NCBI GenBank assembly: GCA_944389545.1
Contig: CALXMT010000005.1
Span: forward strand, 1 to 64,000
DNA: 64,000 bases
Reading direction: 5' to 3'
Source: an uncultured Kiritimatiellota bacterium
Lineage (GTDB): Bacteria; Verrucomicrobiota; Kiritimatiellia; RFP12; DVOR01
Below the pieces are notes generated by a model that had not been told where the DNA came from, did no database searches, and saw only the letters and a list, made by a program, of their open reading frames with translations. This document shows, piece after piece, positions 1-64,000 of this stretch. Numbering within the stretch: position 1 is the first letter of the stretch; every line of letters starts with the position of its first letter. The translations under genes were made by a program, and so were the position numbers.

Positions 1-112
1 GCCGCCCCCCTAGGGGGGCGCAGGGGGGAGGCCCACAGCCCCTCTCAGAGTGCGCGAAAACATCATACACTTTCCATCCAAACTTCCAATCAAACTTCCA
101 TCTGGCATTTTT
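1..112. repeat. GC palindrome and CTTCCAA repeats upstream of kdsA
   Basis: GCCGCCCCCCTAGGGGGGCGC (1-21) is a near-perfect palindrome, probably the end of an upstream terminator or repeat hairpin. ACTTTCCATCCAAACTTCCAA and a further ACTTCCA (69-107) belong to the CTTCCAA family. No gene is seen here. Confidence 0.6.
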
Positions 113-122
113 GCGGGGAATG

Positions 123-131
123 TGGTAGAGT
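123..131 (+). promoter_or_regulatory. extended -10 promoter of kdsA operon
   Basis: TGGTAGAGT matches the extended -10 form (TGN followed by TANNNT). It precedes the kdsA ATG by 30 nt with a normal ribosome site between. The following ATGCTTATAA offers an overlapping alternative -10. Confidence 0.55.
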
Positions 132-161
132 ATGCTTATAACGACGTAAGGAGGCAGACGA

Positions 162-989
162 ATGGCCGATTGCAGGATTGTGAAGGTGAGTGAACGCGTG
201 GCGTTCGGCGATGGCGGGTTGACGCTGATGGCGGGGCCCTGCGTCATTGAGAGCCACGAGGCGTGCCTGGAGTTGGCCGAGGCTTTGGTGGGGCTGACGG
301 GGAAGCTGGGCATTCCCTATATTTTCAAGGCGTCTTTCGACAAGGCCAACCGCACGAGCCTGTCGGCCTATCGTGGGCCGGGGCTGGAGAAGGGTCTGGA
401 GACCCTGGCGGAGGTGAAGGCGCGCTTCAACGTGCCGATCGTGACGGATGTGCATGAGCCGTGGCAGTGCGCCCCCGTGGCCGAGGTGTGCGACGTGCTC
501 CAGATTCCGGCGTTCCTCTGCCGTCAGACCGACCTGGTGGTGGCGGCGGCGAAGACGGGCCGCGTGGTGAACATCAAGAAGGGGCAGTTCCTGGCCCCCG
601 AGGACATGGTCAACGTGGTGCGCAAGGTGGAGAGCGAGGGGAACAACCGCATCGTGCTCACGGAGCGCGGGGCGAGCTTCGGTTACCACAATCTGGTGGC
701 GGACATGCGTTCGCTGCTGGTGATGCGCGAGCTGGGCTATCCCGTGGTCTTCGACGCCACGCACAGCGTGCAGCGGCCCGGCGGGCTGGGCAGCGGAAGC
801 GACGGCGACGGCCGCTGGGCGCCGGCGCTGGCGCGCGCGGCCGTGGCGACGGGGGTGGACGGCGTCTTCATGGAGACCCACTTCAACCCGCCCGAGGCGC
901 TTTCCGACGCGGCCAACGCCATCGCCTTCAGCGCGCTGGAAGAGTTGCTGACGAAGCTGATCAACATCCACAAGGTGGTCCATTCTTGA
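162..989 (+). CDS. kdsA: 3-deoxy-8-phosphooctulonate synthase (KDO8P synthase)
   Basis: The 275-residue protein condenses phosphoenolpyruvate with arabinose 5-phosphate to give KDO 8-phosphate, the precursor of the inner-core sugar of LPS, in the cytosol. Family signatures are visible: an N-terminal LMAGPCVIES, IFKASFDKANR, PIVTDVHEPWQ, IPAFLCRQTDL and a late VFDATHSVQRPGG. Length matches the family (about 270-285). The ATG follows AAGGAGG by about 7 nt. It heads a run of LPS-export genes, and its TGA shares bases with the ATG of the lptC-like gene (TGATG), so translation is probably coupled. The substrate-supplying isomerase kdsD lies far away at 36979. Confidence 0.97.
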   Translation: MADCRIVKVSERVAFGDGGLTLMAGPCVIESHEACLELAEALVGLTGKLGIPYIFKASFDKANRTSLSAYRGPGLEKGLETLAEVKARFNVPIVTDVHEPWQCAPVAEVCDVLQIPAFLCRQTDLVVAAAKTGRVVNIKKGQFLAPEDMVNVVRKVESEGNNRIVLTERGASFGYHNLVADMRSLLVMRELGYPVVFDATHSVQRPGGLGSGSDGDGRWAPALARAAVATGVDGVFMETHFNPPEALSDAANAIAFSALEELLTKLINIHKVVHS

Positions 990-1549
990 TGAATCGGTGG
1001 TTTTCCATCCTCTTGGCGCTGACCGTGGCACCGCTCTTCGCCGAATCCCCCACCCCGACGTGGGAGGAGACGGTGGGCGTGTCGCCGGAGGCGGTGGCGC
1101 GCTACACCGCGCCGGGCAACCCCGAGCGCTACAGGGCGCTGATTGAGCGGTTGAAGACGCCGCGCGAGACGTTGGGCGAGCCCTCTTTGGGGATGCGGAT
1201 CCCGGTGCGGAGTTTCCCGAACGGTCGCGAAGAGGTGGTGCTCCACGCAGAGGAGGGATGGCTCTCCGAGGATACGATGAAGTTGCGCGGCGTGCGCGTG
1301 CGCGTGGAGACCTTCGACGAGACCGGGGCCTTGACCTCGACGCTCTGGGCCGACGAGGCCGCGGTGGACCGCGAGGCCGAGCTGGCCGTGGCGAAGGGAC
1401 ACGTGCGGATTGTCCGCGACGGGGACACCCTGACGGGCAACGGCGCGCTGGCGGACTTTGGGTCGGAGTACGTCAAGGTGATCCAAAGCGCACAGATTGA
1501 GACCGCACGGCTCAAAGGGGCCGATCTGACCAAACGCGGGATGTTCTAA
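989..1549 (+). CDS. lptC: LptC-like LPS export protein
   Basis: This 186-residue protein begins with a hydrophobic segment (MNRWFSILLALTVAPLFAES) that can act as signal peptide or membrane anchor. A beta-rich LptC/OstA-like region follows, with alternating strands such as GVRVRVETFDETGALTSTLW. LptC bridges the LptB2FG extractor in the inner membrane and periplasmic LptA. The similarity is weak in motif terms; position between kdsA and lptA and the fold-like pattern carry the call. The chosen ATG overlaps the kdsA stop; no upstream start in this frame avoids running through kdsA. Confidence 0.75.
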   Translation: MNRWFSILLALTVAPLFAESPTPTWEETVGVSPEAVARYTAPGNPERYRALIERLKTPRETLGEPSLGMRIPVRSFPNGREEVVLHAEEGWLSEDTMKLRGVRVRVETFDETGALTSTLWADEAAVDREAELAVAKGHVRIVRDGDTLTGNGALADFGSEYVKVIQSAQIETARLKGADLTKRGMF

Positions 1550-1561
1550 ACGAGGATTGAG

Positions 1562-2116
1562 ATGAAACGATTGCTTGCAATGACGATGATGGCGTGGTGC
1601 GCGGCGGTTTTCGCCGCAGAGGCCGAGGACGACGGCATGGCCGCCGCGCGCGAGGCGCTCGCCGCCCCCGCGCAACCCGCCGCCCAGGAAGAGATGGCGC
1701 TGCGGGACACCAAAATCACGGCCAAGCACATGGAATACAACTCCAAGGAGGGCGTGGCCATCCTCACCGACGACGTGGTGGTGGACGACGCGCGCTTCCT
1801 GATGACCGCGAAGAAGATGTTTGTCTTCACGGCGGCGGACAACCAATTGGACCGTCTGGTGGTGCTGGGCGACGTGAAGGTGACCAACGCCGACCGCCAG
1901 GCCTTCTGCGACAAGGCCGTCTACACCGAGGCGGATGGACGGCTGGTGATGGTGGGCAACGCGAAGCTCACGAGCCTGCAGGACGGTCAGGCACGCACGG
2001 TGACCGGCGACAAAATCACGATTTGGACCAACGAAGAGCGCATCGAGGTCTTCCCCAACCCCACGCTCACCTTCCCGGCGAACGCCACGAAGGACCTTGG
2101 AGGGTTCGGCAAATGA
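1562..2116 (+). CDS. lptA: LptA/OstA-like periplasmic LPS transport protein
   Basis: The 184-residue protein has a signal peptide (MKRLLAMTMMAWCAAVFAAE) and an OstA-type beta-jellyroll: ITAKHMEYNSKEGVAILTDD, then VVDDARFLMTAKKMFVF, LVVLGDVKVTN and ARTVTGDKITIWTNEERIEV. These strand repeats are typical of LptA, which forms the periplasmic bridge carrying LPS to LptDE. The stop overlaps the lptB start by ATGA, as in other lptA-lptB pairs. A 12-nt gap separates it from the lptC-like gene. Confidence 0.88.
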   Translation: MKRLLAMTMMAWCAAVFAAEAEDDGMAAAREALAAPAQPAAQEEMALRDTKITAKHMEYNSKEGVAILTDDVVVDDARFLMTAKKMFVFTAADNQLDRLVVLGDVKVTNADRQAFCDKAVYTEADGRLVMVGNAKLTSLQDGQARTVTGDKITIWTNEERIEVFPNPTLTFPANATKDLGGFGK

Positions 2117-2919
2117 CGGACGCCCCGGAACAGACGCCTCCCCCCGCGCCCCAGGCCCCCGCGCCCGAAGGCGCGAAACCCGACACGCCGGCAGGCGAGC
2201 CGGACGTCTCCGCCGAGGGTCTGGTGAAGGTCTACGGCACGCGCACGGTGGTCAGCGGCATCTCCATCAACGCCCGGTGCGGTGAGTGCGTGGGGTTGCT
2301 GGGGCCGAACGGCGCCGGCAAGACGACGACCTTCTATATGGTGGTGGGGCTGGTGCGGCCGAACGCCGGCACGGTGCGTTTCCGCGGACAGGACATCACG
2401 CACATGCCGGTCTACAAGCGGGCGCGCATCGGCCTGGGTTACCTGGCGCAGGAGCCGAGCATCTTCCGTCGGCTGAGCGTGGAGGACAACGTCCTGGCCA
2501 TCCTGGAGACCGTGAAGCTCTCCAAGGCCGAGAAGCAGGCGCGGTTGGACGAGCTCCTGACCTCGCTGGGGCTGACGAAGGTGGCGAAGCAGCCGGCCTA
2601 CACGCTGAGCGGCGGCGAGCGGCGCAAGCTGGAAATCGCCCGGGCGCTGGTGCGCAAGCCCGCCATCCTGATGCTCGACGAGCCCTTCGCGGGCGTCGAC
2701 CCGCTGGCGGTGGACGACATCCAGAACATCGTGCGCGGCCTGAAGGCGCAGGGACTGGGCGTCATCATAACCGACCACAACGTGCGCGAGACGCTGGACA
2801 TCGTTGACCGTGCGTACATCGTCTTTGAGGGGCGCGTGCTCTGCGAGGGCACGAGCCGGGAGCTGATCGAGAACCCCGAAGCCAGACACTCTTACCTCGG
2901 CGAAAACTTCCGTATGTGA
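2113..2919 (+). CDS. lptB: LPS export ABC transporter ATPase LptB
   Basis: The 268-residue protein is the cytosolic ATPase that powers LPS extraction with LptF and LptG, which are not in this window. Walker A is GPNGAGKTT (64-72), the ABC signature is LSGGERRKLEIARAL (from 165), Walker B is LMLDEP (186-191), and ITDHNVRETL is the H-loop region. LptB hallmarks such as YLAQEPSIFRRLSVEDN are present. An N-terminal extension of about 34 residues rich in Pro and Ala is unusual for LptB (usually about 240 residues). It begins at the ATGA overlap with lptA. Confidence 0.97.
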   Translation: MTDAPEQTPPPAPQAPAPEGAKPDTPAGEPDVSAEGLVKVYGTRTVVSGISINARCGECVGLLGPNGAGKTTTFYMVVGLVRPNAGTVRFRGQDITHMPVYKRARIGLGYLAQEPSIFRRLSVEDNVLAILETVKLSKAEKQARLDELLTSLGLTKVAKQPAYTLSGGERRKLEIARALVRKPAILMLDEPFAGVDPLAVDDIQNIVRGLKAQGLGVIITDHNVRETLDIVDRAYIVFEGRVLCEGTSRELIENPEARHSYLGENFRM

Positions 2920-2959
2920 AGCCGAGCAACACCAACCCAAGCAGAAAGGCAGGTGCAGC

Positions 2960-3289
2960 ATGACAGTAGAAGTCAATGCCCGTCACAAAAACATTTCCGA
3001 GGCTTTCCGGGAGTACGCCCGGCAGCGCGGCGAACAGATCGGGGAGGCCTTCCCCATGGTCGAGTCGGTCCGCGTGGTGATGGATTTCCAGAACAAACTC
3101 TGCGCCGCTGAGGTCATCGCGCAGCGCAAGGACGAGATGTTCGTGGGCACCGCCAACACCGACACCTCCATGCGGGCCGCCGTCGACATGGCCGCCGCCA
3201 AGGTCGAGACCCAGATCCGCAAGAAACGCGCCAAGGCCTACGTTGAGCCCGCGCGCAAGGCCGCCCAGGCCGCGGAGGCCGCCAAGTAA
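2960..3289 (+). CDS. hpf: short-form ribosome hibernation promoting factor
   Basis: The 109-residue protein has the compact beta-alpha-beta-beta-beta-alpha HPF fold: VEVNARHKNISEAFREYARQ at the N-terminus and a basic C-terminal helix. It binds the 30S decoding region and inactivates ribosomes in stationary phase. It lacks the long-HPF dimerisation domain, so it is the short type found in Gammaproteobacteria. The ATG is preceded by AGAAAGGCAGGTGCAGC. In proteobacteria hpf follows rpoN directly after lptB; here rpoN is absent and hpf follows lptB after a 40-nt gap. Confidence 0.93.
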   Translation: MTVEVNARHKNISEAFREYARQRGEQIGEAFPMVESVRVVMDFQNKLCAAEVIAQRKDEMFVGTANTDTSMRAAVDMAAAKVETQIRKKRAKAYVEPARKAAQAAEAAK

Positions 3290-3304
3290 GGCCCGGAGGC
3301 CATC

Positions 3305-4303
3305 ATGGCCCTGCTCGATCCCCGTCCTTTGACCATCAGCACCGTCCCCGCCGCATCCCTCACGGTGGGGCGCTTCCTGCATGCCGCGCTCGAGCCCCTG
3401 GGGCTGGAGCTGCTGGCGGGGAAGAATGGTCTGAGGCGGGTGATCCTGGAACCCGTGTTGCACCGGCCTGGGCTGGCGCTCACGGGTTTTTACGAGTATT
3501 TCGCCTGGCGCCAGATGCAGCTCTTCGGCCGCTCTGAGATGACCTACCTGCGCACGCTGGACGGCGATTGCCGCCGTGCGCGCTGGCAGGCCCTCCTGCA
3601 GCACGACGTGCCCTGCATCATCCTGTGCACCGCCGAAAAGGAGTCACTGGACGGGGAGCTCTTGGCGATGGCCGACCAGATGGCCGTCCCCGTGCTTGCC
3701 ACGCGCCAGAAGTCCTTCGCGGTCTTCCGCGTGGGGTCGCTCCTCCTGCACGAACTCACCACGCCCCGTGCCACCGTGCATGGGTCCTTGGTGGACGTGC
3801 GTGGCGTGGGCGTTCTCCTCGAGGGGCCGCCCGGCATCGGGAAGAGCGAGACCGCGCTCGGCCTGGTCCGCCACGGCTGTGCCTTGATCGCCGACGACAT
3901 CACCCGTCTGTGGGTGGATGCGCACGGCTCGCTGTGGGGCACGGCGCCGGACCACATGCGCGGCTTCATGGAGATCCGCGGGCTGGGGCTCTTGCACATC
4001 CCCACCCTCTTCGGCATCTCCGCGGTCCGTCCCGAGAGCAGGCTGGAACTCATCGTTTCCCTGCGCCGGTGTGGGCCGGATGACGACATCGACCGCGTGG
4101 GGTCTGACGTCAAGACCTGCGAAGTGCTGGGCCATCCCGTCCAACGTCTCCTGATCCCCGTTGCCGCGGGGCGCGATTTCGTCAACGTGGTGGAGACCGC
4201 CGCCGCCACTTACAAGATGCGGAGCTCCGGCATCGATGCCGCCGCCATCCTTGACGAACAACTCATCTCCCATTACCAATCCGTGGAGCAGCAACATGAA
4301 TGA
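3305..4303 (+). CDS. hprK: HPr kinase/phosphorylase
   Basis: The 332-residue bifunctional enzyme phosphorylates and dephosphorylates HPr on its regulatory serine. The C-terminal catalytic half has the P-loop GPPGIGKS (174-181) and the HprK signature MEIRGLGLLHIPTLFG, followed by the HxR-like segment. The N-terminal half is the variable regulatory domain. Length is close to the usual 310-330. It overlaps the HPr gene by 8 nt, so kinase and substrate are co-translated. With ptsH and ptsI beside it and no sugar permease in view, it probably sets the regulatory state of a signalling PTS. Confidence 0.97.
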   Translation: MALLDPRPLTISTVPAASLTVGRFLHAALEPLGLELLAGKNGLRRVILEPVLHRPGLALTGFYEYFAWRQMQLFGRSEMTYLRTLDGDCRRARWQALLQHDVPCIILCTAEKESLDGELLAMADQMAVPVLATRQKSFAVFRVGSLLLHELTTPRATVHGSLVDVRGVGVLLEGPPGIGKSETALGLVRHGCALIADDITRLWVDAHGSLWGTAPDHMRGFMEIRGLGLLHIPTLFGISAVRPESRLELIVSLRRCGPDDDIDRVGSDVKTCEVLGHPVQRLLIPVAAGRDFVNVVETAAATYKMRSSGIDAAAILDEQLISHYQSVEQQHE

Positions 4304-4574
4304 AGCATCTGTGACCGTCGTTCTCAAAAACAAGTACGGCATGCATGTGCGCCCGGCCGGCCTCTTCGCGAAGACCGCCGCCCGCTACCGCGCCGACGTC
4401 ACCGTCGAGAAGGACGGCATCGTCGTTCCCGGGAAGAGCATCATGGCCCTGATGACCCTCGAGGCCGTCAACGGCACCTCCCTCACCATCCACGCGACCG
4501 GCGAAGAGGCCCAGAAGGCCGTCGCCGAACTCGAGGCCTTGGTGGAGCGCAAGTTCGACCTCCCCGACGAGTAA
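4296..4574 (+). CDS. ptsH: phosphocarrier protein HPr
   Basis: The 92-residue phosphocarrier accepts phosphate from enzyme I on His17 (GMHVRPAGLFAK) and carries a second, regulatory site at Ser48 (VPGKSIMALMTL), the residue HprK would modify. Both sites are intact. The ATG lies inside the end of hprK; the 92-residue form fits HPr, whereas the longer open frame starting at 4161 does not. Confidence 0.97.
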   Translation: MNEASVTVVLKNKYGMHVRPAGLFAKTAARYRADVTVEKDGIVVPGKSIMALMTLEAVNGTSLTIHATGEEAQKAVAELEALVERKFDLPDE

Positions 4575-4593
4575 GCCAAAGGGGGGATCCTGC

Positions 4594-6363
4594 ATGGAGG
4601 AACGCGCCCCGACGCTCTATCGCGGACTCGCCGCCTCCGGGGGGCTCGTCTTCGCCACAGTCGTCCGCTTCGAGGCCCCGAAGGTCCGCGAAGCGCCGCA
4701 CTATACGATCATCCCCGACCAGGCGAACGCCGAGATCGCCCGCTTCTACACCGCCCTGGACAAGGCGCGGCGCGAACTTGTTGAGCTCACGAAGGCCACC
4801 GAGAGCCACGCCTCCTCCACCGAGGCCGGCATCTTCGACAGCCACCTCATGCTCCTCTCCGACACCTTTCTCATCGACCGTGTCGTCAAAGACATCCGCA
4901 ACGACCACGTGAACGCCGAGTGGGCCACCCACCTGGCCTTCGAGTCGCTTGTGGGCATGATGCGCAACATGGGCGATGAGTATCTGCGCGAGCGCGAGGC
5001 CGACCTTCTGGACGTGCGCAACCGCATCATCGGCAATCTGACGGGCGACGGCGGACAACGCGCGATTCCCGTCATCGAGCGTCCCTCGGTCATCATCGCC
5101 GACAACATCTCGCCCTCCGACGCCGTGGCCCTGCCCCGCCGTTACATCCGCGGCATGGCCACCGAGCAAGGCTCCCTCACCGCGCACGTCACGATTCTCG
5201 CGCGCGCCCTCGGCGTCCCGGCGGTGGTGGGCATCGGCCAGAGTCTCAAGGACATCCGCGCCGGCGACGAGGTCGCCCTCGACGGCTTCCATGGGTTGCT
5301 CTGGCACCTGCCGTCCGACGAGATCAAGACCGAGCTCCTCGCCAGCACCGCCCAACAACGCGCCACCCAAGAGCATCGCCGCACGCTGGCGGACCGTCCG
5401 GCCCGCACCTCGGACGGCATTGAGGTCGCCCTCCTGGCCAACGCCGACCACAGCGTGGGCTTTGAGGGCATCAGCGAGCATGGCGCCCAGGGCATCGGCC
5501 TCTACCGCACGGAGTATCTCTGGATCGGTCTTGGGCGCGAACCCACCGAGGAGGAGCAGTTCCGCGCCTACTGCGAGGTGGTGTGCGCCTGCGCCGGGCA
5601 GCCCGTCACGCTCCGCGTCCTTGACATCGGCGGTGACAAGATGGTCGGTCGCAGCCATGTCCACGAGGCGAACCCCTTCCTCGGCAACCGCTCCGTGCGC
5701 TATCTGCTCAACAACCGCGAGACCTTCCGTACGCAAATCCGCGCCATCCTCCGCGCCGCCGTCATGGGCGACTGCTCGCTGATGTATCCCATGATCACCA
5801 CGGTTGAGGAGCTCCGCGCCTGCCGTGCCGTTGTCGAGGAGTGCAAGCGCGAGCTTGAGGAAGAGGGCATGCCCTTCAGCAAGAACATCAAGGAAGGCGT
5901 CATGATCGAGATCCCCGCGGCGGCCCTCCAGGCCGACAAACTGGCCGCCGAATGCGACTTCTTCTCGCTCGGCACCAACGATCTCGTCCAGTATACCTTC
6001 GCCGTCGACCGCGGCAACGAGTCCGTCGCGCACCTCTATCAGCCCCTCCACCCGGTGACCCTCAAGCTGATCGACCACGTGGTCCAAGCCGCCCGCCGGA
6101 ACGATGTCCCGGTGTGCGTCTGCGGCGAGATGGCCTCCGACCCGCTTGCCGCCATTATCCTCGTTGGGATGGGCATCCGCCGCCTCAGCATGTCGGCGAA
6201 CCTCATCCCGCGCATCAAAGAGTTGATTTGCCGCGTCGCTTACTTTGACATGCAGCGCCTTGTCGACTCGCTCCGCCGCGAGGAACCCATCACGGCCGCA
6301 GAAGTCGCGGAACGTTCCCGTGCCATCATCCGCCGCTACGCCGCGGATGTCCTCAACGCCTAA
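4594..6363 (+). CDS. ptsI: PTS enzyme I, phosphoenolpyruvate-protein phosphotransferase
   Basis: The 589-residue enzyme autophosphorylates with PEP and passes the phosphate to HPr. The active-site histidine is His198 in GSLTAHVTILARALG. The C-terminal PEP-binding barrel shows GIGLYRTEYLW, the catalytic-loop segment IEIPAAALQADKLAAECDFF, and FSLGTNDLVQYTFAVDR. Length is typical (570-590). It follows ptsH by 19 nt. No EIIB or EIIC is in the window; the only EIIA is at 10914. Confidence 0.97.
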   Translation: MEERAPTLYRGLAASGGLVFATVVRFEAPKVREAPHYTIIPDQANAEIARFYTALDKARRELVELTKATESHASSTEAGIFDSHLMLLSDTFLIDRVVKDIRNDHVNAEWATHLAFESLVGMMRNMGDEYLREREADLLDVRNRIIGNLTGDGGQRAIPVIERPSVIIADNISPSDAVALPRRYIRGMATEQGSLTAHVTILARALGVPAVVGIGQSLKDIRAGDEVALDGFHGLLWHLPSDEIKTELLASTAQQRATQEHRRTLADRPARTSDGIEVALLANADHSVGFEGISEHGAQGIGLYRTEYLWIGLGREPTEEEQFRAYCEVVCACAGQPVTLRVLDIGGDKMVGRSHVHEANPFLGNRSVRYLLNNRETFRTQIRAILRAAVMGDCSLMYPMITTVEELRACRAVVEECKRELEEEGMPFSKNIKEGVMIEIPAAALQADKLAAECDFFSLGTNDLVQYTFAVDRGNESVAHLYQPLHPVTLKLIDHVVQAARRNDVPVCVCGEMASDPLAAIILVGMGIRRLSMSANLIPRIKELICRVAYFDMQRLVDSLRREEPITAAEVAERSRAIIRRYAADVLNA

Positions 6364-6375
6364 CACCGCCCTGCC

Positions 6376-7896
6376 ATGTTCAAAAAGCTCATCGATTTTT
6401 GCACCGAGACCCTGTGGCGCCACACCTCCACGGGTCACAGGTGGCTCGACCTCCTCCTGCGCCCGCTCCGCTTCATCATCCTCACCGTCCGGAACTGCAT
6501 CCGTGACGGCGCCATGCTCCACGCCTCCGCCCTCACCTATATCACCATGCTCGCCATCGTCCCCGTCCTGGCCTTGGGCTTGACCTCCCTCAAGGCCTTC
6601 GGTGCGGGCGACTTCGCCGAGCAGAAGTTGCTCGGCTCCATCGAGACCATCGTCAGCGCCATCGATGCCGACCCCGAGCCCCAAGCGCCCCCCACGGAAG
6701 CCTCGCAGCCCCCCGCCCAGACGACCGACGGCACGGACGCCGATGCGGAGGCCGAGCCCGGCGCCGCCCCCGCCGGGGAGATCCCCCAGACCAAGCAGAC
6801 CGTCAACGCCCTCCACGCCGTCTGCGTCGCCATCTTCGACCGGATCAACTCCATCAACTTCGCCCAGATCGGCGCCATCGGCGCCGCGGCCCTCATCTTC
6901 ATGGTCATCAGCGTGCTGGGGCGCATCGAGAACTCCTTCAACGCCATCTGGGGCATCCCCAAGCCCAGGTCCATCTGGCGCAAGTTCACCGACTACCTCA
7001 GCGTCATCGTCGTGGCCCCGCTCCTGTTGGTCGCCGCCACGTCGCTCCCCATCCTCAATTCCCTCATCGACATCATCCCCAATCTCTTTGGGTTGCGCAC
7101 CTTCCTCGAGGCCATCGGCATCTTCAGCGCCGTCGTCCCCCTCCTCATCGGCACCCTCCTCCTCGCCTTCCTCTTCAGCTTCCTCCCCAACGAACGCATC
7201 CGCCTCACCAGTTGCCTCCTCGGCGGTTTCCTCACCGTCCTGGCCCTCACCCTCTTCTTCAAGGTCTGCTTCGCCCTCCAGGTGGGCATCGCCAACTACA
7301 GCGCCATCTACGGCTCCCTTGCCGCCCTCCCTGTCCTCCTCTTCTGGATCTACTCCAGCTGGCTCATCATCCTCATCGGCGCAGAGGTCTGCTACGTCCA
7401 CCAAAACCGCTTCGAGCTCTACCGTCAGGAAGCCTTCTCCCACGCCTCCCAGCACGACACCCTCATCTTGGCCCTCGCCCTCACCCTCGAGGCCGCCCGC
7501 GCCACCGAGGAGACCGCCGCTCCCCTTCACCGCCGCGACTTCGCCGAACGCCTCTCGCTCTCCAAGCACGACATCATCCGCGTCGCCACCATCTTGGAGC
7601 GCAAGAAGATCCTCCTCCCCGCCACCGACCCCGCCGCCGACGACGCCCCCGGCTACGTCCTCGCCCGCTGCGCCACCACCCTCACCGTCGCCGACGTCCT
7701 CAACGCCTGCCTCGACGACGCCCCCGGCGAAGGCCTCATCCTGCGAACCGAAACGCTTTCGCCGCCCATCCACCCCATCCTCCGGCACATCGACCAAACC
7801 CTCGCCCAAGCCCTCAGCGCACACTTCGGCGACACCATCGCGACAGTCCTCAAAAAGGCCCGCCAAGAGGCGGAGGCCCCTACCCCGGACAAATGA
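6376..7896 (+). CDS. YihY/BrkB-family inner-membrane protein
   Basis: The 506-residue protein has about six membrane helices and matches the YihY family (once misnamed RNase BN): ALTYITMLAIVPVLALGLTS, FNAIWGIPKPRSIWRKFTDY, LFWIYSSWLIILIGAEVCYV. An Ala/Pro/Glu-rich low-complexity insert at about residues 95-140 splits the first helices. After the last helix (about 345), a 160-residue soluble tail looks winged-helix-like (DFAERLSLSKHDIIRVATIL). Function of the family is not established. Its stop overlaps the start of a pseudopilin gene (ATGA). Confidence 0.88.
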   Translation: MFKKLIDFCTETLWRHTSTGHRWLDLLLRPLRFIILTVRNCIRDGAMLHASALTYITMLAIVPVLALGLTSLKAFGAGDFAEQKLLGSIETIVSAIDADPEPQAPPTEASQPPAQTTDGTDADAEAEPGAAPAGEIPQTKQTVNALHAVCVAIFDRINSINFAQIGAIGAAALIFMVISVLGRIENSFNAIWGIPKPRSIWRKFTDYLSVIVVAPLLLVAATSLPILNSLIDIIPNLFGLRTFLEAIGIFSAVVPLLIGTLLLAFLFSFLPNERIRLTSCLLGGFLTVLALTLFFKVCFALQVGIANYSAIYGSLAALPVLLFWIYSSWLIILIGAEVCYVHQNRFELYRQEAFSHASQHDTLILALALTLEAARATEETAAPLHRRDFAERLSLSKHDIIRVATILERKKILLPATDPAADDAPGYVLARCATTLTVADVLNACLDDAPGEGLILRTETLSPPIHPILRHIDQTLAQALSAHFGDTIATVLKKARQEAEAPTPDK

Positions 7897-8288
7897 CCCC
7901 ACCCCGCAAAAACGCCGGATTCACCCTCGTCGAGCTCGTCCTTGCCATCATCATCCTCGGCGGCGCGCTCACCGTCCTCTATCGCTCCGTCACCCTCAGC
8001 GCCTCCATGGTCCAGGCCTCCCGCGAACGCGAGGAGGTCGCCTATGTCTTCACCCTCGGCGAACTGGAATACCCCATTCGCTCCATCGAGGACCTGGAAA
8101 ACGACGCGGAGGTCTCCCCGGACTCCTCTCTCCTCAAGGGCTACACCTACGAACGGACGCTTGACGAGAAGGAAGACCCGCCCGAAGGGGTCGAGGACGA
8201 CGGCTTGCGCGTCCTTCGCACCACCGTCACCTGGGCCGGCGGCAAGCAACGCCAAGAAATCGTCCGATACATCCGCGAGACCGAATGA
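7893..8288 (+). CDS. pseudopilin, GspI-like
   Basis: The 131-residue protein has a class III (prepilin) signal, KNAG|FTLVELVLAIIILGG, with cleavage predicted after Gly9 and the conserved Glu at +5. The small size and the IxxxLxxAxxxxxxxxE-like helix followed by a compact beta domain fit minor pseudopilin GspI. The prepilin peptidase and assembly ATPase are not in the window. Start overlaps yihY and the stop overlaps the next pseudopilin (both ATGA), so the trio is coupled. A second, larger set lies at 53143-59693. Confidence 0.85.
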   Translation: MTPPRKNAGFTLVELVLAIIILGGALTVLYRSVTLSASMVQASREREEVAYVFTLGELEYPIRSIEDLENDAEVSPDSSLLKGYTYERTLDEKEDPPEGVEDDGLRVLRTTVTWAGGKQRQEIVRYIRETE

Positions 8289-9091
8289 GCGCGTTTCCCC
8301 TACTCGCTGACCGCCATGGCTTCACCCTCGTCGAAGTCTTGGTCACGTTGACCCTCTTCGGCCTGCTCACCATCATGCTCTTCACCTCCTTCCACGCCAT
8401 CACACGGTCGTGGGAGGTCGGCCGTGAGACCATTGACAACACCAACCACGCCGACTACATCTTGGACCAACTCGTCGCGGCTCTGCGCTCTGCCTATCAC
8501 CCCGGCGACCAATCCCAAGCGTACGGCTTCACCTTGGTCGACCAAGGCAACGACGAGGACATCATTGAATGGACCAAGACCGGCCCCACCCTGGTGGGCG
8601 AGGATGCCGAGTTCGCCGCCGTCCCCCACCGTGTCCGCGTCTCCGCCAACAGCGACGACGGGTTCACCGTCCGCGCTTGGCGCCAGGACCTCAATGCCGA
8701 CGATGACTTCGACCCGCTCAACGATGAGACCGTCGGTGAGATTCACCTCTCCCCGCGCGTCGTCGGCCTCAACTGCCGCGTCCTCGACCCGGATCAAGAG
8801 AAGACCTTGGCCGATGAGCTGAACTGGATCGATGAGTGGACCGCCACCAACGAAATCCCCTCCACCCTCGAGCTCACCCTCTTCCTCAAACCCGCCGAAG
8901 ACGGCGATTCCCCCACCGAAGCCAAGCGCATTGTCGAAATTCCCCTCGCCGCGCTCTCCCAGAACCCCTCGCTTGGCTCAACCACCACGCAATCTTCCCG
9001 CAGTGCCGGGCAAACCCCGAGCGGCGGCGCCTCCTCCGCCACCCCCTCCGCCCCGCCTGCCGGCATGGCGCCGGTTCCCGCCGGCCCATAA
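8285..9091 (+). CDS. pseudopilin, GspJ-like
   Basis: The 268-residue protein has a prepilin signal (RHG|FTLVEVLVTLTLFGLLT, cleavage after Gly12, Glu+5) and a soluble domain of GspJ size. With the GspI-like partner it would form the tip complex of a type II secretion pseudopilus. The last 45 or so residues are Ser/Thr/Pro/Gly-rich low complexity. The stop codon lies in the loop of a perfect 10-bp hairpin that opens a heptamer repeat array, so the end of the gene seems to be in contact with mobile intergenic DNA. Confidence 0.82.
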   Translation: MSAFPLLADRHGFTLVEVLVTLTLFGLLTIMLFTSFHAITRSWEVGRETIDNTNHADYILDQLVAALRSAYHPGDQSQAYGFTLVDQGNDEDIIEWTKTGPTLVGEDAEFAAVPHRVRVSANSDDGFTVRAWRQDLNADDDFDPLNDETVGEIHLSPRVVGLNCRVLDPDQEKTLADELNWIDEWTATNEIPSTLELTLFLKPAEDGDSPTEAKRIVEIPLAALSQNPSLGSTTTQSSRSAGQTPSGGASSATPSAPPAGMAPVPAGP

Positions 9092-9104
9092 GGGCGGCGG
9101 GAAC
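9074..9104 (+). terminator. hairpin spanning the gspJ-like stop codon
   Basis: GTTCCCGCCG (9074-9083) pairs perfectly with CGGCGGGAAC (9095-9104) around an 11-nt loop that contains the stop. There is no T-run, so it may be a weak terminator, an mRNA 3' protector or the edge of the heptamer repeat. Confidence 0.45.
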
Positions 9105-9151
9105 GGAGAACGGAGAACGGAGAACAGAGAACGGAGCGCCCCTGCGGGGCG
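9095..9151. repeat. GGAGAAC heptamer array with hairpin
   Basis: Five heptamers (GGAGAAC, one AGAGAAC) between the gspJ-end hairpin and GCCCCTGCGGGGC. Confidence 0.85.
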
Positions 9152-9187
9152 ACGGGTGAGGCCGCTGTACAAAGCGGCGGTAGCCGC

Positions 9188-9640
9188 CGTCCTATAGGTC
9201 CTATACGTACTATAGGTCCTACCTCGTCGTCTAAGACTACCAGAATGGGAACCGCCGATTCCGCAGATTGGAGCCGATTAGGGGCCGGCTGCCGCCGGCA
9301 GGACTGCCAGTGTGTTTTTAGAACACAGAGGGGCACAGAGGATTTCACAGGGGACCACAGAGAAGGACTGCCAGTGTGTTTTGGAAATCACAAAGGAGAC
9401 CGTGCAGGCGCGAAGCGACAAACCTTCCACGGCTAAGGACACGAAGAAAGCGACGCAGGGGGCGGGCCGTGCGTGCGCGCAAGGTGCACGTCCGGCCCGG
9501 AGGCCTGTAGGGGCGTGGCGGGCTTCGCACGCCACGCTTTGGTTTTTGGGAAATCCAGCGGCTAACGCCGTTTGCACAATGGTTTCGCCTGTCGCCCCGC
9601 AGGGGCGCTCCTGTATCTCCTGCATCTCCTGCATCTCCTG
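9188..9640. repeat. TAGGACC array and composite GGCAGTCC-type mosaic
   Basis: Nine-base units like CCTATAGGT (9188-9238) lead into GGGAACCGCCGATTCCGCAG, a GCCGGCTGCCGCCGGC hairpin, CACAGAGG units (9321-9365), CGTGCGTGCGCGCAAGG and GTGGCGGGCTTCGCACGCCAC hairpins, and four TCTCCTGCA units (9611-9640). The same pieces occur in reverse at 15553-15922. No gene is seen. Confidence 0.78.
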
Positions 9641-9641
9641 A

Positions 9642-9823
9642 AGCGCCCTCCCGCACCCCACTTTCCTGCGCCAAAATGACTTCTCAAAACGGTCCAAGCG
9701 CGAAGACGATGGGCGGAAGGGAGCGATCAGCGGGCGTTTAGCCCGCAAAGCGACCGGCGTTAGCCCATCTGGCTTCGCGCGCACTCGCGTCTTTGCGGTC
9801 CCCATTTTCCCGGACTTTATTGC
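9642..9823. repeat. nested inverted-repeat element, right part only
   Basis: From CCCTCCCGCACCCCACTTTCC to the terminal ATTTTCCCGGACTTTATTG this matches the right two thirds of the copies at 27436 and 60163. The left end is replaced by another repeat family. The inner cassette begins GCGCGAAGACGATGGGCGG and ends GGCTTCGCGCGC. Confidence 0.85.
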
Positions 9824-9891
9824 TCCCAATCAGCCAATCAGCGGGCGCGGCAGCGCCCCTAATAGAAATGCGTGCGCGGAAGCGCAGTTTT

Positions 9892-9900
9892 TGGTATGCT
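9892..9900 (+). promoter_or_regulatory. extended -10 promoter of aminotransferase-ptsN-ileS unit
   Basis: TGGTATGCT gives an expected start near 9907, which rules out aminotransferase starts upstream of that point and supports the GTG at 9927. Confidence 0.6.
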
Positions 9901-9926
9901 TATGGCGCTTTCGGAGTCGTACGGAC

Positions 9927-10895
9927 GTGAAAGAACTACAAGCAGACGATTTTGTCAGGGCCCTGCGTGAGAGCCATCACGCAGAGCGGGTGCCTTGTTA
10001 TCTCTTTTATTCCAGTCAATGGAACGCTTATGTGCGCGACCCGGCGCTGATGGTGTTGCCCTTCACGGACCACCTGGTGCACCGGGGAGACGGCGTCTTT
10101 GAGACGATGAAGTGCGTGGCGGGGGCGGTCTACAACCTGGACGCGCACCTGCACCGGCTTCAGCGCAGCGCCTATCAGATCGGCCTGGCCTTCCATCGCG
10201 GGCCGGAGGCGTTGCGGGAGAAGGTGTTGGAGGCGCTCCATGCGGCAGGACTGCGCGACTGCGCCGTGCGCGTGGTGTTGAGCCGCGGGCCCGGCGGCAT
10301 GGGCGTCTCCCCCACGGAGAGCGATGCCTCGGCGCTTTACATCTTGGTCTACGGCGCGGGACGTCCCTTCATGGAGGCCCACCCGCAGGGGGCGCGCCTG
10401 CGTCTGAGCGCGGTGCCGCCGAAGCACCCGGACTTCGCCACCGTGAAGACCTGCAACTACATCCCCAATGTCCTCATGCGCATGGAAGCCGAGGCGTGGG
10501 GCGTTGATTTCACTGTTGGGGCGGATGGCCGCGGCCATATCACCGAGGGGGCGACCGAGAATGTCGGCATCATCTCCAAGGGCGGCATGCTGGCCTTCCC
10601 GCCGCTCGATTCCGTCCTCGCCGGCACCACGATGCTGCGCGTGATGGAACTGGCCCAAGGTCTGGAAACCGAAGGCAAACTGCACGGCGTGGTCTTCCGC
10701 CCCATCCGCGTGGAGGAGCTGAACGACGCCCGCGAGATTTTGGTGGTGGGGACCACGCTGAACGTGGCCTCCGTCACGGAATGGGAGGGGCGCCCCGTCG
10801 GTGACGGGACTCCCGGCCCCATCGGTCGCGCATTGGACGCGATGATTTTGCAAGACACACGGGAAAACGCGACGCTCCGCGTCCCCTACCTGTAA
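9927..10895 (+). CDS. class IV PLP-dependent aminotransferase
   Basis: The 322-residue protein belongs to fold-type IV aminotransferases, which include branched-chain aminotransferase (IlvE), D-amino acid aminotransferase and aminodeoxychorismate lyase (PabC). Visible features: HRGDGVFETMKC near residue 54, the PLP lysine Lys174 in ATVKTCNYIPNVL, and ITEGATENVGIIS. The substrate cannot be fixed from sequence. A GTG start at 9927 is preferred because the promoter -10 (9895-9900) lies inside any longer reading frame; GGAG sits about 10 nt upstream. Confidence 0.85.
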   Translation: MKELQADDFVRALRESHHAERVPCYLFYSSQWNAYVRDPALMVLPFTDHLVHRGDGVFETMKCVAGAVYNLDAHLHRLQRSAYQIGLAFHRGPEALREKVLEALHAAGLRDCAVRVVLSRGPGGMGVSPTESDASALYILVYGAGRPFMEAHPQGARLRLSAVPPKHPDFATVKTCNYIPNVLMRMEAEAWGVDFTVGADGRGHITEGATENVGIISKGGMLAFPPLDSVLAGTTMLRVMELAQGLETEGKLHGVVFRPIRVEELNDAREILVVGTTLNVASVTEWEGRPVGDGTPGPIGRALDAMILQDTRENATLRVPYL

Positions 10896-10913
10896 TTTGA
10901 CAAGGAATACACT

Positions 10914-11369
10914 ATGAGCACTTACGACACGATGTTGGACAAGGCCGTTGTCATCAATTCCCTGAAGGGCGAAGATATGTTCGCGGTCATCGCGGAGTTG
11001 GTCGATGCCTTGGTCGCCGCCGGCGCAATCCCCGAATCCAAGCGCGATGAGGCCAAGCAGGCCGTCGTCCGCCGCGAAATGTCCGCCTCCACCGTGATGC
11101 CGGGCTCGATCGCGCTTCCCCACGGCCGCACCGATGTGGTGCCCGAGCTGGCCTGCGCCATCGGCATCCATAAGGACGGCTTCGCCGCGGACGCCCCGGA
11201 TGATGAGCCCACGCGCGTGGTCATCCTGATGCTCGTGCCGCCCGCCGCGGGGTCCGGCTATGTCGCCTTCCTCGGCAGCGTCAGCCGTACGCTGATGGAC
11301 CCCGAGAAATGCGCCGCGATGGTGGCCGCCACCGACCGCGATGGCGTTCTGGCCATCCTGCGTGACTGA
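10914..11369 (+). CDS. ptsN: PTS EIIA domain protein (fructose/Ntr type)
   Basis: The 151-residue single-domain EIIA has the phosphorylatable His70 in GSIALPHGRTD, the signature of the fructose/mannitol/nitrogen EIIA family, and VILMLVPPAAGSGYVAFLGS further on. With no EIIB or EIIC nearby it is more likely a regulatory terminus of the EI-HPr relay encoded at 4296-6363, like PtsN of proteobacteria, than a sugar transporter part. It sits 18 nt after the aminotransferase and 18 nt before ileS. The symbol is by analogy. Confidence 0.85.
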   Translation: MSTYDTMLDKAVVINSLKGEDMFAVIAELVDALVAAGAIPESKRDEAKQAVVRREMSASTVMPGSIALPHGRTDVVPELACAIGIHKDGFAADAPDDEPTRVVILMLVPPAAGSGYVAFLGSVSRTLMDPEKCAAMVAATDRDGVLAILRD

Positions 11370-11387
11370 GCCCGCTGAAAGGAAACC

Positions 11388-14300
11388 ATGTTCAAGCCCG
11401 TCTCCAACCGTCCCGATTTCGCCAAGAACGAAGTGTCCGTCCTCGCCCAATGGGCCGAGGAGGGCACCTTCGCCAAAAGCCTGGAACAACGCCGCGGCGC
11501 GCCCGTCTTCCGCTTCTACGACGGGCCTCCCTTCGCCACCGGCCTCCCGCACTACGGTCACCTCCTCGCAGGCGTCATCAAAGACATCGTGCCGCGTTAC
11601 CAGACCATGCGCGGACGTTATGTGGAGCGGCGCTTCGGGTGGGACTGCCACGGTCTGCCCATCGAGGCCCTGGCGCAGGACGCGCTTGGCGTGAGCGGCG
11701 CGCACGAAATCCGCAAGCACGGCGTGGACGCCTTCAACGAGCAGTGCCGCTCCATGGTGTTGCGCTACGTGGCGCAGTGGCGCCAGACCGTCACGCGCAT
11801 CGGCCGCTGGGTGGACTTCGACAACGACTACAAGACCATGCAGCCCTCCTTCATGGAGAGCGTGTGGTGGGCCTTCAAGCAACTGTGGGACCAGGGGCGC
11901 ATCTACAAGAGCCACCGCATCATGCCCTATTCGTGGAAGCTCTCCACGCCCCTCTCCAACTTCGAGGCCGGCAGCAACTACAAGGACGTGCAGGACCCCG
12001 CCGTCACCGTGCGTTGCCGCGTCACCGAGGGTGCGCGCCCGGCCTGGGGCGGCGCGCCGGCCTACCTCCTGATCTGGACCACCACCCCCTGGACCCTGCT
12101 CACCAACCTGGCCATCTGCGCCGGCCCGGACATCGATTACGTCGCGGCCCGCGACCAGGACGGCTCGGTCTACATCCTCGCCGAGGCCCGCCTCAAGGCC
12201 GTCTTCGGCAAGCAGCAGCCCGAGATTCTGGAGCACATCAAGGGCACCGACCTCAAGGGCATCCGCTACGAGCCCATCTTCCCGCAGTACAAGGACAAGC
12301 CCAACGCCTTCGTCGTCCTCACCGACAACTACGTCACCACCGAGGACGGCACCGGCCTGGTCCACAACGCCCCCGCCTACGGCGAGGACGACTTCCGCGT
12401 CTGCTCCGCCGCCGGCATCACCCTCGAGGACCCGATGGACGAGGCCTGCGCCTTCGTCGCCCCCGCCCCCGAGGCCTGGCGCGGCCGCTTCTGCAAGGAC
12501 TGCGACAAGGACATCATCAAGACGCTCAAGGAAAACGGCAAACTCGTCCACCAGGGCACCATCGTCCACAGCTACCCCTTCTGCGACCGCACCGACACGC
12601 CCCTCATCTACCGCGCCATTGACGCCTGGTACGTCCGCGTCGAAGATCTGCACGACCGCTTGGTCGCCAACAACGGCACCGTCCACTGGACGCCCGAGGC
12701 CGTCGGCGCCAACCGCTTCGGCAACTGGCTCCGCGAAGCCAAGGACTGGAACATCTCCCGCAACCGTTTCTGGGGTTCCTGCCTCCCCGTCTGGATCAAC
12801 GAGGCCGACCCCAACGACATGATCTGCGTCGGCTCCGTCGCCGAGCTCGAGCAACTCTCCGGGCAGAAGGTCACCGACCTCCACAAGCACTTCATCGACA
12901 AGATCCTCATCCGGCGCGACGGCAAGACCTATCGCCGCACGCCCGAGGTGCTCGACTGCTGGTTCGAATCCGGCTCCATGCCCTACGCCCAGCAGCACTA
13001 CCCCTTCTCCGAAAAGAAGCTGGAAGACTTCTTCCCCGCCGACTTCATCGCAGAGGGCCTCGACCAGACCCGCGGGTGGTTCTACACCCTCCTCGTCCTC
13101 GGCACGCTCCTCTTCGGCAAGGCGCCCTATCGCAACGTCATCGTCAACGGCCTCATCCTCGCGGAAGACGGCAAGAAGATGTCCAAGCGCCTCCGCAACT
13201 ATCCTGACCCCTCCGAGGTCATCGAAAAGTTCGGCGCCGACGCCCTCCGCCTCTACCTCGTGAACTCGCCCGTCGTCCGCGCCGAGAACCTGCGCTTCTC
13301 CGAGAACGGCGTCAAGCAGGTTCTCCGCGACCTACTGATTCCTTGGTGGAACGCCTACAGCTTCTTCGTGACCTACGCCAACGCGGACGGTTTCGACGAG
13401 CCCGATGTCGCCACCCCGGACTCCCCCAACGTCCTCGATCGTTGGATTGTCTCCTCCATGGAGACCCTCATCGCCGACGTCACCACCGCCCTGGACAACT
13501 ACGACCTCCAGCGCGCCGTGCGGCCCTTCGTCGCCTTCATCGACGACCTCACCAACTGGTACATCCGCCGCTCCCGCCGCCGCTTCTGGAAGAGCGAGGA
13601 CGACGCCGACAAGCGCCACGCCTACCGCACGCTCCGCTACGTCCTCGTCCAGCTCTCCAAGGTCGCCGCGCCCTTCACGCCCTTCGTGGCCGAGCAGATC
13701 TACCGCAACCTCAAGGGGCCCAACGACCCCGAGAGCGTCCACCTCTGCGACTTCCCCACCCCGCACGCCGAGGCCCGCGACCTCCCGCTCGAGCACGACA
13801 TGGCCCTTGTCCAGCGCGTCGTCAGCCTCGGGCGTCAGCTCCGCACCGACGAAGACCTCAAGGTGCGCCAGCCCCTCGCCGCCCTGCGCATCGCCTCCGC
13901 CGACAAGTCCGTCCGCGACGCGTTGCCCAAGTACGCCGACATCATCAAGGAAGAGCTCAACGTCAAGGACCTCCTCCTCTCCGCCGACGAAACCGACCTG
14001 GCCACCCTCACGCTCAAGGCCGACTTCAAGCGCCTCGGGCCCCGTTTCGGCGCCCGCATGAAGGCCGCCGCTAGCGCCATCGCCGCGCTCCCCGCCGACC
14101 TGGCCGCCGCGCTCGCCCGCGGTGAGGCCGTCGACCTCGACCTCCAGGGCGAGACCTTCCAGATTGCCCCGGCCGACGTCGTCATCCGCCGCGAGCCCCG
14201 CGAAGGCCTTGTCGTCGCCGCCGAGGACAACGTTGTCGTCGCCCTCGAGACGGACCTTACCCCCGCCCTCATCGCTGAAGGCCTCGCCCGCGAGTGCGTC

Positions 14301-14519
14301 TCCCGTGTTCAGGCCCTCCGCAAGGAAGCCGACCTCGAAGTCACGCAGCGCATCGACCTCATCGTCCATTGCGATGACGAGCTCGCCGCCGCCCTCACCG
14401 AGTGGCAGGACTTCATTCTTGAAGAGACCCAGGGTGATGCCCTCCTCTTCGGCGAGCCCGCAGGCGACCCCGTCGACCTCAACGGCCACGAGGCCATCCT
14501 CGCCATCGACCCCAAGTGA
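11388..14519 (+). CDS. ileS: isoleucyl-tRNA synthetase, eukaryote-like (type 2)
   Basis: The 1043-residue class I synthetase charges tRNA-Ile. The HIGH motif is HYGH (55-58) within FYDGPPFATGLPHYGHLLAG and KMSKR is at 597-601. The editing domain contains LLIWTTTPWTLLTN. The wording around HIGH is that of IleRS type 2 (eukaryotes and some bacteria) and not the PYANGDIHIGH form of common bacterial IleRS. Type 2 enzymes are known to tolerate mupirocin. No C-terminal Cys zinc cluster like that of type 1 is seen. A strong terminator follows 16 nt after the stop. Confidence 0.96.
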   Translation: MFKPVSNRPDFAKNEVSVLAQWAEEGTFAKSLEQRRGAPVFRFYDGPPFATGLPHYGHLLAGVIKDIVPRYQTMRGRYVERRFGWDCHGLPIEALAQDALGVSGAHEIRKHGVDAFNEQCRSMVLRYVAQWRQTVTRIGRWVDFDNDYKTMQPSFMESVWWAFKQLWDQGRIYKSHRIMPYSWKLSTPLSNFEAGSNYKDVQDPAVTVRCRVTEGARPAWGGAPAYLLIWTTTPWTLLTNLAICAGPDIDYVAARDQDGSVYILAEARLKAVFGKQQPEILEHIKGTDLKGIRYEPIFPQYKDKPNAFVVLTDNYVTTEDGTGLVHNAPAYGEDDFRVCSAAGITLEDPMDEACAFVAPAPEAWRGRFCKDCDKDIIKTLKENGKLVHQGTIVHSYPFCDRTDTPLIYRAIDAWYVRVEDLHDRLVANNGTVHWTPEAVGANRFGNWLREAKDWNISRNRFWGSCLPVWINEADPNDMICVGSVAELEQLSGQKVTDLHKHFIDKILIRRDGKTYRRTPEVLDCWFESGSMPYAQQHYPFSEKKLEDFFPADFIAEGLDQTRGWFYTLLVLGTLLFGKAPYRNVIVNGLILAEDGKKMSKRLRNYPDPSEVIEKFGADALRLYLVNSPVVRAENLRFSENGVKQVLRDLLIPWWNAYSFFVTYANADGFDEPDVATPDSPNVLDRWIVSSMETLIADVTTALDNYDLQRAVRPFVAFIDDLTNWYIRRSRRRFWKSEDDADKRHAYRTLRYVLVQLSKVAAPFTPFVAEQIYRNLKGPNDPESVHLCDFPTPHAEARDLPLEHDMALVQRVVSLGRQLRTDEDLKVRQPLAALRIASADKSVRDALPKYADIIKEELNVKDLLLSADETDLATLTLKADFKRLGPRFGARMKAAASAIAALPADLAAALARGEAVDLDLQGETFQIAPADVVIRREPREGLVVAAEDNVVVALETDLTPALIAEGLARECVSRVQALRKEADLEVTQRIDLIVHCDDELAAALTEWQDFILEETQGDALLFGEPAGDPVDLNGHEAILAIDPK

Positions 14520-14535
14520 GGATACCCCAAAACAG

Positions 14536-14573
14536 AAAAAAGCGGCGGCACCCATCGGTGCCGCCGCTTTTTT
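14536..14573 (+). terminator. intrinsic terminator after ileS
   Basis: AAAAAAGCGGCGGCAC and GTGCCGCCGCTTTTTT form a 16-bp stem with a CCATCG loop, ending in six T. The A-run makes it usable from both sides. Confidence 0.93.
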
Positions 14574-14577
14574 CTGC

Positions 14578-14676
14578 CGGGTCTCCACGAAAACACGAAG
14601 GAACGCAAGGGACTGGGCACTTCACCGTTCGGCGCGTTGCGCCTCGCTACCGTGCCCATCCCCTGCGTTTCTTATC
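14578..14676. repeat. CACGAAG-type inverted-repeat element
   Basis: TCTCCACGAAAACACGAAGG, AACGCAAGGGACTGGGCAC, TTCACCGTTCGGCGCGTTGCG and CCCATCCCCTGCGTTTC: the same order as at 23048, 41049 and 60015. It follows the ileS terminator. Confidence 0.82.
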
Positions 14677-14681
14677 CATCT

Positions 14682-14733
14682 CGCGCTTACGCGCGTTCTC
14701 TTCCCTGTTCTCCGGGACGCGGCAACGCCCCAT
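14682..14733. repeat. GTTCTCC heptamer element, short copy
   Basis: CGCGCTTACGCGCG hairpin, two GTTCTC units and a decayed GGGACGCGGCAACGCCCC hairpin. Confidence 0.65.
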
Positions 14734-14794
14734 GCCCCACTGTGTAGCGTTGTATCCACAACCGTTTTGTGGGGACGTCCAGCGCCACCCAATG

Positions 14795-14803
14795 TGCTAT
14801 ACT
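14795..14803 (+). promoter_or_regulatory. extended -10 promoter of WXXGXW gene
   Basis: TGCTATACT lies 23 nt before the ATG, with AGGAGG in between. No good -35 is seen at 16-18 bp. Confidence 0.6.
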
Positions 14804-14825
14804 CAAGACAGAAGAGGAGGTTCGT

Positions 14826-15341
14826 ATGAGAAAGACAATTGTGTGCTTGATTGCGTTGCTCTTAGCGCTCGGGACAGTGGAGGCTCGGCCAAGGCAACAC
14901 CCCGTGAGACGGCCGCATCGGCCGCCGCCCCCGCCGCCGGCCCGCGTGATTCATCATCGGCCGCGTCCGCCGAGTTGGGGATGGGGCATGCATGTGACGC
15001 CGTGGGGCGGGAGCCTCAGCGTGGGGCGCCGCATCGGAAGACATGGCTTCATCTCGACAAGCGTGCCGATTATTCCTCCTCCGCCGCTCCCCGTTGTGGA
15101 GCGCGAGAGAACCATTATCGTGCAACAACCTGCGCAACAGGTCATCATTGCGGAACCCGATCGCAAAGAGACGGAACGCGCGGTCAAAGACTCAACCGTG
15201 CGCGAACCCGCCATCCTACCGGCCTATGCACCAAAGGCAGACGGCTCTGCAAAAACCTGGGTGGAGGGACACTGGAAGGTGACACGCGGCCTGGACGGTG
15301 AAGAATTGACGCGCACCTGGGTCCCGGGTCACTGGGAGTGA
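14826..15341 (+). CDS. secreted WXXGXW-repeat protein
   Basis: The 171-residue protein has a signal peptide (MRKTIVCLIALLLALGTVEA), a Pro/His/Arg-rich stretch, then a C-terminal pair WVEGHW and WVPGHW, matching the WXXGXW two-copy repeat family of envelope proteins with unknown function. The ATG is 6 nt after AGGAGG. It is a single-gene unit with its own extended -10 promoter (14795-14803). Confidence 0.8.
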   Translation: MRKTIVCLIALLLALGTVEARPRQHPVRRPHRPPPPPPARVIHHRPRPPSWGWGMHVTPWGGSLSVGRRIGRHGFISTSVPIIPPPPLPVVERERTIIVQQPAQQVIIAEPDRKETERAVKDSTVREPAILPAYAPKADGSAKTWVEGHWKVTRGLDGEELTRTWVPGHWE

Positions 15342-15346
15342 ATGGG

Positions 15347-15415
15347 AGGGGCGGCGTTGCCGCCCCGGAGAACAGAAAACAGAGAACAGAGAACAGAGAG
15401 CGCCCCTGCGGGCGA
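15347..15415. repeat. GGAGAAC heptamer array with hairpins
   Basis: GGGGCGGCGTTGCCGCCCC hairpin, then GGAGAAC AGAAAAC AGAGAAC AGAGAAC, then GCCCCTGCGGGC. Starts 6 bp after the WXXGXW stop. Confidence 0.85.
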
Positions 15416-15447
15416 CAGAACCGCCGTGTAAATTCTTCTAACAAGCA

Positions 15448-15538
15448 ACGTGATAGGACCAATAGGACATATAGAACACATAGGACGTGACACCCGATCA
15501 AACTTCCAAGCTTCCAAGCTTCCAAACTTCCAATTCGA
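15448..15538. repeat. TAGGACC array followed by CTTCCAAG array
   Basis: ATAGGACCAATAGGACATATA-like units (15452-15488), then four CTTCCAAG/A units (15500-15535). Confidence 0.8.
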
Positions 15539-15552
15539 GGTTCCCCACTCTG

Positions 15553-15922
15553 GCAGTCTTCAGGAGATTCAGGAGATACAGGAGATGCAGGAGCGTCCCT
15601 GCGGGGCGATGGATGAAACCGCCGTGCAAACGGCGTTAGCCGCTGGATTTCCCAGAACCAAAGCGTGGCGTGCGAAGCCCGCCACGCCCCTACAGGCCCT
15701 CGGGCCGGACGTGCGCCTTGCGCGCACGCACGGCCCGCCTTCTGCGTCGCCTACCTTTGTGACTCTTTGTGGTTCTTCATGTTCTTTGTGATTTCCAAAA
15801 CACGGGGCAGTCCTGCCGGCGGCAGCCGGCCCCTAATCGGCTCCAATCGGCGGAATCGGCGGTTTCCCATTCTGGCAGTTTTTGTGACTCTTTGTGTCCT
15901 TTGTGGTAGCCGCGCAGCGTGA
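15553..15922. repeat. composite GGCAGTCC-type mosaic, reverse of the one at 9241
   Basis: CAGGAGATN units, GCGTGGCGTGCGAAGCCCGCCACGC hairpin with a similar text at 9510-9540, TTCTTTGTG units, GGCAGTCCTGCCGGCGGCAGCC and AATCGGCGGAATCGGCGG. Two copies 6 kb apart in opposite orientation could recombine. Confidence 0.78.
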
Positions 15923-15928
15923 GGCCTG

Positions 15929-15983
15929 TCCAAACCTCCAAACTTCCAAGCTTCCAAACTTCCAAGCTTCCAAACTTCCAATT
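15929..15983. repeat. CTTCCAAG tandem array
   Basis: Six units of CTTCCAA(A/G) close to the 3' end of the phosphoribosyltransferase gene. Confidence 0.85.
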
Positions 15984-15991
15984 TGGGCCGG

Positions 15992-16522
15992 TCAGAGGAG
16001 GATGTCGGCGAGCTCGGGGTCTTTGACGCGGAGCTCGTCCGGGGTGAGTCCCACGAGCTCGTGCGGGAAGACAATCCAATCCGCGGTCTCGCGGACGTAG
16101 TAGTCCGGTGTGAAGGGGACGAGGCTAGCGGTGGGCTTCCAATAGACGGTGGCAATACGAGCATCGGCATGGCGCAGACGAGCCAAGGTAGCCTCGGCCG
16201 TCTTGCCAGTGTCAAAGACATCATCCACGACTAAGACACGCTTACCGGCGAGAGAATCCAGAATGGCATCGGCACCCTGGAAGACGACAGAATCGGTGCG
16301 GTTGCCAATGCCAGGGGCGTAGGAAGCACACTTGACGATGGCGTGCGGAAGGGGACGCCCCAGGAAGGCAAAGACTTCACTGATGATGACGCCGGGCTGG
16401 GCGCCGCCACGCCAGAGGGCGAGGATGAAGTCGGGCTGCCAGGCGGTATCATCGAAGACAAGCTTGGCCAGACGCGCGCAGTCGCGCTGGAAGGCATCGG
16501 CGGAGAGAAAGCGCTTGTTCAT
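15992..16522 (-). CDS. phosphoribosyltransferase (Hpt/Gpt-like)
   Basis: The 176-residue protein has the PRPP-binding loop LVVDDVFDTGKT (96-107) and an upstream ILALWRGGAQPGVIIS typical of purine phosphoribosyltransferases of the Gpt/Hpt group. The base specificity cannot be read from sequence. It is the last gene of the htpG-led run; its ATG overlaps the stop of the membrane protein gene (ATGA). The 3' end abuts a CTTCCAAG-type repeat array. Confidence 0.85.
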   Translation of the reverse strand: MNKRFLSADAFQRDCARLAKLVFDDTAWQPDFILALWRGGAQPGVIISEVFAFLGRPLPHAIVKCASYAPGIGNRTDSVVFQGADAILDSLAGKRVLVVDDVFDTGKTAEATLARLRHADARIATVYWKPTASLVPFTPDYYVRETADWIVFPHELVGLTPDELRVKDPELADILL

Positions 16523-17121
16523 CACGAGGCCTTCTGAATGGCGGCTACGAGGAAGATGTGACGGTCTTGAAGCCAACGCAGTTGGGCGTGGATGGCGATG
16601 GGAAGGGTGATGAGGATGCCCACGCCGAAGAGGAGTGCACCGCTCCAGCCCAACACACCAAAGGTCATCGCGGGAAAGGCGACGCCCGGCGCATCCAGGC
16701 AGAGGAAAGTAACCGACTTCAATGCCACCGACAAGCGCAGATTGTAACGGTCGACAAAAACCAAGGCGAGCCAGAGCGGCTGCACCAACAGAACGCAAAG
16801 GGGAATGATGCCGAGAAGTGCATGATGGAATCCCGGCAGAAGGCCGAACACCCAGATGACAAGCCCCAGCCAAAAAGCGGCGGGGATGCGGTTGGTGCCG
16901 TGAAGCCGGTTCAGCAAGGTCATGCCACCGACAAGGTTACCGAGGGGGCCGACCGGGCGTTCCGGGCTCACGTACCACATCCAGAGCAGAGCCGCAGGGC
17001 CCGTCAGGATGGCGGTGAGAGCGAGCAAGAGGAAAAGCAAGGTGGCCAAGGCGAATTGCAATGGGGCGAGGCAAAAGCGTGCCCACCCCATACGCAAGGC
17101 TTCAAGGAAGGAGATGTTCAT
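16522..17121 (-). CDS. integral membrane protein of unknown function
   Basis: The protein of about 199 residues has four to five hydrophobic helices (FALATLLFLLLALTAILTG, FWLGLVIWVFGLLPGF, LLGIIPLCVLLVQPLWLALV, GALLFGVGILITLPIAIHA). I do not recognise the family; the layout resembles small DUF4013-like membrane proteins, but this is weak. The ATG at 17121 overlaps the stop of the upstream gene (ATGA) and has GGA at a suitable distance; an in-frame ATG three codons earlier (17130) is possible. Confidence 0.7.
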   Translation of the reverse strand: MNISFLEALRMGWARFCLAPLQFALATLLFLLLALTAILTGPAALLWMWYVSPERPVGPLGNLVGGMTLLNRLHGTNRIPAAFWLGLVIWVFGLLPGFHHALLGIIPLCVLLVQPLWLALVFVDRYNLRLSVALKSVTFLCLDAPGVAFPAMTFGVLGWSGALLFGVGILITLPIAIHAQLRWLQDRHIFLVAAIQKAS

Positions 17122-17693
17122 AGTTGCCATTCCAGGTCATCGTTGCCGACGGGGAGCGTCACACGGTTGAGAGGAAGGCCGTCCGGGCCGACCTTGCCCT
17201 TGGCGGCGGGCGTCTCCTGAGGCGCCTTCCGCTTGGCGTGCGCCGGGGCGGGAGCAGGCTTTGCCGCGGCTTCCGACGCCTTGGGCTGTCCCCGCTGAGC
17301 GGATTGGGTCTGCGCCTTGGGTTGAGGCTTGGGCTGCCCCTGTTGCGCAGGTTTGGCCAAAGCCTTGGGTTGGGCCTTGGGAGCGGGTTTTGTCGCGGGG
17401 CGCTCGGTCTTTTGCGCAGGTTGTGCGGCAGGGGCGGGTTGCGGTTGAGCAACGACGACCGGCTGAGACGCAGGAGTCGCCGGCGCCGCCGCAGGGGCGG
17501 GGGTCGGGGCAGACGCCGTCTTCTGTTCCTCGGCCACGGTCTCGGCAAGACGCGTCTCGAGCATCTTTTCCTGGAAGTCGAAGGTGCGTTGGGCCATCCA
17601 GACGACAACGCCGCAGACCATTGCGACAATCAAGAGAATGGCGCCGACAATGATAAGCAGGGTGGTGGTGTTAGGATTCTTCTGCTGTTCCAT
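17118..17693 (-). CDS. single-pass membrane protein with Ala/Pro/Gln/Lys-rich tail
   Basis: The 191-residue protein starts with one transmembrane helix (LLIIVGAILLIVAMVCGVVVWM, about 12-33), a short charged helix, then more than 110 residues of low-complexity Ala/Pro/Gln/Lys repeats such as KPAPKAQPK and KPAQQGQPK. No domain is recognisable. Such tails often span periplasm or bind nucleic acid or cell wall, but nothing here decides. It overlaps the end of rlmN by 23 nt. Confidence 0.65.
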   Translation of the reverse strand: MEQQKNPNTTTLLIIVGAILLIVAMVCGVVVWMAQRTFDFQEKMLETRLAETVAEEQKTASAPTPAPAAAPATPASQPVVVAQPQPAPAAQPAQKTERPATKPAPKAQPKALAKPAQQGQPKPQPKAQTQSAQRGQPKASEAAAKPAPAPAHAKRKAPQETPAAKGKVGPDGLPLNRVTLPVGNDDLEWQL

Positions 17694-18726
17694 GGGTGGG
17701 GCCTTTCTGGGTACGAAGACGGAGTTGTCCGCAGGCGGCATCGGCTTGACGCCCCCGACTGCGGCGCATGGTGGTGTGAATGCCGGCCTTGAGGAGCGCG
17801 TCCAAGAAGGCGAGGCAATCGGCATGGGAAGGGGTTTGGCCGTCGAACTCCGCGACGGGGCTGAGGGGGATGAGATTGACGCGGGCCTTGCGACCGCGCA
17901 GGAGACGGATCAACTCGGCGGCGTGGACGGGGCGATCGTTGAGGCCACGCACCAAGGTGTATTCGTAGGTGATGATGCGACCGGTGGCGGCGGTGTAAGC
18001 GTCGCAGGCGGGAAGCAACTCGGCGAGCGGCCACCGACGGTTCACGGGCATGAGGCGGTCGCGAATGGCATCGTTGGGCGCGTGGAGGGAAACGGAGAGC
18101 TCGAACTGGACGCCCTCCTGCGCGAGGCGCTCGATGCCGGGAACAACGCCGCAGGTGGAGAGGGTGATATGACGGGCTCCGATGTTGGGGCCCTGCTGGC
18201 AGTTGAGCACGCGGAGGGCGCGGAGGACGGCGTCGTAGTTCATGAAGGGCTCGCCCATGCCCATGACAACGATGTTATTCGGATAGCGGCCCTGGGCGCG
18301 AGAGAGGGCCATCACCTCGCCCACAATCTCGGCGGCGGTGAGGGAACGCACGCACCCCAGTTGACCGCTGGCGCAGAAGGCGCAGTGCATGGCGCAACCG
18401 ACCTGCGAGGAGATGCATTGGGTGACGCGGCCATCGGCGGGAATCCACACGGTCTCGACGCGTTCACCGTCCGCCATCTCAAGCAGGTACTTGACGACAC
18501 CGTCGGGGCCTGATGGGGTGCGCGTGACCTCGCGGGGAAGCGTGAGGGGCGCGAGGTCATCCAGCCGCGCACGCAACTCGGCGGAAAGGGTGGTCAGCTC
18601 AGACCACGCGCCAATCCGGTCACGGTAGAGCCCCTGCAAGATCTGCTTGGCGCGAAAGGCCGGGAGTCCGGCCTCTTTGCAGAGGGCGGCCCAATCCTCG
18701 GGGAGCAGTCCATAGGCTTCAGTCAT
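17671..18726 (-). CDS. rlmN: 23S rRNA A2503 / tRNA A37 C2-methyltransferase RlmN
   Basis: The 351-residue radical-SAM enzyme methylates C2 of adenine 2503 in 23S rRNA and adenine 37 in some tRNAs. The iron-sulfur cysteines are Cys111, Cys115 and Cys118 (GCAMHCAFCASG). The second catalytic cysteine that forms the protein-RNA thioether is in the C-terminal RRSRGRQADAACGQL. MGMGEPFMNYD is also diagnostic. The ATG at 18726 overlaps the end of recR. A longer frame exists but its N-terminus is the shadow of recR. Confidence 0.96.
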   Translation of the reverse strand: MTEAYGLLPEDWAALCKEAGLPAFRAKQILQGLYRDRIGAWSELTTLSAELRARLDDLAPLTLPREVTRTPSGPDGVVKYLLEMADGERVETVWIPADGRVTQCISSQVGCAMHCAFCASGQLGCVRSLTAAEIVGEVMALSRAQGRYPNNIVVMGMGEPFMNYDAVLRALRVLNCQQGPNIGARHITLSTCGVVPGIERLAQEGVQFELSVSLHAPNDAIRDRLMPVNRRWPLAELLPACDAYTAATGRIITYEYTLVRGLNDRPVHAAELIRLLRGRKARVNLIPLSPVAEFDGQTPSHADCLAFLDALLKAGIHTTMRRSRGRQADAACGQLRLRTQKGPTHGTAEES

Positions 18727-19333
18727 GCGCGGGTTCCTCAACGATTTGACGCCCCTGAACGGCGCGGCGAAGGGTGAGCGGATCGGCATAGGAGACACCG
18801 GAACCACAGGGCAGGCCAAAGGCCAAGCGCGTGAGGCGGACATCCCTGGCGCGCAGCCGTTCGGCGATGTAGCCGGCGGTGGCGTCGCCCTCCAGGTCGG
18901 TGGAGAGGGCAAGCAAAACCTCACGGATGGGTTCCGCCTGAACGCGCTGGACCAAGGCCGCGATGCGAAGCTCACCGACGCCGGTCTGGCGACCGGGGGA
19001 AAGCTTGCCCATCAGGGCATGATAGCGCCCACGGAAGGCGCCGGCCGTCTCGATGGTGTGGATGTCGGCGGGATCCTCGACCACGCAAAGCAGGGAATCG
19101 TCGCGGTCGGCACGCGTGCAGAGGGGACAGGGGTCGGCATTGTGCGTGGTGAAGGCGCCGCACTTGGAACAGAGGCAGACCCCCTCACGGGCCTCTTGAA
19201 GCGCCTGCACCAAGGTATCGAGCAGGGTCTCAGGCCGTCGGACAAGGGCGAGGGCCGCGCGCTCGGAACTCCGCCGACCGAAGCCGGGGAGACGCGAGAG
19301 CGCGTGAATCAGGTTGTCAAGCGGCTCGAGCAT
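18719..19333 (-). CDS. recR: recombination mediator RecR
   Basis: The 204-residue protein has the N-terminal helix-hairpin-helix (LSRLPGFGRRSSERAALAL), a four-cysteine zinc finger (CLCSKCGAFTTHNADPCPLC) and a Toprim domain starting at LLCVVEDPADIHTIE. With RecF/RecO it loads RecA at gaps. The dnaX-ybaB-recR order seen here is widely conserved in bacteria and supports the call. Confidence 0.96.
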   Translation of the reverse strand: MLEPLDNLIHALSRLPGFGRRSSERAALALVRRPETLLDTLVQALQEAREGVCLCSKCGAFTTHNADPCPLCTRADRDDSLLCVVEDPADIHTIETAGAFRGRYHALMGKLSPGRQTGVGELRIAALVQRVQAEPIREVLLALSTDLEGDATAGYIAERLRARDVRLTRLAFGLPCGSGVSYADPLTLRRAVQGRQIVEEPAHD

Positions 19334-19339
19334 GGCGGT

Positions 19340-19660
19340 TTAGTGGGCGCCGGGGAGACCGGGGAAGCCGCCTTCCTTGATCATGCGCTGCATCACCTGC
19401 TGGGTCTGCGTGCGGACGTTGCTGACGGCGACGTTGATGACGGTCTTGAGCAGGGTCTCGAAGCGCTCGGTCTTGCCGGCGCGAAGCTCCGTGAGCGCCT
19501 CTTCGGTGAACTTGATCTGGCCGATGGAGAAGTCGCCCTTGACCGTGACGGAGATGCCGCCGTTCTGGTGGGTGTAGGAAATCTTGTCGATCTCGGCCTG
19601 GATGCGCTTGGCCTCCTTGCGCGCCTGCATGGTCTGCTTCATTTGGTCCAAAAAGCCCAT
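19340..19660 (-). CDS. ybaB: YbaB/EbfC-family nucleoid-associated protein
   Basis: The 106-residue protein belongs to the small dimeric DNA-binding YbaB/EbfC family, with a long N-terminal helix (MKQTMQARKEAKRIQAEIDK), a central GGISVTVKGDFSIGQIKF strand pair and a C-terminal helix. It is placed between dnaX (20 nt upstream) and recR (6 nt downstream), its usual place. Confidence 0.94.
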   Translation of the reverse strand: MGFLDQMKQTMQARKEAKRIQAEIDKISYTHQNGGISVTVKGDFSIGQIKFTEEALTELRAGKTERFETLLKTVINVAVSNVRTQTQQVMQRMIKEGGFPGLPGAH

Positions 19661-19680
19661 GGTGTCCTCACTTTCGGTGT

Positions 19681-21126
19681 TTAGATGCGTACATGCCCGC
19701 CAAAGAGGCGGAGCGTGATGTTGACGATTTCGTCAACGTATTGCCCGTCTGAATTCTGAAGCGGCTCGGCGGGAACGGGCGATGTCGCGCCGGCAGGTTC
19801 GGGGGGAGTATGGAGAAGGCAAGGCTCAAGCTCTTCTTCGTCCTCAGGGACGAGATCCTCCTCCGGTTTAAGGGGCGGGGGTGCCACCGGGCGAGGAGGC
19901 TCGGCGGCGGGGGGTGCGGCGCGCTGCGGCGCCGCGGGGGCGGCCGCCGGACCTTGCGGAGCGGCGGCCGCCAAGCGTCGGATGGTTTGGTCCCGAAGCG
20001 CCGTCAACCGGCGAATCACCTCATCGAGCGAGACCGTCTTGGCGGCACGGGCGCAACGGATCAACGTCATCTCCACCAACGTGCGCACCGAAAGGGCCGC
20101 GCGCAGTTTGCCCTCCATCTCGGAGAGCAAGGAGGAGATTTCGACGATACGCTGGGGCGGGGCGAGTTTGGCCTGGGCCTCAAGGACGGCAAGCTGCTCG
20201 GCGGTGACGTCCTGCTTGGCGAGCTCCGCGCCGGCCTGCTGACAGACCAACAGATTACGGAAGTGCCAGAGCAACTCCGCGGTCATGCGGCGCATATCCT
20301 TGCCGGACTCATCGAGAGCCGCGACGGTACGCAAAATGCCGGGGATGTCGCCCTTGAGGATGCTCTCGGCGAGTCCCTCGAGCGCCTCACGCGAGACCAA
20401 CCCGAAGACGGCCAGCACATCCGCCTCGGAGAGATCCGTTCCCTTGAAGGCGATAAGCTGATCGAGCGCAGAGAGCGCATCGCGCAGGCCGCCGTTGGAA
20501 CCGCGGGCAATGGCCAGGAGCGCATCATCGGTGATCTCGATCTTCTCCGCGTTGCAGATGAAGCGCAGACGCTGGACGATGTCACCCACGGAGATGCGGC
20601 GCAAATCAAAGCGCTGGCACCGGCTCACGATGGTGGGCAGGACCTTGTCGCCCTCGGTGGTCGCGAAGATGAACTTCACGTAAGGCGGGGGCTCCTCAAG
20701 GGTCTTCAACAGCGCGTTGAAGGCCGCGTTGGAGAGCATGTGCACCTCGTCGAGGATGAAGACCTTGAACCGACTGTGCGTGGGGGCGAACTGGACTTGA
20801 TCGAGCACGGCGTGGATGTCCTCGACTTTGTTGTTCGAGGCGGCGTCGAGCTCAATCACGTCCATGTCGCTGCCGGCGGCGATGCCTTTGCAGTTGTCGC
20901 ATTCACCGCAGGGATGGGTGGTGGGGCCCTTCTCGCAGTTAAGCGCCATCGCCAGGATACGCGACAGCGTAGTCTTGCCGATGCCACGCGGGCCGATGAA
21001 GAGGTACGCGTGGGCGATTCGGTCCTGCTCGATGGCGTTGGCAAGGGTGCGCGTGACGTGACCCTGCCCCACGACGTCGTCAAACGTCTTGGGGCGCCAC
21101 TTTCGCGCGAGCACTTCGTAGGCCAT
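19681..21126 (-). CDS. dnaX: DNA polymerase III subunits gamma/tau
   Basis: The 481-residue clamp-loader ATPase has Walker A GPRGIGKTT (45-53), zinc ligands Cys64, Cys73, Cys76 and Cys79, and the SRC motif IVSRCQRFDL. Domain III is followed by a Pro/Ala-rich linker and a short acidic end. It is close in size to E. coli gamma (431) and much shorter than tau (643), so it may lack the DnaB- and alpha-binding domains of tau. I saw no A-run slippery site of the E. coli type. It starts 1 nt after htpG. Confidence 0.95.
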   Translation of the reverse strand: MAYEVLARKWRPKTFDDVVGQGHVTRTLANAIEQDRIAHAYLFIGPRGIGKTTLSRILAMALNCEKGPTTHPCGECDNCKGIAAGSDMDVIELDAASNNKVEDIHAVLDQVQFAPTHSRFKVFILDEVHMLSNAAFNALLKTLEEPPPYVKFIFATTEGDKVLPTIVSRCQRFDLRRISVGDIVQRLRFICNAEKIEITDDALLAIARGSNGGLRDALSALDQLIAFKGTDLSEADVLAVFGLVSREALEGLAESILKGDIPGILRTVAALDESGKDMRRMTAELLWHFRNLLVCQQAGAELAKQDVTAEQLAVLEAQAKLAPPQRIVEISSLLSEMEGKLRAALSVRTLVEMTLIRCARAAKTVSLDEVIRRLTALRDQTIRRLAAAAPQGPAAAPAAPQRAAPPAAEPPRPVAPPPLKPEEDLVPEDEEELEPCLLHTPPEPAGATSPVPAEPLQNSDGQYVDEIVNITLRLFGGHVRI

Positions 21127-21127
21127 G

Positions 21128-22975
21128 TCAGCGGCTCATCAGTTGGGCCACCAAGGCGTTGAAGCGCGCGGGGTCAGGCGGAAGCGTGCCCTCGGCCAGG
21201 CAGGCCTGCCCATAGAGCAGGTCGATGGCGTCGACGCGGCGCGTCTCGTCGGTCTCCGCGGACACGGCCTTGATGAGCGGGTGGTCGGGGTTGAGTTCCA
21301 GGATGTGCTTCTCCTCGGGGACGGTCTGGCCCATCGCCTCCATCATGCGGCGCATGGAGGGAGGCAGCGCCTCCGGATCCTGCACCAGACAGCAGGGCGA
21401 ATCGGTCAGGCGCGAGGTCAGGCGCACCTCCTTGACGGTCTTTTCAAGTTGCTTGGCGAAGGCGTCGAGCGTCGGCTGCAGGGTCTCCTTCGCGGCCTCG
21501 AGTTCCTTCTTCTTCTCGTCCTCGTCGAGCCCCAAGTCACCCTTGTCGGCGAAGACAATCGGCGTCTTGTCATACTCGTAGAGTTCGCTTGCGATGAACT
21601 GATCCACCGGCGTCGTCAGGAAGAGCACGTCATAGCCCTTGGCCTTGAGTTGCTCCAGGCAGGGGCTTTGGCGCGCGGCCTGCTCGGTGTCGGCCGTGAG
21701 CATGTAGATGGCCTTCTGTCCCTCGGGCATCGCCTCTTTGTAAGCCTTCAGGCCGGTGAACTTGCCGTCCTTGAGGTTCTTGAAGCGCATCAGCTCGGTG
21801 ATCTTCTCCTTGTTCTCCCAATCGGAGTGGAAGCCCTCCTTGAGGAAATCGCCCAGCGCCACGGTGAAGGTCTCGAAGTCCTCGGGCTTCTCCTTCGCCA
21901 TCTCGGCGAGGGCCTTGAGGACGCGGTTGGTGAGGTCGGCGCGGATCTTGCGGATGATGGCGTCGTCCTGCAACATCTCACGCGAGACGTTCAGCGGCAG
22001 GTCGCTGCTGTCCACCACACCCTTGAGGAAACGCAACCACGAGGGCGTCAATTCCTCAATCTCGTCGCCGATGAAGACGTTGCGCACATAGAGCGAGAGC
22101 CCGTGCTTGTTCCCGGGCATCAACATCTCCATGCCAACCGTCTTCGGGATGAAGAGCAACGCGCGATATTCCAGCGTTCCCTCCGCCGCGATGTGGAGCA
22201 CCTTCAGCGGCTCCCCCACCCCACGCAGGGTCTGGCGGTAGAACGCCTCATACTCCTCCGGCTTCACGTCGCTCTTCGGGCGCTTCCAGAGGGCGACCAT
22301 CGTGTTCAACGGCTTGCGCTCTTCGTCCTTCTTCTCCTTCCCCTCCACCTCCAGGTAGACGGGATAGGCGATGAAGTCGGAATAGCGGCGCACCAGGTCA
22401 CGCAACGTCCACTCCTCGGCGAACTGCGTCTGGTCGTCGCGCAGGTGGAGCGTGATGGCCGTGCCGGGGACAGTGCGCGTTCCCTCGTCCATCGTGTACT
22501 CGCCATCGCCGGCGCTCATCCAGCGCGCGGGCTTCTGGTTCTCGCCGCGGCGGAGCGATTCCACCGTCACCGTGTCGGCCACCATGAAGGCCGCATAGAA
22601 ACCAACGCCGAACTTGCCGATCAACTCGGGGATGTTCGTCTCCTCGCCCGCCTTCAGCGCCTCGGCGAAGGCCTTGGAGCCGCTCTTGGCGATGGTGCCC
22701 AGCGCCTCCTCCATCTCCTCCGCGCTCATGCCCAAACCGTTGTCCTCAACGGTCAGCGTGTGGGCCGTGGCGTCCGCACGGAGCGTGATCTGCCACTCAG
22801 GGGCCTCCGGCGCGATGGTCTTGTCCGTCAGCGCCAGATACTTCGCGCGGTCGATCGCGTCACTGCCGTTCGAGATCAACTCCCGCAGGAAGATTTCCTT
22901 CTTGGAATAGAGGGAGTGAATCACCAAATCCAGCATCTGCCGGATTTCCGCCTTGAAAGCACAGGTTTTTGCCAT
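21128..22975 (-). CDS. htpG: chaperone HtpG (Hsp90)
   Basis: The 615-residue ATP-dependent chaperone shows the GHKL ATPase motifs: ELISNGSDAIDRAKYLAL, VEDNGLGMSAEEM and IGKFGVGFYAAFMVAD. Length is normal (about 620). It is the first gene of a seven-gene run reaching to 15992 and has an excellent extended -10 (TGGTATAAT at 23018-23026) about 43 nt before the ATG. AGGTCTGAAGACT precedes the start. Confidence 0.97.
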   Translation of the reverse strand: MAKTCAFKAEIRQMLDLVIHSLYSKKEIFLRELISNGSDAIDRAKYLALTDKTIAPEAPEWQITLRADATAHTLTVEDNGLGMSAEEMEEALGTIAKSGSKAFAEALKAGEETNIPELIGKFGVGFYAAFMVADTVTVESLRRGENQKPARWMSAGDGEYTMDEGTRTVPGTAITLHLRDDQTQFAEEWTLRDLVRRYSDFIAYPVYLEVEGKEKKDEERKPLNTMVALWKRPKSDVKPEEYEAFYRQTLRGVGEPLKVLHIAAEGTLEYRALLFIPKTVGMEMLMPGNKHGLSLYVRNVFIGDEIEELTPSWLRFLKGVVDSSDLPLNVSREMLQDDAIIRKIRADLTNRVLKALAEMAKEKPEDFETFTVALGDFLKEGFHSDWENKEKITELMRFKNLKDGKFTGLKAYKEAMPEGQKAIYMLTADTEQAARQSPCLEQLKAKGYDVLFLTTPVDQFIASELYEYDKTPIVFADKGDLGLDEDEKKKELEAAKETLQPTLDAFAKQLEKTVKEVRLTSRLTDSPCCLVQDPEALPPSMRRMMEAMGQTVPEEKHILELNPDHPLIKAVSAETDETRRVDAIDLLYGQACLAEGTLPPDPARFNALVAQLMSR

Positions 22976-23017
22976 AGTCTTCAGACCTTTCTTCCCCTTT
23001 TATCTAAGGGAAAGCTT

Positions 23018-23026
23018 ATTATACCA
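23018..23026 (-). promoter_or_regulatory. extended -10 promoter of htpG operon
   Basis: On the minus strand TGGTATAAT is a perfect extended -10, 43 nt before the htpG ATG. No CIRCE-type repeat was noticed beside it. Confidence 0.65.
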
Positions 23027-23047
23027 CACCACGCCAACCGCCGCTTG

Positions 23048-23174
23048 CCCCGCGCTGCAGAGAAAGTTTCCACGAAGACACGAAAGGAACGCAAGGGCCT
23101 GGGCACTTCACCGTTCGGCGCGTTGCGCCTCTCTATCGTGCCCATCCCTTGCGTTTCTGTGTTTTCTTGGGAAG
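23048..23174. repeat. CACGAAG-type inverted-repeat element
   Basis: TTTCCACGAAGACACGAAAGG at one end and GTGTTTTCTTGGGAAGC at the other are inverted, as are AACGCAAGGG and CCCTTGCGTT. The centre has TTCGGCGCGTTGCGCC. It lies just upstream of the htpG promoter. Confidence 0.82.
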
Positions 23175-23237
23175 CTTACCCAAACGGCACAGAAGATGCG
23201 AGAGATTCAGGAGACGGCATCCGCAGTCCCGCTCTTT

Positions 23238-23335
23238 GGCTAGACGGCAGTGTCCGGGAAAAAGAAAGGAACCGCAAAGGTATGGGCACTCCATCGGTGC
23301 GCCCATGTCGTCGTGGAAAACGAAGGAGCTTGGGC
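23238..23335. repeat. hybrid of two inverted-repeat families
   Basis: CAGTGTCCGGGAAAAAGAAAGG is the end of the TGTCCGGGG family, but the middle (GGGCACTCCATCGGTGCGCCC) and the end GTCGTGGAAAACGAAGG belong to the CACGAAG family. Confidence 0.65.
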
Positions 23336-23394
23336 CAGCGCCGTTACCTTATTATATAGAGGACATCCACCGCATCTCCAGTGGACCCCAAAGG

Positions 23395-23520
23395 GGTGTT
23401 TTCGACCTCCCCTAAAGCCCCTTTCTGAGACCCTATAGTGGTCCGAGGTCAACCACTATAGGGGTCGGGGTCGAGACCCTATAGTGGTCGGAGGCGAAAC
23501 CCTTAAGGGTCCGCGAACGC
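23395..23520. repeat. palindrome array with 23-bp period (copy 1)
   Basis: Four palindromes of the CCNCTATAGTGG / CCCTTAAGGG type are centred at 23435.5, 23458.5, 23481.5 and 23504.5, exactly 23 bp apart. The links are GAGGTCGA-like. A degenerate unit (CCCCTAAAGCCCC) precedes them. The array lies between hisA and the htpG promoter. Confidence 0.9.
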
Positions 23521-23589
23521 CCCTTTGGGGACGTAACTGAAACCCAGGAGCACACACAACGGAAAACCCGCGTCCAGAGACAGCAATAC

Positions 23590-23648
23590 AACGCCCCACC
23601 CATTGTCCTGTCGAGACATATTCGCGCAACAGGGATTGGGCGGGGCGT
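23590..23648 (-). other. inverted repeat downstream of hisA
   Basis: ACGCCCCACCCATTGTCCTGT and the imperfect complement at 23630-23648 could form a stem of about 18 bp with a loop of about 18 nt, starting 24 bp after the hisA stop. No T-run, so its role as terminator is uncertain. Confidence 0.45.
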
Positions 23649-23671
23649 AAAGAAGCCGAACGAAACGAGAC

Positions 23672-24400
23672 TCAGCGGGCGGCGGCGAGGAGTTGGGGCA
23701 ACGTGACGGCGCCTTCATAAAGGGCCTTGCCAACGATGGCGCCCCAGAGGTTAGGCCGACCGAGCGCACGGATAGCGGCCACGTGCTCCGCGGCGGAGAC
23801 GCCGCCGGAGGCGATGACGTTGACCAGCGGCACGGCATCGGCCAACTCGGCCAACGCGTTGAGATTGGGGCCGCCGAGCATGCCATCCGTGGCGGTGTCC
23901 GTATAGATAATGGTACGCACGCCGAGTGCGGCCATGCGGCGCGCGAGGTCGGTGGCGCGCACGGCGGAGGTCTCGACCCATCCTTTGGTTTGCACAAAGC
24001 CATCCCGGGCGTCAATGCCCACGGCGATACGCTCGCCGTGCTTGGCGACCCAACGGCCGAGGGCCGCCTCGTCCTCCAACGCGCGGGTGCCGATGATGGC
24101 GCGGGCAACGCCGGCGGCAAGAACGGCCTCAACGGCTTCATCGGTACGCAAACCGCCGCCGACCTCTACGCTCAGCCCGCACTCGCGGATGATACGCGCG
24201 ATGAGGTCGGCGTGGGCGGGCTTCCCAGAGAAGGCGCCGTCCAGGTCAACCACATGGAGGTGTTCGGCGCCGGCCTCCTTGAAGGCACGCGCCTGGGCCA
24301 CGGGGTCGTCGTTGTAGACGGTGCGTTGATCGGCGCGCCCCTGGCGCAGGCGCACGCACTGGCCGCCCATCAAGTCAATCGCGGGCAGGATGACCATCAC
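23672..24400 (-). CDS. hisA: phosphoribosylformimino-5-aminoimidazole carboxamide ribotide isomerase
   Basis: The 242-residue TIM barrel isomerises ProFAR to PRFAR in histidine synthesis. Signatures: LPAIDLMGGQCVRLRQG at the N-terminus with the catalytic Asp, VGGGLRTDEAVEAVLAAG, and TIIYTDTATDGMLGGPN with the second catalytic Asp. VIASGGVSAAEHVAAI closes the phosphate site. It overlaps the hisB stop by ATGA. hisH and hisF, often adjacent, are not here. Confidence 0.96.
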   Translation of the reverse strand: MMVILPAIDLMGGQCVRLRQGRADQRTVYNDDPVAQARAFKEAGAEHLHVVDLDGAFSGKPAHADLIARIIRECGLSVEVGGGLRTDEAVEAVLAAGVARAIIGTRALEDEAALGRWVAKHGERIAVGIDARDGFVQTKGWVETSAVRATDLARRMAALGVRTIIYTDTATDGMLGGPNLNALAELADAVPLVNVIASGGVSAAEHVAAIRALGRPNLWGAIVGKALYEGAVTLPQLLAAAR

Positions 24401-24981
24401 AGCACCCCCTTGCTGGAGGGGACGCCCGCGTCGCGCGGGTCCGGCTCAACGGCCATGCGCAGGGCATGGGCAAGGCCTTTGAAGACGGCCTCGTAGACGT
24501 GGTGGACCTCTTCGCCGTAGGGCTGCTTGACGTGCAGGTTCATGCGGGCGTTGGTGACGAAGGCGCGCATGAACTCCTCCAGAAGGCGCACATTGAAGTC
24601 GCGGATATGCTGCTCGGGGTGCGTGATGTCCCAGACCAGATAGGGACGACCGCCGAGGTCGACCAACACGTCCGCGCGGGACTCATCCATGGGGAGCATG
24701 AAGAAGCCATAACGGCGGATGCCGCGGCGGTCGCCAAGCGCCTGATCAAGGGCCGAACCGAGCGCCAGGCCGACGTCCTCGACGGTGTGGTGATAATCCA
24801 CGTCCAGGTCACCCTTGCAGGTCAGCTCCAGGTCGATGAGCGAGTGGCGGGAGAAGAGCTCCAGCATGTGATTGAAGAAGCCGATCCCCGTGTCGACGGA
24901 GAAGACGCCGGTGCCGTCGAGGTTCAGCTTTAGGGAAATATCGGTCTCGCGGGTCTTGCGGACAATGGTGGCGGTACGCAT
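24397..24981 (-). CDS. hisB: imidazoleglycerol-phosphate dehydratase
   Basis: The 194-residue monofunctional dehydratase has the metal-binding histidine motifs FFNHMLELFSRHS, DYHHTVEDVGLALG and RDFNVRLLEEFMRAF. Length fits the stand-alone enzyme, with no fused phosphatase. It lies 9 nt after hisC and overlaps hisA. Confidence 0.97.
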   Translation of the reverse strand: MRTATIVRKTRETDISLKLNLDGTGVFSVDTGIGFFNHMLELFSRHSLIDLELTCKGDLDVDYHHTVEDVGLALGSALDQALGDRRGIRRYGFFMLPMDESRADVLVDLGGRPYLVWDITHPEQHIRDFNVRLLEEFMRAFVTNARMNLHVKQPYGEEVHHVYEAVFKGLAHALRMAVEPDPRDAGVPSSKGVL

Positions 24982-24990
24982 GGGAGCTCC

Positions 24991-26037
24991 TTAGGCAAGG
25001 GTGTCAAGCGCGGCAAGCAGGGTGTCGACCTCGGCATCCGAGCCAACGGTGATGCGGATCCATTCCCCCGTCCGCGGCCCGGGGAAATAACGCAGGAAGA
25101 TATGGCGGTCACGCAGGGCCGCGAAGAGGTCCGCGGCCTTGGCCGGCTCGGGCGGACGGACGAAGAGGAAGTTCGTGGACGAAGGCAGAACGCGCCAGCC
25201 GCGCCCTTCGAGCGCCGCCGTCAGCCGCGTCCGTGTGGCCTGCACCTTCGCAACGTTCGCGCGCATGTGGGGCAGATCCTCAAGGGCCGCCGCGCCGATG
25301 ACCTGCGCCAAGGCGTCCATGTTGTAGGAATCCTTGATCTTATACAGCGCCTCGATGAGCGGCTCCGGACCGACGCAGTAACCGAAACGCAATCCCGCGA
25401 GCGAGAAGCTCTTGGAGAGCGTCCGCATCACCAGGAGGTTCTCATTGTCCGGCGCGGTGGCCAAGGCCATGCAGTTGGCCGGACCGAAGTCCGCGTACGC
25501 CTCGTCCACCAGCACCACGCCCGCATAACCCTTCGCGAAGTCCGCGATTTGCTCGGGTGCGGCCAGGAGGGAGGTCGGCGCGTTCGGATTCGTCCACACA
25601 AAGACGTCCGAGAAGTCCTTGGGCGGCGTGGGACAGGTGAAGTCGTCGTTCAGCGGCAACGATTTGCCACGTGCATCGCGGATGGCCGCAAGCACCGAGT
25701 AGAGCGAATAGGTCGGGTCAAAGTAACCCACCGTGCCGCCGACCTCCACGAAGGCCCGCGTAAAGAGCGCCAGGATCTCGTCCGAACCGTTGCCCACGAA
25801 GACCTGGCTCGGCCGGCAGCCCACGTTGCGCGCGATGATTTCCCGAACCCGCATAAAGACCGGGTCAGGATACAGGCGCAGAGACTTCCAATCAAAGGCC
25901 GCAAGAGCCTCGCCCACCTTCGGCGAAGGCGGATAGGGATTCTCGTTCGTGTTGAGCTTCACCATCCCCGGGAAATGGGGCTGCTCCCCCGGCACATAGC
26001 CGGCCAATGCCTCGACATGCTTGCAAATACGGCTCAT
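24991..26037 (-). CDS. hisC: histidinol-phosphate aminotransferase
   Basis: The 348-residue class I/II aminotransferase carries the PLP lysine in RTLSKSFSLAGLRFGYCVG, with KLNTNENPYPPSP near the N-terminus and DEAYADFG upstream of the lysine, both typical of HisC. ATG at 26037 is chosen because the extended -10 TGCTATACT (26060-26068) lies just upstream; a longer frame would start above the promoter. First gene of hisC-hisB-hisA. Confidence 0.95.
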   Translation of the reverse strand: MSRICKHVEALAGYVPGEQPHFPGMVKLNTNENPYPPSPKVGEALAAFDWKSLRLYPDPVFMRVREIIARNVGCRPSQVFVGNGSDEILALFTRAFVEVGGTVGYFDPTYSLYSVLAAIRDARGKSLPLNDDFTCPTPPKDFSDVFVWTNPNAPTSLLAAPEQIADFAKGYAGVVLVDEAYADFGPANCMALATAPDNENLLVMRTLSKSFSLAGLRFGYCVGPEPLIEALYKIKDSYNMDALAQVIGAAALEDLPHMRANVAKVQATRTRLTAALEGRGWRVLPSSTNFLFVRPPEPAKAADLFAALRDRHIFLRYFPGPRTGEWIRITVGSDAEVDTLLAALDTLA

Positions 26038-26059
26038 CTTAGTCCTCAAAACGGGCGAC

Positions 26060-26068
26060 AGTATAGCA
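26060..26068 (-). promoter_or_regulatory. extended -10 promoter of hisCBA
   Basis: Minus-strand TGCTATACT lies 22 nt before the hisC ATG. No histidine leader peptide or attenuator is visible in the short leader. Confidence 0.6.
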
Positions 26069-26084
26069 CACCCGCCGCGCATCT

Positions 26085-27377
26085 TCACAGGGCCGGGGCG
26101 CGCAGGCGACCGCGGCGATAGGTGGCGATGGCCCTGCCGCGAATCGTCTTGCCCCACCAGGGACTGTTGACGGACTTGCTGGCCGAAGGAATCTCACCAA
26201 CCGTCCACTCGTCGTCCGGCGCCAAGATGGCGAGCTCCGCGGGAGCGCCGATGGCCAAAGTGGGAGCCGGCAAACCGATGAGCGCGTTTGGCGCCGTGAT
26301 CCACGCCGCGGCCCACGCCAAAGGGGCCATCCCGCACTGGCGCACCATCACGTCCCACGTCACGCCGACCGCTGTCTCCAAGCCGATGACGCCGAAGGGC
26401 GCGGCCTTGAAGCCCTTGGACTTCGTGGCCGGGGCATGAGGCGCATGGTCCGTGGCGAAGACGGTGAGCGTGCCATCGAGCACGCCCTGACGCAGAGCCT
26501 CCACGTCGGCGCGCGTGCCAAGCGGCGGATTCATGCGCCAATTGCCGTCGTTGCCGGGGATGTCCTCGGCCGCGAGGGCCAGATGGTGGGGCGTGGCCTC
26601 GGCGGTCACCGGCAGACCCTCAGCCCGCGCGGCCCGCACCAACGCCACACTCTCCGCACAGGACAGATGTTGCAGGTGCAGGGCGCATCCCGTGGCCCGG
26701 CAGACGGCGATATCCGCGCGGACGGCCTCGACCTCCGCCTCCGGCGGGAAAATCGGCAAATCGAACTCCCGCGCCACGGGGCAATCGCGCACGATGCCGC
26801 CGTTCTGAAGGCGCGGCACCACGGCATGATCCATGACCGGCCGCCCCAACTTCTTGGCGCGCAACATCACCACGCGCATCACCTCGGGGTCGGAGACCAT
26901 CGCGCCATCGTCCGTAAAGGCGACCGCACCGGCCTCCTCCAAAGCCTCCACGGGAGAACACGCCTTGCCGGCGCGCCCCACCGTCGCGCACGCGCTGGGG
27001 TAAATGGAGACCGCCGTCTGGGCCGTCCGTGCGCGCCGCACCAGATCCGGCGTATCGGTGGGCGGGTTGGTGTTCGGCATCGTCACCACACGCGTGAAAC
27101 CGCCATTGGCCGCCGCCGCGCTGCCGGAAACCAAATCCTCCGCCTCCGTCGCACCCGGATCGCGGAAGTGGACATGCACGTCGCAAAGACCGGGCGTGAC
27201 CACCAGCCCCGGGCGGTCGATGACCGTCAACCGCGCGGACGAGGGCAACTTCTCCGGGACGGGGGCGATGCGCCCCTCTGCGTCCACAAAGAGCGCGCCC
27301 ATCTCGTCGCGCCCATTCGCCGGGTCCAACAACCGCGCCTGCGGAATATAAAGAGCCTTCTGAGTTTCGCTTTTCAT
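26085..27377 (-). CDS. pyrC: dihydroorotase, class I
   Basis: The 430-residue amidohydrolase closes carbamoyl aspartate to dihydroorotate in pyrimidine synthesis. Zinc ligands His68 and His70 lie in CDVHVHFRDPG; MPNTNPPTDT binds substrate; the late Asp is in FATDHAPHAPATK. The ATG at 27377 has no Shine-Dalgarno sequence and lies about 3 nt from the predicted transcription start of the TGGTATACT promoter, so the mRNA looks leaderless. Longer in-frame starts lie upstream of that promoter. Confidence 0.94.
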   Translation of the reverse strand: MKSETQKALYIPQARLLDPANGRDEMGALFVDAEGRIAPVPEKLPSSARLTVIDRPGLVVTPGLCDVHVHFRDPGATEAEDLVSGSAAAANGGFTRVVTMPNTNPPTDTPDLVRRARTAQTAVSIYPSACATVGRAGKACSPVEALEEAGAVAFTDDGAMVSDPEVMRVVMLRAKKLGRPVMDHAVVPRLQNGGIVRDCPVAREFDLPIFPPEAEVEAVRADIAVCRATGCALHLQHLSCAESVALVRAARAEGLPVTAEATPHHLALAAEDIPGNDGNWRMNPPLGTRADVEALRQGVLDGTLTVFATDHAPHAPATKSKGFKAAPFGVIGLETAVGVTWDVMVRQCGMAPLAWAAAWITAPNALIGLPAPTLAIGAPAELAILAPDDEWTVGEIPSASKSVNSPWWGKTIRGRAIATYRRGRLRAPAL

Positions 27378-27386
27378 GACGTGAAC

Positions 27387-27395
27387 AGTATACCA
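27387..27395 (-). promoter_or_regulatory. extended -10 promoter of pyrC
   Basis: Minus-strand TGGTATACT ends 9 nt before the ATG, leaving a leader of about 3 nt. Confidence 0.6.
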
Positions 27396-27435
27396 AATCC
27401 CACCGTCATTCCGCGCCTTTCTAACCCTTTCTACG

Positions 27436-27704
27436 ATATTGCCCGGGGAAAATGGCCGCAAAGACGCAACTCTTGCAGGAAAGCTGGGGCGCTAACGCCG
27501 GGCGCACAGTTGTGCGCCCTCCCGCGCCCCACTTTCCTGCGCCCAAAGACTTGAAAGAGGGCCCAAGCGCGAAGACGATGGGCGGGAGGGAGCGATCAGC
27601 GGGCGTTTAGCCCGCAAAGCGACCGGCGTTAGCCCATCTGGCTTCGCGCGCACTGGCGTCTTCGCGGGAAAAGAGCCCCACCGATTTTCCCGGACAATAT
27701 TGCC
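27436..27704. repeat. nested inverted-repeat element, full copy
   Basis: About 269 bp between ATATTGCCCGGGGAAAATGG and its inverse ATTTTCCCGGACAATATTG. Inside are two cassettes, each with its own inverted ends: GCAGGAAAG...CTTTCCTGC and GCGCGAAGAC...GGCTTCGCGCGC. No reading frame of note, so non-autonomous. It lies between pyrC and the VWA terminator. Confidence 0.88.
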
Positions 27705-27730
27705 ACCGAACCTCCTAAGCGCAAAGGATA

Positions 27731-27767
27731 CAAAAAGGCGGCGGGGTGGTTGGCCCCCGCCGCCGGG
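27731..27767 (-). terminator. intrinsic terminator after VWA gene
   Basis: On the minus strand GGCGGCGGGGG and CCCCGCCGCC form a GC stem followed by TTTTTG. Confidence 0.88.
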
Positions 27768-27802
27768 TTATCTTCTTTTCCGACAGACTCCCCCACCCCG
27801 CG

Positions 27803-28456
27803 TCAACGGTTGGGTTTCCGCTTTTCGTAATCCGCCACAACCACCTCCTTCCACTTCTTGGGAACCGGGCGGCCGCAACGGACCTCCGAGACAGAGGCCG
27901 AGAGCGCGCAATAGCTGACCTTCAGCCCCATACCGTCGGCGTGGTAGTTAGTGGCGTGATTACGGTCGATGCCGAGCTGTTCGGCGTCCGCGAAGGCATC
28001 GACGTTCGCACCCAGGAAGAGAAACTCCCAACCGTACTTCCTGCGTTGGCGCTCGATCATCCGCTTGATCTCCGGTCCGGAGTAACGGCGGCTGGCGTTC
28101 TCCATCCCATCGGTCACGATGACGATGAGGGTGTGTGCCGGGCGGTCCTCGGACCGGGCGTATTTGTGGATACGACCGATGTGGTCGATGGCGCCGCCGA
28201 TGGCGTCGAGCAGGGCCGTGCTGCCGCCCACTTGGTAGTCGCGATTGGTCAGCGGGGCCACGGCGCGGATGTCCACACGGTCGTGCAACACCTCGGTGGT
28301 GTGGTTGAAGAGCACGGTGGAGAGGCGTGCCTCGCCGGGCTCGCGCCGTTGCTTCTCCAGGAGCGTGTTGTAGCCGCCGATGGTGTCGGCCTCAAGCCCG
28401 CTCATCGACCCGCTGCGGTCGAGGATGAAAACGATCTCGGTCAGATGCTTGTTCAT
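27803..28456 (-). CDS. VWA-domain protein
   Basis: The 217-residue protein is a single von Willebrand A domain with an intact metal site: Asp13-x-Ser15-x-Ser17 in FILDRSGSMSG and a later VTDGMENASRR. It has no signal peptide or membrane helix, so it acts in the cytosol. Similar small VWA proteins occur in tellurite/TerD-type stress clusters, but no other ter gene is seen. An AAGGAGA site lies 5 nt before the ATG, and a strong terminator follows at 27731-27767. The macro-domain gene lies 338 bp upstream. Confidence 0.8.
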   Translation of the reverse strand: MNKHLTEIVFILDRSGSMSGLEADTIGGYNTLLEKQRREPGEARLSTVLFNHTTEVLHDRVDIRAVAPLTNRDYQVGGSTALLDAIGGAIDHIGRIHKYARSEDRPAHTLIVIVTDGMENASRRYSGPEIKRMIERQRRKYGWEFLFLGANVDAFADAEQLGIDRNHATNYHADGMGLKVSYCALSASVSEVRCGRPVPKKWKEVVVADYEKRKPNR

Positions 28457-28499
28457 GTCGTTCTCCTTGGTTTGTCAAACAAGATGGCCATAGGATACG

Positions 28500-28796
28500 A
28501 CATCGTAAGACGAAAAAGGTCGCCCGCCGGGCGACATTTTCACCTTCCACGCCAATGAGGTCCGCGAAGACGCCAATGAGGACGCGAAACGCCCGGGCTC
28601 CATCGGTCGCTCTGCGGCTTCGCCGCTGACCGCGCCCGCCGCCCTTCGTTTCGCGCCTTGTACCTTTTCTTTTTCCTCTGGAGCGCCCCTCAGGGGCACG
28701 ATAGCGTGGAAATCCCAAGGGCGGCGCGACCAACGGGAGCGATGGAACCCGCAGGGTTTCCACGCCAAACCGTCTTCGCGGACAAACGCGCGCCTT
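28500..28796. repeat. nested inverted-repeat element, variant
   Basis: Two cassettes, GCGAAACGCCCGGGCTCCATC... ending GTTTCGCGCC and GCGTGGAAATCCC...GGTTTCCACGCC, flanked by ends ACCTTCCACG and CCGTCTTCGCGG. It fills the gap between the macro-domain and VWA genes up to the macro stop codon. Confidence 0.75.
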
Positions 28797-29883
28797 ACGC
28801 GCCGCCAAGCAAGGGCTGATCGAAGGAAAAGAGCGCCTCGTTCACCGTCAGCACATTGGTCTCGCCCTTCTCCATGAAATACTGCACAATCAGGTCGAAC
28901 TTGCTGGCGTTGCTCAGCGCCAAGCCCGCCGAGAGCAGGAGCGCCCGGGCCTCATCGGCGGAAAGCCCAAGGGCGATGACAAAGGCGCAGGCCGTCGTCC
29001 GACTCGGGTGATAGTTCTTGTTGCTGCGGATTTTGGAGAAGACCTTGCGACTCACGTTCGCCCGACGATAGGCCTCCACATCCGTCAACCCGTGTTCGCG
29101 GATCAACCGCAACAAGCGCTCCGAGAAACTTTCCGCGAGCTTGCCCAGCACCGTCTCCAACGGCACAGACTTCAGCGAGAGGCTCGCCTCCTTCTTCCCT
29201 GCGGCTGGCGGTGGAGCCTTCCGCTTGGCAGGTCGCGAAACCGACACCGACTTCCAAAGAAACTCTTCCCGCTCCTCGAGCAACTTCAGGTGCGTCTTTA
29301 GGGCACCGGCCTCGCGCACACGCCGTGACTGCAGGGCCGGAGCGTCCTCATGCTCCCCCACGTAGCGGTCATCGATGTAACTCGCAATGTCCGCGAAGCG
29401 CGCCCCGCCGGCCTGGAAGGAAGCCGCATCGAAGAGCACCAGCGTCACCTCCAACTCATGCTTTCGCAGGAAGTCGCCGATGGTCTCCACCGCCACCTTC
29501 AGCGCCTCTTCCTTGGGATAACCGTAGACACCCGAGGAGATGAGCGGGAAGGCGACGGACTTGCACTTGTGTTTCACTGCCAGCGTCAACGCCGCGCGAT
29601 AACACGACTCCAGAAGTTCCCGCTCCCCTTGGTTCCCGCCCTCCCAAACCGGGCCGACCGCATGAATGACGAACTTGCACGGCAGACGTCCCGCGCCCGT
29701 GATTTTCGCGCTACCCGTCGGGCACCCGCCCAACTTCGCGCACTCGGCCAACAGTTCCGGCCCGGCTGCGCGGTGGATGGCGCCGTCCACGCCCCCTCCG
29801 CCGGCGAGCCATTGGTTCGCCGCGGTCACCAAGGCGTCCGCCTTGACCCGCGTAATGTCATCCCGGATGATGTTCAACGGCAT
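28795..29883 (-). CDS. macro-domain protein with C-terminal HTH-like domain
   Basis: The 362-residue protein starts with a macro domain (residues 1-170): ADALVTAANQWLAGGGGVDG binds ADP-ribose, and FPLISSGVYGYPKEEAL is the second loop. Such domains remove ADP-ribose or O-acetyl-ADP-ribose. After a basic linker (about 215-245), residues 250-362 look like a helix-turn-helix unit: LTDVEAYRRANVSRKVFSKI, then SADEARALLLSAGLALS. This may bind DNA or act as a sensor. It starts 20 nt after the GH84 gene with a good AAGGAGG site. Confidence 0.82.
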   Translation of the reverse strand: MPLNIIRDDITRVKADALVTAANQWLAGGGGVDGAIHRAAGPELLAECAKLGGCPTGSAKITGAGRLPCKFVIHAVGPVWEGGNQGERELLESCYRAALTLAVKHKCKSVAFPLISSGVYGYPKEEALKVAVETIGDFLRKHELEVTLVLFDAASFQAGGARFADIASYIDDRYVGEHEDAPALQSRRVREAGALKTHLKLLEEREEFLWKSVSVSRPAKRKAPPPAAGKKEASLSLKSVPLETVLGKLAESFSERLLRLIREHGLTDVEAYRRANVSRKVFSKIRSNKNYHPSRTTACAFVIALGLSADEARALLLSAGLALSNASKFDLIVQYFMEKGETNVLTVNEALFSFDQPLLGGA

Positions 29884-29903
29884 GGATGCGCCCTCCTTGT
29901 CCC

Positions 29904-31664
29904 TTACTTCTCCGTCTCCTTGCGGAGCGCCGCCTCGGCCTTGTCGAGATAGGGCGTGAGCACGCGCGACGACAGGACGATGCCCTCGGAGAAGGGCTTG
30001 GCCGCGTGACGCTCGGAGAGCACACGCTGTTGGTCGCGCCAGGCGCGGATGGCCGCGAGCGCGACCGCCGGAGGCACCTGTCCGCCGAGCGCCTGCGTGG
30101 TCATGGCCCCGGCATTGCCGAAGGCCATCATGCCATCGGCCCAATCATAGACCTCCTCCACAAAGAGCTTATTCTTGCAGTTGGCAATGATGTCGATGCC
30201 GGCGAAGGAGATACGGCGGAACTCATCCGTCAGCGCCGCCACGTCGGCCGCATCGGGCGTCTCTTCCGCCTCAACCGCCTCCAAGACACGCGCGACGACG
30301 GGCGCGATGGCGACGGATTCCTCGCGATTGAAGCCCTCGGCCTTGGGACCCTGGCTGGAATTGTGGTCGGCCAACGTCTGCACAGACGCCGCCACCTCGG
30401 GGAAGAGTCGCTTGATACTGTCGCGCCACGCCTGCTCCGAGTCGAAGTCGTCCGGATTCCACGTGTAGGCGGCCACACCGAAGAGCGGCACCTTCGAGGC
30501 CTCGGGCTTGTCCATCGGATTGGAGACGAACCCGCCGTAGCGCGGTCCGTTGGTGGGGTCATTGCCATAGCACCGGCCCATCAAGAGATGCGGCTTGCAG
30601 TAGTCGCAGACCGGCCAGTTCCACCAGATGAAGGGTTTGCGGCGGATGCGCGGGGAGACGTGCTCCACCGTCCCCTGCGTGATGTCGGCGCACACCGCGT
30701 CGCCCGTCCACATCACCTGAATGTCCGGGTCCAACCCCACGCCGAGCTTCTCCAGATAGTTGCTCTTGGCCCAGGCCGCCGCGTAATCCGTGGGGCACAT
30801 GATGAGCGGCGCCACGTCGCCCTTCTTGCGGACGAACTCACGGTTGAGCGTATTCAGCAACGCAATCTGCTTCTCCGCGCGCGTCCCCTCGCCGCTGATG
30901 TCGTCGAAGAAGACGGCGAAGGCCCGCACACCCAGCGCGTACATCAACTCGAACTTCGCCAAGCAAGCCTTGATGTCGCTGTCGTCCTTCCAATGAATGT
31001 CCTTGCCGGGATGGACCGCCCACACGAAGTTGACCTTGTTCGCGTGCGCCACGCGTGCCAGTTCGGCGATTTCCTTCCCCTTCGCCTCGGGATAAGGGTC
31101 GCGCCATTTCGGGCCGAACCCATGATAGGGGTCGTCCTTAGGTCCGTAGATATAGGTGTTCATCTTCTGCTCGCCCATGAAGGCGAACATCCGCTTGCGC
31201 GCCTCGAAGCTCCACGGCTGCCCATAGAACCCCTCCACCACGCCGCGGAAGGGCACATCGGGCCAGTCCTTGATGGTCACGCCGTGGCAGTCCTCTGCCG
31301 CGAGTACCTGCCGCAACGTCTGCACGCCATAGAAGAAGCCCCGCCCATCCGCGGCCGCCAGGTCCGCACCGTCCGCGTCCACCGTCAGCGTGTAACCTTC
31401 CTTCGGCAGACTCGCGTCCTCCTTCCAGGTCACCGTGAAGGTGGCCGTAGGCTCAATCTTGAAGGTCGCCGCGAGCGCCGCCTGCGCCTCCGCGTCAAAC
31501 CCGTCCGCCGGGACAATCGCGATGGTCTTCGGGCGCGCAAACGTCCCGCCATCCACCGAGACCTCCTGCGGCGTCGGCCACACGCACAGCGTCTCTGGCA
31601 AGGCCTCTGCCCAAACCGTCGTCCCCGCGCAAATCGCGGCCACCGCAATGCACAAACCTCTCAT
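29904..31664 (-). CDS. GH84-family beta-N-acetylglucosaminidase, secreted
   Basis: The 586-residue protein has a signal peptide (1-19), an N-terminal GH20b/GH84-type domain (about 25-130, GRGFFYGVQTLRQVL) and the GH84 catalytic barrel: RGVVEGFYGQPWSFEARKRM (140-159) and the catalytic aspartate pair Asp254-Asp255 in FFDDISGEG. GH84 enzymes remove beta-linked GlcNAc (O-GlcNAcase or hyaluronidase-type) by substrate-assisted catalysis. A host- or mucin-glycan role is an inference. Promoter TGGTATGCT lies at 31694-31702. Confidence 0.92.
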   Translation of the reverse strand: MRGLCIAVAAICAGTTVWAEALPETLCVWPTPQEVSVDGGTFARPKTIAIVPADGFDAEAQAALAATFKIEPTATFTVTWKEDASLPKEGYTLTVDADGADLAAADGRGFFYGVQTLRQVLAAEDCHGVTIKDWPDVPFRGVVEGFYGQPWSFEARKRMFAFMGEQKMNTYIYGPKDDPYHGFGPKWRDPYPEAKGKEIAELARVAHANKVNFVWAVHPGKDIHWKDDSDIKACLAKFELMYALGVRAFAVFFDDISGEGTRAEKQIALLNTLNREFVRKKGDVAPLIMCPTDYAAAWAKSNYLEKLGVGLDPDIQVMWTGDAVCADITQGTVEHVSPRIRRKPFIWWNWPVCDYCKPHLLMGRCYGNDPTNGPRYGGFVSNPMDKPEASKVPLFGVAAYTWNPDDFDSEQAWRDSIKRLFPEVAASVQTLADHNSSQGPKAEGFNREESVAIAPVVARVLEAVEAEETPDAADVAALTDEFRRISFAGIDIIANCKNKLFVEEVYDWADGMMAFGNAGAMTTQALGGQVPPAVALAAIRAWRDQQRVLSERHAAKPFSEGIVLSSRVLTPYLDKAEAALRKETEK

Positions 31665-31693
31665 CTGGACCCTTTCGTTAGGATGTTTGCTTT

Positions 31694-31702
31694 AGCATAC
31701 CA
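31694..31702 (-). promoter_or_regulatory. extended -10 promoter of GH84-macro unit
   Basis: Minus-strand TGGTATGCT lies 29 nt before the GH84 ATG; GAAAGGG serves as ribosome site. Confidence 0.6.
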
Positions 31703-31764
31703 TATTCCACCATAAAAACCGGCGACACCGCGCATTTTTTGCGCGATGCCGCCGCTAGTCCACA

Positions 31765-31802
31765 CCGGAAGTTTGGAAGTTTGGAGGCTTGGAAGCTTGG
31801 CC
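31765..31802. repeat. CTTCCAAG array, reverse orientation
   Basis: GGAAGTTTGGAAGTTTGGAGG and GCTTGGAAGCTTGG; it lies between the GH84 promoter and the MATE end. The rest of 31703-31870 shows no gene. Confidence 0.78.
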
Positions 31803-31870
31803 TCACTCACGCTGCGCGACACCCATCTTCCAAAGCCTCCATGTTGACTTTCATGAACCCTATTGCCTCA

Positions 31871-33280
31871 TTAGGCCATCGATTCCGCCTGACGCGCGCT
31901 TGCCGCGCGTTCTGTTTTCCGTTCTCCGTTCTCTGTTCTCCGGGGCGGCGTCAGCCGTCCCTTCCGCAGGAAGTCCGCGAGCGCCCAGAGCAGAAGCGGC
32001 ACCACCGCCGCCTCCGCCACCGCAAAGGCCCACCAGATGGACCACGGGCCGAAACACGCCTGCAACACCAGCCCGGCCGGCAACAACAGCGCGCCGCTCC
32101 GCAGACACGCGAAGAAGGTTCCGCGCGCGGGGCGTCCCACCGCCGGCAACTGCAACGTCGCAATCTGCGCCATGCCCATCAGCGGCAGGCAGAAGAGCGC
32201 CGTTGCCAACGCCCCCGCCGCATGGGAGGGCAGTGCCGCCACTTCCGCCGCCGGCAGGAAGGCCCGCAGGCAAAGCGTCGGCGCCGTTGCCGCAACGATC
32301 AACGCCACCACGCCAAACCCTGCCGCCGTCCCCAGCGCCAACCGCAGGATTTTGCGCACACGTGTCCGCGCCCCCGCCGCCGCGTTCGCCGCCGTCAGCG
32401 GGTGTGCCGCCTGGGCCACGCCGTTGAAGACCGCCGTCATCGTCAGCAGGTAGTTCGCCACCACGCCGTAGATCGCCAGCCCCGGTTCACCAAGCGCGCC
32501 CAACGCCAGACGGTTGAAGAGCATCACCGTCACGCTTCCCGTCAATTCCTGCAGGAAGTCCCCGCCGCCGAACCACGCCACCTGCGGCAAGAGCCGCCAA
32601 TCGGGCCGTTCCCAACGCAACGCCCGCGCCGGTGACCGCAGGTGCGTCAGCAGAATAACCGTCGTCACCCCCGCGCCGCACGTCGTCGCCAGGCCCGCAC
32701 CGAAGAGCCCCATGTTCAGCGGATACATGAAGACCCAGTCCAGCACGATGTTCGTGATGCCACCCGCGAGCACCGCCGTCATTGCCCGACGCGGCGCATG
32801 GTCATGCCGTAGGAACGGCGCCAGCAACAGCGTCGCCACGAAGAGCGGGCAACCCGCCGCGATCGGCAGGCCATAACTCACCGCCGCCTCCAGGAACGGT
32901 CCCTCGCCCGCGCCCAGCACGTGCGCCACAAGCGGTCGCAGGAAGACCAGGCAGAGCGTCGTGGCCACGGCCGCGAAGATCGCCGCCGCGCACACCGCCA
33001 CCGCGAAGCAGCGGCGCGCCCCGTGCACGTCCCCCACGCTCAGCCGCCGCGTGAAGCAGATGCCTCCGCCGTTCCCCAACAGCGACCCCACCGCGAAGAA
33101 GGCGAACTCCAGCGGCACAATCAAGTTCAACGCCGCCACCCCCTCCGCGCCCAGGCGATAGCCCACCATCACCGTGTCCGCGAAGAGATAAATGGCAGTG
33201 ACCAACGTCGCGCACACCGTCGGCAAGAGATAACGCGCGAACAAACGCCCAACGGGCGCTTCCAAAAGCAAACGATTCAT
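31871..33280 (-). CDS. MATE-family efflux transporter
   Basis: The 469-residue protein has about 12 membrane helices in two MatE halves (LPTVCATLVTAIYLFADTVM; WFGGGDFLQELTGSVTVMLF). MATE proteins export cationic drugs or metabolites with Na+ or H+. GGAGG sits 7 nt before the chosen ATG. A 370-nt structured leader and a 35-codon small frame precede it. The last 22 or so residues (from RTENGER) are encoded by a dispersed GGAGAAC repeat array, so the original C-terminus has been replaced or extended by repeat DNA. Confidence 0.88.
   Translation of the reverse strand: MNRLLLEAPVGRLFARYLLPTVCATLVTAIYLFADTVMVGYRLGAEGVAALNLIVPLEFAFFAVGSLLGNGGGICFTRRLSVGDVHGARRCFAVAVCAAAIFAAVATTLCLVFLRPLVAHVLGAGEGPFLEAAVSYGLPIAAGCPLFVATLLLAPFLRHDHAPRRAMTAVLAGGITNIVLDWVFMYPLNMGLFGAGLATTCGAGVTTVILLTHLRSPARALRWERPDWRLLPQVAWFGGGDFLQELTGSVTVMLFNRLALGALGEPGLAIYGVVANYLLTMTAVFNGVAQAAHPLTAANAAAGARTRVRKILRLALGTAAGFGVVALIVAATAPTLCLRAFLPAAEVAALPSHAAGALATALFCLPLMGMAQIATLQLPAVGRPARGTFFACLRSGALLLPAGLVLQACFGPWSIWWAFAVAEAAVVPLLLWALADFLRKGRLTPPRRTENGERKTERAASARQAESMA
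31892..31961. repeat. GTTCTCC heptamer array inside the MATE 3' end
   Basis: CGCGCGCTTGCCGCGCG, then GTTCTGT TTTCC GTTCTCC GTTCTCT GTTCTCC, then GGGGCGGCGTCAGCC. On the minus strand it encodes the MATE C-terminal tail. Confidence 0.85.
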
Positions 33281-33384
33281 GGCAAAATCCTCCGAAAGAT
33301 GACTGAACGCAATCCAACCGCCGCCGATCACCCCATCAAACAAGGGGCAAACCGCGGCGCTGTCCTCGGGCAAAAGCCCGGCGC

Positions 33385-33492
33385 TCAGTTCAAATCAGAG
33401 GGGGCGGGATGGCAGTCCCCCATCCCGATTGCCGTCGTCATCCCCGCCAGCGCGGGGCAGGAGCGTCGGCAAAAACGGAACTTCGCGTTCAT
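33385..33492 (-). CDS. candidate leader peptide of MATE mRNA
   Basis: A 35-codon frame begins with ATG at 33492, has AAAGGAG 6 nt upstream and ends at TGA 33385, about 105 nt before the MATE start. The peptide is Cys/Pro/Met-rich and has no known domain. It lies after a chain of hairpins in the 5' leader, and a CGGGCTTTTGCCCG hairpin follows its stop. Either a regulatory upstream peptide or a chance frame with a good ribosome site. Confidence 0.4.
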   Translation of the reverse strand: MNAKFRFCRRSCPALAGMTTAIGMGDCHPAPSDLN

Positions 33493-33654
33493 GTCTAACT
33501 CCTTTCTCGCACGGTCTTTCAGAGACCGACCTCAGGTCGCAGCCCGCGCACGGCGAACCCACGGCCCACTACTGGCTTCCCGGACACGCCTCTACGACCA
33601 AGGCGCAACGCTCACATCGCACCATCTGTCCGGCATGGGCACCGCCCATGTTTC
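33493..33654 (-). ncRNA. candidate structured 5' leader RNA of MATE gene
   Basis: The expected transcript from about 33655 folds by eye into consecutive helices: a 7-bp hairpin (33634-33640 with 33644-33650), a 7-bp closing stem (33580-33586 with 33627-33633) enclosing a 9-bp hairpin (33602-33610 with 33615-33623), then two hairpins (33527-33539 and 33513-33527). It ends at the ribosome site of a 35-codon frame. I do not recognise a known riboswitch class. Confidence 0.5.
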
Positions 33655-33670
33655 GCTATAAATTATAGCA
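33655..33670 (-). promoter_or_regulatory. MATE promoter with palindromic operator over the -10
   Basis: Minus-strand TGCTATAAT is a perfect extended -10 and is embedded in a 15-bp perfect palindrome, GCTATAAATTATAGC (33655-33669). A repressor dimer bound there would block RNA polymerase. The MATE start codon is about 375 nt downstream. Confidence 0.6.
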
Positions 33671-33748
33671 AAACGCCTCCTCGTTGCAAAGCACATTCTT
33701 AGACGCTTATAACGGTCTTCGCGAAAACCTCTACGGCTAGGATTCAGT

Positions 33749-34105
33749 AGTGTCCGGGAAAATTGGGACCGCAAAGACGCAAGGGAGCGCGAACCGCTTC
33801 GGGCTCCATCGGTCGCTCTGCGGCTTCGCCGCTGACCGCGACCGCCGCCCTCCGTTTCGCGCTTTATCGCTTTCTCGGAAACACCATCCGTCGCCCCGCG
33901 GGGGGGGGGGCCGTTCTCCGTGGCTATGGAAGGTTTGACCCTTTGGGCCTGCACGTTCTGCTTTCCGTTCTCCGGGGCGGCGTCAGCAGCCCCTTTGGCG
34001 CGATACGTGGAAATCCCAAGGGCGGCGCGACCGAAGGGAGCGATGGAGCCCGTAGGGTTTCCACGCAAGTCCGTCTTCGCGGAAAAACTTCCCCGAGCTA
34101 TATTG
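33749..34105. repeat. nested inverted-repeat element interrupted by heptamer array
   Basis: Ends are AGTGTCCGGGAAAATTGGG and CTTCCCCGAGCTATATTGG. The two cassettes are split by a GTTCTCC-type array (33891-33993) that includes an 11-G run. The right end stops 25 bp before the rluB -10. Confidence 0.82.
33891..33993. repeat. GTTCTCC heptamer element inserted in an inverted-repeat element
   Basis: CGCCCCGCGGGG with an extended G-run, GTTCTCC, unrelated 45 bp, GTTCTGC TTTCC GTTCTCC, then GGGGCGGCGTCAGCAGCCCC. Confidence 0.75.
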
Positions 34106-34129
34106 GCCAGGATTGGCAAAGGGCAGATT

Positions 34130-34138
34130 TGGTAGAAT
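34130..34138 (+). promoter_or_regulatory. extended -10 promoter of rluB
   Basis: TGGTAGAAT ends 10 nt before the ATG at 34149, which predicts a nearly leaderless transcript. Confidence 0.6.
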
Positions 34139-34148
34139 ACGGCGAAAC

Positions 34149-34865
34149 ATGGACATGGAACGGTTGCAGAATCTCTTGGCACGGCGCGGCGTGGCCTCAC
34201 GGCGCGGCGCGGCGGATATTATCCGTGCGGGCCGGGTGCGCGTGGACGGCGTAACCGTGACCGAACCGGGCGCACGCATCGCGGAGACTGCCCACATCGA
34301 GGTGGATGGACGCCTCCTCAAGGCCAAAGAAGAGCCGCATCGCACCTTTCTTTATCACAAGCCCGTGGGCGAGGTTTGCTCCACGGACGGCCAAGGCGCG
34401 CGAAGCGTGCTTGAAGCCTTCCGCGGCATCAACCTGCGTCTGGTGCCCGTGGGGCGGTTGGACAAGGAGAGCGAGGGCTTGCTCTTGGTCTCCAATGACG
34501 GCGCGCTCATCCAACGCCTGACCCACCCGCGTTTCGGCCACACCAAAATTTACGAGGTGGAGGTCAACGCCGTCCCGACCGAGGCGCAATTGGCCATCCT
34601 ACGCGGTCCCATGACGTTGGAAGGCTACAAAATCCGCCCCGTACGGGTGGAGACGCTTGGCGGACGCCGTCTGCGCTTCACCCTCACCGAAGGGCGCCAC
34701 CGCCAAATCCGCCAGATGTGCGAGCAGGCCCACTTGCGGGTGACGCGCTTGCGCCGTGTGGCCCTCGGTACCCTTCGATTGGGATCGCTTCCGCCGGGCC
34801 GGTGGCGCGAACTCTCCGCCGCGGAGCTCAACGCGCTGCGCGGAATGCCTGACAAGAATGTCTGA
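34149..34865 (+). CDS. rluB: rRNA pseudouridine synthase, RsuA/RluB family
   Basis: The 238-residue protein has an N-terminal S4 RNA-binding domain (RLQNLLARRGVASRRGAADI) and the RsuA/RluB/E/F catalytic domain with Asp105 in VGRLDKESEGLLLVSNDG. FTLTEGRHRQIRQMCE is the conserved C-terminal motif. RluB (23S U2605) is likelier than RsuA, but motifs alone do not settle it. The ATG at 34149 lies only some 4 nt from the predicted transcription start, with no Shine-Dalgarno; ATG 34155 is the alternative. Confidence 0.9.
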   Translation: MDMERLQNLLARRGVASRRGAADIIRAGRVRVDGVTVTEPGARIAETAHIEVDGRLLKAKEEPHRTFLYHKPVGEVCSTDGQGARSVLEAFRGINLRLVPVGRLDKESEGLLLVSNDGALIQRLTHPRFGHTKIYEVEVNAVPTEAQLAILRGPMTLEGYKIRPVRVETLGGRRLRFTLTEGRHRQIRQMCEQAHLRVTRLRRVALGTLRLGSLPPGRWRELSAAELNALRGMPDKNV

Positions 34866-34884
34866 CACGCTTCGGCTCCCAACC

Positions 34885-35225
34885 CAATACTGTCCGGGGA
34901 AAATGGGAACCGCAAAGACGCAAGGGGAGGCGCGAACCGTTCGGGCTCCATCGGGCGCTCTGCGGCTGCTTCGCCGCTGACCGCGCCCGCCGCCCTCCGT
35001 TTCGCGCCTTGTGACCTTCTATAAGAAGCGAAGTCGGGGAATGGGGCAGAGTCCCGGCAACAAAACCGACCATCCAAGTCTTCGAGGTTCCAACTTCCTC
35101 CTCCCCTTTTGGCGCAGGAAAGTGGGGCGCGGGAAGGCACACGACCGTGCGCCCGGCGTTAACGCCACACCTACACCTTCCTGCAAGAGTCGCGTCTTCG
35201 CGGAAAACTTCCCTGGATGCTATTG
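34885..35225. repeat. nested inverted-repeat element
   Basis: Begins CAATACTGTCCGGGGAAAAT 20 bp after the rluB stop and ends TTCCCTGGATGCTATTG. It carries the GCGCGAACC...GTTTCGCGCC cassette and an inverted, rearranged GCAGGAAAG cassette. Confidence 0.82.
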
Positions 35226-35315
35226 CTTCCTATTCCATCCCATTCCCAGTCAGCAAACCGCTTACGAAGAAAGGGGATTGCATGATTGCCCTTCTTCGGA
35301 AAAAGGTGACAATGA

Positions 35316-35352
35316 CAAAACATCGGGCGACGGATTCCGTCGCCCGATGCTT
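35316..35352 (-). terminator. intrinsic terminator after NYN gene
   Basis: CATCGGGCGACGG pairs perfectly with CCGTCGCCCGATG around a 3-nt loop; a T-run follows on the minus strand. Confidence 0.9.
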
Positions 35353-35372
35353 TGCATGTCTACGGCCTAGGC

Positions 35373-36263
35373 TTACTTGGCGGTAGGCGTAAGGGAGACG
35401 CGCATGGTGGCCGTCTCGCCGGCGACGGAAACCGTGGGAGTCGGCGCACCGCCACGCTTGGCCGCCTCGGCGGCGCGATATTTGGCGCGGCACTCGGAGC
35501 AGTAGAAGAAGTCCTTATCCCAGGTGGTCTCCTCTTCCTTGCCGCAATTGTCGCAGACGCGGACGCGGCGAGCGCGCTTGGCGCGGCAGTCGGCGCAGTA
35601 GAACTCCTCGCCGCCCCAAGTGGTCTCCTCTTCCTTGCCGCAGCTCATGCAGACACGGCGCTGGGCCTCACGGCGCAGACGGAACTCAGCGGCGTGCTCG
35701 TCCATGAACATGTGGGGGAAGTCGAAGCAACCCTTGGCCGTAAGCAGGGTCTTGTGGGAGATGGCGTGGCCGCGAACGGCGTTCATGGCGACGAGCTGGA
35801 CGCGCTTGCCGAGCTGACGCACGCGGCGCAGAACAGGCACATAGTCCGCATCTCCGCCGACGAGCACGGCGACGTCGTAGGCACCGGGAACGGTGGCGAA
35901 GTAGGTCATCTCGGAAGCGAGGTTGGCGTTGACCCACTTGGCGTCGGGCATCGCGTTGGGCTCCTTGCGGAAGTCAATCTCCGTGATGTCCATCTCGTAA
36001 CCGCACTGCTCGCCGAGGAAATCGTAGAACACCTTTTGCTTGGCGGGGTTGTAGCCGATCTTGTTGACCGGGATGGTGCCATAGTAGCACGTCCGGACGA
36101 TATCGACTTCCTGCCCGCTGATCTCCGCCAGAGATTGGGCAATGATGTCAGGGATCCGCTTGTAGTCAATCTCGAATCCCTTCTCCCCGAGCTTGTCGAA
36201 GAGTGCCTGGCGGCCTTTGTAGAGCCAACAACCATCGATGAATATCATTGCGCGAATGGCCAT
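35373..36263 (-). CDS. NYN-domain (PIN-like) protein with two zinc ribbons
   Basis: The 296-residue protein has an NYN/LabA-type nuclease domain (about 1-185): Asp10 in IFIDGCW, then VGGDADYVPVLRRVRQLGKR with Asp138 and Asp140, the usual acidic metal site of PIN-like RNases. Two nearly identical Cys4 ribbons follow, with CxxC pairs at 205/223 and 237/255 sharing CGKEEETTW. The zinc ribbons may bind RNA. ATG 36263 is chosen since AAAGGA lies 7 nt upstream; ATG 36269 is too close to it. Confidence 0.85.
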   Translation of the reverse strand: MAIRAMIFIDGCWLYKGRQALFDKLGEKGFEIDYKRIPDIIAQSLAEISGQEVDIVRTCYYGTIPVNKIGYNPAKQKVFYDFLGEQCGYEMDITEIDFRKEPNAMPDAKWVNANLASEMTYFATVPGAYDVAVLVGGDADYVPVLRRVRQLGKRVQLVAMNAVRGHAISHKTLLTAKGCFDFPHMFMDEHAAEFRLRREAQRRVCMSCGKEEETTWGGEEFYCADCRAKRARRVRVCDNCGKEEETTWDKDFFYCSECRAKYRAAEAAKRGGAPTPTVSVAGETATMRVSLTPTAK

Positions 36264-36321
36264 ACGCATGTCCTTTCTTGTCAATATGTGCTTGCCTTCC
36301 CACTTTGGAAAAGCACTGTCA

Positions 36322-36350
36322 AGTATGCCACAATTCCGGCAAAAAGGCAA
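36322..36350 (-). promoter_or_regulatory. promoter of NYN-domain gene
   Basis: On the minus strand TTGCCT (36345-36350) and CATACT (36322-36327) are 17 bp apart, with TGG extending the -10. Confidence 0.55.
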
Positions 36351-36373
36351 ACCGCAAAACTTCGACGGGTTTA

Positions 36374-36382
36374 TGCTATACT
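36374..36382 (+). promoter_or_regulatory. extended -10 promoter of dtxR-kdsD-holA-scpB-hemW
   Basis: TGCTATACT lies 25 nt before the regulator ATG and is divergent from the NYN promoter. A metal-box dyad was not obvious. Confidence 0.6.
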
Positions 36383-36407
36383 GTATGGAGAAAGGGAGCT
36401 CGCAAAC

Positions 36408-36989
36408 ATGGAAAACGAAGAGACATTCCGTTTGACGGCAAGCCTGGAGGATTACCTCGAGGCGATCAAGGCCGCAATCGATGAGACGGCGCATGGCCAT
36501 GCGCACACCAGCGACATCGCGCGGCGCCTGCAGGTCAAAATGCCGTCCGTGACGAATGCATTGGGGGTGTTGCGAGAACACGGCTTCGTCAACTACGACA
36601 CCAACAAGCCCGTGACGCTCACGGAAAGGGGCGAGCGCGAGGCGTTGCGCATCATCCGCCGCCACCTGGTGCTGAACCGTTTCCTGCGAGAAGTGCTCCT
36701 GCTCCCGGACAAAGAGGCGTCGGACACCGCGTGCCGTGTGGAGCACGTGATTGACGATCGCCTGCTCTCCCGCTTGGCGGTCTTGACCAACGCGTTGACC
36801 GATCCGCACCAATGCCGTCCGCTCCGCAAGGCCCTGCGTGCCGACTTCGCGGCCATCGATGCGGGCGAACTGGACATGCTTGAAGACGTTTACGTGCCGC
36901 CGCCGCGCCCCTTGGAAGACCCCAAAAGAACCAGGCGGCGCAAACCGGCGCAACCCACCCAATCCTTGGAGGATTTCCATGACGCATGA
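36408..36989 (+). CDS. DtxR/MntR-family metal-dependent repressor
   Basis: The 193-residue regulator has an N-terminal winged helix (SDIARRLQVKMPSVTNALGV) and the metalloregulator dimer domain. Metal ligands visible are Asp15, Glu18, His86, Cys109, Glu112 and His113 (ACRVEH). The Cys-x-x-Glu-His pattern is that of iron-type DtxR/IdeR and not the Glu-x-x-Glu-His of MntR, so Fe(II) sensing is the better guess. A basic Pro-rich tail replaces the SH3-like domain. It overlaps the kdsD start and is transcribed divergently from the NYN gene. Confidence 0.9.
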   Translation: MENEETFRLTASLEDYLEAIKAAIDETAHGHAHTSDIARRLQVKMPSVTNALGVLREHGFVNYDTNKPVTLTERGEREALRIIRRHLVLNRFLREVLLLPDKEASDTACRVEHVIDDRLLSRLAVLTNALTDPHQCRPLRKALRADFAAIDAGELDMLEDVYVPPPRPLEDPKRTRRRKPAQPTQSLEDFHDA

Positions 36990-37965
36990 TGATATGTTGG
37001 CCCGTGCCCACGAGACCATCGAAACCGAAATCGCGGGCTTGAAGCGTGCGGACGCGGCCATCGGTCCCGTCTTCTGCGACATCGTCGAGGCCATGCTCGA
37101 AACCCTTGCCCGCGGCGGCAAAATCGTCGTCACCGGCATCGGCAAGAATATCCACGTGGGCGAGAAGATCGCCGCCACCATGGCCAGCACCGGCTCCACG
37201 GCCATGCTCCTCAACCCCGTCCAGGCCATGCACGGCGACCTGGGTATGGTCACGGCCTCGGACATCGTCCTGGCCATCAGCTACTCCGGCGAGTCCGACG
37301 AGGTCATCCGCCTCATCCCCTCCCTGCGCCGCATCGGCGTAAAAATCATCGGCATGACCGGCAAGGCCGACTCTTCCCTGGCCAAGAACAGCGATTGGGT
37401 CTACCTCATCGACTGTGGCCGCGAGGCTTGCCCCTTCAACATGGCCCCCACCACCTCCACCACCGCGACCCTTGCGCTCGGCGATGCGTTGGCGATGGTC
37501 TTGTTGGAGGCGCGTGGCTTCAAGAAGGAGAACTTCGCGCTCCTCCACCCCGCCGGCGCCATCGGCCGTGCCCTTCTCTTCCACGTCAAGGACATCATGC
37601 GCACGGGCGACCGACTGGTGGCCCTTCCGGAAAGCGCCACGGTGCGCGACGCCGTGCTCGCCATGACCGAGGCCAAGTCCGGCTGCGCCTGCGTCACCGC
37701 GCCTGACGGCACGCTCTTGGGCATCTTCACGGATGGCGACCTGCGCCGTCTGCTCACCGCCGGTTCGGGTGAAGACCCCATGGGGCGCCCCATCGCGGAG
37801 GTGATGATCCGCAAGCCCGTCTCCGTTCCGCTCGATGCGTTGGCCGTGCAGGTCCTCAACATTTTCGAGAGCCACAAGCTCGACGACTTGCCGGTTGTCG
37901 ACGAGGCCGGCAAACTGGTCGGCACCATCGACATCCAGGATTTGCCGCGCATGAAGATTCTCTGA
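36979..37965 (+). CDS. kdsD: arabinose-5-phosphate isomerase (KdsD/KpsF)
   Basis: The 328-residue protein has a SIS domain (about 40-190; VTGIGKNIHVGEKIAATMAS, AISYSGESDEVIRLIP) and a C-terminal CBS pair (about 205-328). It converts ribulose 5-phosphate to arabinose 5-phosphate, the substrate of KdsA encoded at 162. TTGGAGG lies 6 nt before the ATG, inside the end of the upstream regulator gene. The overlap means LPS precursor synthesis is co-transcribed with a metal repressor and with holA. Confidence 0.95.
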   Translation: MTHDDMLARAHETIETEIAGLKRADAAIGPVFCDIVEAMLETLARGGKIVVTGIGKNIHVGEKIAATMASTGSTAMLLNPVQAMHGDLGMVTASDIVLAISYSGESDEVIRLIPSLRRIGVKIIGMTGKADSSLAKNSDWVYLIDCGREACPFNMAPTTSTTATLALGDALAMVLLEARGFKKENFALLHPAGAIGRALLFHVKDIMRTGDRLVALPESATVRDAVLAMTEAKSGCACVTAPDGTLLGIFTDGDLRRLLTAGSGEDPMGRPIAEVMIRKPVSVPLDALAVQVLNIFESHKLDDLPVVDEAGKLVGTIDIQDLPRMKIL

Positions 37966-39032
37966 TGGTTCACCTTTTCCTGGGGCCGGACGACTACCTG
38001 AAAAGCGAGGGGGCCAAGCGCCTCATCGATTCGCTTGTCGCGCCCGAGGACCGGGACTTTGGTCTAGAGATCATCGACGGCACGTGCGACAAAGCCGACG
38101 ACGTCTTGCAAGCCATCGATCGGGCGGGTGAGGCGCTCTACACCGCCAGTTTCCTCGGCGGCAACAAGGTCGTCTGGTTGCGCGATGCGAACTTCCTGCC
38201 CGGCGCGAAGGGACGCGCGGTGGAGGCCCAAGCGGCCAAAGACGCCGCGACGGCTTTCTTTGAGGGACTGCAAAAGGACCCCCTCCCGGAAGGCCACACC
38301 CTTGTCATCACGGCAACCGCCTGCGCCAAAATCTCGAAGTTCTACAAGTGGGTCGAGAAGACCGGCAAAATCACGGTCTGCGGCGAGGAGGTCAAGTCCT
38401 ACCAACAGGAAAAGGCCGCGCAGGCGCGTCTGGCCGACCTGCTCCCGCAGTGCGGCCTCAAGATGTCACCCGCCGTGCGCACGGCCTTCGCCCAACGCGT
38501 CGGGTCCGACAGTCGCACCATCGTCTCGGAGCTCGACAAACTTCGCGCTTACCTGGGCAAGGACGGGGCCGAGGTCACCCTGGCCGACATCGAGGCCGTC
38601 ACCTCCACCGCGGTCGGCGCCGAACCCTTCGCCCTCACCGAGGCCATCCTGCAGCGTTCCCCCACCCTTGCCACGAAGACCATCGAGCAACTGCGCGCCG
38701 ACAAAAATGCGGCCTTCCCCGCCGCCGTCGGCATCCTCAACACGCTCAACGATCTCTGTTCGTTGCGCGACGCCCTTGACCAAGGCTGGCTCGCCGGCAA
38801 CCGCTGGGATCTCCCGGCCGACCGTTTGCCCGCCCGCCTGGCCCGCCTCAACGGCTGGTTCCTGGGCAAGCAGATCGAGGCCGCCAAGCGCTACTCCCTC
38901 AACGAGCTCCGCGCGGGTCGCCACTACGCAGTGGAGATGCGCTTCAAGTTGGTGGACACCACCGCGCAAGACCCCTGGGCCATCATCGAGGCCTCCCTCT
39001 TGCGTATCCTCATGCGGAGGGCTCGGACATGA
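37965..39032 (+). CDS. holA: DNA polymerase III delta subunit
   Basis: The 355-residue protein matches HolA, the clamp-opening wrench of the clamp loader: LGPDDYLKSEGAKRLIDSLV, an AAA+-like fold without a working P-loop, and the C-terminal collar domain (IEQLRADKNAAFPAAVGILN). Start and stop overlap neighbours (TGATG with kdsD; ATGA with scpB). The motifs are diffuse, as is usual in this family. Confidence 0.87.
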   Translation: MVHLFLGPDDYLKSEGAKRLIDSLVAPEDRDFGLEIIDGTCDKADDVLQAIDRAGEALYTASFLGGNKVVWLRDANFLPGAKGRAVEAQAAKDAATAFFEGLQKDPLPEGHTLVITATACAKISKFYKWVEKTGKITVCGEEVKSYQQEKAAQARLADLLPQCGLKMSPAVRTAFAQRVGSDSRTIVSELDKLRAYLGKDGAEVTLADIEAVTSTAVGAEPFALTEAILQRSPTLATKTIEQLRADKNAAFPAAVGILNTLNDLCSLRDALDQGWLAGNRWDLPADRLPARLARLNGWFLGKQIEAAKRYSLNELRAGRHYAVEMRFKLVDTTAQDPWAIIEASLLRILMRRART

Positions 39033-39610
39033 GCGACCAGGGAATCCCGCCGCCGAACAGTCTGCAGTCCGTCATTGGCGCCTTGCTCTTCGCCGCCAAA
39101 GAGCCCCTCGCACCGGAGGACCTCAAGAAGGCCCTGCAATCCGCCGCGCAGGGGGCTGACCCGGCCTCTCCCGCCGCCGCGTTCGCCAAAGCCACCCTCG
39201 CGCAAATCAAAACCTATCTCGCGGACATCGCCGCCACCTTGGCACGAAGCGATGTGGGCCTGCGCCTCTGTGAGGAGGGAGGACGTTTCTCTTATCGCAC
39301 CGTTCCGGCCGCCGGGCCGTGGGTGCGCGCCCTCGTCAAGGCCGCCCCACCCCAACGTCTCTCCCGCGCCGCCCTCGAAACCCTGGCCGTCATCGCCTAC
39401 CGTCAGCCCATCTCCCGCGCCGAGATTGAGTCCGTCCGCGGCGTCTCCGTCGACCACACCATCCGCGCCCTCTTGGAACTCGACCTCATCCGCGCCGTGG
39501 GCCGCAGCGAACTCCCGGGCCGTCCCTTCCTCTATGGCACCACGGCCTCCTTCCTGGAGCACTTCGGTCTGCGCAGCTTGAAGGATCTCGACCCCGCGCC
39601 CGAGGCATGA
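39029..39610 (+). CDS. scpB: segregation and condensation protein ScpB
   Basis: The 193-residue protein has the two winged-helix domains of ScpB: SVIGALLFAAKEPLAPEDLK and, diagnostic, RLSRAALETLAVIAYRQPIS followed by RAEIESVRGVSVDHTIRALL. ScpB dimers bind the kleisin ScpA in the SMC condensin complex. scpA and smc are not in the window. It overlaps both neighbours by 4 nt. Confidence 0.95.
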   Translation: MSDQGIPPPNSLQSVIGALLFAAKEPLAPEDLKKALQSAAQGADPASPAAAFAKATLAQIKTYLADIAATLARSDVGLRLCEEGGRFSYRTVPAAGPWVRALVKAAPPQRLSRAALETLAVIAYRQPISRAEIESVRGVSVDHTIRALLELDLIRAVGRSELPGRPFLYGTTASFLEHFGLRSLKDLDPAPEA

Positions 39611-40656
39611 AGCACCTCTACCTGCACTTTCCCTTCTGTACGGGACGTTGCGCCTACTGCGCCTTCCTCTCCGGACCGCCTCCCGCCGCCCCCGCCGCAT
39701 ACGTCGACGACCTCCTGCACGAGGCCGCGGAGCGAGGCTTTTCCTCAGTCGGCCCCCTTGACTCGCTCTACTGCGGCGGCGGTACCCCCGCGTTGCTCGG
39801 CGAGCGCGGCTTTGTACGCCTCCGGGAGTCCGGCCTCTTCTCGCTCGCAGAAGGCGCGGAATGGACCGTCGAGCTCCACCCCGCAGCCGTCACCGAGCCC
39901 CTCGTCCGCACCTTGGCCGACCTCGGTGTCACCCGCCTAAGCATCGGCGTGCAGGCCTTCGATGACGCCACGCTCGTCCGATGCAATCGCCGCCACACCG
40001 TCCGCCAAGCCCTCGACGCCATCGCAATCGCCCGCGCGGCCATCCCGGACACCGGCATCGACCTCATCGCCGGCCTCCCCGGCGTCTCTTCCACAGAATG
40101 GACGCAAACCCTGCGCCGAGCGCTCTCCCTTGACCTCCCGCACATCTCCGTCTACGCCCTCTCCATCGAGCCGGAGAGCACATGGGGGCGTACCGGGATG
40201 TCCACGCCCGACCCGGACGCCCTCTGCGATGCCGTTGCCGAAGCCGCCGACACGCTCTCCGCCGCGGGCCTCCGCCGTTACGAGACCTCCAACTACGCCC
40301 GCCCCGGACTGGAGTGCCGTCACAACCTCAACACCTGGCACGGCGGCGATTACCTCGGCTTAGGACGCGGCGCAGTCAGTCGCTTGGGATGTCTGCGCCG
40401 CACCGGCGATGGCATCGAAGAGACGCTCTCACCCGAAGACGATGCGCTGGAGCGTGCCCTCACCGGCCTCCGCCTCGCCGAGGGGTTCGACCTCGAGGCC
40501 ACCCTCGCCCGCTTCCCCATCCTGGCCCCTTACCGCGAACGTTGGGCCAAACGCCTCGACGACTTCCGCGCCCATGACCTCCTCACCGCCGACAACGCCC
40601 CCACGCGCCGAGGCTACGAAGTCCTCGATGCCATGGAACGGGAACTCTTGCGTTGA
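39607..40656 (+). CDS. hemW: HemW-like radical SAM protein (heme chaperone)
   Basis: The 349-residue protein has the radical-SAM cluster Cys11-x3-Cys15-x2-Cys18 (FCTGRCAYCAF), YCGGGTPALL, and the HemW/HemN segments IGVQAFDDATLVRCNRRHT and DLIAGLPGVS. YETSNYARPGLECRHNLNTW is typical of HemW, which handles heme and differs from HemN coproporphyrinogen dehydrogenase in its N-terminus. Last gene of the dtxR-kdsD-holA-scpB-hemW run. Confidence 0.92.
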   Translation: MKHLYLHFPFCTGRCAYCAFLSGPPPAAPAAYVDDLLHEAAERGFSSVGPLDSLYCGGGTPALLGERGFVRLRESGLFSLAEGAEWTVELHPAAVTEPLVRTLADLGVTRLSIGVQAFDDATLVRCNRRHTVRQALDAIAIARAAIPDTGIDLIAGLPGVSSTEWTQTLRRALSLDLPHISVYALSIEPESTWGRTGMSTPDPDALCDAVAEAADTLSAAGLRRYETSNYARPGLECRHNLNTWHGGDYLGLGRGAVSRLGCLRRTGDGIEETLSPEDDALERALTGLRLAEGFDLEATLARFPILAPYRERWAKRLDDFRAHDLLTADNAPTRRGYEVLDAMERELLR

Positions 40657-40685
40657 AACCTGTGTCCGCAATGCCTGCGGAAGCT

Positions 40686-40838
40686 TTTTTCGCAAAGACG
40701 CAATGCTTGCAGGCAAGGCTTTAAAGACGACCAAGGCGCGAAACGGAGGGCGGCGGTCGCTGTCAGCGGAGAAACCGCAGAGTGACCGACGGAGCCCATC
40801 TGGTTTCGTGCGCACTCGCGTCTTCGCGATCTTCCCCA
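40686..40838. repeat. nested inverted-repeat element, degraded
   Basis: CGCAAAGACGCAATGCTTGCAGG, the GCGCGAAACGGAGGGCGGCGG cassette and CACTCGCGTCTTCGCG remain; the outer TGTCCGGGG ends are lost. Follows hemW by 30 bp. Confidence 0.75.
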
Positions 40839-40894
40839 CTTTCTCCAAATCGCTGACCGTCTCTCGGCAAAAGGGCGGCTCTAACGCCTCTTTT

Positions 40895-41042
40895 GAGCCA
40901 CTCTAAAGGGGGCTTTTGAGACCCTATAGTGGTCCGAGGTCAACCACTATAGTGGTCGAGGGTGAGACCCTATAGTGGTCGGGGTCGAAACCCTTAAGGG
41001 TCTGAGGTCGACCCCTATAGGGTCTCGCGGAGGCCCCTTCTG
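40895..41042. repeat. palindrome array with 23-bp period (copy 2)
   Basis: Five palindromes are centred at 40926.5, 40949.5, 40972.5, 40995.5 and 41017.5 (spacings 23, 23, 23, 22). Units read CCTATAGTGG, CCACTATAGTGG, CCTATAGTGG, CCCTTAAGGG and CCCCTATAGGG. The array lies between the convergent hemW and merR genes. Confidence 0.9.
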
Positions 41043-41048
41043 CATTCC

Positions 41049-41152
41049 AGAAAAAGCACTCGAAACGCAAGGGATGGGAATAGGGAGTGAGGCGCGAAGC
41101 GCCGAACGGTGAAGTGCTCAGGCCCTTGCGTTACTTTGTGTATTCGTGGGAA
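41049..41152. repeat. CACGAAG-type inverted-repeat element, reverse orientation
   Basis: AAAAAGCACTCGAAACGCAAGG to TGTGTATTCGTGGGAAAT; it runs into the 3' end of merR, so the last residues of MerR (SHEYTK) may be encoded by repeat sequence. Confidence 0.78.
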
Positions 41153-41982
41153 ATAGAGGAAGTGAGCCACTTGGGCAGACGGCGCTGAAGAGTGGTCGAG
41201 ACGAGACGTTCGAGGCGGGGCGGGTCGATGGCGAAGTCGCCCGTGAAAAGGTCACGCTCCATCACCACACAATCACCCGCCGGCAACTCAACGTCAGGCT
41301 CAAGAATCCCACGCTGCGCAACTTGGCTCTGCCACCGCGCAGTCGGCAGACGCAGACAACAGTGTGCCGGGAAAGGTTGTACCTCATTCAACGCGATGTC
41401 AACGTAGAGATAGCGCCGCTCGACGCCGTCGCGCCGGATAATGAGCGCGCCGTTGTCGTACCCGATGCGGAGCCGCGCCTTACCCATGGTTTGAAGCAGG
41501 GCGAAATACGCGTCATCCGGGTTCTCCCCGGGCAAGACCGCGCGAATGAAGCACCAATGCGCAGGCACACGAACTTCACCGATTTTCCCGGCGGCCACGC
41601 CCTCGCCTTGGCGTTGCAGGGTTTGCACGGATTGAACCTCCCGCAGCAGCGCACGGGCATGGGCGATCGTGGCACGAAGGCTCTCGATCGCGCCGCCGAG
41701 AAGACGGTCATAGCGGATAACGCCCGCGCCGGTGCCCCCCTGAAGCGCGGCGAACGCCTCCAGCGAGACCCCCGCCCGAACGCACAGTTGGATGGCCTCG
41801 ACAATGCGCAACTGCGACAACGAATAGTGGCGATACCCGGTCCTATGGTCGACCCGCGCAGGCTTGAGAATCCCAAGTTTCTCGTAGTATAGCAACGAGT
41901 TGACGTGGACACCGGTGAGCTTGGAGAAGTCCCCGATGGTGAAAGTCCGAGCCATTGCCGATTTTTTACTTGAGTCCGCCAT
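41131..41982 (-). CDS. MerR-family regulator with GyrI-like effector domain
   Basis: The 283-residue protein has a MerR winged helix (TFTIGDFSKLTGVHVNSLLYYEKLGILKP), a linker helix (about 90-135) and a C-terminal BmrR/GyrI-like domain (about 145-283) that usually binds hydrophobic cations. It is divergent from a MATE exporter 53 bp away and is surely its regulator. The ATG at 41982 sits about 2 nt from the predicted start of transcription and inside the operator; ATG 41955 (MARTFT) is an alternative without a ribosome site. Confidence 0.88.
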   Translation of the reverse strand: MADSSKKSAMARTFTIGDFSKLTGVHVNSLLYYEKLGILKPARVDHRTGYRHYSLSQLRIVEAIQLCVRAGVSLEAFAALQGGTGAGVIRYDRLLGGAIESLRATIAHARALLREVQSVQTLQRQGEGVAAGKIGEVRVPAHWCFIRAVLPGENPDDAYFALLQTMGKARLRIGYDNGALIIRRDGVERRYLYVDIALNEVQPFPAHCCLRLPTARWQSQVAQRGILEPDVELPAGDCVVMERDLFTGDFAIDPPRLERLVSTTLQRRLPKWLTSSISHEYTK

Positions 41983-42000
41983 AATGGTGGAGTGTATCAT
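41970..42000 (+). promoter_or_regulatory. MerR-type promoter and operator of MATE gene
   Basis: TTGAGT (41970-41975) and TATCAT (41995-42000) are separated by 19 bp, the stretched spacing of MerR-activated promoters. The spacer holds a 7-1-7 dyad, CCGCCATAATGGTGG (41976-41990), with one mismatched pair. The dyad also covers the merR start, so merR is likely autorepressed. Confidence 0.75.
41991..41999 (-). promoter_or_regulatory. extended -10 promoter of merR
   Basis: Minus-strand TGATACACT predicts transcription from about 41984, next to the ATG at 41982. Confidence 0.5.
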
Positions 42001-42035
42001 ACCGCCGCTCATTTTGGAAATAAAAGGAAGATTCA

Positions 42036-43415
42036 ATGAGAAGACAACGTCCACATCGCTCTGCAGACCCCTTGCTGTCCGGTCCCTTGCGCAAACATTG
42101 GCGCACCTATCTGGTTCCTGCACTCGGTGGTGCGGCGGTGACCTCCATCTACAGTATCGTTGACACCATCGCCATCGGTTACGGCGTGGGTCCCGCCGGT
42201 GCGGCGGCGGCCGCCGTTCTCGTCCCGAGCTTCGGCCTGATGGCCTTTCTCGGCACCCTCCTCGGCATGGGCGGCGCCATTCTCCTGGCCACGGCCCGCG
42301 GACGCGGCGACCGTCGCGAGGGCGACGCCTGGTTCACGCTCTCCTTCCTGCTCTGCGTAATCGTCGGCGCCATTGTCGCCGCCTCCGTTCTGCTCGCGGG
42401 GGATTCCTTCTGGCGACTCTGCGGCGCGGACGACTCGATTGTTCGGTTGGCCGATGAATACGGCTTCTGGGTCGTGCTCACGTGGCCGGGCGCCATGCTC
42501 TCGCTGGCAATGGCCTGCCTGGTCCGTAACGATGGCGCTCCGGGCTACGCGCTGATGGCCATCATCGCCGGCGGCGTGCTCAACATCATCGGCGACTGGC
42601 TCTTGGTCTTCCCCTTCAAGATCGGCACGGGTATGGCCGGCGCCGGCATCGCCACCGCCGCGGGATGTGCCCTGCAGACCATTCTGCTTGTGGCCTATCT
42701 CTTCAAGCGGCGTTGTACCTTGCGTTTCGCCCCGCCGAGTCTCTGGCCGCGCCGGGCCATCCGCCGACTCTGCGCCGTGGGGCTTGCGCCGGGTCTCCCC
42801 AACGCCGCCGTCGCGGTCGTCGTCACCCTCGCCAACCACCAGGCCATGCGCCATGGCGGTGTGGCGGCGCTCTCCATCCTCGGCATCATGCTCTCGCTCT
42901 CCGCACTCTACCAACAGCTCTTCAACGGTGTGGCCCAGGCCCTCCAACCCATTGTCTCGGTGAACTACGGCGCGGGCGGACGAGCCCGTATTCGCCGTTC
43001 CTTCTGGATGGGGGCGCGCATGGCCTTCGCCCTAGGGCTGGCCTGTTCGCTCGTCAGTCTGATTTTCCCGGTCGGCACGCTTCGTCTCTTCATGAACCCG
43101 ACCCCCGAGGTCATCGCGTTGGCGCCGACCCTCGTGCGCGGCATTGCGACCTCCTTCCTGCCAATGGCCCTCTGCATCCTGGCGGCAGGCTACCTGCAAG
43201 CCCTCCTGCGCACCCTGCCGGCGGCGACAGTCGCCTTGTTGCGCAGCATCGGCCTCAGCGCGGTGCTCCTGCTTTGCCTCCCGCCCTTCTTGGGCCTCGA
43301 TGGACTCTGGTTGGCGCTCTCCGCAACGGAATGGCTCACCTTGATTCTGGCTCTGGTGGCCCTCTTCCGCCTCTGGGGCCGCGAAGTCCCGCAAGAGTCT
43401 ACCCCTCTTGCCTGA
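42036..43415 (+). CDS. MATE-family efflux transporter under MerR control
   Basis: The 459-residue protein has about 12 membrane helices in two homologous halves (TYLVPALGGAAVTSIYSIVD; LCAVGLAPGLPNAAVAVVVT). AAGGAAGA lies 4-5 nt before the ATG. Its promoter has the stretched 19-bp spacer of MerR-activated genes. The substrate is unknown; the GyrI-like domain of the regulator suggests amphipathic or aromatic drugs. A strong terminator follows at 43437-43468. Confidence 0.92.
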   Translation: MRRQRPHRSADPLLSGPLRKHWRTYLVPALGGAAVTSIYSIVDTIAIGYGVGPAGAAAAAVLVPSFGLMAFLGTLLGMGGAILLATARGRGDRREGDAWFTLSFLLCVIVGAIVAASVLLAGDSFWRLCGADDSIVRLADEYGFWVVLTWPGAMLSLAMACLVRNDGAPGYALMAIIAGGVLNIIGDWLLVFPFKIGTGMAGAGIATAAGCALQTILLVAYLFKRRCTLRFAPPSLWPRRAIRRLCAVGLAPGLPNAAVAVVVTLANHQAMRHGGVAALSILGIMLSLSALYQQLFNGVAQALQPIVSVNYGAGGRARIRRSFWMGARMAFALGLACSLVSLIFPVGTLRLFMNPTPEVIALAPTLVRGIATSFLPMALCILAAGYLQALLRTLPAATVALLRSIGLSAVLLLCLPPFLGLDGLWLALSATEWLTLILALVALFRLWGREVPQESTPLA

Positions 43416-43436
43416 CGCAATTACCTCAACACATAC

Positions 43437-43468
43437 AAACGGCCCCGGTTTTGCCTGGGGCCGTTTTG
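43437..43468 (+). terminator. intrinsic terminator after MATE gene
   Basis: AAACGGCCCC and GGGGCCGTTT flank a GGTTTTGCCT loop and are followed by TTTTG. Confidence 0.92.
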
Positions 43469-43504
43469 TTCTCTTTGCGCCTTTTCAACAAGCGTGTCCG
43501 GGGG

Positions 43505-43618
43505 AGTTTAGAATCTTGTAGGCTTGGAAGTTTGTCCAAACACTATCTGTCGCCCCGCAGGGGCGTTCTGTTCTCCGTTCTCCGTTCTCTGTTCTCCGGG
43601 GCGGCGTAAGCCGCCCCA
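43505..43618. repeat. CTTCCAAG remnant plus GTTCTCC heptamer array
   Basis: TAGGCTTGGAAGTTTGTCCAAA, then CGCCCCGCAGGGGCG hairpin, GTTCTGT TCTCC GTTCTCC GTTCTCT GTTCTCC and GGGGCGGCGTAAGCCGCCCC. Ends 2 bp before the sulfatase stop. Confidence 0.83.
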
Positions 43619-43620
43619 CA

Positions 43621-45174
43621 TCACGGACGCGTGCGACCGGCCTGAATGGCCTTCAGCAAGGTCGCGTACATGGCCTTGGCGCGCTCGGGTTGCCGCTTGA
43701 CGAGGTTCGTTTTCTCCGCGGGGTCCGTCGTGAGGTCGTAGAGCTCGCCGTTGAGCGGATTGTTCTTCGGCCCCGGCGTGTTACCCGCAGGCCCCGGCAC
43801 AATATACTTCCAATTTCCTTCGCGCAGATTCAGCCGATAATCCTGGCAAATCAAGTTGGTGCGCGCGGAAGGCTTGCCCGCATCAAGGAAGGTCGCGCTT
43901 TGGTCAAAGGAGTCCGGCAAAGCCTCCTGCGGCACGGCCACGCCGCGCAACGCCGCGAAGGTCGCGCCCAAATCGACCAACGACACAAGCGCATCGTTGG
44001 TGCCGGCGGCGATGGCGCCGTCCCACCGCACGATGAAGGGCAGACGGTGGCCGCCTTCATAGGGCGTGTACTTATGGCCGCGCCAATCGCCCGCGGGCTT
44101 GTGATCGCCGAGCAGTTCCACCGCGCGGTCCTTGTAGCCATCGTTGACCATCGGCCCGTTGTCGGACGTGATGACCACCAGCGTCTCCTGCTCCAAGCCC
44201 AGTTCACGGAGCTTTTCGATGACGCGCCGCACGCTGTCGTCAAACTGCGCGGTGACGTCCCCGCGCGGTCCGAAAGGCGTCTTGCCCACGAAGCGCGGAT
44301 GCGGCACGCGCGGCACATGGATGTCGTTCGTGCCCAGATAGAGGAAGAAAGGCCGGTCCTTGTTCCGTTCCATGAAGGCGCACGCCTTCTCCACGAAGAC
44401 GTCGGCCATGTCCTCGTCCACCCAGCGGGCCTTCTTGCCGCCCTTCATGTAGCCGATGCGGCCGATGCCGTTCACCACCGCCTGATTGTGCCCGAAGTCC
44501 CAATCCATCTTCAGCGAGGCCCGGTCGCGCTTGCCGTCGGCCTCGCCGGGATAGTTGTGCCGGTAATTCACCTCGATCGGGTCGTTCGGGTCCAGACCCA
44601 CCACCGTGCCGTTCTCCACGTAGACGCACGGTGTCCGGTCGGCCGTCGCCGCCATCAGGAAGGTGTAGTCAAAGCCCACGTCGTTGCCCGAAGGCTTGAT
44701 GGGCTTGTTCCAATCCGTCTTGCCCGGCCCGGGGCCCATGCCCAAGTGCCACTTGCCCACCGCGCCCGTCACCATGCCGGACTGCTGCATCAGCTTGGGC
44801 AACGTCGTCATCGCGGGGTCGATGAGCAACGCCGAATCGCCCGGCGCAATCCCCGTCCCGGGCTTGCGCCACGCATACTGTCCCGTGAAGATGGCATAGC
44901 GCGTGGGCGTGCACGTCGAGGCCGGTGAGTGGGCATCCGTGAACCGCACGCCGCCCTTCGCATAGTCATCCAAAAAGGGCGTCAGCCCGGGCGTCGCGCC
45001 ATAACAGCTCACATCCCCCCACCCCAGATCGTCCGCCAGGATAAAGAGAATGTTGCGCGGCCGCTTCATGGGCGCCGACGCCGCCTGCCCCGCCGTCTCA
45101 GCAAACGTCCGCGGCCCCATCGCCAACGCCGCCGCACCCAGTCCAAACGCCTTCAGAAAACTCCGTCTGTTCAT
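43621..45174 (-). CDS. Tat-exported arylsulfatase-family enzyme
   Basis: The 517-residue sulfatase has a twin-arginine signal (MNRRSFLKAFGLGAAALAMG) and the formylglycine motif Cys88-Thr-Pro-Thr-Arg92 within CTPTRYAIFTGQY. The metal-binding Asp48-Asp49 (FILADDLGWGD) and VITSDNGPMVNDGY are intact, so it is likely an active family S1 sulfatase. Cys88 needs a formylglycine-generating enzyme or anSME, neither in this window. The substrate is likely a sulfated glycan. ATG 45174 has AAAGGACGAGG upstream and the promoter TGGTAGAAT at 45203. Confidence 0.93.
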   Translation of the reverse strand: MNRRSFLKAFGLGAAALAMGPRTFAETAGQAASAPMKRPRNILFILADDLGWGDVSCYGATPGLTPFLDDYAKGGVRFTDAHSPASTCTPTRYAIFTGQYAWRKPGTGIAPGDSALLIDPAMTTLPKLMQQSGMVTGAVGKWHLGMGPGPGKTDWNKPIKPSGNDVGFDYTFLMAATADRTPCVYVENGTVVGLDPNDPIEVNYRHNYPGEADGKRDRASLKMDWDFGHNQAVVNGIGRIGYMKGGKKARWVDEDMADVFVEKACAFMERNKDRPFFLYLGTNDIHVPRVPHPRFVGKTPFGPRGDVTAQFDDSVRRVIEKLRELGLEQETLVVITSDNGPMVNDGYKDRAVELLGDHKPAGDWRGHKYTPYEGGHRLPFIVRWDGAIAAGTNDALVSLVDLGATFAALRGVAVPQEALPDSFDQSATFLDAGKPSARTNLICQDYRLNLREGNWKYIVPGPAGNTPGPKNNPLNGELYDLTTDPAEKTNLVKRQPERAKAMYATLLKAIQAGRTRP

Positions 45175-45202
45175 GCCTCGTCCTTTCGTGTCCATGCCCA
45201 AC

Positions 45203-45211
45203 ATTCTACCA
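45203..45211 (-). promoter_or_regulatory. extended -10 promoter of sulfatase gene
   Basis: Minus-strand TGGTAGAAT lies 28 nt before the ATG, followed by AAAGGACGAGG. Confidence 0.6.
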
Positions 45212-45226
45212 AATCCGCGCCTTCCA

Positions 45227-45545
45227 ATCCTGTCCGGGGAAGTTTTTCCGCAAAGACGGTTTGGCGTGGAAACCCTGCGGGCTCCATCGCTCCCGTTGGT
45301 CGCGCCGCCCTTGGGATTTCCACGCTATCGCACCCCTGCGGGGTGCACAAAAGAGGGAATAGTGCTGATTAGCGGACTGGCGTTTTTGGCGGGGCTTTAC
45401 CCCACATCCTACTTTTCTTAACCCGACATAACCCGACAAGGCGCGAAACGGAGGGCGGCGGTCGCGGTCAGCAGCGAAGCCGCAGAGCGACCGATGGCGC
45501 CCGAAGCGGTTCGCGCCTCCCCTTGCGTCTTTGCGGTTTCATCAT
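45227..45545. repeat. nested inverted-repeat element
   Basis: Begins CCTGTCCGGGGAAGTTTTTCC next to the sulfatase promoter. It contains the GCGTGGAAACCC...GATTTCCACGC cassette and then GCGCGAAACGGAGG...GGTTCGCGCC, and ends CTTGCGTCTTTGCGG just before the phosphohexomutase terminator. Confidence 0.8.
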
Positions 45546-45551
45546 TTCAAC

Positions 45552-45584
45552 AAAAGAGGCCCCCGGGTGGGAGCCTCTCTTGTC
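45552..45584 (-). terminator. intrinsic terminator after phosphohexomutase
   Basis: On the minus strand AAGAGAGGC...GCCTCTTTTG forms a stem with a C-rich loop and a T-run. Confidence 0.8.
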
Positions 45585-45603
45585 GTGTCCGAGTCTTGGG
45601 GGA

Positions 45604-46929
45604 TTAGCCGCGGATGATGGCGAGGACCTCGTCGCGGCGGGCCTCCATCTCGGCCAGGCTGGCGGTGCTCTCCAGGTTCAGTCGCACGAGCGGCTCGGTG
45701 TTGGAGCAGCGCACGTTGAACCACCAGGTGGGATACTCCACGCTCACGCCGTCGAGCTCGAAGACGTGGCCGTCGGCGTACTTCGCCTTCAGCTTGGCGA
45801 GGATCTCCTTCGGGTCGCAAGCGACCTTGGAGTTGATTTCGCCGGAGCACCAGTACTTGCGCAGGGGCGCGATGAGCTCGGAGAGGGGCTTGCCGCTCTG
45901 CGTGACGATGTTCGCCAGGGCGATGGCCGCCATGGAGGAGGACTCCGCCACGTAGTTGTCGCGGAAGTAGTAGTGGCCCGAGAGCTCACCGGCGAAGATG
46001 GCGTTGTGCTCGCGCATCTGGGCCTTGATGAAGGCGTGGCCCACGCGGCTCATCATCGGCGTGCCGCCGGCGGCCTCGACGACCTCCTTGACCACGCGGC
46101 TGGAGCGCAGGTCGTAGAAGATGACGCCCTTCTCGCGCTTGAGCACATCCTGGGCGATGAGGGCCGTCACCAGATCCATGGGGATGATTTCGCCCTTCTC
46201 ATCGATGAAGCCCGCGCGGTCCGCATCGCCGTCGAAGGCCACGCCGAAGTCGTAGTCGCCCTGGCGGATGGTCTCCTGCAGTTTGGCCAGGGTGGCGTGG
46301 TGCAGGGGGTTGGCCTCGTGGTTGGGGAAGGTGCCGTCGATGTCGCCGTAGAGCGCCGTCTGGTCGACGGCATCCACGAAGGTCTTGGCCTCGATGATGC
46401 CCATGCCGTTGGCGTAGTCGATGGCCAGGCGGGGCTTGCGGGCGAAGGCCATCACCGGGCGGATGTGCTCGCGGTAGGCCGGGAGGATGTCGTGCGTCGT
46501 CACCGTGCCGGGCTTCGCGGCGGGGGCGTCAAAGGCCTTCTCCGTCACGATGCGCTCGATGTCCGCGATGCCCGTGGCGCCGGAGATCGGCACGGCCTGG
46601 GCACGGCAGAGCTTGAAGCCGTTCCACTCGGCGGGATTGTGCGAGGCCGTAATCATGATGGAACCATCCGCGCCCAGCGAACCGTTCGCGTAGTAGTTCA
46701 TCGGCGTGGAGCAGAGGCCGATGTCGATCACGTCCGCGCCGAGCTCCGTGATGCCGCGCGTCAGCGCCTCCTGCAGGGGCACGGAGTGCGGACGGCAGTC
46801 GCGTCCGAGGACGACCTTCTTGGCGTGGGTGTGGGTGACATAGGCGCGACCGATGTCATAGGCGATGGCCTCGGTCAAATCCTGGCCATAGATGCCACGG
46901 ATGTCATAGGCTTTGAAGATTCCGCTCAT
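45604..46929 (-). CDS. phosphomannomutase/phosphoglucomutase
   Basis: The 441-residue alpha-D-phosphohexomutase carries the active serine Ser96 in TASHNPAEWNGFK, the metal loop DGDADRAGF (about 236) and the sugar loop GELSGHYYFRD. Similar to AlgC/ManB, it interconverts hexose 6- and 1-phosphates for LPS or capsule sugars. Substrate preference cannot be read. It follows the TRL-like genes by 39 nt and ends at a terminator (45552-45584). Confidence 0.93.
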   Translation of the reverse strand: MSGIFKAYDIRGIYGQDLTEAIAYDIGRAYVTHTHAKKVVLGRDCRPHSVPLQEALTRGITELGADVIDIGLCSTPMNYYANGSLGADGSIMITASHNPAEWNGFKLCRAQAVPISGATGIADIERIVTEKAFDAPAAKPGTVTTHDILPAYREHIRPVMAFARKPRLAIDYANGMGIIEAKTFVDAVDQTALYGDIDGTFPNHEANPLHHATLAKLQETIRQGDYDFGVAFDGDADRAGFIDEKGEIIPMDLVTALIAQDVLKREKGVIFYDLRSSRVVKEVVEAAGGTPMMSRVGHAFIKAQMREHNAIFAGELSGHYYFRDNYVAESSSMAAIALANIVTQSGKPLSELIAPLRKYWCSGEINSKVACDPKEILAKLKAKYADGHVFELDGVSVEYPTWWFNVRCSNTEPLVRLNLESTASLAEMEARRDEVLAIIRG

Positions 46930-46968
46930 GGGATGTTCCTTTGTGTTGGGCGCGAAGCGCGCATGAAA

Positions 46969-47328
46969 TCAAGGTGCGTAAACATTGACCGTGTAACGGC
47001 CGAAAAGTCCAAAAACTGTCAAGATGTCCGCCTCGGCATAGAGAGGACGCGACACCTGTTGCCGCGCCAACTTGGCATGGGCGGAGCGTCCATCCTGCCA
47101 AGCCAGATCGATAATCGGGTAAGGCCAGAAGAGATAGTAGCTCGTGCTTTCAACACACTGCATACTGCTCACCGGCGTGGAGGAAAAGTTGGTGGTCAGG
47201 GGAATTGTGACGGAGGTGACAAGTGCCCCGCTTGGTGGCTTCAGCGGCGCCTGATACAAGTTGGCGCACCCTGCGACACACAGTCCACAGAGCGCCATTG
47301 CCATCAGCGCAAATGCTTTACTTGCCAT
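46969..47328 (-). CDS. lipoprotein, divergent TRL-like
   Basis: The 119-residue protein has a lipoprotein signal ending LCVAGC (Cys21). The C-terminal ADILTVFGLFGRYTVNVYAP parallels the end of the upstream TRL protein, so it looks like a diverged paralogue. Central GKAS/GD motifs of TRL are lost. Function unknown. It overlaps the upstream gene by 11 nt. Confidence 0.65.
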   Translation of the reverse strand: MASKAFALMAMALCGLCVAGCANLYQAPLKPPSGALVTSVTIPLTTNFSSTPVSSMQCVESTSYYLFWPYPIIDLAWQDGRSAHAKLARQQVSRPLYAEADILTVFGLFGRYTVNVYAP

Positions 47329-47650
47329 AGACGGTCACCGTCGTTTCCTGGTAGATGCCCAAGACGTTGAAATTCGTGTAGTCGGCGAACTCAACGGTGC
47401 GGAGTCCGCCCTCTTCGGCAGCCGCCCGAATGCCGCAATCGCCGAAGCTAAATAACCCTAGCACGTTGCTGGCCGAAGCCTTACCGGTGCGCAATCCTGT
47501 CGCCACCGTGTTGCCATATTCCACCGAAAGCGGCGCAGTGGTATTGCTGAAGGCAATACCTTGCCCAGGAGAGAAAGGCGCCTTCGGTCCAACGGCGCAT
47601 CCGGAAAGCGCAAGAGCAAAAGCGCCAAGACAGAGATAAAAGAGTTTCAT
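47318..47650 (-). CDS. TRL-like family lipoprotein
   Basis: The 110-residue lipoprotein (lipobox LALSGC, Cys18) fits the TRL-like family: TGKASASNVLGLFSFGDCGI, then AAAEEGGLRTVEFADY and a final LGIYQETTVTVYGK. These small envelope proteins have no assigned role. AAAGGAATAGG precedes the ATG; promoter TGGTAAAGT at 47701-47709. Confidence 0.75.
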   Translation of the reverse strand: MKLFYLCLGAFALALSGCAVGPKAPFSPGQGIAFSNTTAPLSVEYGNTVATGLRTGKASASNVLGLFSFGDCGIRAAAEEGGLRTVEFADYTNFNVLGIYQETTVTVYGK

Positions 47651-47700
47651 CCTATTCCTTTTTACAAGCAAGCACGCACCAAGCGTCGCTCAACACCTAT

Positions 47701-47709
47701 ACTTTACCA
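47701..47709 (-). promoter_or_regulatory. extended -10 promoter of TRL genes
   Basis: Minus-strand TGGTAAAGT lies 50 nt before the first TRL gene; AAGTATAGG next to it could be an alternative. Confidence 0.5.
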
Positions 47710-47740
47710 TTTCCTATGCCATCATGCAAACCCAATACAA

Positions 47741-47868
47741 AATAGGGAGCCGCAAAGACGCAAACCTAGCAGGAAAGGTGTGGCGCTAACGCCGGGCTCT
47801 CTGCGACTCCGCCGCTAACCGCGACCGGTGCCCTCCGTTTCACGTCTTGTCGGTTTCTTGAAATACCA
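47741..47868. repeat. nested inverted-repeat element, degraded
   Basis: CCGCAAAGACGCAAACCTAGCAGG, a fused GCTAACGCCGGG cassette piece and CCTCCGTTTCACGTCTTG are recognisable. Confidence 0.7.
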
Positions 47869-47878
47869 CCAACCTTCG

Positions 47879-48190
47879 CAATAGGACCTATAGGACGCAT
47901 AGGACGACTAGGGCGGCGATTTCGCCGCTAGAGTCCCCCAACCCAAAGCATGGCGTGCGAAGCCCGCCATGCTCTTACAGGCTCTCGGGCCGGACGTGCG
48001 CCTTGCGCGCACGCACGGCCCGCCCCTGCGTTGCACTCCTTCATGTCCTTCGTGATTCCCAAAACCAAACTGGCAGTCCTGCGTGCGATAGCACGCCCTT
48101 AATCTGCTCAAAATCTGCGTAATCTGCGGTTCCCCTTCGTGTAACTTTGTGGTTCTTCGTGTTCTTTGTGATAGACTAAAAACATTCCAC
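47879..48190. repeat. TAGGACC array and composite GGCAGTCC-type mosaic
   Basis: ATAGGACCTATAGGACG units (47881-47910), ATGGCGTGCGAAGCCCGCCAT hairpin, CGTGCGCCTTGCGCGCACG hairpin, CTGGCAGTCCTGCGTGCGATAGC, AATCTGCGTAATCTGCGG and TTCTTTGTGAT units. No gene is seen. Confidence 0.75.
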
Positions 48191-48211
48191 CTCTATCTAG
48201 CGCTTCATCCG

Positions 48212-48279
48212 TCGCGCGCTTGCCGCGCGCTCCGTTCTCCGTTCTCCGTTCTCTGTTCTCCGGGGCGCTTCTGCGCCCC
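48212..48279. repeat. GTTCTCC heptamer array with hairpins
   Basis: CGCGCGCTTGCCGCGCG, then four heptamers (GTTCTCC or GTTCTCT) and GGGGCGCTTCTGCGCCCC. Confidence 0.85.
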
Positions 48280-48447
48280 TTGCCAGCACGCCCTTAATCT
48301 GCTCAAAATCTGCGCAATCTGCGGTTCCCCACACTGGTAGTCCTTCGTGGATGCCGCGTAGCGTCTGGTCTCATCGCCGCCAAAGGCGGCAGCCCGGGCT
48401 TCAACCTCTGGGGCTCCTCCAAACCTCCAAGCCTCCAAACTTCCACG
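48280..48447. repeat. mosaic tail and CCTCCAA/CTTCCAA array
   Basis: AATCTGCGCAATCTGCGG repeats the text at 48110, followed by CCGCCAAAGGCGG and four CCTCCAA/CTTCCAA units (48416-48447) before the tpiA terminator. Confidence 0.72.
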
Positions 48448-48454
48448 TGCACAA

Positions 48455-48481
48455 AAAAGGCCCGCCGGGGGCGGGCCTTTT
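48455..48481 (-). terminator. intrinsic terminator after tpiA
   Basis: AAAAGGCCCGCC and GCGGGCCTTTT pair around GGGG; the minus-strand side ends in six T. Confidence 0.9.
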
Positions 48482-48497
48482 GGAGGCGGGCAAGGAC

Positions 48498-49250
48498 TTA
48501 CTTGCCGGCGGCGACGATGGCGGCGAAGGAATCGGCCTTGAGGGCCGCACCACCGATGAGGCCGCCGTCGATGTCAGGCTTGGCCATGAGGTCAGCGGCG
48601 TTCTCGGGCTTCATGGAGCCGCCATACTGAATGCGGACGTCGTCCGCCTTGGCGGGGTTCATCTTGGCCAGGGTGGCGCGGATGAGGGCGTGGACCTCCT
48701 GAGCCTGGGTGGAGGTGGCGGTCTTGCCGGTGCCGATGGCCCAGACGGGCTCGTAGGCGATGACGATGCGGTCGAAGTCCTCCTGGCAGCCGGCGAGGTC
48801 GGCGGAGACCTGGCGGACGATGACCTCTTCCATCTTGCCTTCCTCGCGCTCCTCGAGGGTCTCGCCCACGCAGACGATGGGGGTGAGGCCGGCGGCAAGG
48901 GCAGCCTTGAGCTTGAGGTTCACGGTCTCATCGGTCTCGGCGAAGTACTGGCGACGCTCGGAGTGGCCGAGGATGACGTACTGGACGCCCAGGTCCTTGA
49001 GCATGGCGGCGGAGATTTCGCCGGTGTAGGCACCGGATTCCTTCCAGTGCATGTTCTGGGCGCCAAGGCCGATCTTGGAGCCCTTGAGGGCCTCGGCGGC
49101 GGCGGGGATGTCGGTGAAGGGAACACAGACGACGACCTCAACGCCGCAATCGCCATCGTTGGTGGCGGCGCGGATACCGGCGATCAGGGCGCCGGCCTCG
49201 GACGGGGTCTTGTTCATTTTCCAGTTGCCTGCGACGATTTTGGTGCGCAT
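48498..49250 (-). CDS. tpiA: triosephosphate isomerase
   Basis: The 250-residue enzyme interconverts dihydroxyacetone phosphate and glyceraldehyde 3-phosphate. Catalytic residues are intact: Lys11 in AGNWKMN, His in VILGHSERRQYF, Glu in IAYEPVWAIGTGKTAT. IQYGGSMKPENAADL is the phosphate loop. It is the last gene behind the pseudopilus operon and ends at the terminator 48455-48481. ATG 49250 is preceded by AGAAAGGACAG. Confidence 0.97.
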   Translation of the reverse strand: MRTKIVAGNWKMNKTPSEAGALIAGIRAATNDGDCGVEVVVCVPFTDIPAAAEALKGSKIGLGAQNMHWKESGAYTGEISAAMLKDLGVQYVILGHSERRQYFAETDETVNLKLKAALAAGLTPIVCVGETLEEREEGKMEEVIVRQVSADLAGCQEDFDRIVIAYEPVWAIGTGKTATSTQAQEVHALIRATLAKMNPAKADDVRIQYGGSMKPENAADLMAKPDIDGGLIGGAALKADSFAAIVAAGK

Positions 49251-49276
49251 GGGGTTTCTGTCCTTTCTGGGGCTGT

Positions 49277-49696
49277 TCAATCCTTGACGGGAATCTTGCC
49301 GACGCAATCCTGGGGACAATGGTCGCAATCGCCATCGCAGGGCTCGTCTTCATCACCCGTTGGTAAATCATTAAAGCACTTTTCGCTGATTTCCTCAAGC
49401 CTAATGGCCTGGGCCACGGAAAAATCAGCAAAATCCGTCCCTGAGGGGAACTCAATCGCGTAATACGCGGCCTCGTCAATCTCGTCGAATTCCGTCCAGT
49501 CGAAACCGAGGGAATCGTCCGTGTGCGGGGTGAGGCCCAGGCGTTTGTAAAGCGCGGGGCCGACGCCCTCATCACAGTTGAGCAGGTCGAGCAAGTCGGC
49601 GCCGGAGCAGGCGATTTGCCATTGGCTCAGATAGCGGAGGTCGAGGAGGTCGTCCTCGCCCTCCTGCTCGGGCGTTTGGAGGTCAGGGTCTGTCAT
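49277..49696 (-). CDS. hypothetical acidic protein with C-terminal Cys cluster
   Basis: The 139-residue protein is strongly acidic and has no signal peptide or membrane helix. The C-terminus has four cysteines in CDGDCDHCPQDC, a possible metal site. It is not recognised. It is co-translated with the giant GspK-like gene (ATGA overlap) and lies 26 nt before tpiA, so it may serve the secretion system or be a passenger. Confidence 0.7.
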   Translation of the reverse strand: MTDPDLQTPEQEGEDDLLDLRYLSQWQIACSGADLLDLLNCDEGVGPALYKRLGLTPHTDDSLGFDWTEFDEIDEAAYYAIEFPSGTDFADFSVAQAIRLEEISEKCFNDLPTGDEDEPCDGDCDHCPQDCVGKIPVKD

Positions 49697-52600
49697 GGGA
49701 GATACTGGAAGTAGATGACGCGTTCAGGGAGCTGACCATAGGCATCGCGCCAGACCAACGCCACGGCACGCGCGGTGGACTGCGGCCGATACTCGGAGAG
49801 GTTGCGGCTCGTAGAGGAAGAGCTCGTCTTGATGGTGTCGGCGCGCATGATGTAGAGGAAGAGCTGCTGGCGATCGCCGAACGAGGAGTTGCCGATGGCT
49901 ACCAAAGTGGTCAGGTCGTTCTGCCCGAGCTTCTCGGCCGCGCCCTTCGTGCCGTTGTAGGCCTTGAGCTTCTCCGTGAAGAGGTTGGTGGAGCCACTCC
50001 CAGAACCAGAGGACGAGGAGGCAGTGCCCTGCTGGAGAATCACGTCCGCGACCGTTTGCGGATGCGTGGGTGCCGCAGAGGGACCGCTCTTGTAGGTATC
50101 CTGCGACTCATCCCAGGAATAGGTGCCCGAATCGCCCCGCTGGTCCGGGACATAGAAGAGGTAGTCTCTGACGAACTCGTCATACTTGGCCTCCTGGCTC
50201 AGCGTGACGTTGGTCGTCGCTTTCTGGAGGGTCTGCAAGTCGGTCATGAGTTCGTTTGGGACACGCTTGAAAAGAGAGGCCTCATTGAGACGATCCACGG
50301 TGACCTTGGCAGCCTCTTGGATGGAAGAGGGGATGCCCATCATGGCAAAGCGCTTGAGACGCTGGCTCAGGTAGTAATCGTCCATGCCGGCAAAGGCGCT
50401 CATGATGCCGCGGTGCTCCTCGGGCATATTTTCGCCGCCAAAGCGGCCGAACATCGTGCAGAGGTTGCCATAGCGTTCGTACATATTCTGCGACAATGCG
50501 CCGTCCTCGAAGTCCGTCACAGGGATGGTGCGGAAAAAGGAGGCCTTGGCGACATTGTTGTAATAATCGGCGAGGGGCGTGGAACCATATTGGGTCGCGG
50601 TCGTAGGCGACCACACGTTGTTCGTGAGCGGAATGGGGAGGAAGCCGACCTCTTGCGGCAGGAGCAACTGCCCGGAATTGCCATAGCCATAGCGGATGTT
50701 TTCGACCCCCAGTTCCCACACGAAGGGAACCAACTCTTGCGACTCTGCATGATCCGCATATTCGATTTGGAGGCTTGAGGCCGTTTCAGGGTCTGTGCCA
50801 ACGGAGGAACCGGACATGAAGAACCAATGCGGGGAAGAGAGTACGGTGAGCGGTTGGGAGGTCAAGCCATAGGCGGAGACATCACCGGAGATGCCCAACA
50901 TGGGGGAGAGCCAGTTGTAACGAGGGTCAATGGAGAACCAAGCGCCCTCATCCGAGGAGAAAGCCTCAAACGACGATTTTGCGGACGCCGGAGGTTGCAG
51001 AGAGACTTTGTTCAACTCAAGCGCAGAACCGGGAGTGTTCAAACAGCCGGAAAGGCTGTTGAGACTATCGTTACTCGATTCGGAGGAAAGCTTGACGGAG
51101 ACCTTGTACTTCTGCGGTTGCCCTTGTTCGGGAGTCCCATCTTTCTGAACATCCCAACGGGCATAGAACGTGACGGAGACCGGGCGCGTGACGCGAAAAT
51201 AACAACTATCAAAGGCGCGAAGCTGATTGCTCAAGCGCGAAGCGATCTTACGATTGCTCGTGCTCTCCGCAGGATAGGAAGCCTCATTGGGAGGATTAAA
51301 CGAGGCACAAGGGACCAAGTCCACCGTATCGCCGTTCTGGTCCTTCACCGCGACGCGGAAGAAGAAGTCTACCAAACAATTCAAGGTGATCTCGGTGGCA
51401 GTCGCCGTCACATTCCCATCGCCGCCAACTGTGGGAGGCTGCATCACAACGTTCGATCCATCGATATCCACAGCCTGGAAGGACGCCGGATTAAGCATAA
51501 TGCCCGAACGCGTCTCGAAAAGGATGTCCTGGCCACCGGTGATGCCTTCCGCCCCGCTCGAAGCGGTCAATTTGGCCGTCTGCGGTTCATCGGCGACGAA
51601 CTGTTTGTTGGTGTCCTTATTGGAGTAACCGGTCACGTAGACGGCGGCGAAGCCCTCTGGCTCAATGGTAAAGGTCGAGTTGGGGTTGGACAAGGAACCG
51701 GGGAAATAGGTCCGGACCGCGGTCTCCAACGCCAGCGTCGGGAAGGTGAATTGCATCTTCCCCAGGTCTTTGAGTGAATTCAGATTCTGGAGATCGGCCT
51801 CGGTGACAGAGTCTTTCAGGCTCTCTCCATCCTTGAAACCCTTCTTGATGGCTTCTTGCATGGCAGAGTCGAAGGAAGAGGCCTGCGAGGAGGCTGACAG
51901 ATAGCCGACTTCGCTCACCATCGGCACGGGCTCAACGGTGGGGATGACATTGTTCGGATTGGCCGAGTCGCCGGGGACGCAATCCGTGTCCACATAGTCA
52001 CGGAGCAAGTTGTAAAAGTTGTCCGCCAAGGTCGATCCCGACGAGCCGAGAATATTATCGACCGCATCCGAGAGCTCGGGCGGCGCACCGGACGAGAGAT
52101 AGGACTCGTCGACTTCGGAACAGGCAATGGAGTCGGCGTTCTTGGGGTTGGTGCCATCCTCCTTCCGACGCGTCTCATCTGGCCAGAAGCTATAGACGGT
52201 GAAGGGGGCGTAAGGGCCATCGCCATCGTTGGCGACCGCCTCCTCCCAAGAGAAGGGATAGACCTTGCCATCGTCCTGGGTCAAGATTGTACCATCGGAA
52301 CGAGCCGCGTAAAGCGCAAGGTCCGCACCGGAGGCGAAAATGGGAAGCTCAGACTCCGCCGCATCGGGCGCGGTTTTCATGAAAAGGTCATACAACTCCG
52401 CGTTGGAAGGTTGCGTACCGAGGGTGCCAAAGGCGAACTCACTGCCGGTGAAACCGATGCCACGGCGCTGGGAGATGGAGCCGATGGCATTGATGTCCAG
52501 CATGTCGGAGACGTTGATGGCGGCCCAGGCCATACGGCCAATGACTTCATCCGAAATCGTTTGCGTTTGATGGCCGACATCAACCTGACGCTCCGGACGG

Positions 52601-53121
52601 GCCACACTGACGGTCTGCCAACGGGCAGACTTGTCAAAGTAATAACCACTGCCGGATTGGCTCGTATCGGCGGTGCCGTTTAGGTCATCATCCCGCTCCA
52701 AGATGTTGTAGACGGTGGCGGCAATCGCCGTCGGAACATGGCGAAGCGCGGCATCGTCCAACAAATAGGCGATATCGTCGTTGCTTCCATTCCCCTTGGG
52801 TGCGGAGGCAATGAGGCGCGCATACTTACCGTTGCCCTCATAGAAGGGGGCCAAGTTTTCAGCCGTCCGCGCGGCAGGGGTGTTGAAGGGGTCAGCCCCG
52901 CCGAGTTGATCGTCAAGGGCTTGATCGACGGTATAACGCGCCTCGGCAAAGACGGAGGTCAACAGCTCGCGGGCGATGAGCCCGCTCCGATAAGCGGCGG
53001 CGGCACTCTTCTCCGTACGCATGGAGACGGAGAAGGCCACAGCGCTGATCAAGAGGAAGCCGAGCAACCCCAGCACAATCAGCAGGGCGGAGCCGCGTTG
53101 CGTGTGTCGTTTGGTGTTCAT
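49693..53121 (-). CDS. giant GspK-like minor pseudopilin
   Basis: The 1142-residue protein begins with a GspK-type N-terminus (QRG|SALLIVLGLLGFLLISAV): prepilin-like, but without Glu at +5, as in GspK. GspK is usually about 300-350 residues, so this is over three times the size, with a huge Ser/Thr/Asn-rich beta-looking body. FGTLGTQPSNAELYDLFMKT and the SAM-like part near the N-terminus recall GspK. It would sit at the pseudopilus tip. Start ATG 53121 has GGAG 9 nt upstream; the GTG at 53136 overlaps that site and is not used. Confidence 0.75.
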   Translation of the reverse strand: MNTKRHTQRGSALLIVLGLLGFLLISAVAFSVSMRTEKSAAAAYRSGLIARELLTSVFAEARYTVDQALDDQLGGADPFNTPAARTAENLAPFYEGNGKYARLIASAPKGNGSNDDIAYLLDDAALRHVPTAIAATVYNILERDDDLNGTADTSQSGSGYYFDKSARWQTVSVARPERQVDVGHQTQTISDEVIGRMAWAAINVSDMLDINAIGSISQRRGIGFTGSEFAFGTLGTQPSNAELYDLFMKTAPDAAESELPIFASGADLALYAARSDGTILTQDDGKVYPFSWEEAVANDGDGPYAPFTVYSFWPDETRRKEDGTNPKNADSIACSEVDESYLSSGAPPELSDAVDNILGSSGSTLADNFYNLLRDYVDTDCVPGDSANPNNVIPTVEPVPMVSEVGYLSASSQASSFDSAMQEAIKKGFKDGESLKDSVTEADLQNLNSLKDLGKMQFTFPTLALETAVRTYFPGSLSNPNSTFTIEPEGFAAVYVTGYSNKDTNKQFVADEPQTAKLTASSGAEGITGGQDILFETRSGIMLNPASFQAVDIDGSNVVMQPPTVGGDGNVTATATEITLNCLVDFFFRVAVKDQNGDTVDLVPCASFNPPNEASYPAESTSNRKIASRLSNQLRAFDSCYFRVTRPVSVTFYARWDVQKDGTPEQGQPQKYKVSVKLSSESSNDSLNSLSGCLNTPGSALELNKVSLQPPASAKSSFEAFSSDEGAWFSIDPRYNWLSPMLGISGDVSAYGLTSQPLTVLSSPHWFFMSGSSVGTDPETASSLQIEYADHAESQELVPFVWELGVENIRYGYGNSGQLLLPQEVGFLPIPLTNNVWSPTTATQYGSTPLADYYNNVAKASFFRTIPVTDFEDGALSQNMYERYGNLCTMFGRFGGENMPEEHRGIMSAFAGMDDYYLSQRLKRFAMMGIPSSIQEAAKVTVDRLNEASLFKRVPNELMTDLQTLQKATTNVTLSQEAKYDEFVRDYLFYVPDQRGDSGTYSWDESQDTYKSGPSAAPTHPQTVADVILQQGTASSSSGSGSGSTNLFTEKLKAYNGTKGAAEKLGQNDLTTLVAIGNSSFGDRQQLFLYIMRADTIKTSSSSTSRNLSEYRPQSTARAVALVWRDAYGQLPERVIYFQYLP

Positions 53122-53142
53122 GAAAGGGATCTCCACGTTGGC

Positions 53143-53670
53143 TTAATTACCGGTGCCGGAAGAGCCGCCATTGGGCTCCAATGCGCGGTGACGCCCCTGG
53201 ATGGGCACAACGATTTCGTAGTCCTCAGGGTCAGGCTTGCCACTTGGTTCGATTTCACGGACCGTAATGTAATAAGGGTTGCCCCACGGGTCGCAAATCT
53301 GATTGCCGACGAGGGCGTCTTCCGCGGCCTGATAATACGCGTGGCCACGGTTGCCGCTTTCACCAATCAAGATTTGGGTGGTGTTGGAGGAGATGTCGCT
53401 TCGGTCCCCCGCACTCAGACCCAGGTCGGTCAAATCCGGCAGGTCCCCATTCGCATCGGGTTGCATCAGATAGAGGCGGATGGCGTTGCCCAGTTCGCGG
53501 GATTCCGCGGTGGCGCGCGTAATGCGGGCGGTCTCCTGCGCCGAGAGGAAGGAGACGCCGAAGGTGGCCGCCAAGATGCCGATGATGACAATCACCACCA
53601 GCAACTCAATCAACGTGAAGCCGGCACGAAGGGCGGCGAACCGTTTGGCATGCTGTTGTGTCCGCTGCAT
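53143..53670 (-). CDS. pseudopilin, GspG/GspH-like
   Basis: The 175-residue protein has prepilin signal LRAG|FTLIELLVVIVIIGILA (cleavage after Gly17, Glu+5). The C-terminal ICDPWGNPYYITVRE is typical of the GspG-type fold near the calcium site, though the final Asp-rich loop is not obvious. Its start overlaps the upstream gspJ-like stop (TAATG). Confidence 0.83.
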   Translation of the reverse strand: MQRTQQHAKRFAALRAGFTLIELLVVIVIIGILAATFGVSFLSAQETARITRATAESRELGNAIRLYLMQPDANGDLPDLTDLGLSAGDRSDISSNTTQILIGESGNRGHAYYQAAEDALVGNQICDPWGNPYYITVREIEPSGKPDPEDYEIVVPIQGRHRALEPNGGSSGTGN

Positions 53671-54395
53671 TATTCCGCCTCCCCTTCGCCCCAAGGATAG
53701 ATGTCATCCTCGTTGCCCTTGATACCATCCGGGCCGCAAGACCCGACGTAAATCTCATAGCCGGTTATTGTCGACGGTTTCGTGGGGGTCACCACGATGC
53801 GCACCCCTGCCGTGTTGGAGCCATAGGGCGACGCGAAGTCCGCGAAACCTTCATCAATGGCCTCAAAGGAGATGCTTCCATCCCCGAGCTCAAACTCTGA
53901 GGTGCTTCCCCCCTGGCTTTCGCTTGTGGAGAGCGATTTGCCGGAGGTGTCATAGGCCGAAACGGTACGCGTGACTTTGTTGCCGGAAGCGGTATACTCA
54001 ATCGAGACCAATTCGCGCGAGGCATCCAAATCCTCGTCGAAGATGTCCGGCGAACGCAACGCCCAGAACTTTAGGCTGCCACTCGAAACGAAGTTCGAGG
54101 TCGTCCCGCCAAGCCCCTCACTCAAAGCACCGGCTTGATCGCCGCCGGTCTTGGAGGGATAGATGACCAAGTTGCCGGGATCGACCATCGAGGCAAGGTC
54201 GCGGCCAAGCGCGCCGGCGACGGCACGGACGTTGGACTGCTCGGTCGCCCGTTGCATGCCCAGGGTCCACGCCAGGCTCGTTTGCTGGAAGAGCCCGCCC
54301 ACAATCAAGACAATGACCACCAAGATGGACATCGCCACCAAGATTTCGATGAGCGAGAAACCGCGTCGCGACAAGGTTGCAGAGCACTGTTTCAT
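53670..54395 (-). CDS. pseudopilin, GspJ-like
   Basis: The 241-residue protein has signal RRG|FSLIEILVAMSILVVIV (after Gly12, Glu+5) and the size of GspJ. The tail GPDGIKGNEDDIYPWGEGEAE includes an Asp/Gly-rich loop like the calcium loop of GspG. Second GspJ-like protein of the window besides 8285. Confidence 0.82.
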   Translation of the reverse strand: MKQCSATLSRRGFSLIEILVAMSILVVIVLIVGGLFQQTSLAWTLGMQRATEQSNVRAVAGALGRDLASMVDPGNLVIYPSKTGGDQAGALSEGLGGTTSNFVSSGSLKFWALRSPDIFDEDLDASRELVSIEYTASGNKVTRTVSAYDTSGKSLSTSESQGGSTSEFELGDGSISFEAIDEGFADFASPYGSNTAGVRIVVTPTKPSTITGYEIYVGSCGPDGIKGNEDDIYPWGEGEAE

Positions 54396-54410
54396 GTCGG
54401 CACCTCCCTC

Positions 54411-54938
54411 TTATTGCTTCCCTCGGGGGTCGATGACGACCTTCACGCCATAGCCATCGGCATAACGCATGGCGCGCGGGTTCTGCTTGGGATTCTCGGC
54501 CGTCACCACCAGGCCAATCTCCAAGCGGATCAAGCCGTCTTGCGGATTGTTGCCGGAAGAACTGCCGGAGCCTCCGGTCTTGACCTTCCAGGCCCGGAAG
54601 TAGACGCCGGATTTGTCTTCGTCATAGTCATTGGAGTCGTTGTCTTCGTCGCTGCCGTCGCGCAAGGAGAAGGACCCTTCGGAGATGTCCAGCGCATCGT
54701 TCAAGAGGTCCTCGAACTCGTCCTCGCTCGCGGCCTGCTCGGCGGCGATTTTGGCGGCGCCGATGAAGCGGTCGGCGAAAGCGGCCACCCGCATTTCGCT
54801 GTTGGCCTCAGTGCTCTCGTTCAAGCCGAGCGGGAAGAGCGCGAGCAAGGCCAGCGCACCACCCGCCAGGACGAAGATGGCCATGTTCACCTCAATCAAG
54901 GAGAAGCCGGCACGGAGATAGCGTGAAAGTCTGCCCAT
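54411..54938 (-). CDS. pseudopilin, GspI/PilV-like
   Basis: The 175-residue protein has signal LRAG|FSLIEVNMAIFVLAGG (after Gly11, Glu+5) and the NxAxFVLAxGxLALxxLFPLGL helix common in PilV/GspI-type minor pseudopilins. An acidic stretch (DGSDEDNDSNDYDEDKSG) may bind calcium. AAGGAGG lies 6 nt before the ATG. Confidence 0.82.
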   Translation of the reverse strand: MGRLSRYLRAGFSLIEVNMAIFVLAGGALALLALFPLGLNESTEANSEMRVAAFADRFIGAAKIAAEQAASEDEFEDLLNDALDISEGSFSLRDGSDEDNDSNDYDEDKSGVYFRAWKVKTGGSGSSSGNNPQDGLIRLEIGLVVTAENPKQNPRAMRYADGYGVKVVIDPRGKQ

Positions 54939-54949
54939 GTCATCCCTCC

Positions 54950-55828
54950 TTACTTGATATCGACCTCACCCTCGGTCGAGACCGAGATGGAAAAGGTCGG
55001 CGTCTCCGTGTTGCCGCCCACCGAGGTGGAGGCAGAGACGGAAACCTGCTTCTCCGCGCGGCCATCCGGCAAGAAAACGAAGGCGATGCGCTCGCTGTTG
55101 AACTTATACCCGGAGGGCAAGGAGAAGGTCTCCGTCTCCCGCACGCCAAGCTGGAAGGGCTTGCTTTCCCCGCTGCTGGACTCCAACTCCGCCACGTAGA
55201 AGCCATAGTCCGTGGAGGTGACAGGGGCTCTCATCTTAAGCGTTTCGGTCGTCCCGTCGATGGGCTCGTACTCATAGTCCAGCAGGTCAATCGCGTTGCC
55301 GCTGTTGTCCGAATCCGAGTCGTTCGAGAGGCGGTTGGGGTCTTTGGCGATATTCTTGACGCGCATGAACTGGCTGCTCCCGCCGGTGGCCTTCTTCTCC
55401 GGGTCGTCCAGGTTGATGAGACGCTCCTTCTTGGCCAAGGTCGCCAGCTGGTCGCGTTGGAAGCCAAAGGGCGCGGCGAGCCTGTCGCCGACCGGCCAGA
55501 CGCGGCCAACGGAGCGGAACATCGCAAAGCGGCCTTGGTCAATCTTCTCCGTCGTACCGCCGACCTCAATCTCTCTGACGGTGTTGTAGCAGATAACGAC
55601 GTAAGGGACACCCTCGATGCAGGCGCGTTGCCGGGCCGAGAGCAGGATGTCGCGCAACTGATCGCGGCTGCGCGTGAGGTTTTCCTCCCGCGTGGCGCCG
55701 AAGAAGGCCGTCGCGGAGATGGTGAGCAGGAGCGCCGCGATGCCAATCACCACCATGAGCTCCATCAGCGTGAAGCCCGCGCGCGCCGCTCGACCGACGG
55801 CGGAGGTGAATCTGGAAGTGTGTTTCAT
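54950..55828 (-). CDS. pseudopilin, GspH-like
   Basis: The 292-residue protein has signal ARAG|FTLMELMVVIGIAALLL (after Gly18, Glu+5) followed by RSRDQLRDILLSARQRACIE, the arrangement of GspH/FimT. It is longer than usual GspH (150-200) by an extra C-terminal beta region. GAAAGGAG lies 7 nt before the ATG. Confidence 0.83.
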   Translation of the reverse strand: MKHTSRFTSAVGRAARAGFTLMELMVVIGIAALLLTISATAFFGATREENLTRSRDQLRDILLSARQRACIEGVPYVVICYNTVREIEVGGTTEKIDQGRFAMFRSVGRVWPVGDRLAAPFGFQRDQLATLAKKERLINLDDPEKKATGGSSQFMRVKNIAKDPNRLSNDSDSDNSGNAIDLLDYEYEPIDGTTETLKMRAPVTSTDYGFYVAELESSSGESKPFQLGVRETETFSLPSGYKFNSERIAFVFLPDGRAEKQVSVSASTSVGGNTETPTFSISVSTEGEVDIK

Positions 55829-55851
55829 CCGGAGCTCCTTTCTGGCGCCGA

Positions 55852-56502
55852 TCAGTTGATGCGGAGGACGTTTCCGAAGTCGCCGTCCGAAGGCACGGTG
55901 ACCATCACGTTGTTCGTATCAAAGTCAATCTTGATGCGGATGGGGGCAAAGGCCTGGTTGCCGCTCAAGGCCTCATACTTCGACTCTCGCGTCTCGCGCA
56001 TGGTGAGGGGGAAGCCGATCATGTCGTTGGCGCTGATGCTCCCATCCGAGAGGGCCTCCTCCAACTTGCGCGGGGCGGAATTGCCGTCGCAGACGTAGAA
56101 CATCGAGGGGTCTTCGATGTAGGCGCGCATGGTGGTGTCGCGCGTTCCATTCTCGTTACACCCGAAGAGCGGCATGAGAAATGCGGCGTTGCTCTGCCCC
56201 ACCCGATTGCTGTTGTTCACCGTGCCGTAGGTGATCGCGGTGGTGTCGCTGCTGATGCCGGTGAAGTCGATCGGCCATTCGTTGTTCTCGTTTCGGTAAG
56301 CCGCGATGGCGGATTCGATGATGTCGGAGGCCGCATTCCGTTCCGCGCTGTCCGACCCGCGCAACATCCGCACGGCGGCCACGCTCACCAAGCCGACCAG
56401 CACGCCAAGGATGGCAATCACCACCAAGAGCTCCACCAACGTGAAGCCCGCGCGCCGCTTGGCGCCGCCCAAACCCAACACCTTCTTCAATTGCTCGCGC
56501 AT
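55852..56502 (-). CDS. pseudopilin, type II secretion G-like
   Basis: The 216-residue protein has signal RRAG|FTLVELLVVIAILGVLV (after Gly19, Glu+5) and SDIIESAIAAYRNENNEWPI, the helix-end pattern of GspG major pseudopilins. The C-terminus differs from the calcium-loop form. Two Cys (GCNE, VCDG) could pair. Confidence 0.83.
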   Translation of the reverse strand: MREQLKKVLGLGGAKRRAGFTLVELLVVIAILGVLVGLVSVAAVRMLRGSDSAERNAASDIIESAIAAYRNENNEWPIDFTGISSDTTAITYGTVNNSNRVGQSNAAFLMPLFGCNENGTRDTTMRAYIEDPSMFYVCDGNSAPRKLEEALSDGSISANDMIGFPLTMRETRESKYEALSGNQAFAPIRIKIDFDTNNVMVTVPSDGDFGNVLRIN

Positions 56503-56516
56503 AGCTCGCCCCTTTC

Positions 56517-57110
56517 TTACCAACTCTTCGCGAACGGCTCGCCGTCCTGCTTGCCTTCATCGATGTCTTCCGGCCAGCACCAGACCGCGACCGGGGCGGT
56601 GATCTCTCCACCGCCGACCTCATTGGGCAACGTGATTCTGCCATCGCCATCCGTATCCACGACGAACTGATAGAGATGGTCCTTCACCTGCGTGCTTCGG
56701 TCACCTGCGTCAAACATCTCCAAGCCAAAGGGGTCCAACAGACCGAACTTGAGTTGCGGGTCGTCTTCCTTGTTGCGGCGCAGGCCACTGGCCGAGTCGC
56801 CGCTGTTGTTGGAGTCGATGTAGTTCACGTCCAGGAGCTTGGCCTTGCCAAGAATCTCGCACATCTCCGTGTCCATCTCTTGGGTGGAAGAGGTGTCCAA
56901 CACGGAGGGCCAGAAGCCGATCTCGTCGTAATAACGCGTCCAGGCGGTGGCGATCTGGGCGCACATATCGGCGGCGTTCTTCTGTTGCGCACGCTCGATG
57001 AAGCCGGTGTAGGCCACCAGGCCCGTGGAAGCCAAGATGCCCACGATGACAATCACCACCAAGAGCTCAATCAACGTGAAGCCGCGCTTCGTTTTCGTCC
57101 ACAATTTCAT
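56517..57110 (-). CDS. pseudopilin with G-type C-terminus
   Basis: The 197-residue protein has signal KRG|FTLIELLVVIVIVGILA (after Gly10, Glu+5), then IATAWTRYYDEIGFWPSVL. VDTDGDGRITLPNEVGGGEI is a calcium-binding-type DxDxDG loop. Similar to GspG but with the loop in a more C-terminal hairpin. Confidence 0.83.
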   Translation of the reverse strand: MKLWTKTKRGFTLIELLVVIVIVGILASTGLVAYTGFIERAQQKNAADMCAQIATAWTRYYDEIGFWPSVLDTSSTQEMDTEMCEILGKAKLLDVNYIDSNNSGDSASGLRRNKEDDPQLKFGLLDPFGLEMFDAGDRSTQVKDHLYQFVVDTDGDGRITLPNEVGGGEITAPVAVWCWPEDIDEGKQDGEPFAKSW

Positions 57111-57123
57111 TGTCCACCCTTTC

Positions 57124-57624
57124 TCACTTGTTGGCGGCACCCGCGAGGGTGGCCGAAATGTCATCCGCTGTACCGAAACGCCCATCTGCGCCGGCCGAGA
57201 CCACGGCCTTGCCCGCAACGGCGAAACGCAGCGCGTTGCCCCAGGCATCCACGGCCAAGGCCGCGTTCTCACCCAGGAAAACGTCCAACGTCGCATAGCC
57301 CGCCGCATCGGACGGAAGGTCCGGATAGGCCCCATGCTCGGCACGATACGCCTCCACGCGCGCCAAGACAGCTTGAAGAAGGCCAACGGTCTTGGCCACT
57401 TGAGCCTGCGTGGGCGCGACCTGAATCGGCTCGGGTTTCTCGGGAGGTTGCACCTGCTCCGCCGCGATGTGAGGCGGTTCGGAGTCCGGGATCTCCGTGG
57501 TGAAGTAGAGCCACGCCGCGGCACAGGCGGCAAAGAGCGAGACCACTGCCGCCACAATGACCACCCCCATCAGCCACAGGGGCGGACGGTTGGTGGGCGC
57601 AATGGGCTGGTCCGGCAGTGCCAT
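57124..57624 (-). CDS. membrane-anchored GspG-like protein lacking a prepilin site
   Basis: The 166-residue protein has an ordinary membrane helix (LWLMGVVIVAAVVSLFAACA, about 16-37) instead of a G|FxxxE prepilin motif. Its C-terminal half, VDAWGNALRFAVAGKAVVSA then GADGRFGTADDI, is a clear GspG calcium-loop domain. It may be an inner-membrane partner or chaperone of the pseudopilus. It sits 4 nt after gspG. Confidence 0.72.
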   Translation of the reverse strand: MALPDQPIAPTNRPPLWLMGVVIVAAVVSLFAACAAAWLYFTTEIPDSEPPHIAAEQVQPPEKPEPIQVAPTQAQVAKTVGLLQAVLARVEAYRAEHGAYPDLPSDAAGYATLDVFLGENAALAVDAWGNALRFAVAGKAVVSAGADGRFGTADDISATLAGAANK

Positions 57625-57628
57625 TCTC

Positions 57629-58387
57629 TCAATCCTCGTCTTCGGTTCCGGTGCCGGCGCCGGAGATGTCATCATCCGTGCCGAACTGGCCGTCCGGGCC
57701 GGCCGACACAATGGCATGGGTCGCGGTGTTGTACTTCAAGCCATGGCCCCAAGCATCGTTCTTCGCGCCGGCGGAATAATTCTGGGTGCGGCAATAGGTG
57801 CACTGAGAGACACCCGAATAGACCGTGCCATCCTGCTCGAGGCGCCGCCACTTGCGGTTGAGCTGATCCAGACTGCTGTCGCCGGCCTCACGGGCCATGA
57901 CCTCTAGCCAATCCGCGCCCTGCGAGCCAAGCTCGCGCTCCCAGGCGTCGGAGTCCTGGCCGGAAGGGTCACTATAGCACCGTTTGTAGTGGCTCTCCAT
58001 GTTGGTGTTGGCGCACTTCTGGTAGATGGTCGTGGCCGCGGGGAGGAACTTGGACACCAAGCCAAAAGAGACGCCATCCGAGCCAGGATTGTTGCCGCAC
58101 TCCTTGCAGGAGTCGCCGTCTTCCACCTTGAAGTTGAAGTTCAGCGAGGCATAACCCTGACTGTCCGCGTTGGTGACGGTGGGATAGTCGCCGTATTCGT
58201 TCTTGTACTCCTCGAGGAGGGACGAGAGCGCCTGGATTTGGGCGTTGGTCTCGGCAATCTTGGCCTTGGTGTCGCCGGCGCCCATCATCATGAAGACGCC
58301 GCCGGCAAGGATGGCCATGATGACCACCACGGCCAAGATTTCGATGAGCGTGAAGCCCGCGCGCATTGTATCGGTTTTGCGTACCAT
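57629..58387 (-). CDS. gspG: major pseudopilin GspG, with Cys-rich insert
   Basis: The 252-residue protein has signal MRAG|FTLIEILAVVVIMAILA (after Gly11, Glu+5), ALSSLLEEYKNEYGDYPTV and the terminal calcium loop SAGPDGQFGTDDDI, all GspG hallmarks. Between them is a 100-residue insert with six Cys (CKEC, two single, CTYC) absent from normal GspG of about 145 residues. GGAGGT lies 4-5 nt before the ATG. It directly follows gspF. Confidence 0.88.
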   Translation of the reverse strand: MVRKTDTMRAGFTLIEILAVVVIMAILAGGVFMMMGAGDTKAKIAETNAQIQALSSLLEEYKNEYGDYPTVTNADSQGYASLNFNFKVEDGDSCKECGNNPGSDGVSFGLVSKFLPAATTIYQKCANTNMESHYKRCYSDPSGQDSDAWERELGSQGADWLEVMAREAGDSSLDQLNRKWRRLEQDGTVYSGVSQCTYCRTQNYSAGAKNDAWGHGLKYNTATHAIVSAGPDGQFGTDDDISGAGTGTEDED

Positions 58388-58397
58388 GGGGACCTCC

Positions 58398-59693
58398 TTA
58401 CGCGCCGGCGCCGCCACCGATGGTGCCGATGATGGAGATGAGCGGCATGAACATGGCCACGACGATGCCGCCGACGACCACGGCCAGGAAGATGATCATG
58501 ATCGGCTCGATGACCGAGGTCATCGCCGCCACGGCGTTGTCCACCTCGTCGTCATAGGTATTGGCCACGCGGATGAGCATCTCCGGCAGGGCGCCGGTCT
58601 CCTCGCCCACCTCCACCATGGAGACGACCATGGGCGGGAATTCGCCGCTGGCGCCCATGGGCGCAGTCATGCCCTCGCCTTCCTTCACGCTGTCGTGCAC
58701 GGACTGAAGGGCCTTGGTGAAGAGACTGTTGCCGGTGGTCTCCTTGACGATGGCCAGGGCCTGCAACACTGGCACGCCGGAGCTGAGAAGCGTGCCCAAC
58801 GTGCGCGTCAGGCGCGCCACGATGGTCTTCTGGTTCAGCTGGCCGATGCCCGGCGCGCGCAGCAGGATGCGGTCACGCAGACGCGAGCCCACAGGCGTCT
58901 TCACCGCGAGCTTCACGCCGACAATCACAGCCGCGATGGCCGCGAAGAGGAAGAGCCAGTAGACCTGCACCCACTCGGAGAAGGCGATCACGGCGGCCGT
59001 CAACGCCGGCATGCCCTCGCCGCCCAAGAGATCGTCGAAGATCTGCTGGAACTTCGGGATGACCGCGAGCATCAAGAAGACCACGATGCCGATGGCGGCC
59101 ACCAAGACCACGATGGGATAGGTCATCGCGCCCTTGACCTTGTTCTTGATCTTTTCGCCCTTCTCCATGAACTCCGCCAGACGGTTCAACACCGTCTCCA
59201 GCACGCCGCCGGCCTCGCCCGCGCGCACCATGTTCACGTAGAGTTGGTTGAAGATTTTGGGATAGTTCGCCAAAGATTCGGAGAAGGTGTTACCGGTCTC
59301 AACCGTGTCGATCATGCCGCCGATGGCTTCTTTCAGCGTCTCGTTCTGGCACTGACGATGGAGCACGCGCAGGCCGCGCAACAGGGGCAGACCGGCATCC
59401 ACCAGCGTCGCCAACTGGCGCGTGAAGACCATCAGGTCTTTCTGCTTCACGCGCTGCTTGAAGATACGCGGCATCTTGATGTTGATGTCCAGCGAGCCTT
59501 TTTTCTTCTTCGGCTTGTCTGCAGCGGCCGGGGCGGGGGCCGCAACGGCGTCCTCGCGCACCTGACCAATGGCCTTAGGCGTCAGCTTCATCGCGCGGAT
59601 TTTCGCGATTGCCGCCTGCTGGGAATCCGCCTCGACCGTGCTGGACACCTCTTTGCCCTGCGAATCGACCGCCTTGAATCTGAACTTCGCCAT
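58398..59693 (-). CDS. gspF: type II secretion inner-membrane platform protein GspF
   Basis: The 431-residue protein matches GspF/PilC: two homologous cytosolic domains, TRQLATLVDAGLPLLRGLRV and LTRTLGTLLSSGVPVLQALA, and three membrane helices. Near the end TSVIEPIMIIFLAVVVGGIV is the family signature. It is the first gene of the operon, with GAGGA 7 nt before the ATG and a TTGCAG-17-TATCAT promoter. GspE, GspD, GspL, GspM and prepilin peptidase are not in the window. Confidence 0.95.
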   Translation of the reverse strand: MAKFRFKAVDSQGKEVSSTVEADSQQAAIAKIRAMKLTPKAIGQVREDAVAAPAPAAADKPKKKKGSLDINIKMPRIFKQRVKQKDLMVFTRQLATLVDAGLPLLRGLRVLHRQCQNETLKEAIGGMIDTVETGNTFSESLANYPKIFNQLYVNMVRAGEAGGVLETVLNRLAEFMEKGEKIKNKVKGAMTYPIVVLVAAIGIVVFLMLAVIPKFQQIFDDLLGGEGMPALTAAVIAFSEWVQVYWLFLFAAIAAVIVGVKLAVKTPVGSRLRDRILLRAPGIGQLNQKTIVARLTRTLGTLLSSGVPVLQALAIVKETTGNSLFTKALQSVHDSVKEGEGMTAPMGASGEFPPMVVSMVEVGEETGALPEMLIRVANTYDDEVDNAVAAMTSVIEPIMIIFLAVVVGGIVVAMFMPLISIIGTIGGGAGA

Positions 59694-59750
59694 CGTTCCG
59701 TCCTCGTTTAACCAATAGGGCACAAGCCCATTCCAACGTTACTGTCTTTT

Positions 59751-59779
59751 ATGATACAAAGCCCGGCCCCATTCTGCAA
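59751..59779 (-). promoter_or_regulatory. promoter of the gspF pseudopilus operon
   Basis: On the minus strand TTGCAG (59774-59779) and TATCAT (59751-59756) are 17 bp apart, 57 nt before gspF. Confidence 0.55.
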
Positions 59780-59830
59780 GACTTTTTTATGGGGCGGCGT
59801 GCGCCGGGATGGTTTTCCACGAAGACGCAA

Positions 59831-59896
59831 AGGGGCGCGTCGCGCCCGGAGAACGGAGAACAGAGAACGGAGAACGGAACGCGCGCAAGCGCGCGA
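59831..59896. repeat. GGAGAAC heptamer array with hairpins
   Basis: GGGGCGCGTCGCGCCC, then GGAGAAC GGAGAAC AGAGAAC GGAGAAC GGAAC and CGCGCGCAAGCGCGCG. Confidence 0.85.
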
Positions 59897-60014
59897 CTGG
59901 CAAAGCCTTCCAAGTTCCCCAATGGTACGTCCTGACGGCGATAAGCGGCCCTTAATTGACTTCAATCGGCGAAATTGGAGCTTCCCGCACAAGTAATCAG
60001 TGTGTACCGTAACG
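59897..60014. repeat. remnant of the GGCAGTCC-type mosaic
   Basis: CTTCCAAG-like text, GTACGTCCTGACGGCGATAAG and TTCAATCGGCGAAATTGG are decayed matches to the mosaic at 15800-15870. No gene is seen. Confidence 0.55.
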
Positions 60015-60137
60015 TCTGTGAAAGCTTTCCAAGAAAACAAAAGAAGCGCAAGGGATGGGGATAGGGAGTGAGGCGCAACGCGCCGAACGGTGAAGTATCC
60101 AGGCCCTTGCGCTCCTTCGTGTCTTCGTGGAAAACTC
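60015..60137. repeat. CACGAAG-type inverted-repeat element, reverse orientation
   Basis: CGTAACGTCTGTGAAAGCTTTCC to CCTTCGTGTCTTCGTGGAAA, with GGGGATAGGGAGTGAGGCGC in the middle. Confidence 0.8.
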
Positions 60138-60162
60138 CGTGGGAAACTCCGCGGCTCAAGGC

Positions 60163-60435
60163 AATACTGTCCGGGGAAAATGGAGACCGCAAAGACGCAA
60201 ATCTTGCAGGAAAGTGGGGCGCTAACGCCGGGCGCACGGTCGTGCGCCCTCCCGCGCCCCACTTTCCTGCGCCAAAAGGACTTCTTAAGACAGCCCAAGC
60301 GCGAAGACGATGGGCGGGAGGGAGCGATCAGCGGGCGTTTAGCCCGCAAAGCGACCGGCGTTAGCCCATCTGACTTCGCGCGCATTGGCGTTTTTGCGGG
60401 AAAAGGAGGCTTGTCGATTTCCTCGGACTCTATTG
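60163..60435. repeat. nested inverted-repeat element, full copy
   Basis: Almost the same as the copy at 27436 and in the same internal order: ends AATACTGTCCGGGGAAAATGG and GATTTCCTCGGACTCTATTG, inner GCAGGAAAG and GCGCGAAGAC cassettes. It lies upstream of tkt. Confidence 0.88.
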
Positions 60436-60483
60436 CCCAAGCATAAAATTGAGAGCTTGAAGATTTGACGACCGTCTATTCAT

Positions 60484-60542
60484 CGCCCCGCAGGGGCGTT
60501 CTGTTCTCCGTTCTCCGTTCTCCGGGGCGCGTCAGCGCCCCT
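60484..60542. repeat. GTTCTCC heptamer array with hairpins
   Basis: CGCCCCGCAGGGGCG, GTTCTGT TCTCC GTTCTCC GTTCTCC, GGGGCGCGTCAGCGCCCC; upstream of the tkt promoter. Confidence 0.85.
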
Positions 60543-60580
60543 CGTCTTCGTGGGAAACTCCGTGGCTCAGGGGTTGCGGT

Positions 60581-60609
60581 TTGCGGTTTTGACGCAAATT
60601 TGGTATCGT
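60581..60609 (+). promoter_or_regulatory. promoter of tkt-lysS
   Basis: TTGCGG (60581-60586), a 17-bp spacer and extended -10 TGGTATCGT (60601-60609) precede tkt by 36 nt. Confidence 0.6.
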
Positions 60610-60645
60610 ACGCGCTTCGTTTATAGACCCTAAGGTGAGCGTGCG

Positions 60646-62640
60646 ATGAGTAAGATGGACACGAAAGAATTGCAGTTGGCGGCGAACACCCTGCGTTGCC
60701 TGGCCATGGACGAGGTGCAGACGGCGAATTCCGGGCACCCCGGTGTGGCGATGGGCTTGGCCGATGTGATGGCCGTGTTGTGGCTGAACCACCTGAACGT
60801 CTGCGGCTCGGAACCGGATTGGGCCGACCGCGATCGCTTCGTCCTCTCCGGCGGGCACGCCTCCAGCCTGCTCTACGCGACGCTCCACCTGGCCGGCTTC
60901 GACCTTTCCCTGGACGACCTCAAGCAGTTCCGCCAGTTGGGCGCGCGGACGCCCGGCCACCCCGAGCGCGGCATGACGCCCGGCGTGGAGACGACCACCG
61001 GCCCCTTGGGGCAGGGCATCGCCGCGGGCGTGGGCATGGCGTTGGCCGAGCGGATGCTCGCCGCGCGCTTCAACACCGAGGGCCGCACGCTTGTCGATCA
61101 CCGCACGTGGGTCACCTGCGGCGACGGCGACCTGGAAGAGGGCATCTCGCACGAGGCCTGCTCGATGGCCGGCGCACTGGGTCTGGGCAAGTTGATTCTC
61201 CTTTACGATTCCAACGGCATCACCATCGAGGGCGCCACCGACATCGCGATGGTCGATGACACCAAGCGCCGCTTCGAGAGCTACGGTTGGCGCGTCCTCT
61301 CCTGCGACGGCCACGACTTCGAGGACATCGAGAAGGCCCTGCGCAAGGCCGAAAAGTCCTCCGAAAAGCCCACGCTCGTGATCTGCAACACCGTCATCGG
61401 CAAGGGTTCGCCCAACAAGTCCGGCTCCGCCTCCTGCCACGGCGCCCCGCTGGGCGTGGACGAGGTGCGCCTGGCCAAGCAGGCCCTGGGCTTCGACCCC
61501 GACCAGACCTTCGTGGTGCCCGAGGCCGTCCGCGATCTCTTCGCCAAGCGCGCGGCCAAGATGCGCCGCCATCAGCGCAAGTGGGCCCGCGCGGCCAAGG
61601 AGGCCTTCGCCGCCGACCCCGCGCTCCAAGCGCAATGGGAGGCCTTCCAGAAGCAAGAGACGCCGGACTTCCGCGACCTGATTCCTGCGTGGGGCGACAA
61701 GCCCATCTCCACCCGCGTGGCCTCCGGCAAGATCCTCAACGCCATCGCCCCCGTCATGCCGTGGCTCATCGGCGGCTCCGCCGACCTGGCGCCCTCGAAC
61801 ATGACCTACCTGAACGGTCTGGGCGATGTGACGAAGGGCGCCTTCGATGGCCGCAACCTCCACTTCGGCATCCGCGAGCTGGGCATGGGCGGCATCCTCA
61901 ACGGCCTCTCCAACCACGGCGGTCTGCGCCCCTACGGCGCCACCTTCTTCGTCTTCTGCGACTACGCCCGCCCCACCCTGCGTGTGGCCGCGCTCATGGG
62001 CGCCCCCGTCATCTACGTGCTGACGCACGATAGCTTCCACGTCGGTGAGGACGGCCCCACGCACGAACCCATCGAGCAGCTTCCCGCGCTCCGCGCCATG
62101 CCCAACGTCTGCGACCTGCGCCCGGCGGACGCCACCGAGACGGCGGTCGCCTGGAAGGTGGCCCTGGACCGCAAGGACGGCCCCACCTGCCTGATGCTCT
62201 CGCGCCAGAACCTCCCCGTGCTCGACCGCACGGCCCTGGCCTCCGCCGAGGGTCTCGCCAAGGGCGCCTATGTACTCTGGCAGCGTGACCCCGCCAAGGC
62301 CCCCGACGCCATCCTCATCGCCTCCGGCAGCGAGGTGGCGTTGGCCCTTGAGACGGCCAAAGCCGATGCCCGCAATCTCCGCGTGGTCTCCATGCCCAGC
62401 TGGTTCCTCTTCGCCCAACAGGACGAGGCCTACCGCAACGAAGTCCTGCCGCCCGCCGTGACCAAGCGCGTCGCGATCGAGGCCGCCAGCCCCTTCGGGT
62501 GGGAGCGTTACATCGGCGCCGAGGGCCGCGTGCTAGGCATGACCGGCTGGGGCGCCTCCGGTCCCGCGGGCAAGCTGGCCGAGCACTTCGGCTTCACCCC
62601 CGCGCACCTCGCCGCCCTGCTCAATGATTATCTGGCCTAA
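60646..62640 (+). CDS. tkt: transketolase
   Basis: The 664-residue thiamine-diphosphate enzyme transfers two-carbon ketol units in the pentose phosphate pathway. Visible: ANSGHPGVAMGLADVMAVLW, TGPLGQGIAAGVGMALAE, the ThDP motif GDGDLEEGISHEA, and the Pyr domain PYGATFFVFCDYARPTLRVA. Length is usual (about 660). AAGGTGAGC precedes the ATG. lysS follows after 11 nt, so both are probably transcribed together. Confidence 0.97.
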   Translation: MSKMDTKELQLAANTLRCLAMDEVQTANSGHPGVAMGLADVMAVLWLNHLNVCGSEPDWADRDRFVLSGGHASSLLYATLHLAGFDLSLDDLKQFRQLGARTPGHPERGMTPGVETTTGPLGQGIAAGVGMALAERMLAARFNTEGRTLVDHRTWVTCGDGDLEEGISHEACSMAGALGLGKLILLYDSNGITIEGATDIAMVDDTKRRFESYGWRVLSCDGHDFEDIEKALRKAEKSSEKPTLVICNTVIGKGSPNKSGSASCHGAPLGVDEVRLAKQALGFDPDQTFVVPEAVRDLFAKRAAKMRRHQRKWARAAKEAFAADPALQAQWEAFQKQETPDFRDLIPAWGDKPISTRVASGKILNAIAPVMPWLIGGSADLAPSNMTYLNGLGDVTKGAFDGRNLHFGIRELGMGGILNGLSNHGGLRPYGATFFVFCDYARPTLRVAALMGAPVIYVLTHDSFHVGEDGPTHEPIEQLPALRAMPNVCDLRPADATETAVAWKVALDRKDGPTCLMLSRQNLPVLDRTALASAEGLAKGAYVLWQRDPAKAPDAILIASGSEVALALETAKADARNLRVVSMPSWFLFAQQDEAYRNEVLPPAVTKRVAIEAASPFGWERYIGAEGRVLGMTGWGASGPAGKLAEHFGFTPAHLAALLNDYLA

Positions 62641-62651
62641 GGAGGCACATG

Positions 62652-64000
62652 ATGGACACGCAGACCCCTGACCAATACCGTGCGCAACGCCTGGCCAACC
62701 GCGCCAAGCTCGCCGAGCTCGGCTATGCGCCCTACGGCCACGCCTTTGCCCGCACCGGCACCCTCAAGGAGACCCGCGAGGCCTTCGCCGAGGGCAAACC
62801 CGTCGCCGTGGCCGGGCGCATCCAGACCAAGCGCCGCATGGGCAAGCTGATGTTCATCCACCTCAACGACGGCTCCGACGCCTTCCAGATCCTCCTCAAG
62901 CGCGACGTGCTGGGCGAAGAGGCCTACAACGCCGCCAAGCTCCTGGACCTGGGCGACATCATCGGCGTCAAGGGCACGCTCTTCACCACCCAGGCCGGCG
63001 AAAAGACCGTGGACGTCTCCGCGTGGGAGCTCCTCTCCAAGGCCGTCCGCCAGCCGCCCGAAAAATGGCACGGTCTGCAGGACCAGGAGGAGCGCTACCG
63101 CCGCCGCTACCTGGACCTGATGTCCAACCCCGAGAGCCGCGCCCGCTTCGACAAGCGCCACAAGATCCTCCTCGGCATCCGCAACTACCTCGCCTCCAAG
63201 GGCTTCGTGGAAGTCGAGACGCCCATCATGCAGGCGCAGGCCGGCGGTGCCGCCGCCAAGCCCTTCGTGACGCACCACAACGCCCTGGACCGCGAGATGG
63301 TGCTCCGCATCGCCCCCGAGCTCTACCTGAAGCGCCTCCTGGTGGGCGGCTTCGACAAGATCTTCGAGCTGGGCAAGGACTTCCGCAACGAGGGCATCGA
63401 CCGCACGCACAACCCCGAGTTCACCGTCCTGGAGGTCTACGAGGCCTACGGCGACCGCACCTCGATGAAGAACCTCATCGAAGGGATGTTGCCTTACCTC
63501 TGCGACACCGTCCTCGGCACGCGCCAAGTGCCCTATGGCGAAGAGGGCAAGGTGCTCAACTTCGAGCCGCCCTACCGCGAGGTCTCCCAGCGCGAACTCA
63601 TTGAGGAGCGTATGGGCGCCGATTGGTTCAGCCTGGACTATGAGACCGCCCGCACCCGCGCCGCCGAGGCCGGCCTCGAGCTCACACCCGAGATTGTCGA
63701 CCACCTCACCCTCTCCCACGAGGTCTACGACAAGCTCATCGAGAAGACCCTCTTCCAGCCGACCTTCGTCACCCGCATCCCCAAGCAGTATGTGCCCCTG
63801 GCGAAGACCTGCACGGACGACCCCGCGTTGGTGGACGTCTTCGAGTTCGTCGTCGCCGGCAAGGAGCTCTGCCCCGGATACACCGAGCAGAACGACCCCG
63901 ATGCCCAGCGCGAGGCCTTCTCCCGTCAGGTCGAGGAAGACGCCGAGCCCACCGACCTCGACTTCGTGGAGGCGTTGGAATACGGCATGCCGCCCACCGG
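62652..64000 (+). CDS. lysS: lysyl-tRNA synthetase, class II (3' end outside window)
   Basis: The first 449 residues of a class II LysRS (about 500 expected) are present and the frame stays open to the window edge. The N-terminal OB domain (VAVAGRIQTKRRMGKLMFIH) is followed by class II motif 1 (GFVEVETPIMQAQAGGAAAK), motif 2 (FELGKDFRNEGIDRTHNPEF) and VAGKELCPGYTEQNDP. Motif 3 is cut off. GGAGG at 62641-62645 is 6 nt from the ATG at 62652; the ATG at 62649 is too close. Confidence 0.96.
   Translation, partial: MDTQTPDQYRAQRLANRAKLAELGYAPYGHAFARTGTLKETREAFAEGKPVAVAGRIQTKRRMGKLMFIHLNDGSDAFQILLKRDVLGEEAYNAAKLLDLGDIIGVKGTLFTTQAGEKTVDVSAWELLSKAVRQPPEKWHGLQDQEERYRRRYLDLMSNPESRARFDKRHKILLGIRNYLASKGFVEVETPIMQAQAGGAAAKPFVTHHNALDREMVLRIAPELYLKRLLVGGFDKIFELGKDFRNEGIDRTHNPEFTVLEVYEAYGDRTSMKNLIEGMLPYLCDTVLGTRQVPYGEEGKVLNFEPPYREVSQRELIEERMGADWFSLDYETARTRAAEAGLELTPEIVDHLTLSHEVYDKLIEKTLFQPTFVTRIPKQYVPLAKTCTDDPALVDVFEFVVAGKELCPGYTEQNDPDAQREAFSRQVEEDAEPTDLDFVEALEYGMPPT

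Follow-up and report, generated by a model that had tools for sequence, protein, structure and literature searches.

A gene for a MATE family exporter in the genus Candidatus Spyradenecus is preceded by a small frame of 34–35 codons which, judged by comparison among relatives, is a real and selected coding sequence linked to the exporter gene. The best explanation of the pair, to which we give a probability of about 0.6, is that the frame encodes the peptide of a translational attenuator, perhaps an arrest peptide, that would control the exporter; we infer the stalling, the signal behind it and what the pump exports. A single transcript would carry the leader peptide gene and then the MATE gene, and in the free mRNA the Shine–Dalgarno (SD) sequence of the MATE gene is predicted to be paired with the last conserved codons of the peptide, Pro-Ser-Asp, so that the exporter would be poorly translated. 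A signal, which may be a drug, a metal, a metabolite or the pump's own substrate, would cause the ribosome to stall near the C-terminal H-P-A-P-S-D, and the stalled ribosome would cover the last codons, free the MATE SD and allow the exporter to be made. We take the support for the peptide half of this model, drawn from patterns of conservation, to be strong, and that for the RNA half, drawn from predicted folds, to be moderate.

Being short, absent from annotations and limited to particular lineages, leader peptides that sense small molecules are difficult to detect. The small frame described here was found by comparison alone and names codons for testing; it would represent a leader-peptide family with no Pfam or NCBIfam match, placed ahead of a MATE gene, with a putative mechanism. 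If the explanation is true, a MATE pump of unknown substrate would be linked to a signal sensed by the ribosome, which would give a handle on what is exported. If the peptide is instead itself exported, the locus would hold a peptide–MATE pair without a recognised maturase, which would also be unusual.

The exporter gene and its surroundings

The window analysed here is a stretch of 64,000 nt from a genome of 2.53 Mb in 61 contigs (labelled G000). It belongs to the genus Candidatus Spyradenecus, whose records here are all metagenome-assembled; its relatives in the genus include Candidatus Spyradenecus faecavium. The exporter (Table 1) has MatE as its sole Pfam match, and the closest NCBIfam models are those of multidrug MATEs, every one of which scores below its cut-off. 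The extended −10 that a first-pass annotation had placed far upstream of the MATE ATG is confirmed: TGCTATAAT, together with its −35-like hexamer, matches at 10 of 12 hexamer positions, and no other strong promoter match lies upstream of the gene. Between 31600 and 34900 three promoter-like sites are listed against 0.3 expected, two of the three being this same site. A similar −35/−10 pair lies 5′ of the small frame in nine relatives and the extended TG is found in nine of the ten leaders, the −10 boxes of the relatives having been picked by eye. Control of the exporter by an intrinsic terminator was rejected, as no terminator-like site is listed anywhere in the leader.

Several further features of the neighbourhood were recorded. 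Just downstream of the MATE gene lies a NAGidase gene (window 29904–31664; Pfam E 1e-116) for a GH84-type β-N-acetylglucosaminidase, which among the loci of the relatives is present at this place in G003 only. The C-terminus of the exporter (residues ~437–467, window ~31874–31972) has ~60–80% identity to many places in the G000 and G003 genomes, and its match to the orthologue of G003 stops at residue 441; these alignments suggest that the 3′ end of the gene was overrun by a dispersed repeat. A dispersed repeat end, TTTTCCCGGACACTA, lies at 33748–33762, 23248–23262 and 27685–27699 of the window and, if up to one mismatch is allowed, occurs 45 times across the genome, against none for the reversed control, and a 36-nt piece of the dispersed repeat recurs widely across the genome. 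A second, distant MATE (31% identity) is encoded downstream in the window (42072–43403), and on the opposite strand just upstream of it (~41700–41955) is a sequence that reads by eye as MerR-type regulator-like, a neighbour that contrasts with the leader-peptide layout of the first MATE.

Table 1. Position of the exporter gene and of the elements of its leader in the 64,000-nt window
Feature	Position	Strand	Detail
MATE family exporter, 469 aa	31871..33280	−	Pfam MatE E 7.7e-21; ATG 33280
Spacer, 104 nt, small-frame stop to MATE ATG	33281..33384	−	Hairpins, e.g. CGGGC-UUUU-GCCCG 33380–33367
MATE Shine–Dalgarno region UCGGAGG	33289..33295	−	From sequence and folding
Leader peptide gene (small frame), 35 codons and stop	33385..33492	−	MNAKFRFCRRSCPALAGMTTAIGMGDCHPAPSDLN; in 10 of 10 orthologous leaders
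Predicted anti-Shine–Dalgarno CCUCUGA, codons P31-S32-D33	33395..33401	−	Pairing probability 0.98 with MATE SD
Shine–Dalgarno AAAGGAG of small frame	33499..33505	−	6 nt before small-frame ATG
Folded 5′ stretch with the helices of the first-pass annotation	33513..33661	−	G000 and G003 only
Promoter	33662..33690	−	Promoter search; −35-like TTTGCA 33690–33685, extended −10 TGCTATAAT 33670–33662

Selection on the small frame

The AAAGGAG and the 35-codon frame behind it, both pointed out in the first-pass annotation, were recovered, with a gap of 6 nt to the ATG. When the ten orthologous frames are pooled, codons 17–33 have a pN of 0.066 and a pS of 0.530, and codons 13–16 are free to vary (pN 0.521). 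Codons 2–12 have a pN of 0.046 and a pS of 0.304, the latter below that of every 33-codon window of the MATE gene (minimum 0.396), a figure that comes from a small sample of 11 codons. Across codons 1–33 of the ten frames, third positions vary at 25 of 33, first positions at 12 and second positions at 7.

The peptide starts as MNAK(F/I)RFCR(R/C)S(C/D), has three variable residues at positions 14–16, and ends as D(C/S)HPAPSD followed by one or two unconserved residues. H-P-A-P-S-D is invariant in all ten peptides, and 20 of 35 columns are invariant among the nine distinct sequences. Within a total of 34–35 residues, neither the Cys block (C8, C12) nor the P-A-P-S-D block varies in length, and the distance between them is constant; the exceptions are in residue only, in G013, where position 12 is D and position 27 is S. 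The N-terminus, MNAKFRFCRRSC, is by eye short and charged. No match to the peptide was found in Pfam up to E 10 or in NCBIfam, and the selection described above suggests that the frame is translated. A translated intergenic repeat, which the CPALAGMT stretch of the frame resembled, was rejected as its origin because the frame is conserved as coding; the best other match of the leader in its own genome, at E 0.25, also speaks against that idea.

Distribution of the small frame and the exporter gene

The genus sample comprised 17 Candidatus Spyradenecus genomes, the window's own included. An orthologue of the exporter (53–100% identity) is present in ten of them, G000 among these, and the other seven have distant MATEs only, a short fragment, or none. 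The small frame was found at strong score in all ten genomes with the exporter gene and in none of the seven without it. Its ATG lies 202–232 nt 5′ of the MATE ATG in every case and its stop 94–124 nt from the MATE gene, and for the relatives compared the identity of the peptide is higher than that of the exporter. Six genes of the window were used as queries against the loci of the relatives, with flanks of up to 5 kb that are short on the upstream side in G008 and G005. The MATE query matched all nine loci; those for the flanking pseudouridine synthase, the NAGidase and two genes that read by their sequence as macro-domain and vWA-like matched G003 only, and one query had no match. The small frame and the MATE gene remain side by side even in the eight of nine relatives whose tested flanking genes differ.

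Among 161 genomes of the order and 387 of the phylum, strong matches to the small frame (≤7.3e-23) are confined to the same ten genus members. All other matches have an E of 4.6e-4 or worse, those with loci mostly covering part of the peptide, and at the loose threshold of E 1 used for the order most genomes show weak matches. Across 84,980 species genomes there were 35 pattern hits, with nine loci that correspond to those of the nine relatives, and viral contigs gave no match to the small frame.

Structure of the leader RNA

The leader of ~375 nt folds better than its dinucleotide shuffles (z −3.53, with none of 100 shuffles as good). The 7-bp closing stem (33633–33627/33586–33580, CCGGACA/TGTCCGG) and the 9-bp hairpin (33623–33615/33610–33602) that had been described for it exist in the sequence, and folding of the spacer also recovers the hairpins that had been placed between the small frame and the MATE ribosome site. 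The closing stem and the 9-bp hairpin are nevertheless poorly conserved, since the 5′ stretch that holds them occurs in only two of the ten orthologous leaders, those of G000 and G003; the distance from the end of the −10 to the small-frame ATG is 169 and 167 nt in these two and 25–59 nt in the other eight. Between the two leaders the closing stem is identical, the first hairpin has one of its seven pairs broken, and the 9-bp hairpin has three of nine broken and none changed on both sides. This folded 5′ stretch is probably not essential, and its helices were rejected as a functional core for being confined to two leaders. Eleven nucleotides of it (33577–33587) match, inverted, a copy of the dispersed repeat end at 33750–33760, so that derivation of the stretch from a dispersed repeat element is possible.

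Across all ten leaders RNAalifold returned a covariation term of +0.71 kcal/mol, that is, no net covariation, and any change on both sides in only four of 36 predicted pairs. Absence of covariation among homologues, named in the first-pass annotation as evidence against its layout, is essentially what was found for the helices, and the small frame survives it. A match to a known RNA family, named there in the same sense, was not obtained: the Rfam covariance-model scan, in which guanidine-IV was presumably among the models, gave no matches at gathering score in the window, and the leader region showed only HOTTIP_1 and CRISPR-DR28 at chance level, far below that score, so that a known family was rejected for the leader. 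On these comparisons the earlier emphasis on RNA helices was mostly wrong, the hairpins being mostly not conserved.

Predicted masking of the exporter's Shine–Dalgarno

A recurring fold is predicted in which, in most leaders, the SD of the small frame pairs with CUCC(U) in codons 10–12 (CUCCU at 33463–33459 in the window), followed by hairpins inside the frame. Farther 3′, codons P31-S32-D33 supply CCUCUGA or a variant of it as the partner of the MATE SD, with the spacer folded between the two. Pairing probabilities were calculated with a uniform short 5′ end for all leaders and set, for each genome, against 150 synonymous recodings based on its own MATE codon usage and against 60 spacer shuffles (Table 2). 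In six of the ten leaders the predicted probability of pairing between the MATE SD and the last codons is 0.72–1.00, values matched by 0–5% of recodings and 0–7% of spacer shuffles, and in G000 none of the 150 recodings reaches the real value; pairing is weak or absent in G001, G015, G011 and G013. Because the ten genomes are related, the six leaders that show the pairing do not count as independent cases, and the strength of the local anti-SD/SD duplex is not unusual against synonymous alternatives.

Table 2. Predicted pairing of the MATE Shine–Dalgarno with the last codons of the small frame, and the share of randomised leaders that reach the real value
Genome	Pairing probability	Recodings reaching (%)	Spacer shuffles reaching (%)
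G000	0.98	0	0
G003	0.99	1	0
G008	1.00	2	0
G005	0.72	5	7
G001	0.08	24	3
G006	0.93	0	2
G015	0.11	1 (for a real value of just 0.11)	20
G011	0.00	97	90
G007	1.00	0	3
G013	0.20	7	20

With a ribosome masking the RNA at codon 28 or beyond, the probability that the MATE SD is unpaired rises from 0.00–0.02 to 0.16–0.77 in G000, G003, G008, G006 and G007. It stays near 0 in G005 and G001, there is no clear rise in G015 or G011, and G013 gives a mixed picture. In this modelling five leaders show the proposed switch clearly, G005 shows it in part, and the remaining four give no clear sign of it. The first-pass annotation had suggested riboswitch or leader-peptide control of efflux, and of these the leader-peptide half has held up (coding selection, strict pairing with the MATE gene, placement of the frame to control the MATE SD in six of ten leaders), while the riboswitch half has not (5′ helices in two of ten leaders, no net covariation, no Rfam match).

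Alternative explanations

Were the leader a riboswitch or another structured RNA and the frame incidental, its favourable folding score, the low synonymous change in codons 2–12 and the recurrence of hairpins at comparable positions in a number of leaders would find an explanation. The restriction of the 5′ helices to two leaders, the unfavourable covariation term with its few two-sided changes, the lack of an Rfam match at gathering score and the selection of codons 17–33 on their amino acids all point the other way, and we consider such an RNA unlikely enough to give it little weight. Another reading is that the frame encodes a stable small protein acting in trans, for example one that partners or regulates the MATE, with a co-transcription that is only operonic. 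The strong amino-acid conservation extends over most of the length, the N-terminal half included (pN 0.046), and co-occurrence with the MATE gene is strict. Such a protein is nevertheless improbable, given a spacer of 94–124 nt that is not one of tight coupling, a predicted masking of the MATE SD that depends on codon choice in six of ten leaders, and the lack of any domain match in Pfam or NCBIfam.

The peptide may instead be the product that the MATE exports, as a RiPP-like peptide, a bacteriocin or a metal-binding peptide. The exporter has a weak NCBIfam match (32 bits, against a cut-off of 510) to WgkD, the tryglysin-associated MATE, and the conservation of the peptide goes beyond the RNA level. 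By analogy this is a serious rival, since methanobactin operons likewise place a small Cys-containing peptide beside a MATE (PMC3621798). Against it, the MbnB family (PF05114) and the YcaO cyclodehydratase occur in none of the 17 genus genomes, the control search for MbnB being positive in two of 14 named genomes, and SPASM proteins, present in all 17 with or without the peptide, are uncorrelated with it. The tested flanking genes are conserved no further than G003, and the variable part of the peptide lies in its middle and its last one or two residues are free, an unusual arrangement for a leader-plus-core precursor. Export would also leave the pairing of the SD unexplained, and we regard it, for all its seriousness, as improbable. 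The leader-peptide attenuator is the reading we prefer.

Comparison with known systems

Drug-induced leader peptides of the Erm and MsrD type lie ahead of resistance genes and act through an RNA rearrangement upon stalling. The system proposed here resembles them in placing a leader peptide before a gene of resistance type and in its putative rearrangement upon stalling; it differs in that it would control a MATE exporter, through a peptide with no sequence relationship to theirs, and that no inducer is assigned. Control of a MATE gene by a leader peptide did not come up in the open-licence PMC literature, which is weak evidence of absence.

Two systems share the presence of a MATE gene. The guanidine-IV riboswitch (PMC7736828) is a leader that accompanies MATE genes as well as other genes and works by a Rho-independent terminator; an RNA leader before MATE genes is common to both, but the riboswitch has no peptide, and the present leader has neither an Rfam match nor a terminator-like site. 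In methanobactin operons, where MbnM is the proposed methanobactin exporter (PMC3621798), a small Cys-containing peptide gene and a MATE gene occur together as they do here, but the maturase MbnB (DUF692, PF05114) is absent from all 17 genus genomes.

The arrest peptides collected in PMC10987492 are encoded upstream of secA, secDF and yidC, carry an N-terminal signal or membrane segment, and end in RAPP-like motifs, defined as R/Q/H-A/G-P-P and variants such as RAPS and RAPD, both in its motif list; the stalled SecM ribosome opens a stem-loop that masks the secA SD. The small frame is likewise an upstream ORF with a conserved Ala-Pro motif near the C-terminus, here P-A-P-S-D, and its conserved motif is followed by one or two unconserved residues, as in the arrest-peptide leaders of that paper and of PMC9426467. 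It differs from the RAPP-like leaders in encoding a peptide of 34–35 residues whose N-terminus is, by eye, short and charged, and in having P as the first residue of the motif, where most known examples have R, Q or H; the A-P-S that follows is present. By analogy, the C-terminal P-A-P-S-D may be taken as a lead towards arrest-peptide function and not as a test of it.

CruR (DUF2946; PMC9426467) is a copper-responsive upstream ORF of ~145 residues with a CXXC motif, predicted to be exported and acting by Rho-dependent termination, in which the Cys motif is paired with a C-terminal RAPP at near-fixed spacing. The present peptide differs from it in its 35 residues, its CxxxC and its lack of a Pfam (DUF2946) match up to E 10. 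Both are encoded upstream of a transport gene and combine cysteines with a Pro motif near the C-terminus, the two set a fixed distance apart. It is possible, as a tentative extension of the attenuator reading, that these peptides form a new arrest-peptide family of uncultured gut Lentisphaerota, in which an N-terminal FCRRSC, a spacer of fixed length and a C-terminal D-C-H-P-A-P-S-D would sense a metal, the redox state or a small molecule directly and unmask the MATE SD.

Follow-up and report, generated by a model that had tools for sequence, protein, structure and literature searches.

Pneumococcal BOX elements are high-copy, modular, hairpin-forming intergenic repeats of the form boxA-(boxB)n-boxC, which have no coding capacity and are enriched between convergent genes (PMC3049150). 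Compared by architecture, the arrays described here resemble BOX in the modular intergenic format, the variable internal units, the hairpins and the convergent enrichment; however, they consist of short dyads on a 23-bp step, their sequence varies between congeners and they are evenly spaced. REP/BIME elements with their RAYT (TnpA_REP) are likewise palindromic extragenic units in small arrays, at about 100 copies and near 3' ends, whereas the units here have an A/T centre and follow one another in a direct 23-bp step. No RAYT gene (Y1_Tnp, PF01797) was found in the genome under study by a search that was positive in 5 of 14 control genomes, and the REP-type hairpin of 20-40 nt with a GTAG-type foot is absent, the units being 14-16 bp dyads of the form (A)ACC..GGT(C). 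A RAYT-mobilised REP/BIME is therefore rejected. Tn7-like ends carry transposase sites of a 22-bp class. Ends of the Tn7, Mu and IS21 type are comparable to the arrays in their repeated sites (22-23 bp here, about 22 bp there) and in the exclusion of nearby copies, known there as target immunity, but the arrays are palindromic, and neither a Y1_Tnp transposase nor, at the sister-only sites examined, a target duplication was found. Neisserial dRS3/NIME mosaics, in which short palindromes likewise recur within intergenic DNA of mosaic make-up, are a possible parallel in format, not in sequence. In Escherichia coli, matS, the 13-bp target of MatP, is described as 23 repeats in 800 kb, a short site that recurs along the chromosome and serves its organisation (PMC3330122). 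As with matS, the distribution of the arrays is non-random, with even spacing in three species, but here arrays of 4-5 dyads lie on all large contigs, whereas matS are single sites in one macrodomain. To our knowledge, arrays of phased dyads, rapid change of sequence and even placement along the chromosome have not been described together in any one family, and a literature search on such repeats in this phylum found nothing.

The window, by which we mean the whole stretch of 64,000 nucleotides analysed, belongs to an assembly of 2.53 Mb in 61 contigs. The first-pass annotation was right about five dyads with TATA or TTAA centres: the centres start at 40925, 40948, 40971, 40994 and 41016, which gives steps of 23, 23, 23 and 22 bp, and TRF detected the 23-bp array with a score of 100 (Table 1). 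Dyad symmetry is perfect in just two of the five units, U2 and U4; in U1, U3 and U5 the outer GACC/GGTC pairs are intact while the inner arms do not match (C against GT, CC against G). The convergent neighbours were borne out as well, with a gene of the radical-SAM/HemN type and one of the MerR type flanking the array, which is positioned beyond the terminator-like hairpin of the left gene. Given that the left gene has this hairpin of its own, it is unlikely that the array merely serves it as a terminator. The gene for ScpB, an SMC complex subunit, lies two genes away from the array (39029-39610), which is probably a coincidence.

Table 1. Positions in the window of the array, its units and the neighbouring features.
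Feature	Position	Strand	Remarks
Array of five dyad units U1-U2-U3-U4-U5, 23-bp step	40920..41026	+	ends GAGACCCTATA / TATAGGGTCTC are inverted repeats
Unit U1, GACCCTATAGTGGTC	40920..40934	+	imperfect dyad
Unit U2, AACCACTATAGTGGTC	40942..40957	+	perfect 14-bp dyad ACCACTATAGTGGT
Unit U3, GACCCTATAGTGGTC	40966..40980	+	imperfect dyad
Unit U4, AACCCTTAAGGGTC	40989..41002	+	perfect 12-bp dyad ACCCTTAAGGGT
Unit U5, GACCCCTATAGGGTC	41010..41024	+	imperfect dyad; almost an inverted repeat of U1 (94% complementary over 17 nt)
Decayed sixth unit, 23 bp upstream of U1, CTTTTGAGCCACTCTA vs CTTTTGAGACCCTATA	about 40890..40905	+	
Extent common to other dispersed copies (array and variable flanks)	40866..41071	+	
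Second array of the same family, 17.5 kb from the first	23427..23513	+	
Gene to the left, of radical SAM / HemN C-terminal type	39607..40656	+	
Intrinsic-terminator-like hairpin with T run, of the left gene, separate from the array	40665..40690	+	chance expectation: 0.7 sites of this kind
Gene to the right, convergent, for a MerR-type regulator	41131..41955	-	

The array is best read as one copy of a high-copy, lineage-specific, interspersed intergenic element of phased dyads. The unit pattern GACCNNTATANNGGTC, with at most one mismatch, has 108 sites in the genome and the pattern RACCCTATANNGGTC has 246, against 0 for the reversed control in each case, which puts the array far outside what chance would give. 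The arrays located number at least 89 here and at least 122 in the genome of a sister species, G003; the MAG 'uncultured Kiritimatiellaeota bacterium BRZ_KQ__bin80', with at least 77 loci, is almost certainly that same sister, judging from the abundance. Arrays comprise 3-6 units, mostly 4-5 (four in 73 of 115 arrays, five in 30), and the order U1-U2-U3-U4(-U5) is constant among copies. As for the terminal inverted repeats of a MITE, five-unit copies have the ends GAGACCCTATA..TATAGGGTCTC, and four-unit copies end differently. The phasing is real and is maintained across about 115 arrays of this genome and its sister and, on a step of 22-23 bp, in the diverged arrays of three further congeners. 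Among the findings that would count against its reading, the first-pass annotation had named randomly spaced genome-wide copies and a known transposon end. Copies are indeed genome-wide, but their spacing is exact within arrays and even along the chromosome rather than random, and no known transposon end was found to match.

With genes called by a simple custom hexamer-score caller, none of 104 arrays, and none of the 36 in completely read contigs, lies inside a gene. Convergent gaps are favoured (27 of 101 arrays against 15 of 128 other gaps of at least 200 bp, P 0.005) and divergent gaps avoided (13 of 101 against 38 of 128, P 0.002); in the complete contigs the convergent share is 14 of 36 for arrays and 26 of 163 for other gaps. 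The median distance is 166 bp to 3' ends and 381 bp to 5' ends. Arrays show no preferred orientation relative to the genes beside them (same in 30, opposite in 33) or to GC skew (P 0.23), by which replication polarity is rejected. This absence of orientation bias, together with the place beyond gene ends, fits a role at the level of DNA and not of RNA.

The whole element is predicted to form a strong hairpin on both strands (z -5.8 to -7.4), and the complementary arms of the units had been taken as a sign of selection for dyad symmetry. That argument is not supported, given that the inner arms of a unit show no covariation: the partner is GT for AC in 64% and for C in 73%. Covariation of the outer stem was likewise rejected, since flank partners shuffled between copies score alike (7.01 against 7.30), so that the complementarity of the outer flanks reflects the consensus only. 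Selection for intramolecular pairing was also rejected, as arrays recombined from segments fold as well as or better than the real ones. Because pairing partners do not covary, selection at the RNA or cruciform level is not supported. The strong folding on both strands and the location near 3' ends would suit a bidirectional terminator or a 3'-end stabiliser acting through a long hairpin, but such a transcript-level element is very improbable: the neighbouring gene has a separate terminator-like hairpin, recombined arrays fold equally, no Rfam match to the array was found up to E = 1, and an element of this kind would be needed at most genes, not evenly once per about 14 genes.

The chief result is the spacing of the arrays along the chromosome. 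In this genome, 48 within-contig gaps have a CV of 0.57, with 2% under 5 kb against 20% expected, and in the sister 98 gaps (mean 16.4 kb) have a CV of 0.61, with 2% under 5 kb against 26% expected. To remove detection bias, 850 kb of this genome's contigs were read completely, which yielded 36 arrays and 28 gaps with a mean of 20.9 kb, a CV of about 0.42 and a smallest gap of 7.9 kb. Random placement in real gene gaps of these contigs gives a CV of 0.84-0.86 (0.80 when length-weighted, 0.80 when matched for gap type), and one gap under 8 kb was seen where 7-9 were expected (P <= 7e-4 under each null). The array family ranked as the most even of the 42 repeat families that have 20-80 places in these contigs, its single-word entries having CVs of 0.53 and 0.62 and the others 0.6-1.31; an abundant unrelated control repeat was clustered (CV 1.57). 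In the congener G015, which has a different unit sequence, 28 gaps have a mean of 19.5 kb, a CV of 0.38 and a minimum of 7.2 kb, and no pair closer than 7 kb was seen against 4.6-7 predicted by random gene gaps, in stretches that were chosen around arrays. Density is thus about one array per 21-23 kb in this genome, 16 kb in the sister and 19 kb in G015. The exclusion is not absolute, as a few close doublets occur (e.g. C54 1253/1948); by design, neighbours within 300-400 bp of each other were counted as one array, and by our reasoning lost short contigs could conceal only gaps under about 2-3 kb.

In contrast to this regularity, the sequence of the units changes quickly. Related arrays with diverged units, still on a step of 22-23 bp, occur in the congeners G005, G008 (e.g. 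AAACCCTTAAGGGTTT) and G015 (AAACCCTAAGGGGTC/AAACCCTTAAGGGTC). G008 is among the closest relatives, with a marker protein identity of 98%, and its units have nevertheless diverged, indicating that unit turnover is quick. Single pairs had suggested that G015 arrays occupy the same gene gaps as those of the present genome, but overall this was not beyond chance, and array positions are not conserved beyond close species. At C15 54256-54384 in G015, at least six identical 22-bp units with a CCAAACCCTAAAGGGTTCG core run to the contig end, where a longer homogeneous array probably caused the assembly to break. G013, a more distant congener, holds a small number of 23-bp arrays whose palindromes, TTCATACCAGTATGAA and GGCTATAGCC, are quite unlike the others; its 22-23 bp arrays of these units and of a non-palindromic TCGCCCACTTTTG family, which recalls IS21-type ends, lie at L196 725-810, L197 2031-2110, L198 10627-10713 and L199 10842-10923. 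Sequence searches gave no array match in the remaining congeners. The element would therefore be dispensable at the scale of the genus, or else present in most congeners in unrelated sequence.

Between this genome and its sister, many arrays are co-located and nearly identical, and some differ by a unit gained or lost or by a reverse-complement linker (GGGTCG to CGACCC). Fourteen sister arrays could be aligned to the stretches of the present genome that were covered, seven of them shared and 6-7 found in the sister only (one, L105, may be a boundary effect). One sister array of five units (L049 1886-1998) corresponds to a single unit at the same place here (C3 22518-22626), which indicates that arrays contract or expand in place; at other sister-only sites the whole intergenic block differs. 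At L084 1770-2100 and L055 2860-3300, compared with C3 of this genome, everything from the gene end up to the following promoter or terminator has given way to repeat mosaics that are unrelated. Among the aligned gaps and sister-only sites, a small sample, no clean insertion or empty site with target duplication was found, but block replacements or unit loss instead, and sister-only arrays did not significantly avoid the arrays of this genome (P 0.10). The inter-unit linker occurs in both orientations (L083 2406-2491 and L025 5014-5100), which suggests template switching at flanking inverted repeats. A synteny breakpoint between the sister species lies at or near an array, L065 1-1876 matching L027 and 2268-8000 matching L012, with similar hints at L158 and L084. 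Eight sister arrays (L056, L062, L071, L090, L101, L104, L116 and L120) stand after similar gene 3' ends and before a TCGCCTCTTGGCAGGTCGCAGACGTG-like sequence that they have in common, as would follow from duplication of a gene together with its array. Taken together, the congener and sister comparisons show that unit sequences and array locations are replaced from species to species, whereas the format and the regular spacing of the arrays remain.

To account for the even spacing, one must assume either selection that keeps about one array in each domain of about 20 kb or interference between insertions, and the latter can produce it without any function. The units may be transposase-binding sites of a non-autonomous mobile repeat whose copies repel nearby insertions by target immunity of the Tn7/Mu type, so that the spacing would be the footprint of interference and not a host function. 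We give this only a slightly lower probability than the chromosome-domain role favoured below. The exclusion of gaps under about 5-8 kb in three species, the patchy presence in the genus and the unit order common to copies all agree with it, and the 22-23 bp sites recall the 22-bp transposase sites of Tn7-like ends. However, the units are dyads, no autonomous copy or transposase was found in a search of the Y1_Tnp family (this genome lacks a Y1/RAYT transposase), and none of the sister-only sites examined had a clean insertion with target duplication. A pure 7.9-kb hard-core model, moreover, gives a CV of 0.64, and the real value of about 0.43 lies somewhat below it (P 0.03). The bias toward convergent gaps, as seen in parasitic repeats (PMC3049150), is shared by this explanation and by a less probable one, in which a parasitic repeat like BOX or BIME, with neither dedicated function nor immunity, loses its close pairs by recombination between copies. 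High copy number, intergenic location, modularity, hairpin formation (z -5.8 to -7.4) and a convergent bias like that of pneumococcal BOX (PMC3049150) are what such a parasite would have, and it would sit well with the fast turnover of intergenic blocks, with the array that contracted to, or expanded from, one unit, and with the arrays at some synteny breakpoints. Yet other dispersed repeats, in the same genome and under the same recombination, are not evenly spaced, which weakens the purging of close copies as an explanation, and deleting stretches of 5-8 kb would usually remove genes. As for carriers, viral contigs and plasmid and phage collections gave no array match, and mobile carriers were rejected.

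We lean slightly toward a chromosome-domain role over target immunity. The best explanation, to which we give a probability of about 0.36, is an interspersed element of phased dyads that is a candidate protein platform, kept for chromosome organisation. Phased dyads at a constant step are what cooperative binding by a dimeric protein would need, and since the phasing is kept in about 115 arrays and in three congeners, a cooperative protein-binding platform is reasonable, as the first-pass annotation had proposed; another of its suggestions, a single origin or partition site, is made unlikely by about 100 copies. The arrays are probably a platform of this kind, with one about every 20 kb. Their anatomy and spacing are well established, and from them we infer a mechanism in which a dimeric DNA-binding protein would assemble cooperatively on the array, one unit per 23 bp, on a platform that would sit at the ends of transcription units; one array per about 20 kb would be maintained because bound arrays may help to organise the chromosome as domain boundaries, anchors or sites of supercoil management. 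We propose only tentatively that the arrays form a chromosome-organising system, present about once per 16-23 kb chromosome-wide, whose site sequence and locations are quickly replaced between species without loss of array format or even spacing, presumably in step with a binding protein that co-evolves. Against chromosome organisation stand the lack of positional conservation beyond close species, the 6-7 of 14 alignable sister arrays that are absent from this genome, the failure of sequence searches to detect an array in most congeners, and the missing covariation within units.

In bacteria, dispersed repeats tend to be placed in clusters or at random, and the other families of this genome conform to that. 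A family spaced evenly across three species whose unit sequences differ implies an active rule of spacing, be it a domain function or long-range interference between insertions; both possibilities can be tested, and each would be out of the ordinary for a non-coding repeat this small. Kiritimatiellota, a little-studied phylum, thereby gain a DNA element that could be used as bait for a chromosome-binding protein.

The window is also rich in other repeats, with dozens of dispersed word families besides; one word, CAAACCTTCCACGG, has 263 copies in the genome and is clustered. Many intergenic tandem arrays of short period (7-10 bp), of the GTTCTCC, CCAAACTTC, CTCCTGCAT and GTCCTATAG types, lie at 9101, 9189, 15368-15593, 15929, 31767, 31914, 43570, 47880, 48230, 48416, 59847 and 60503.
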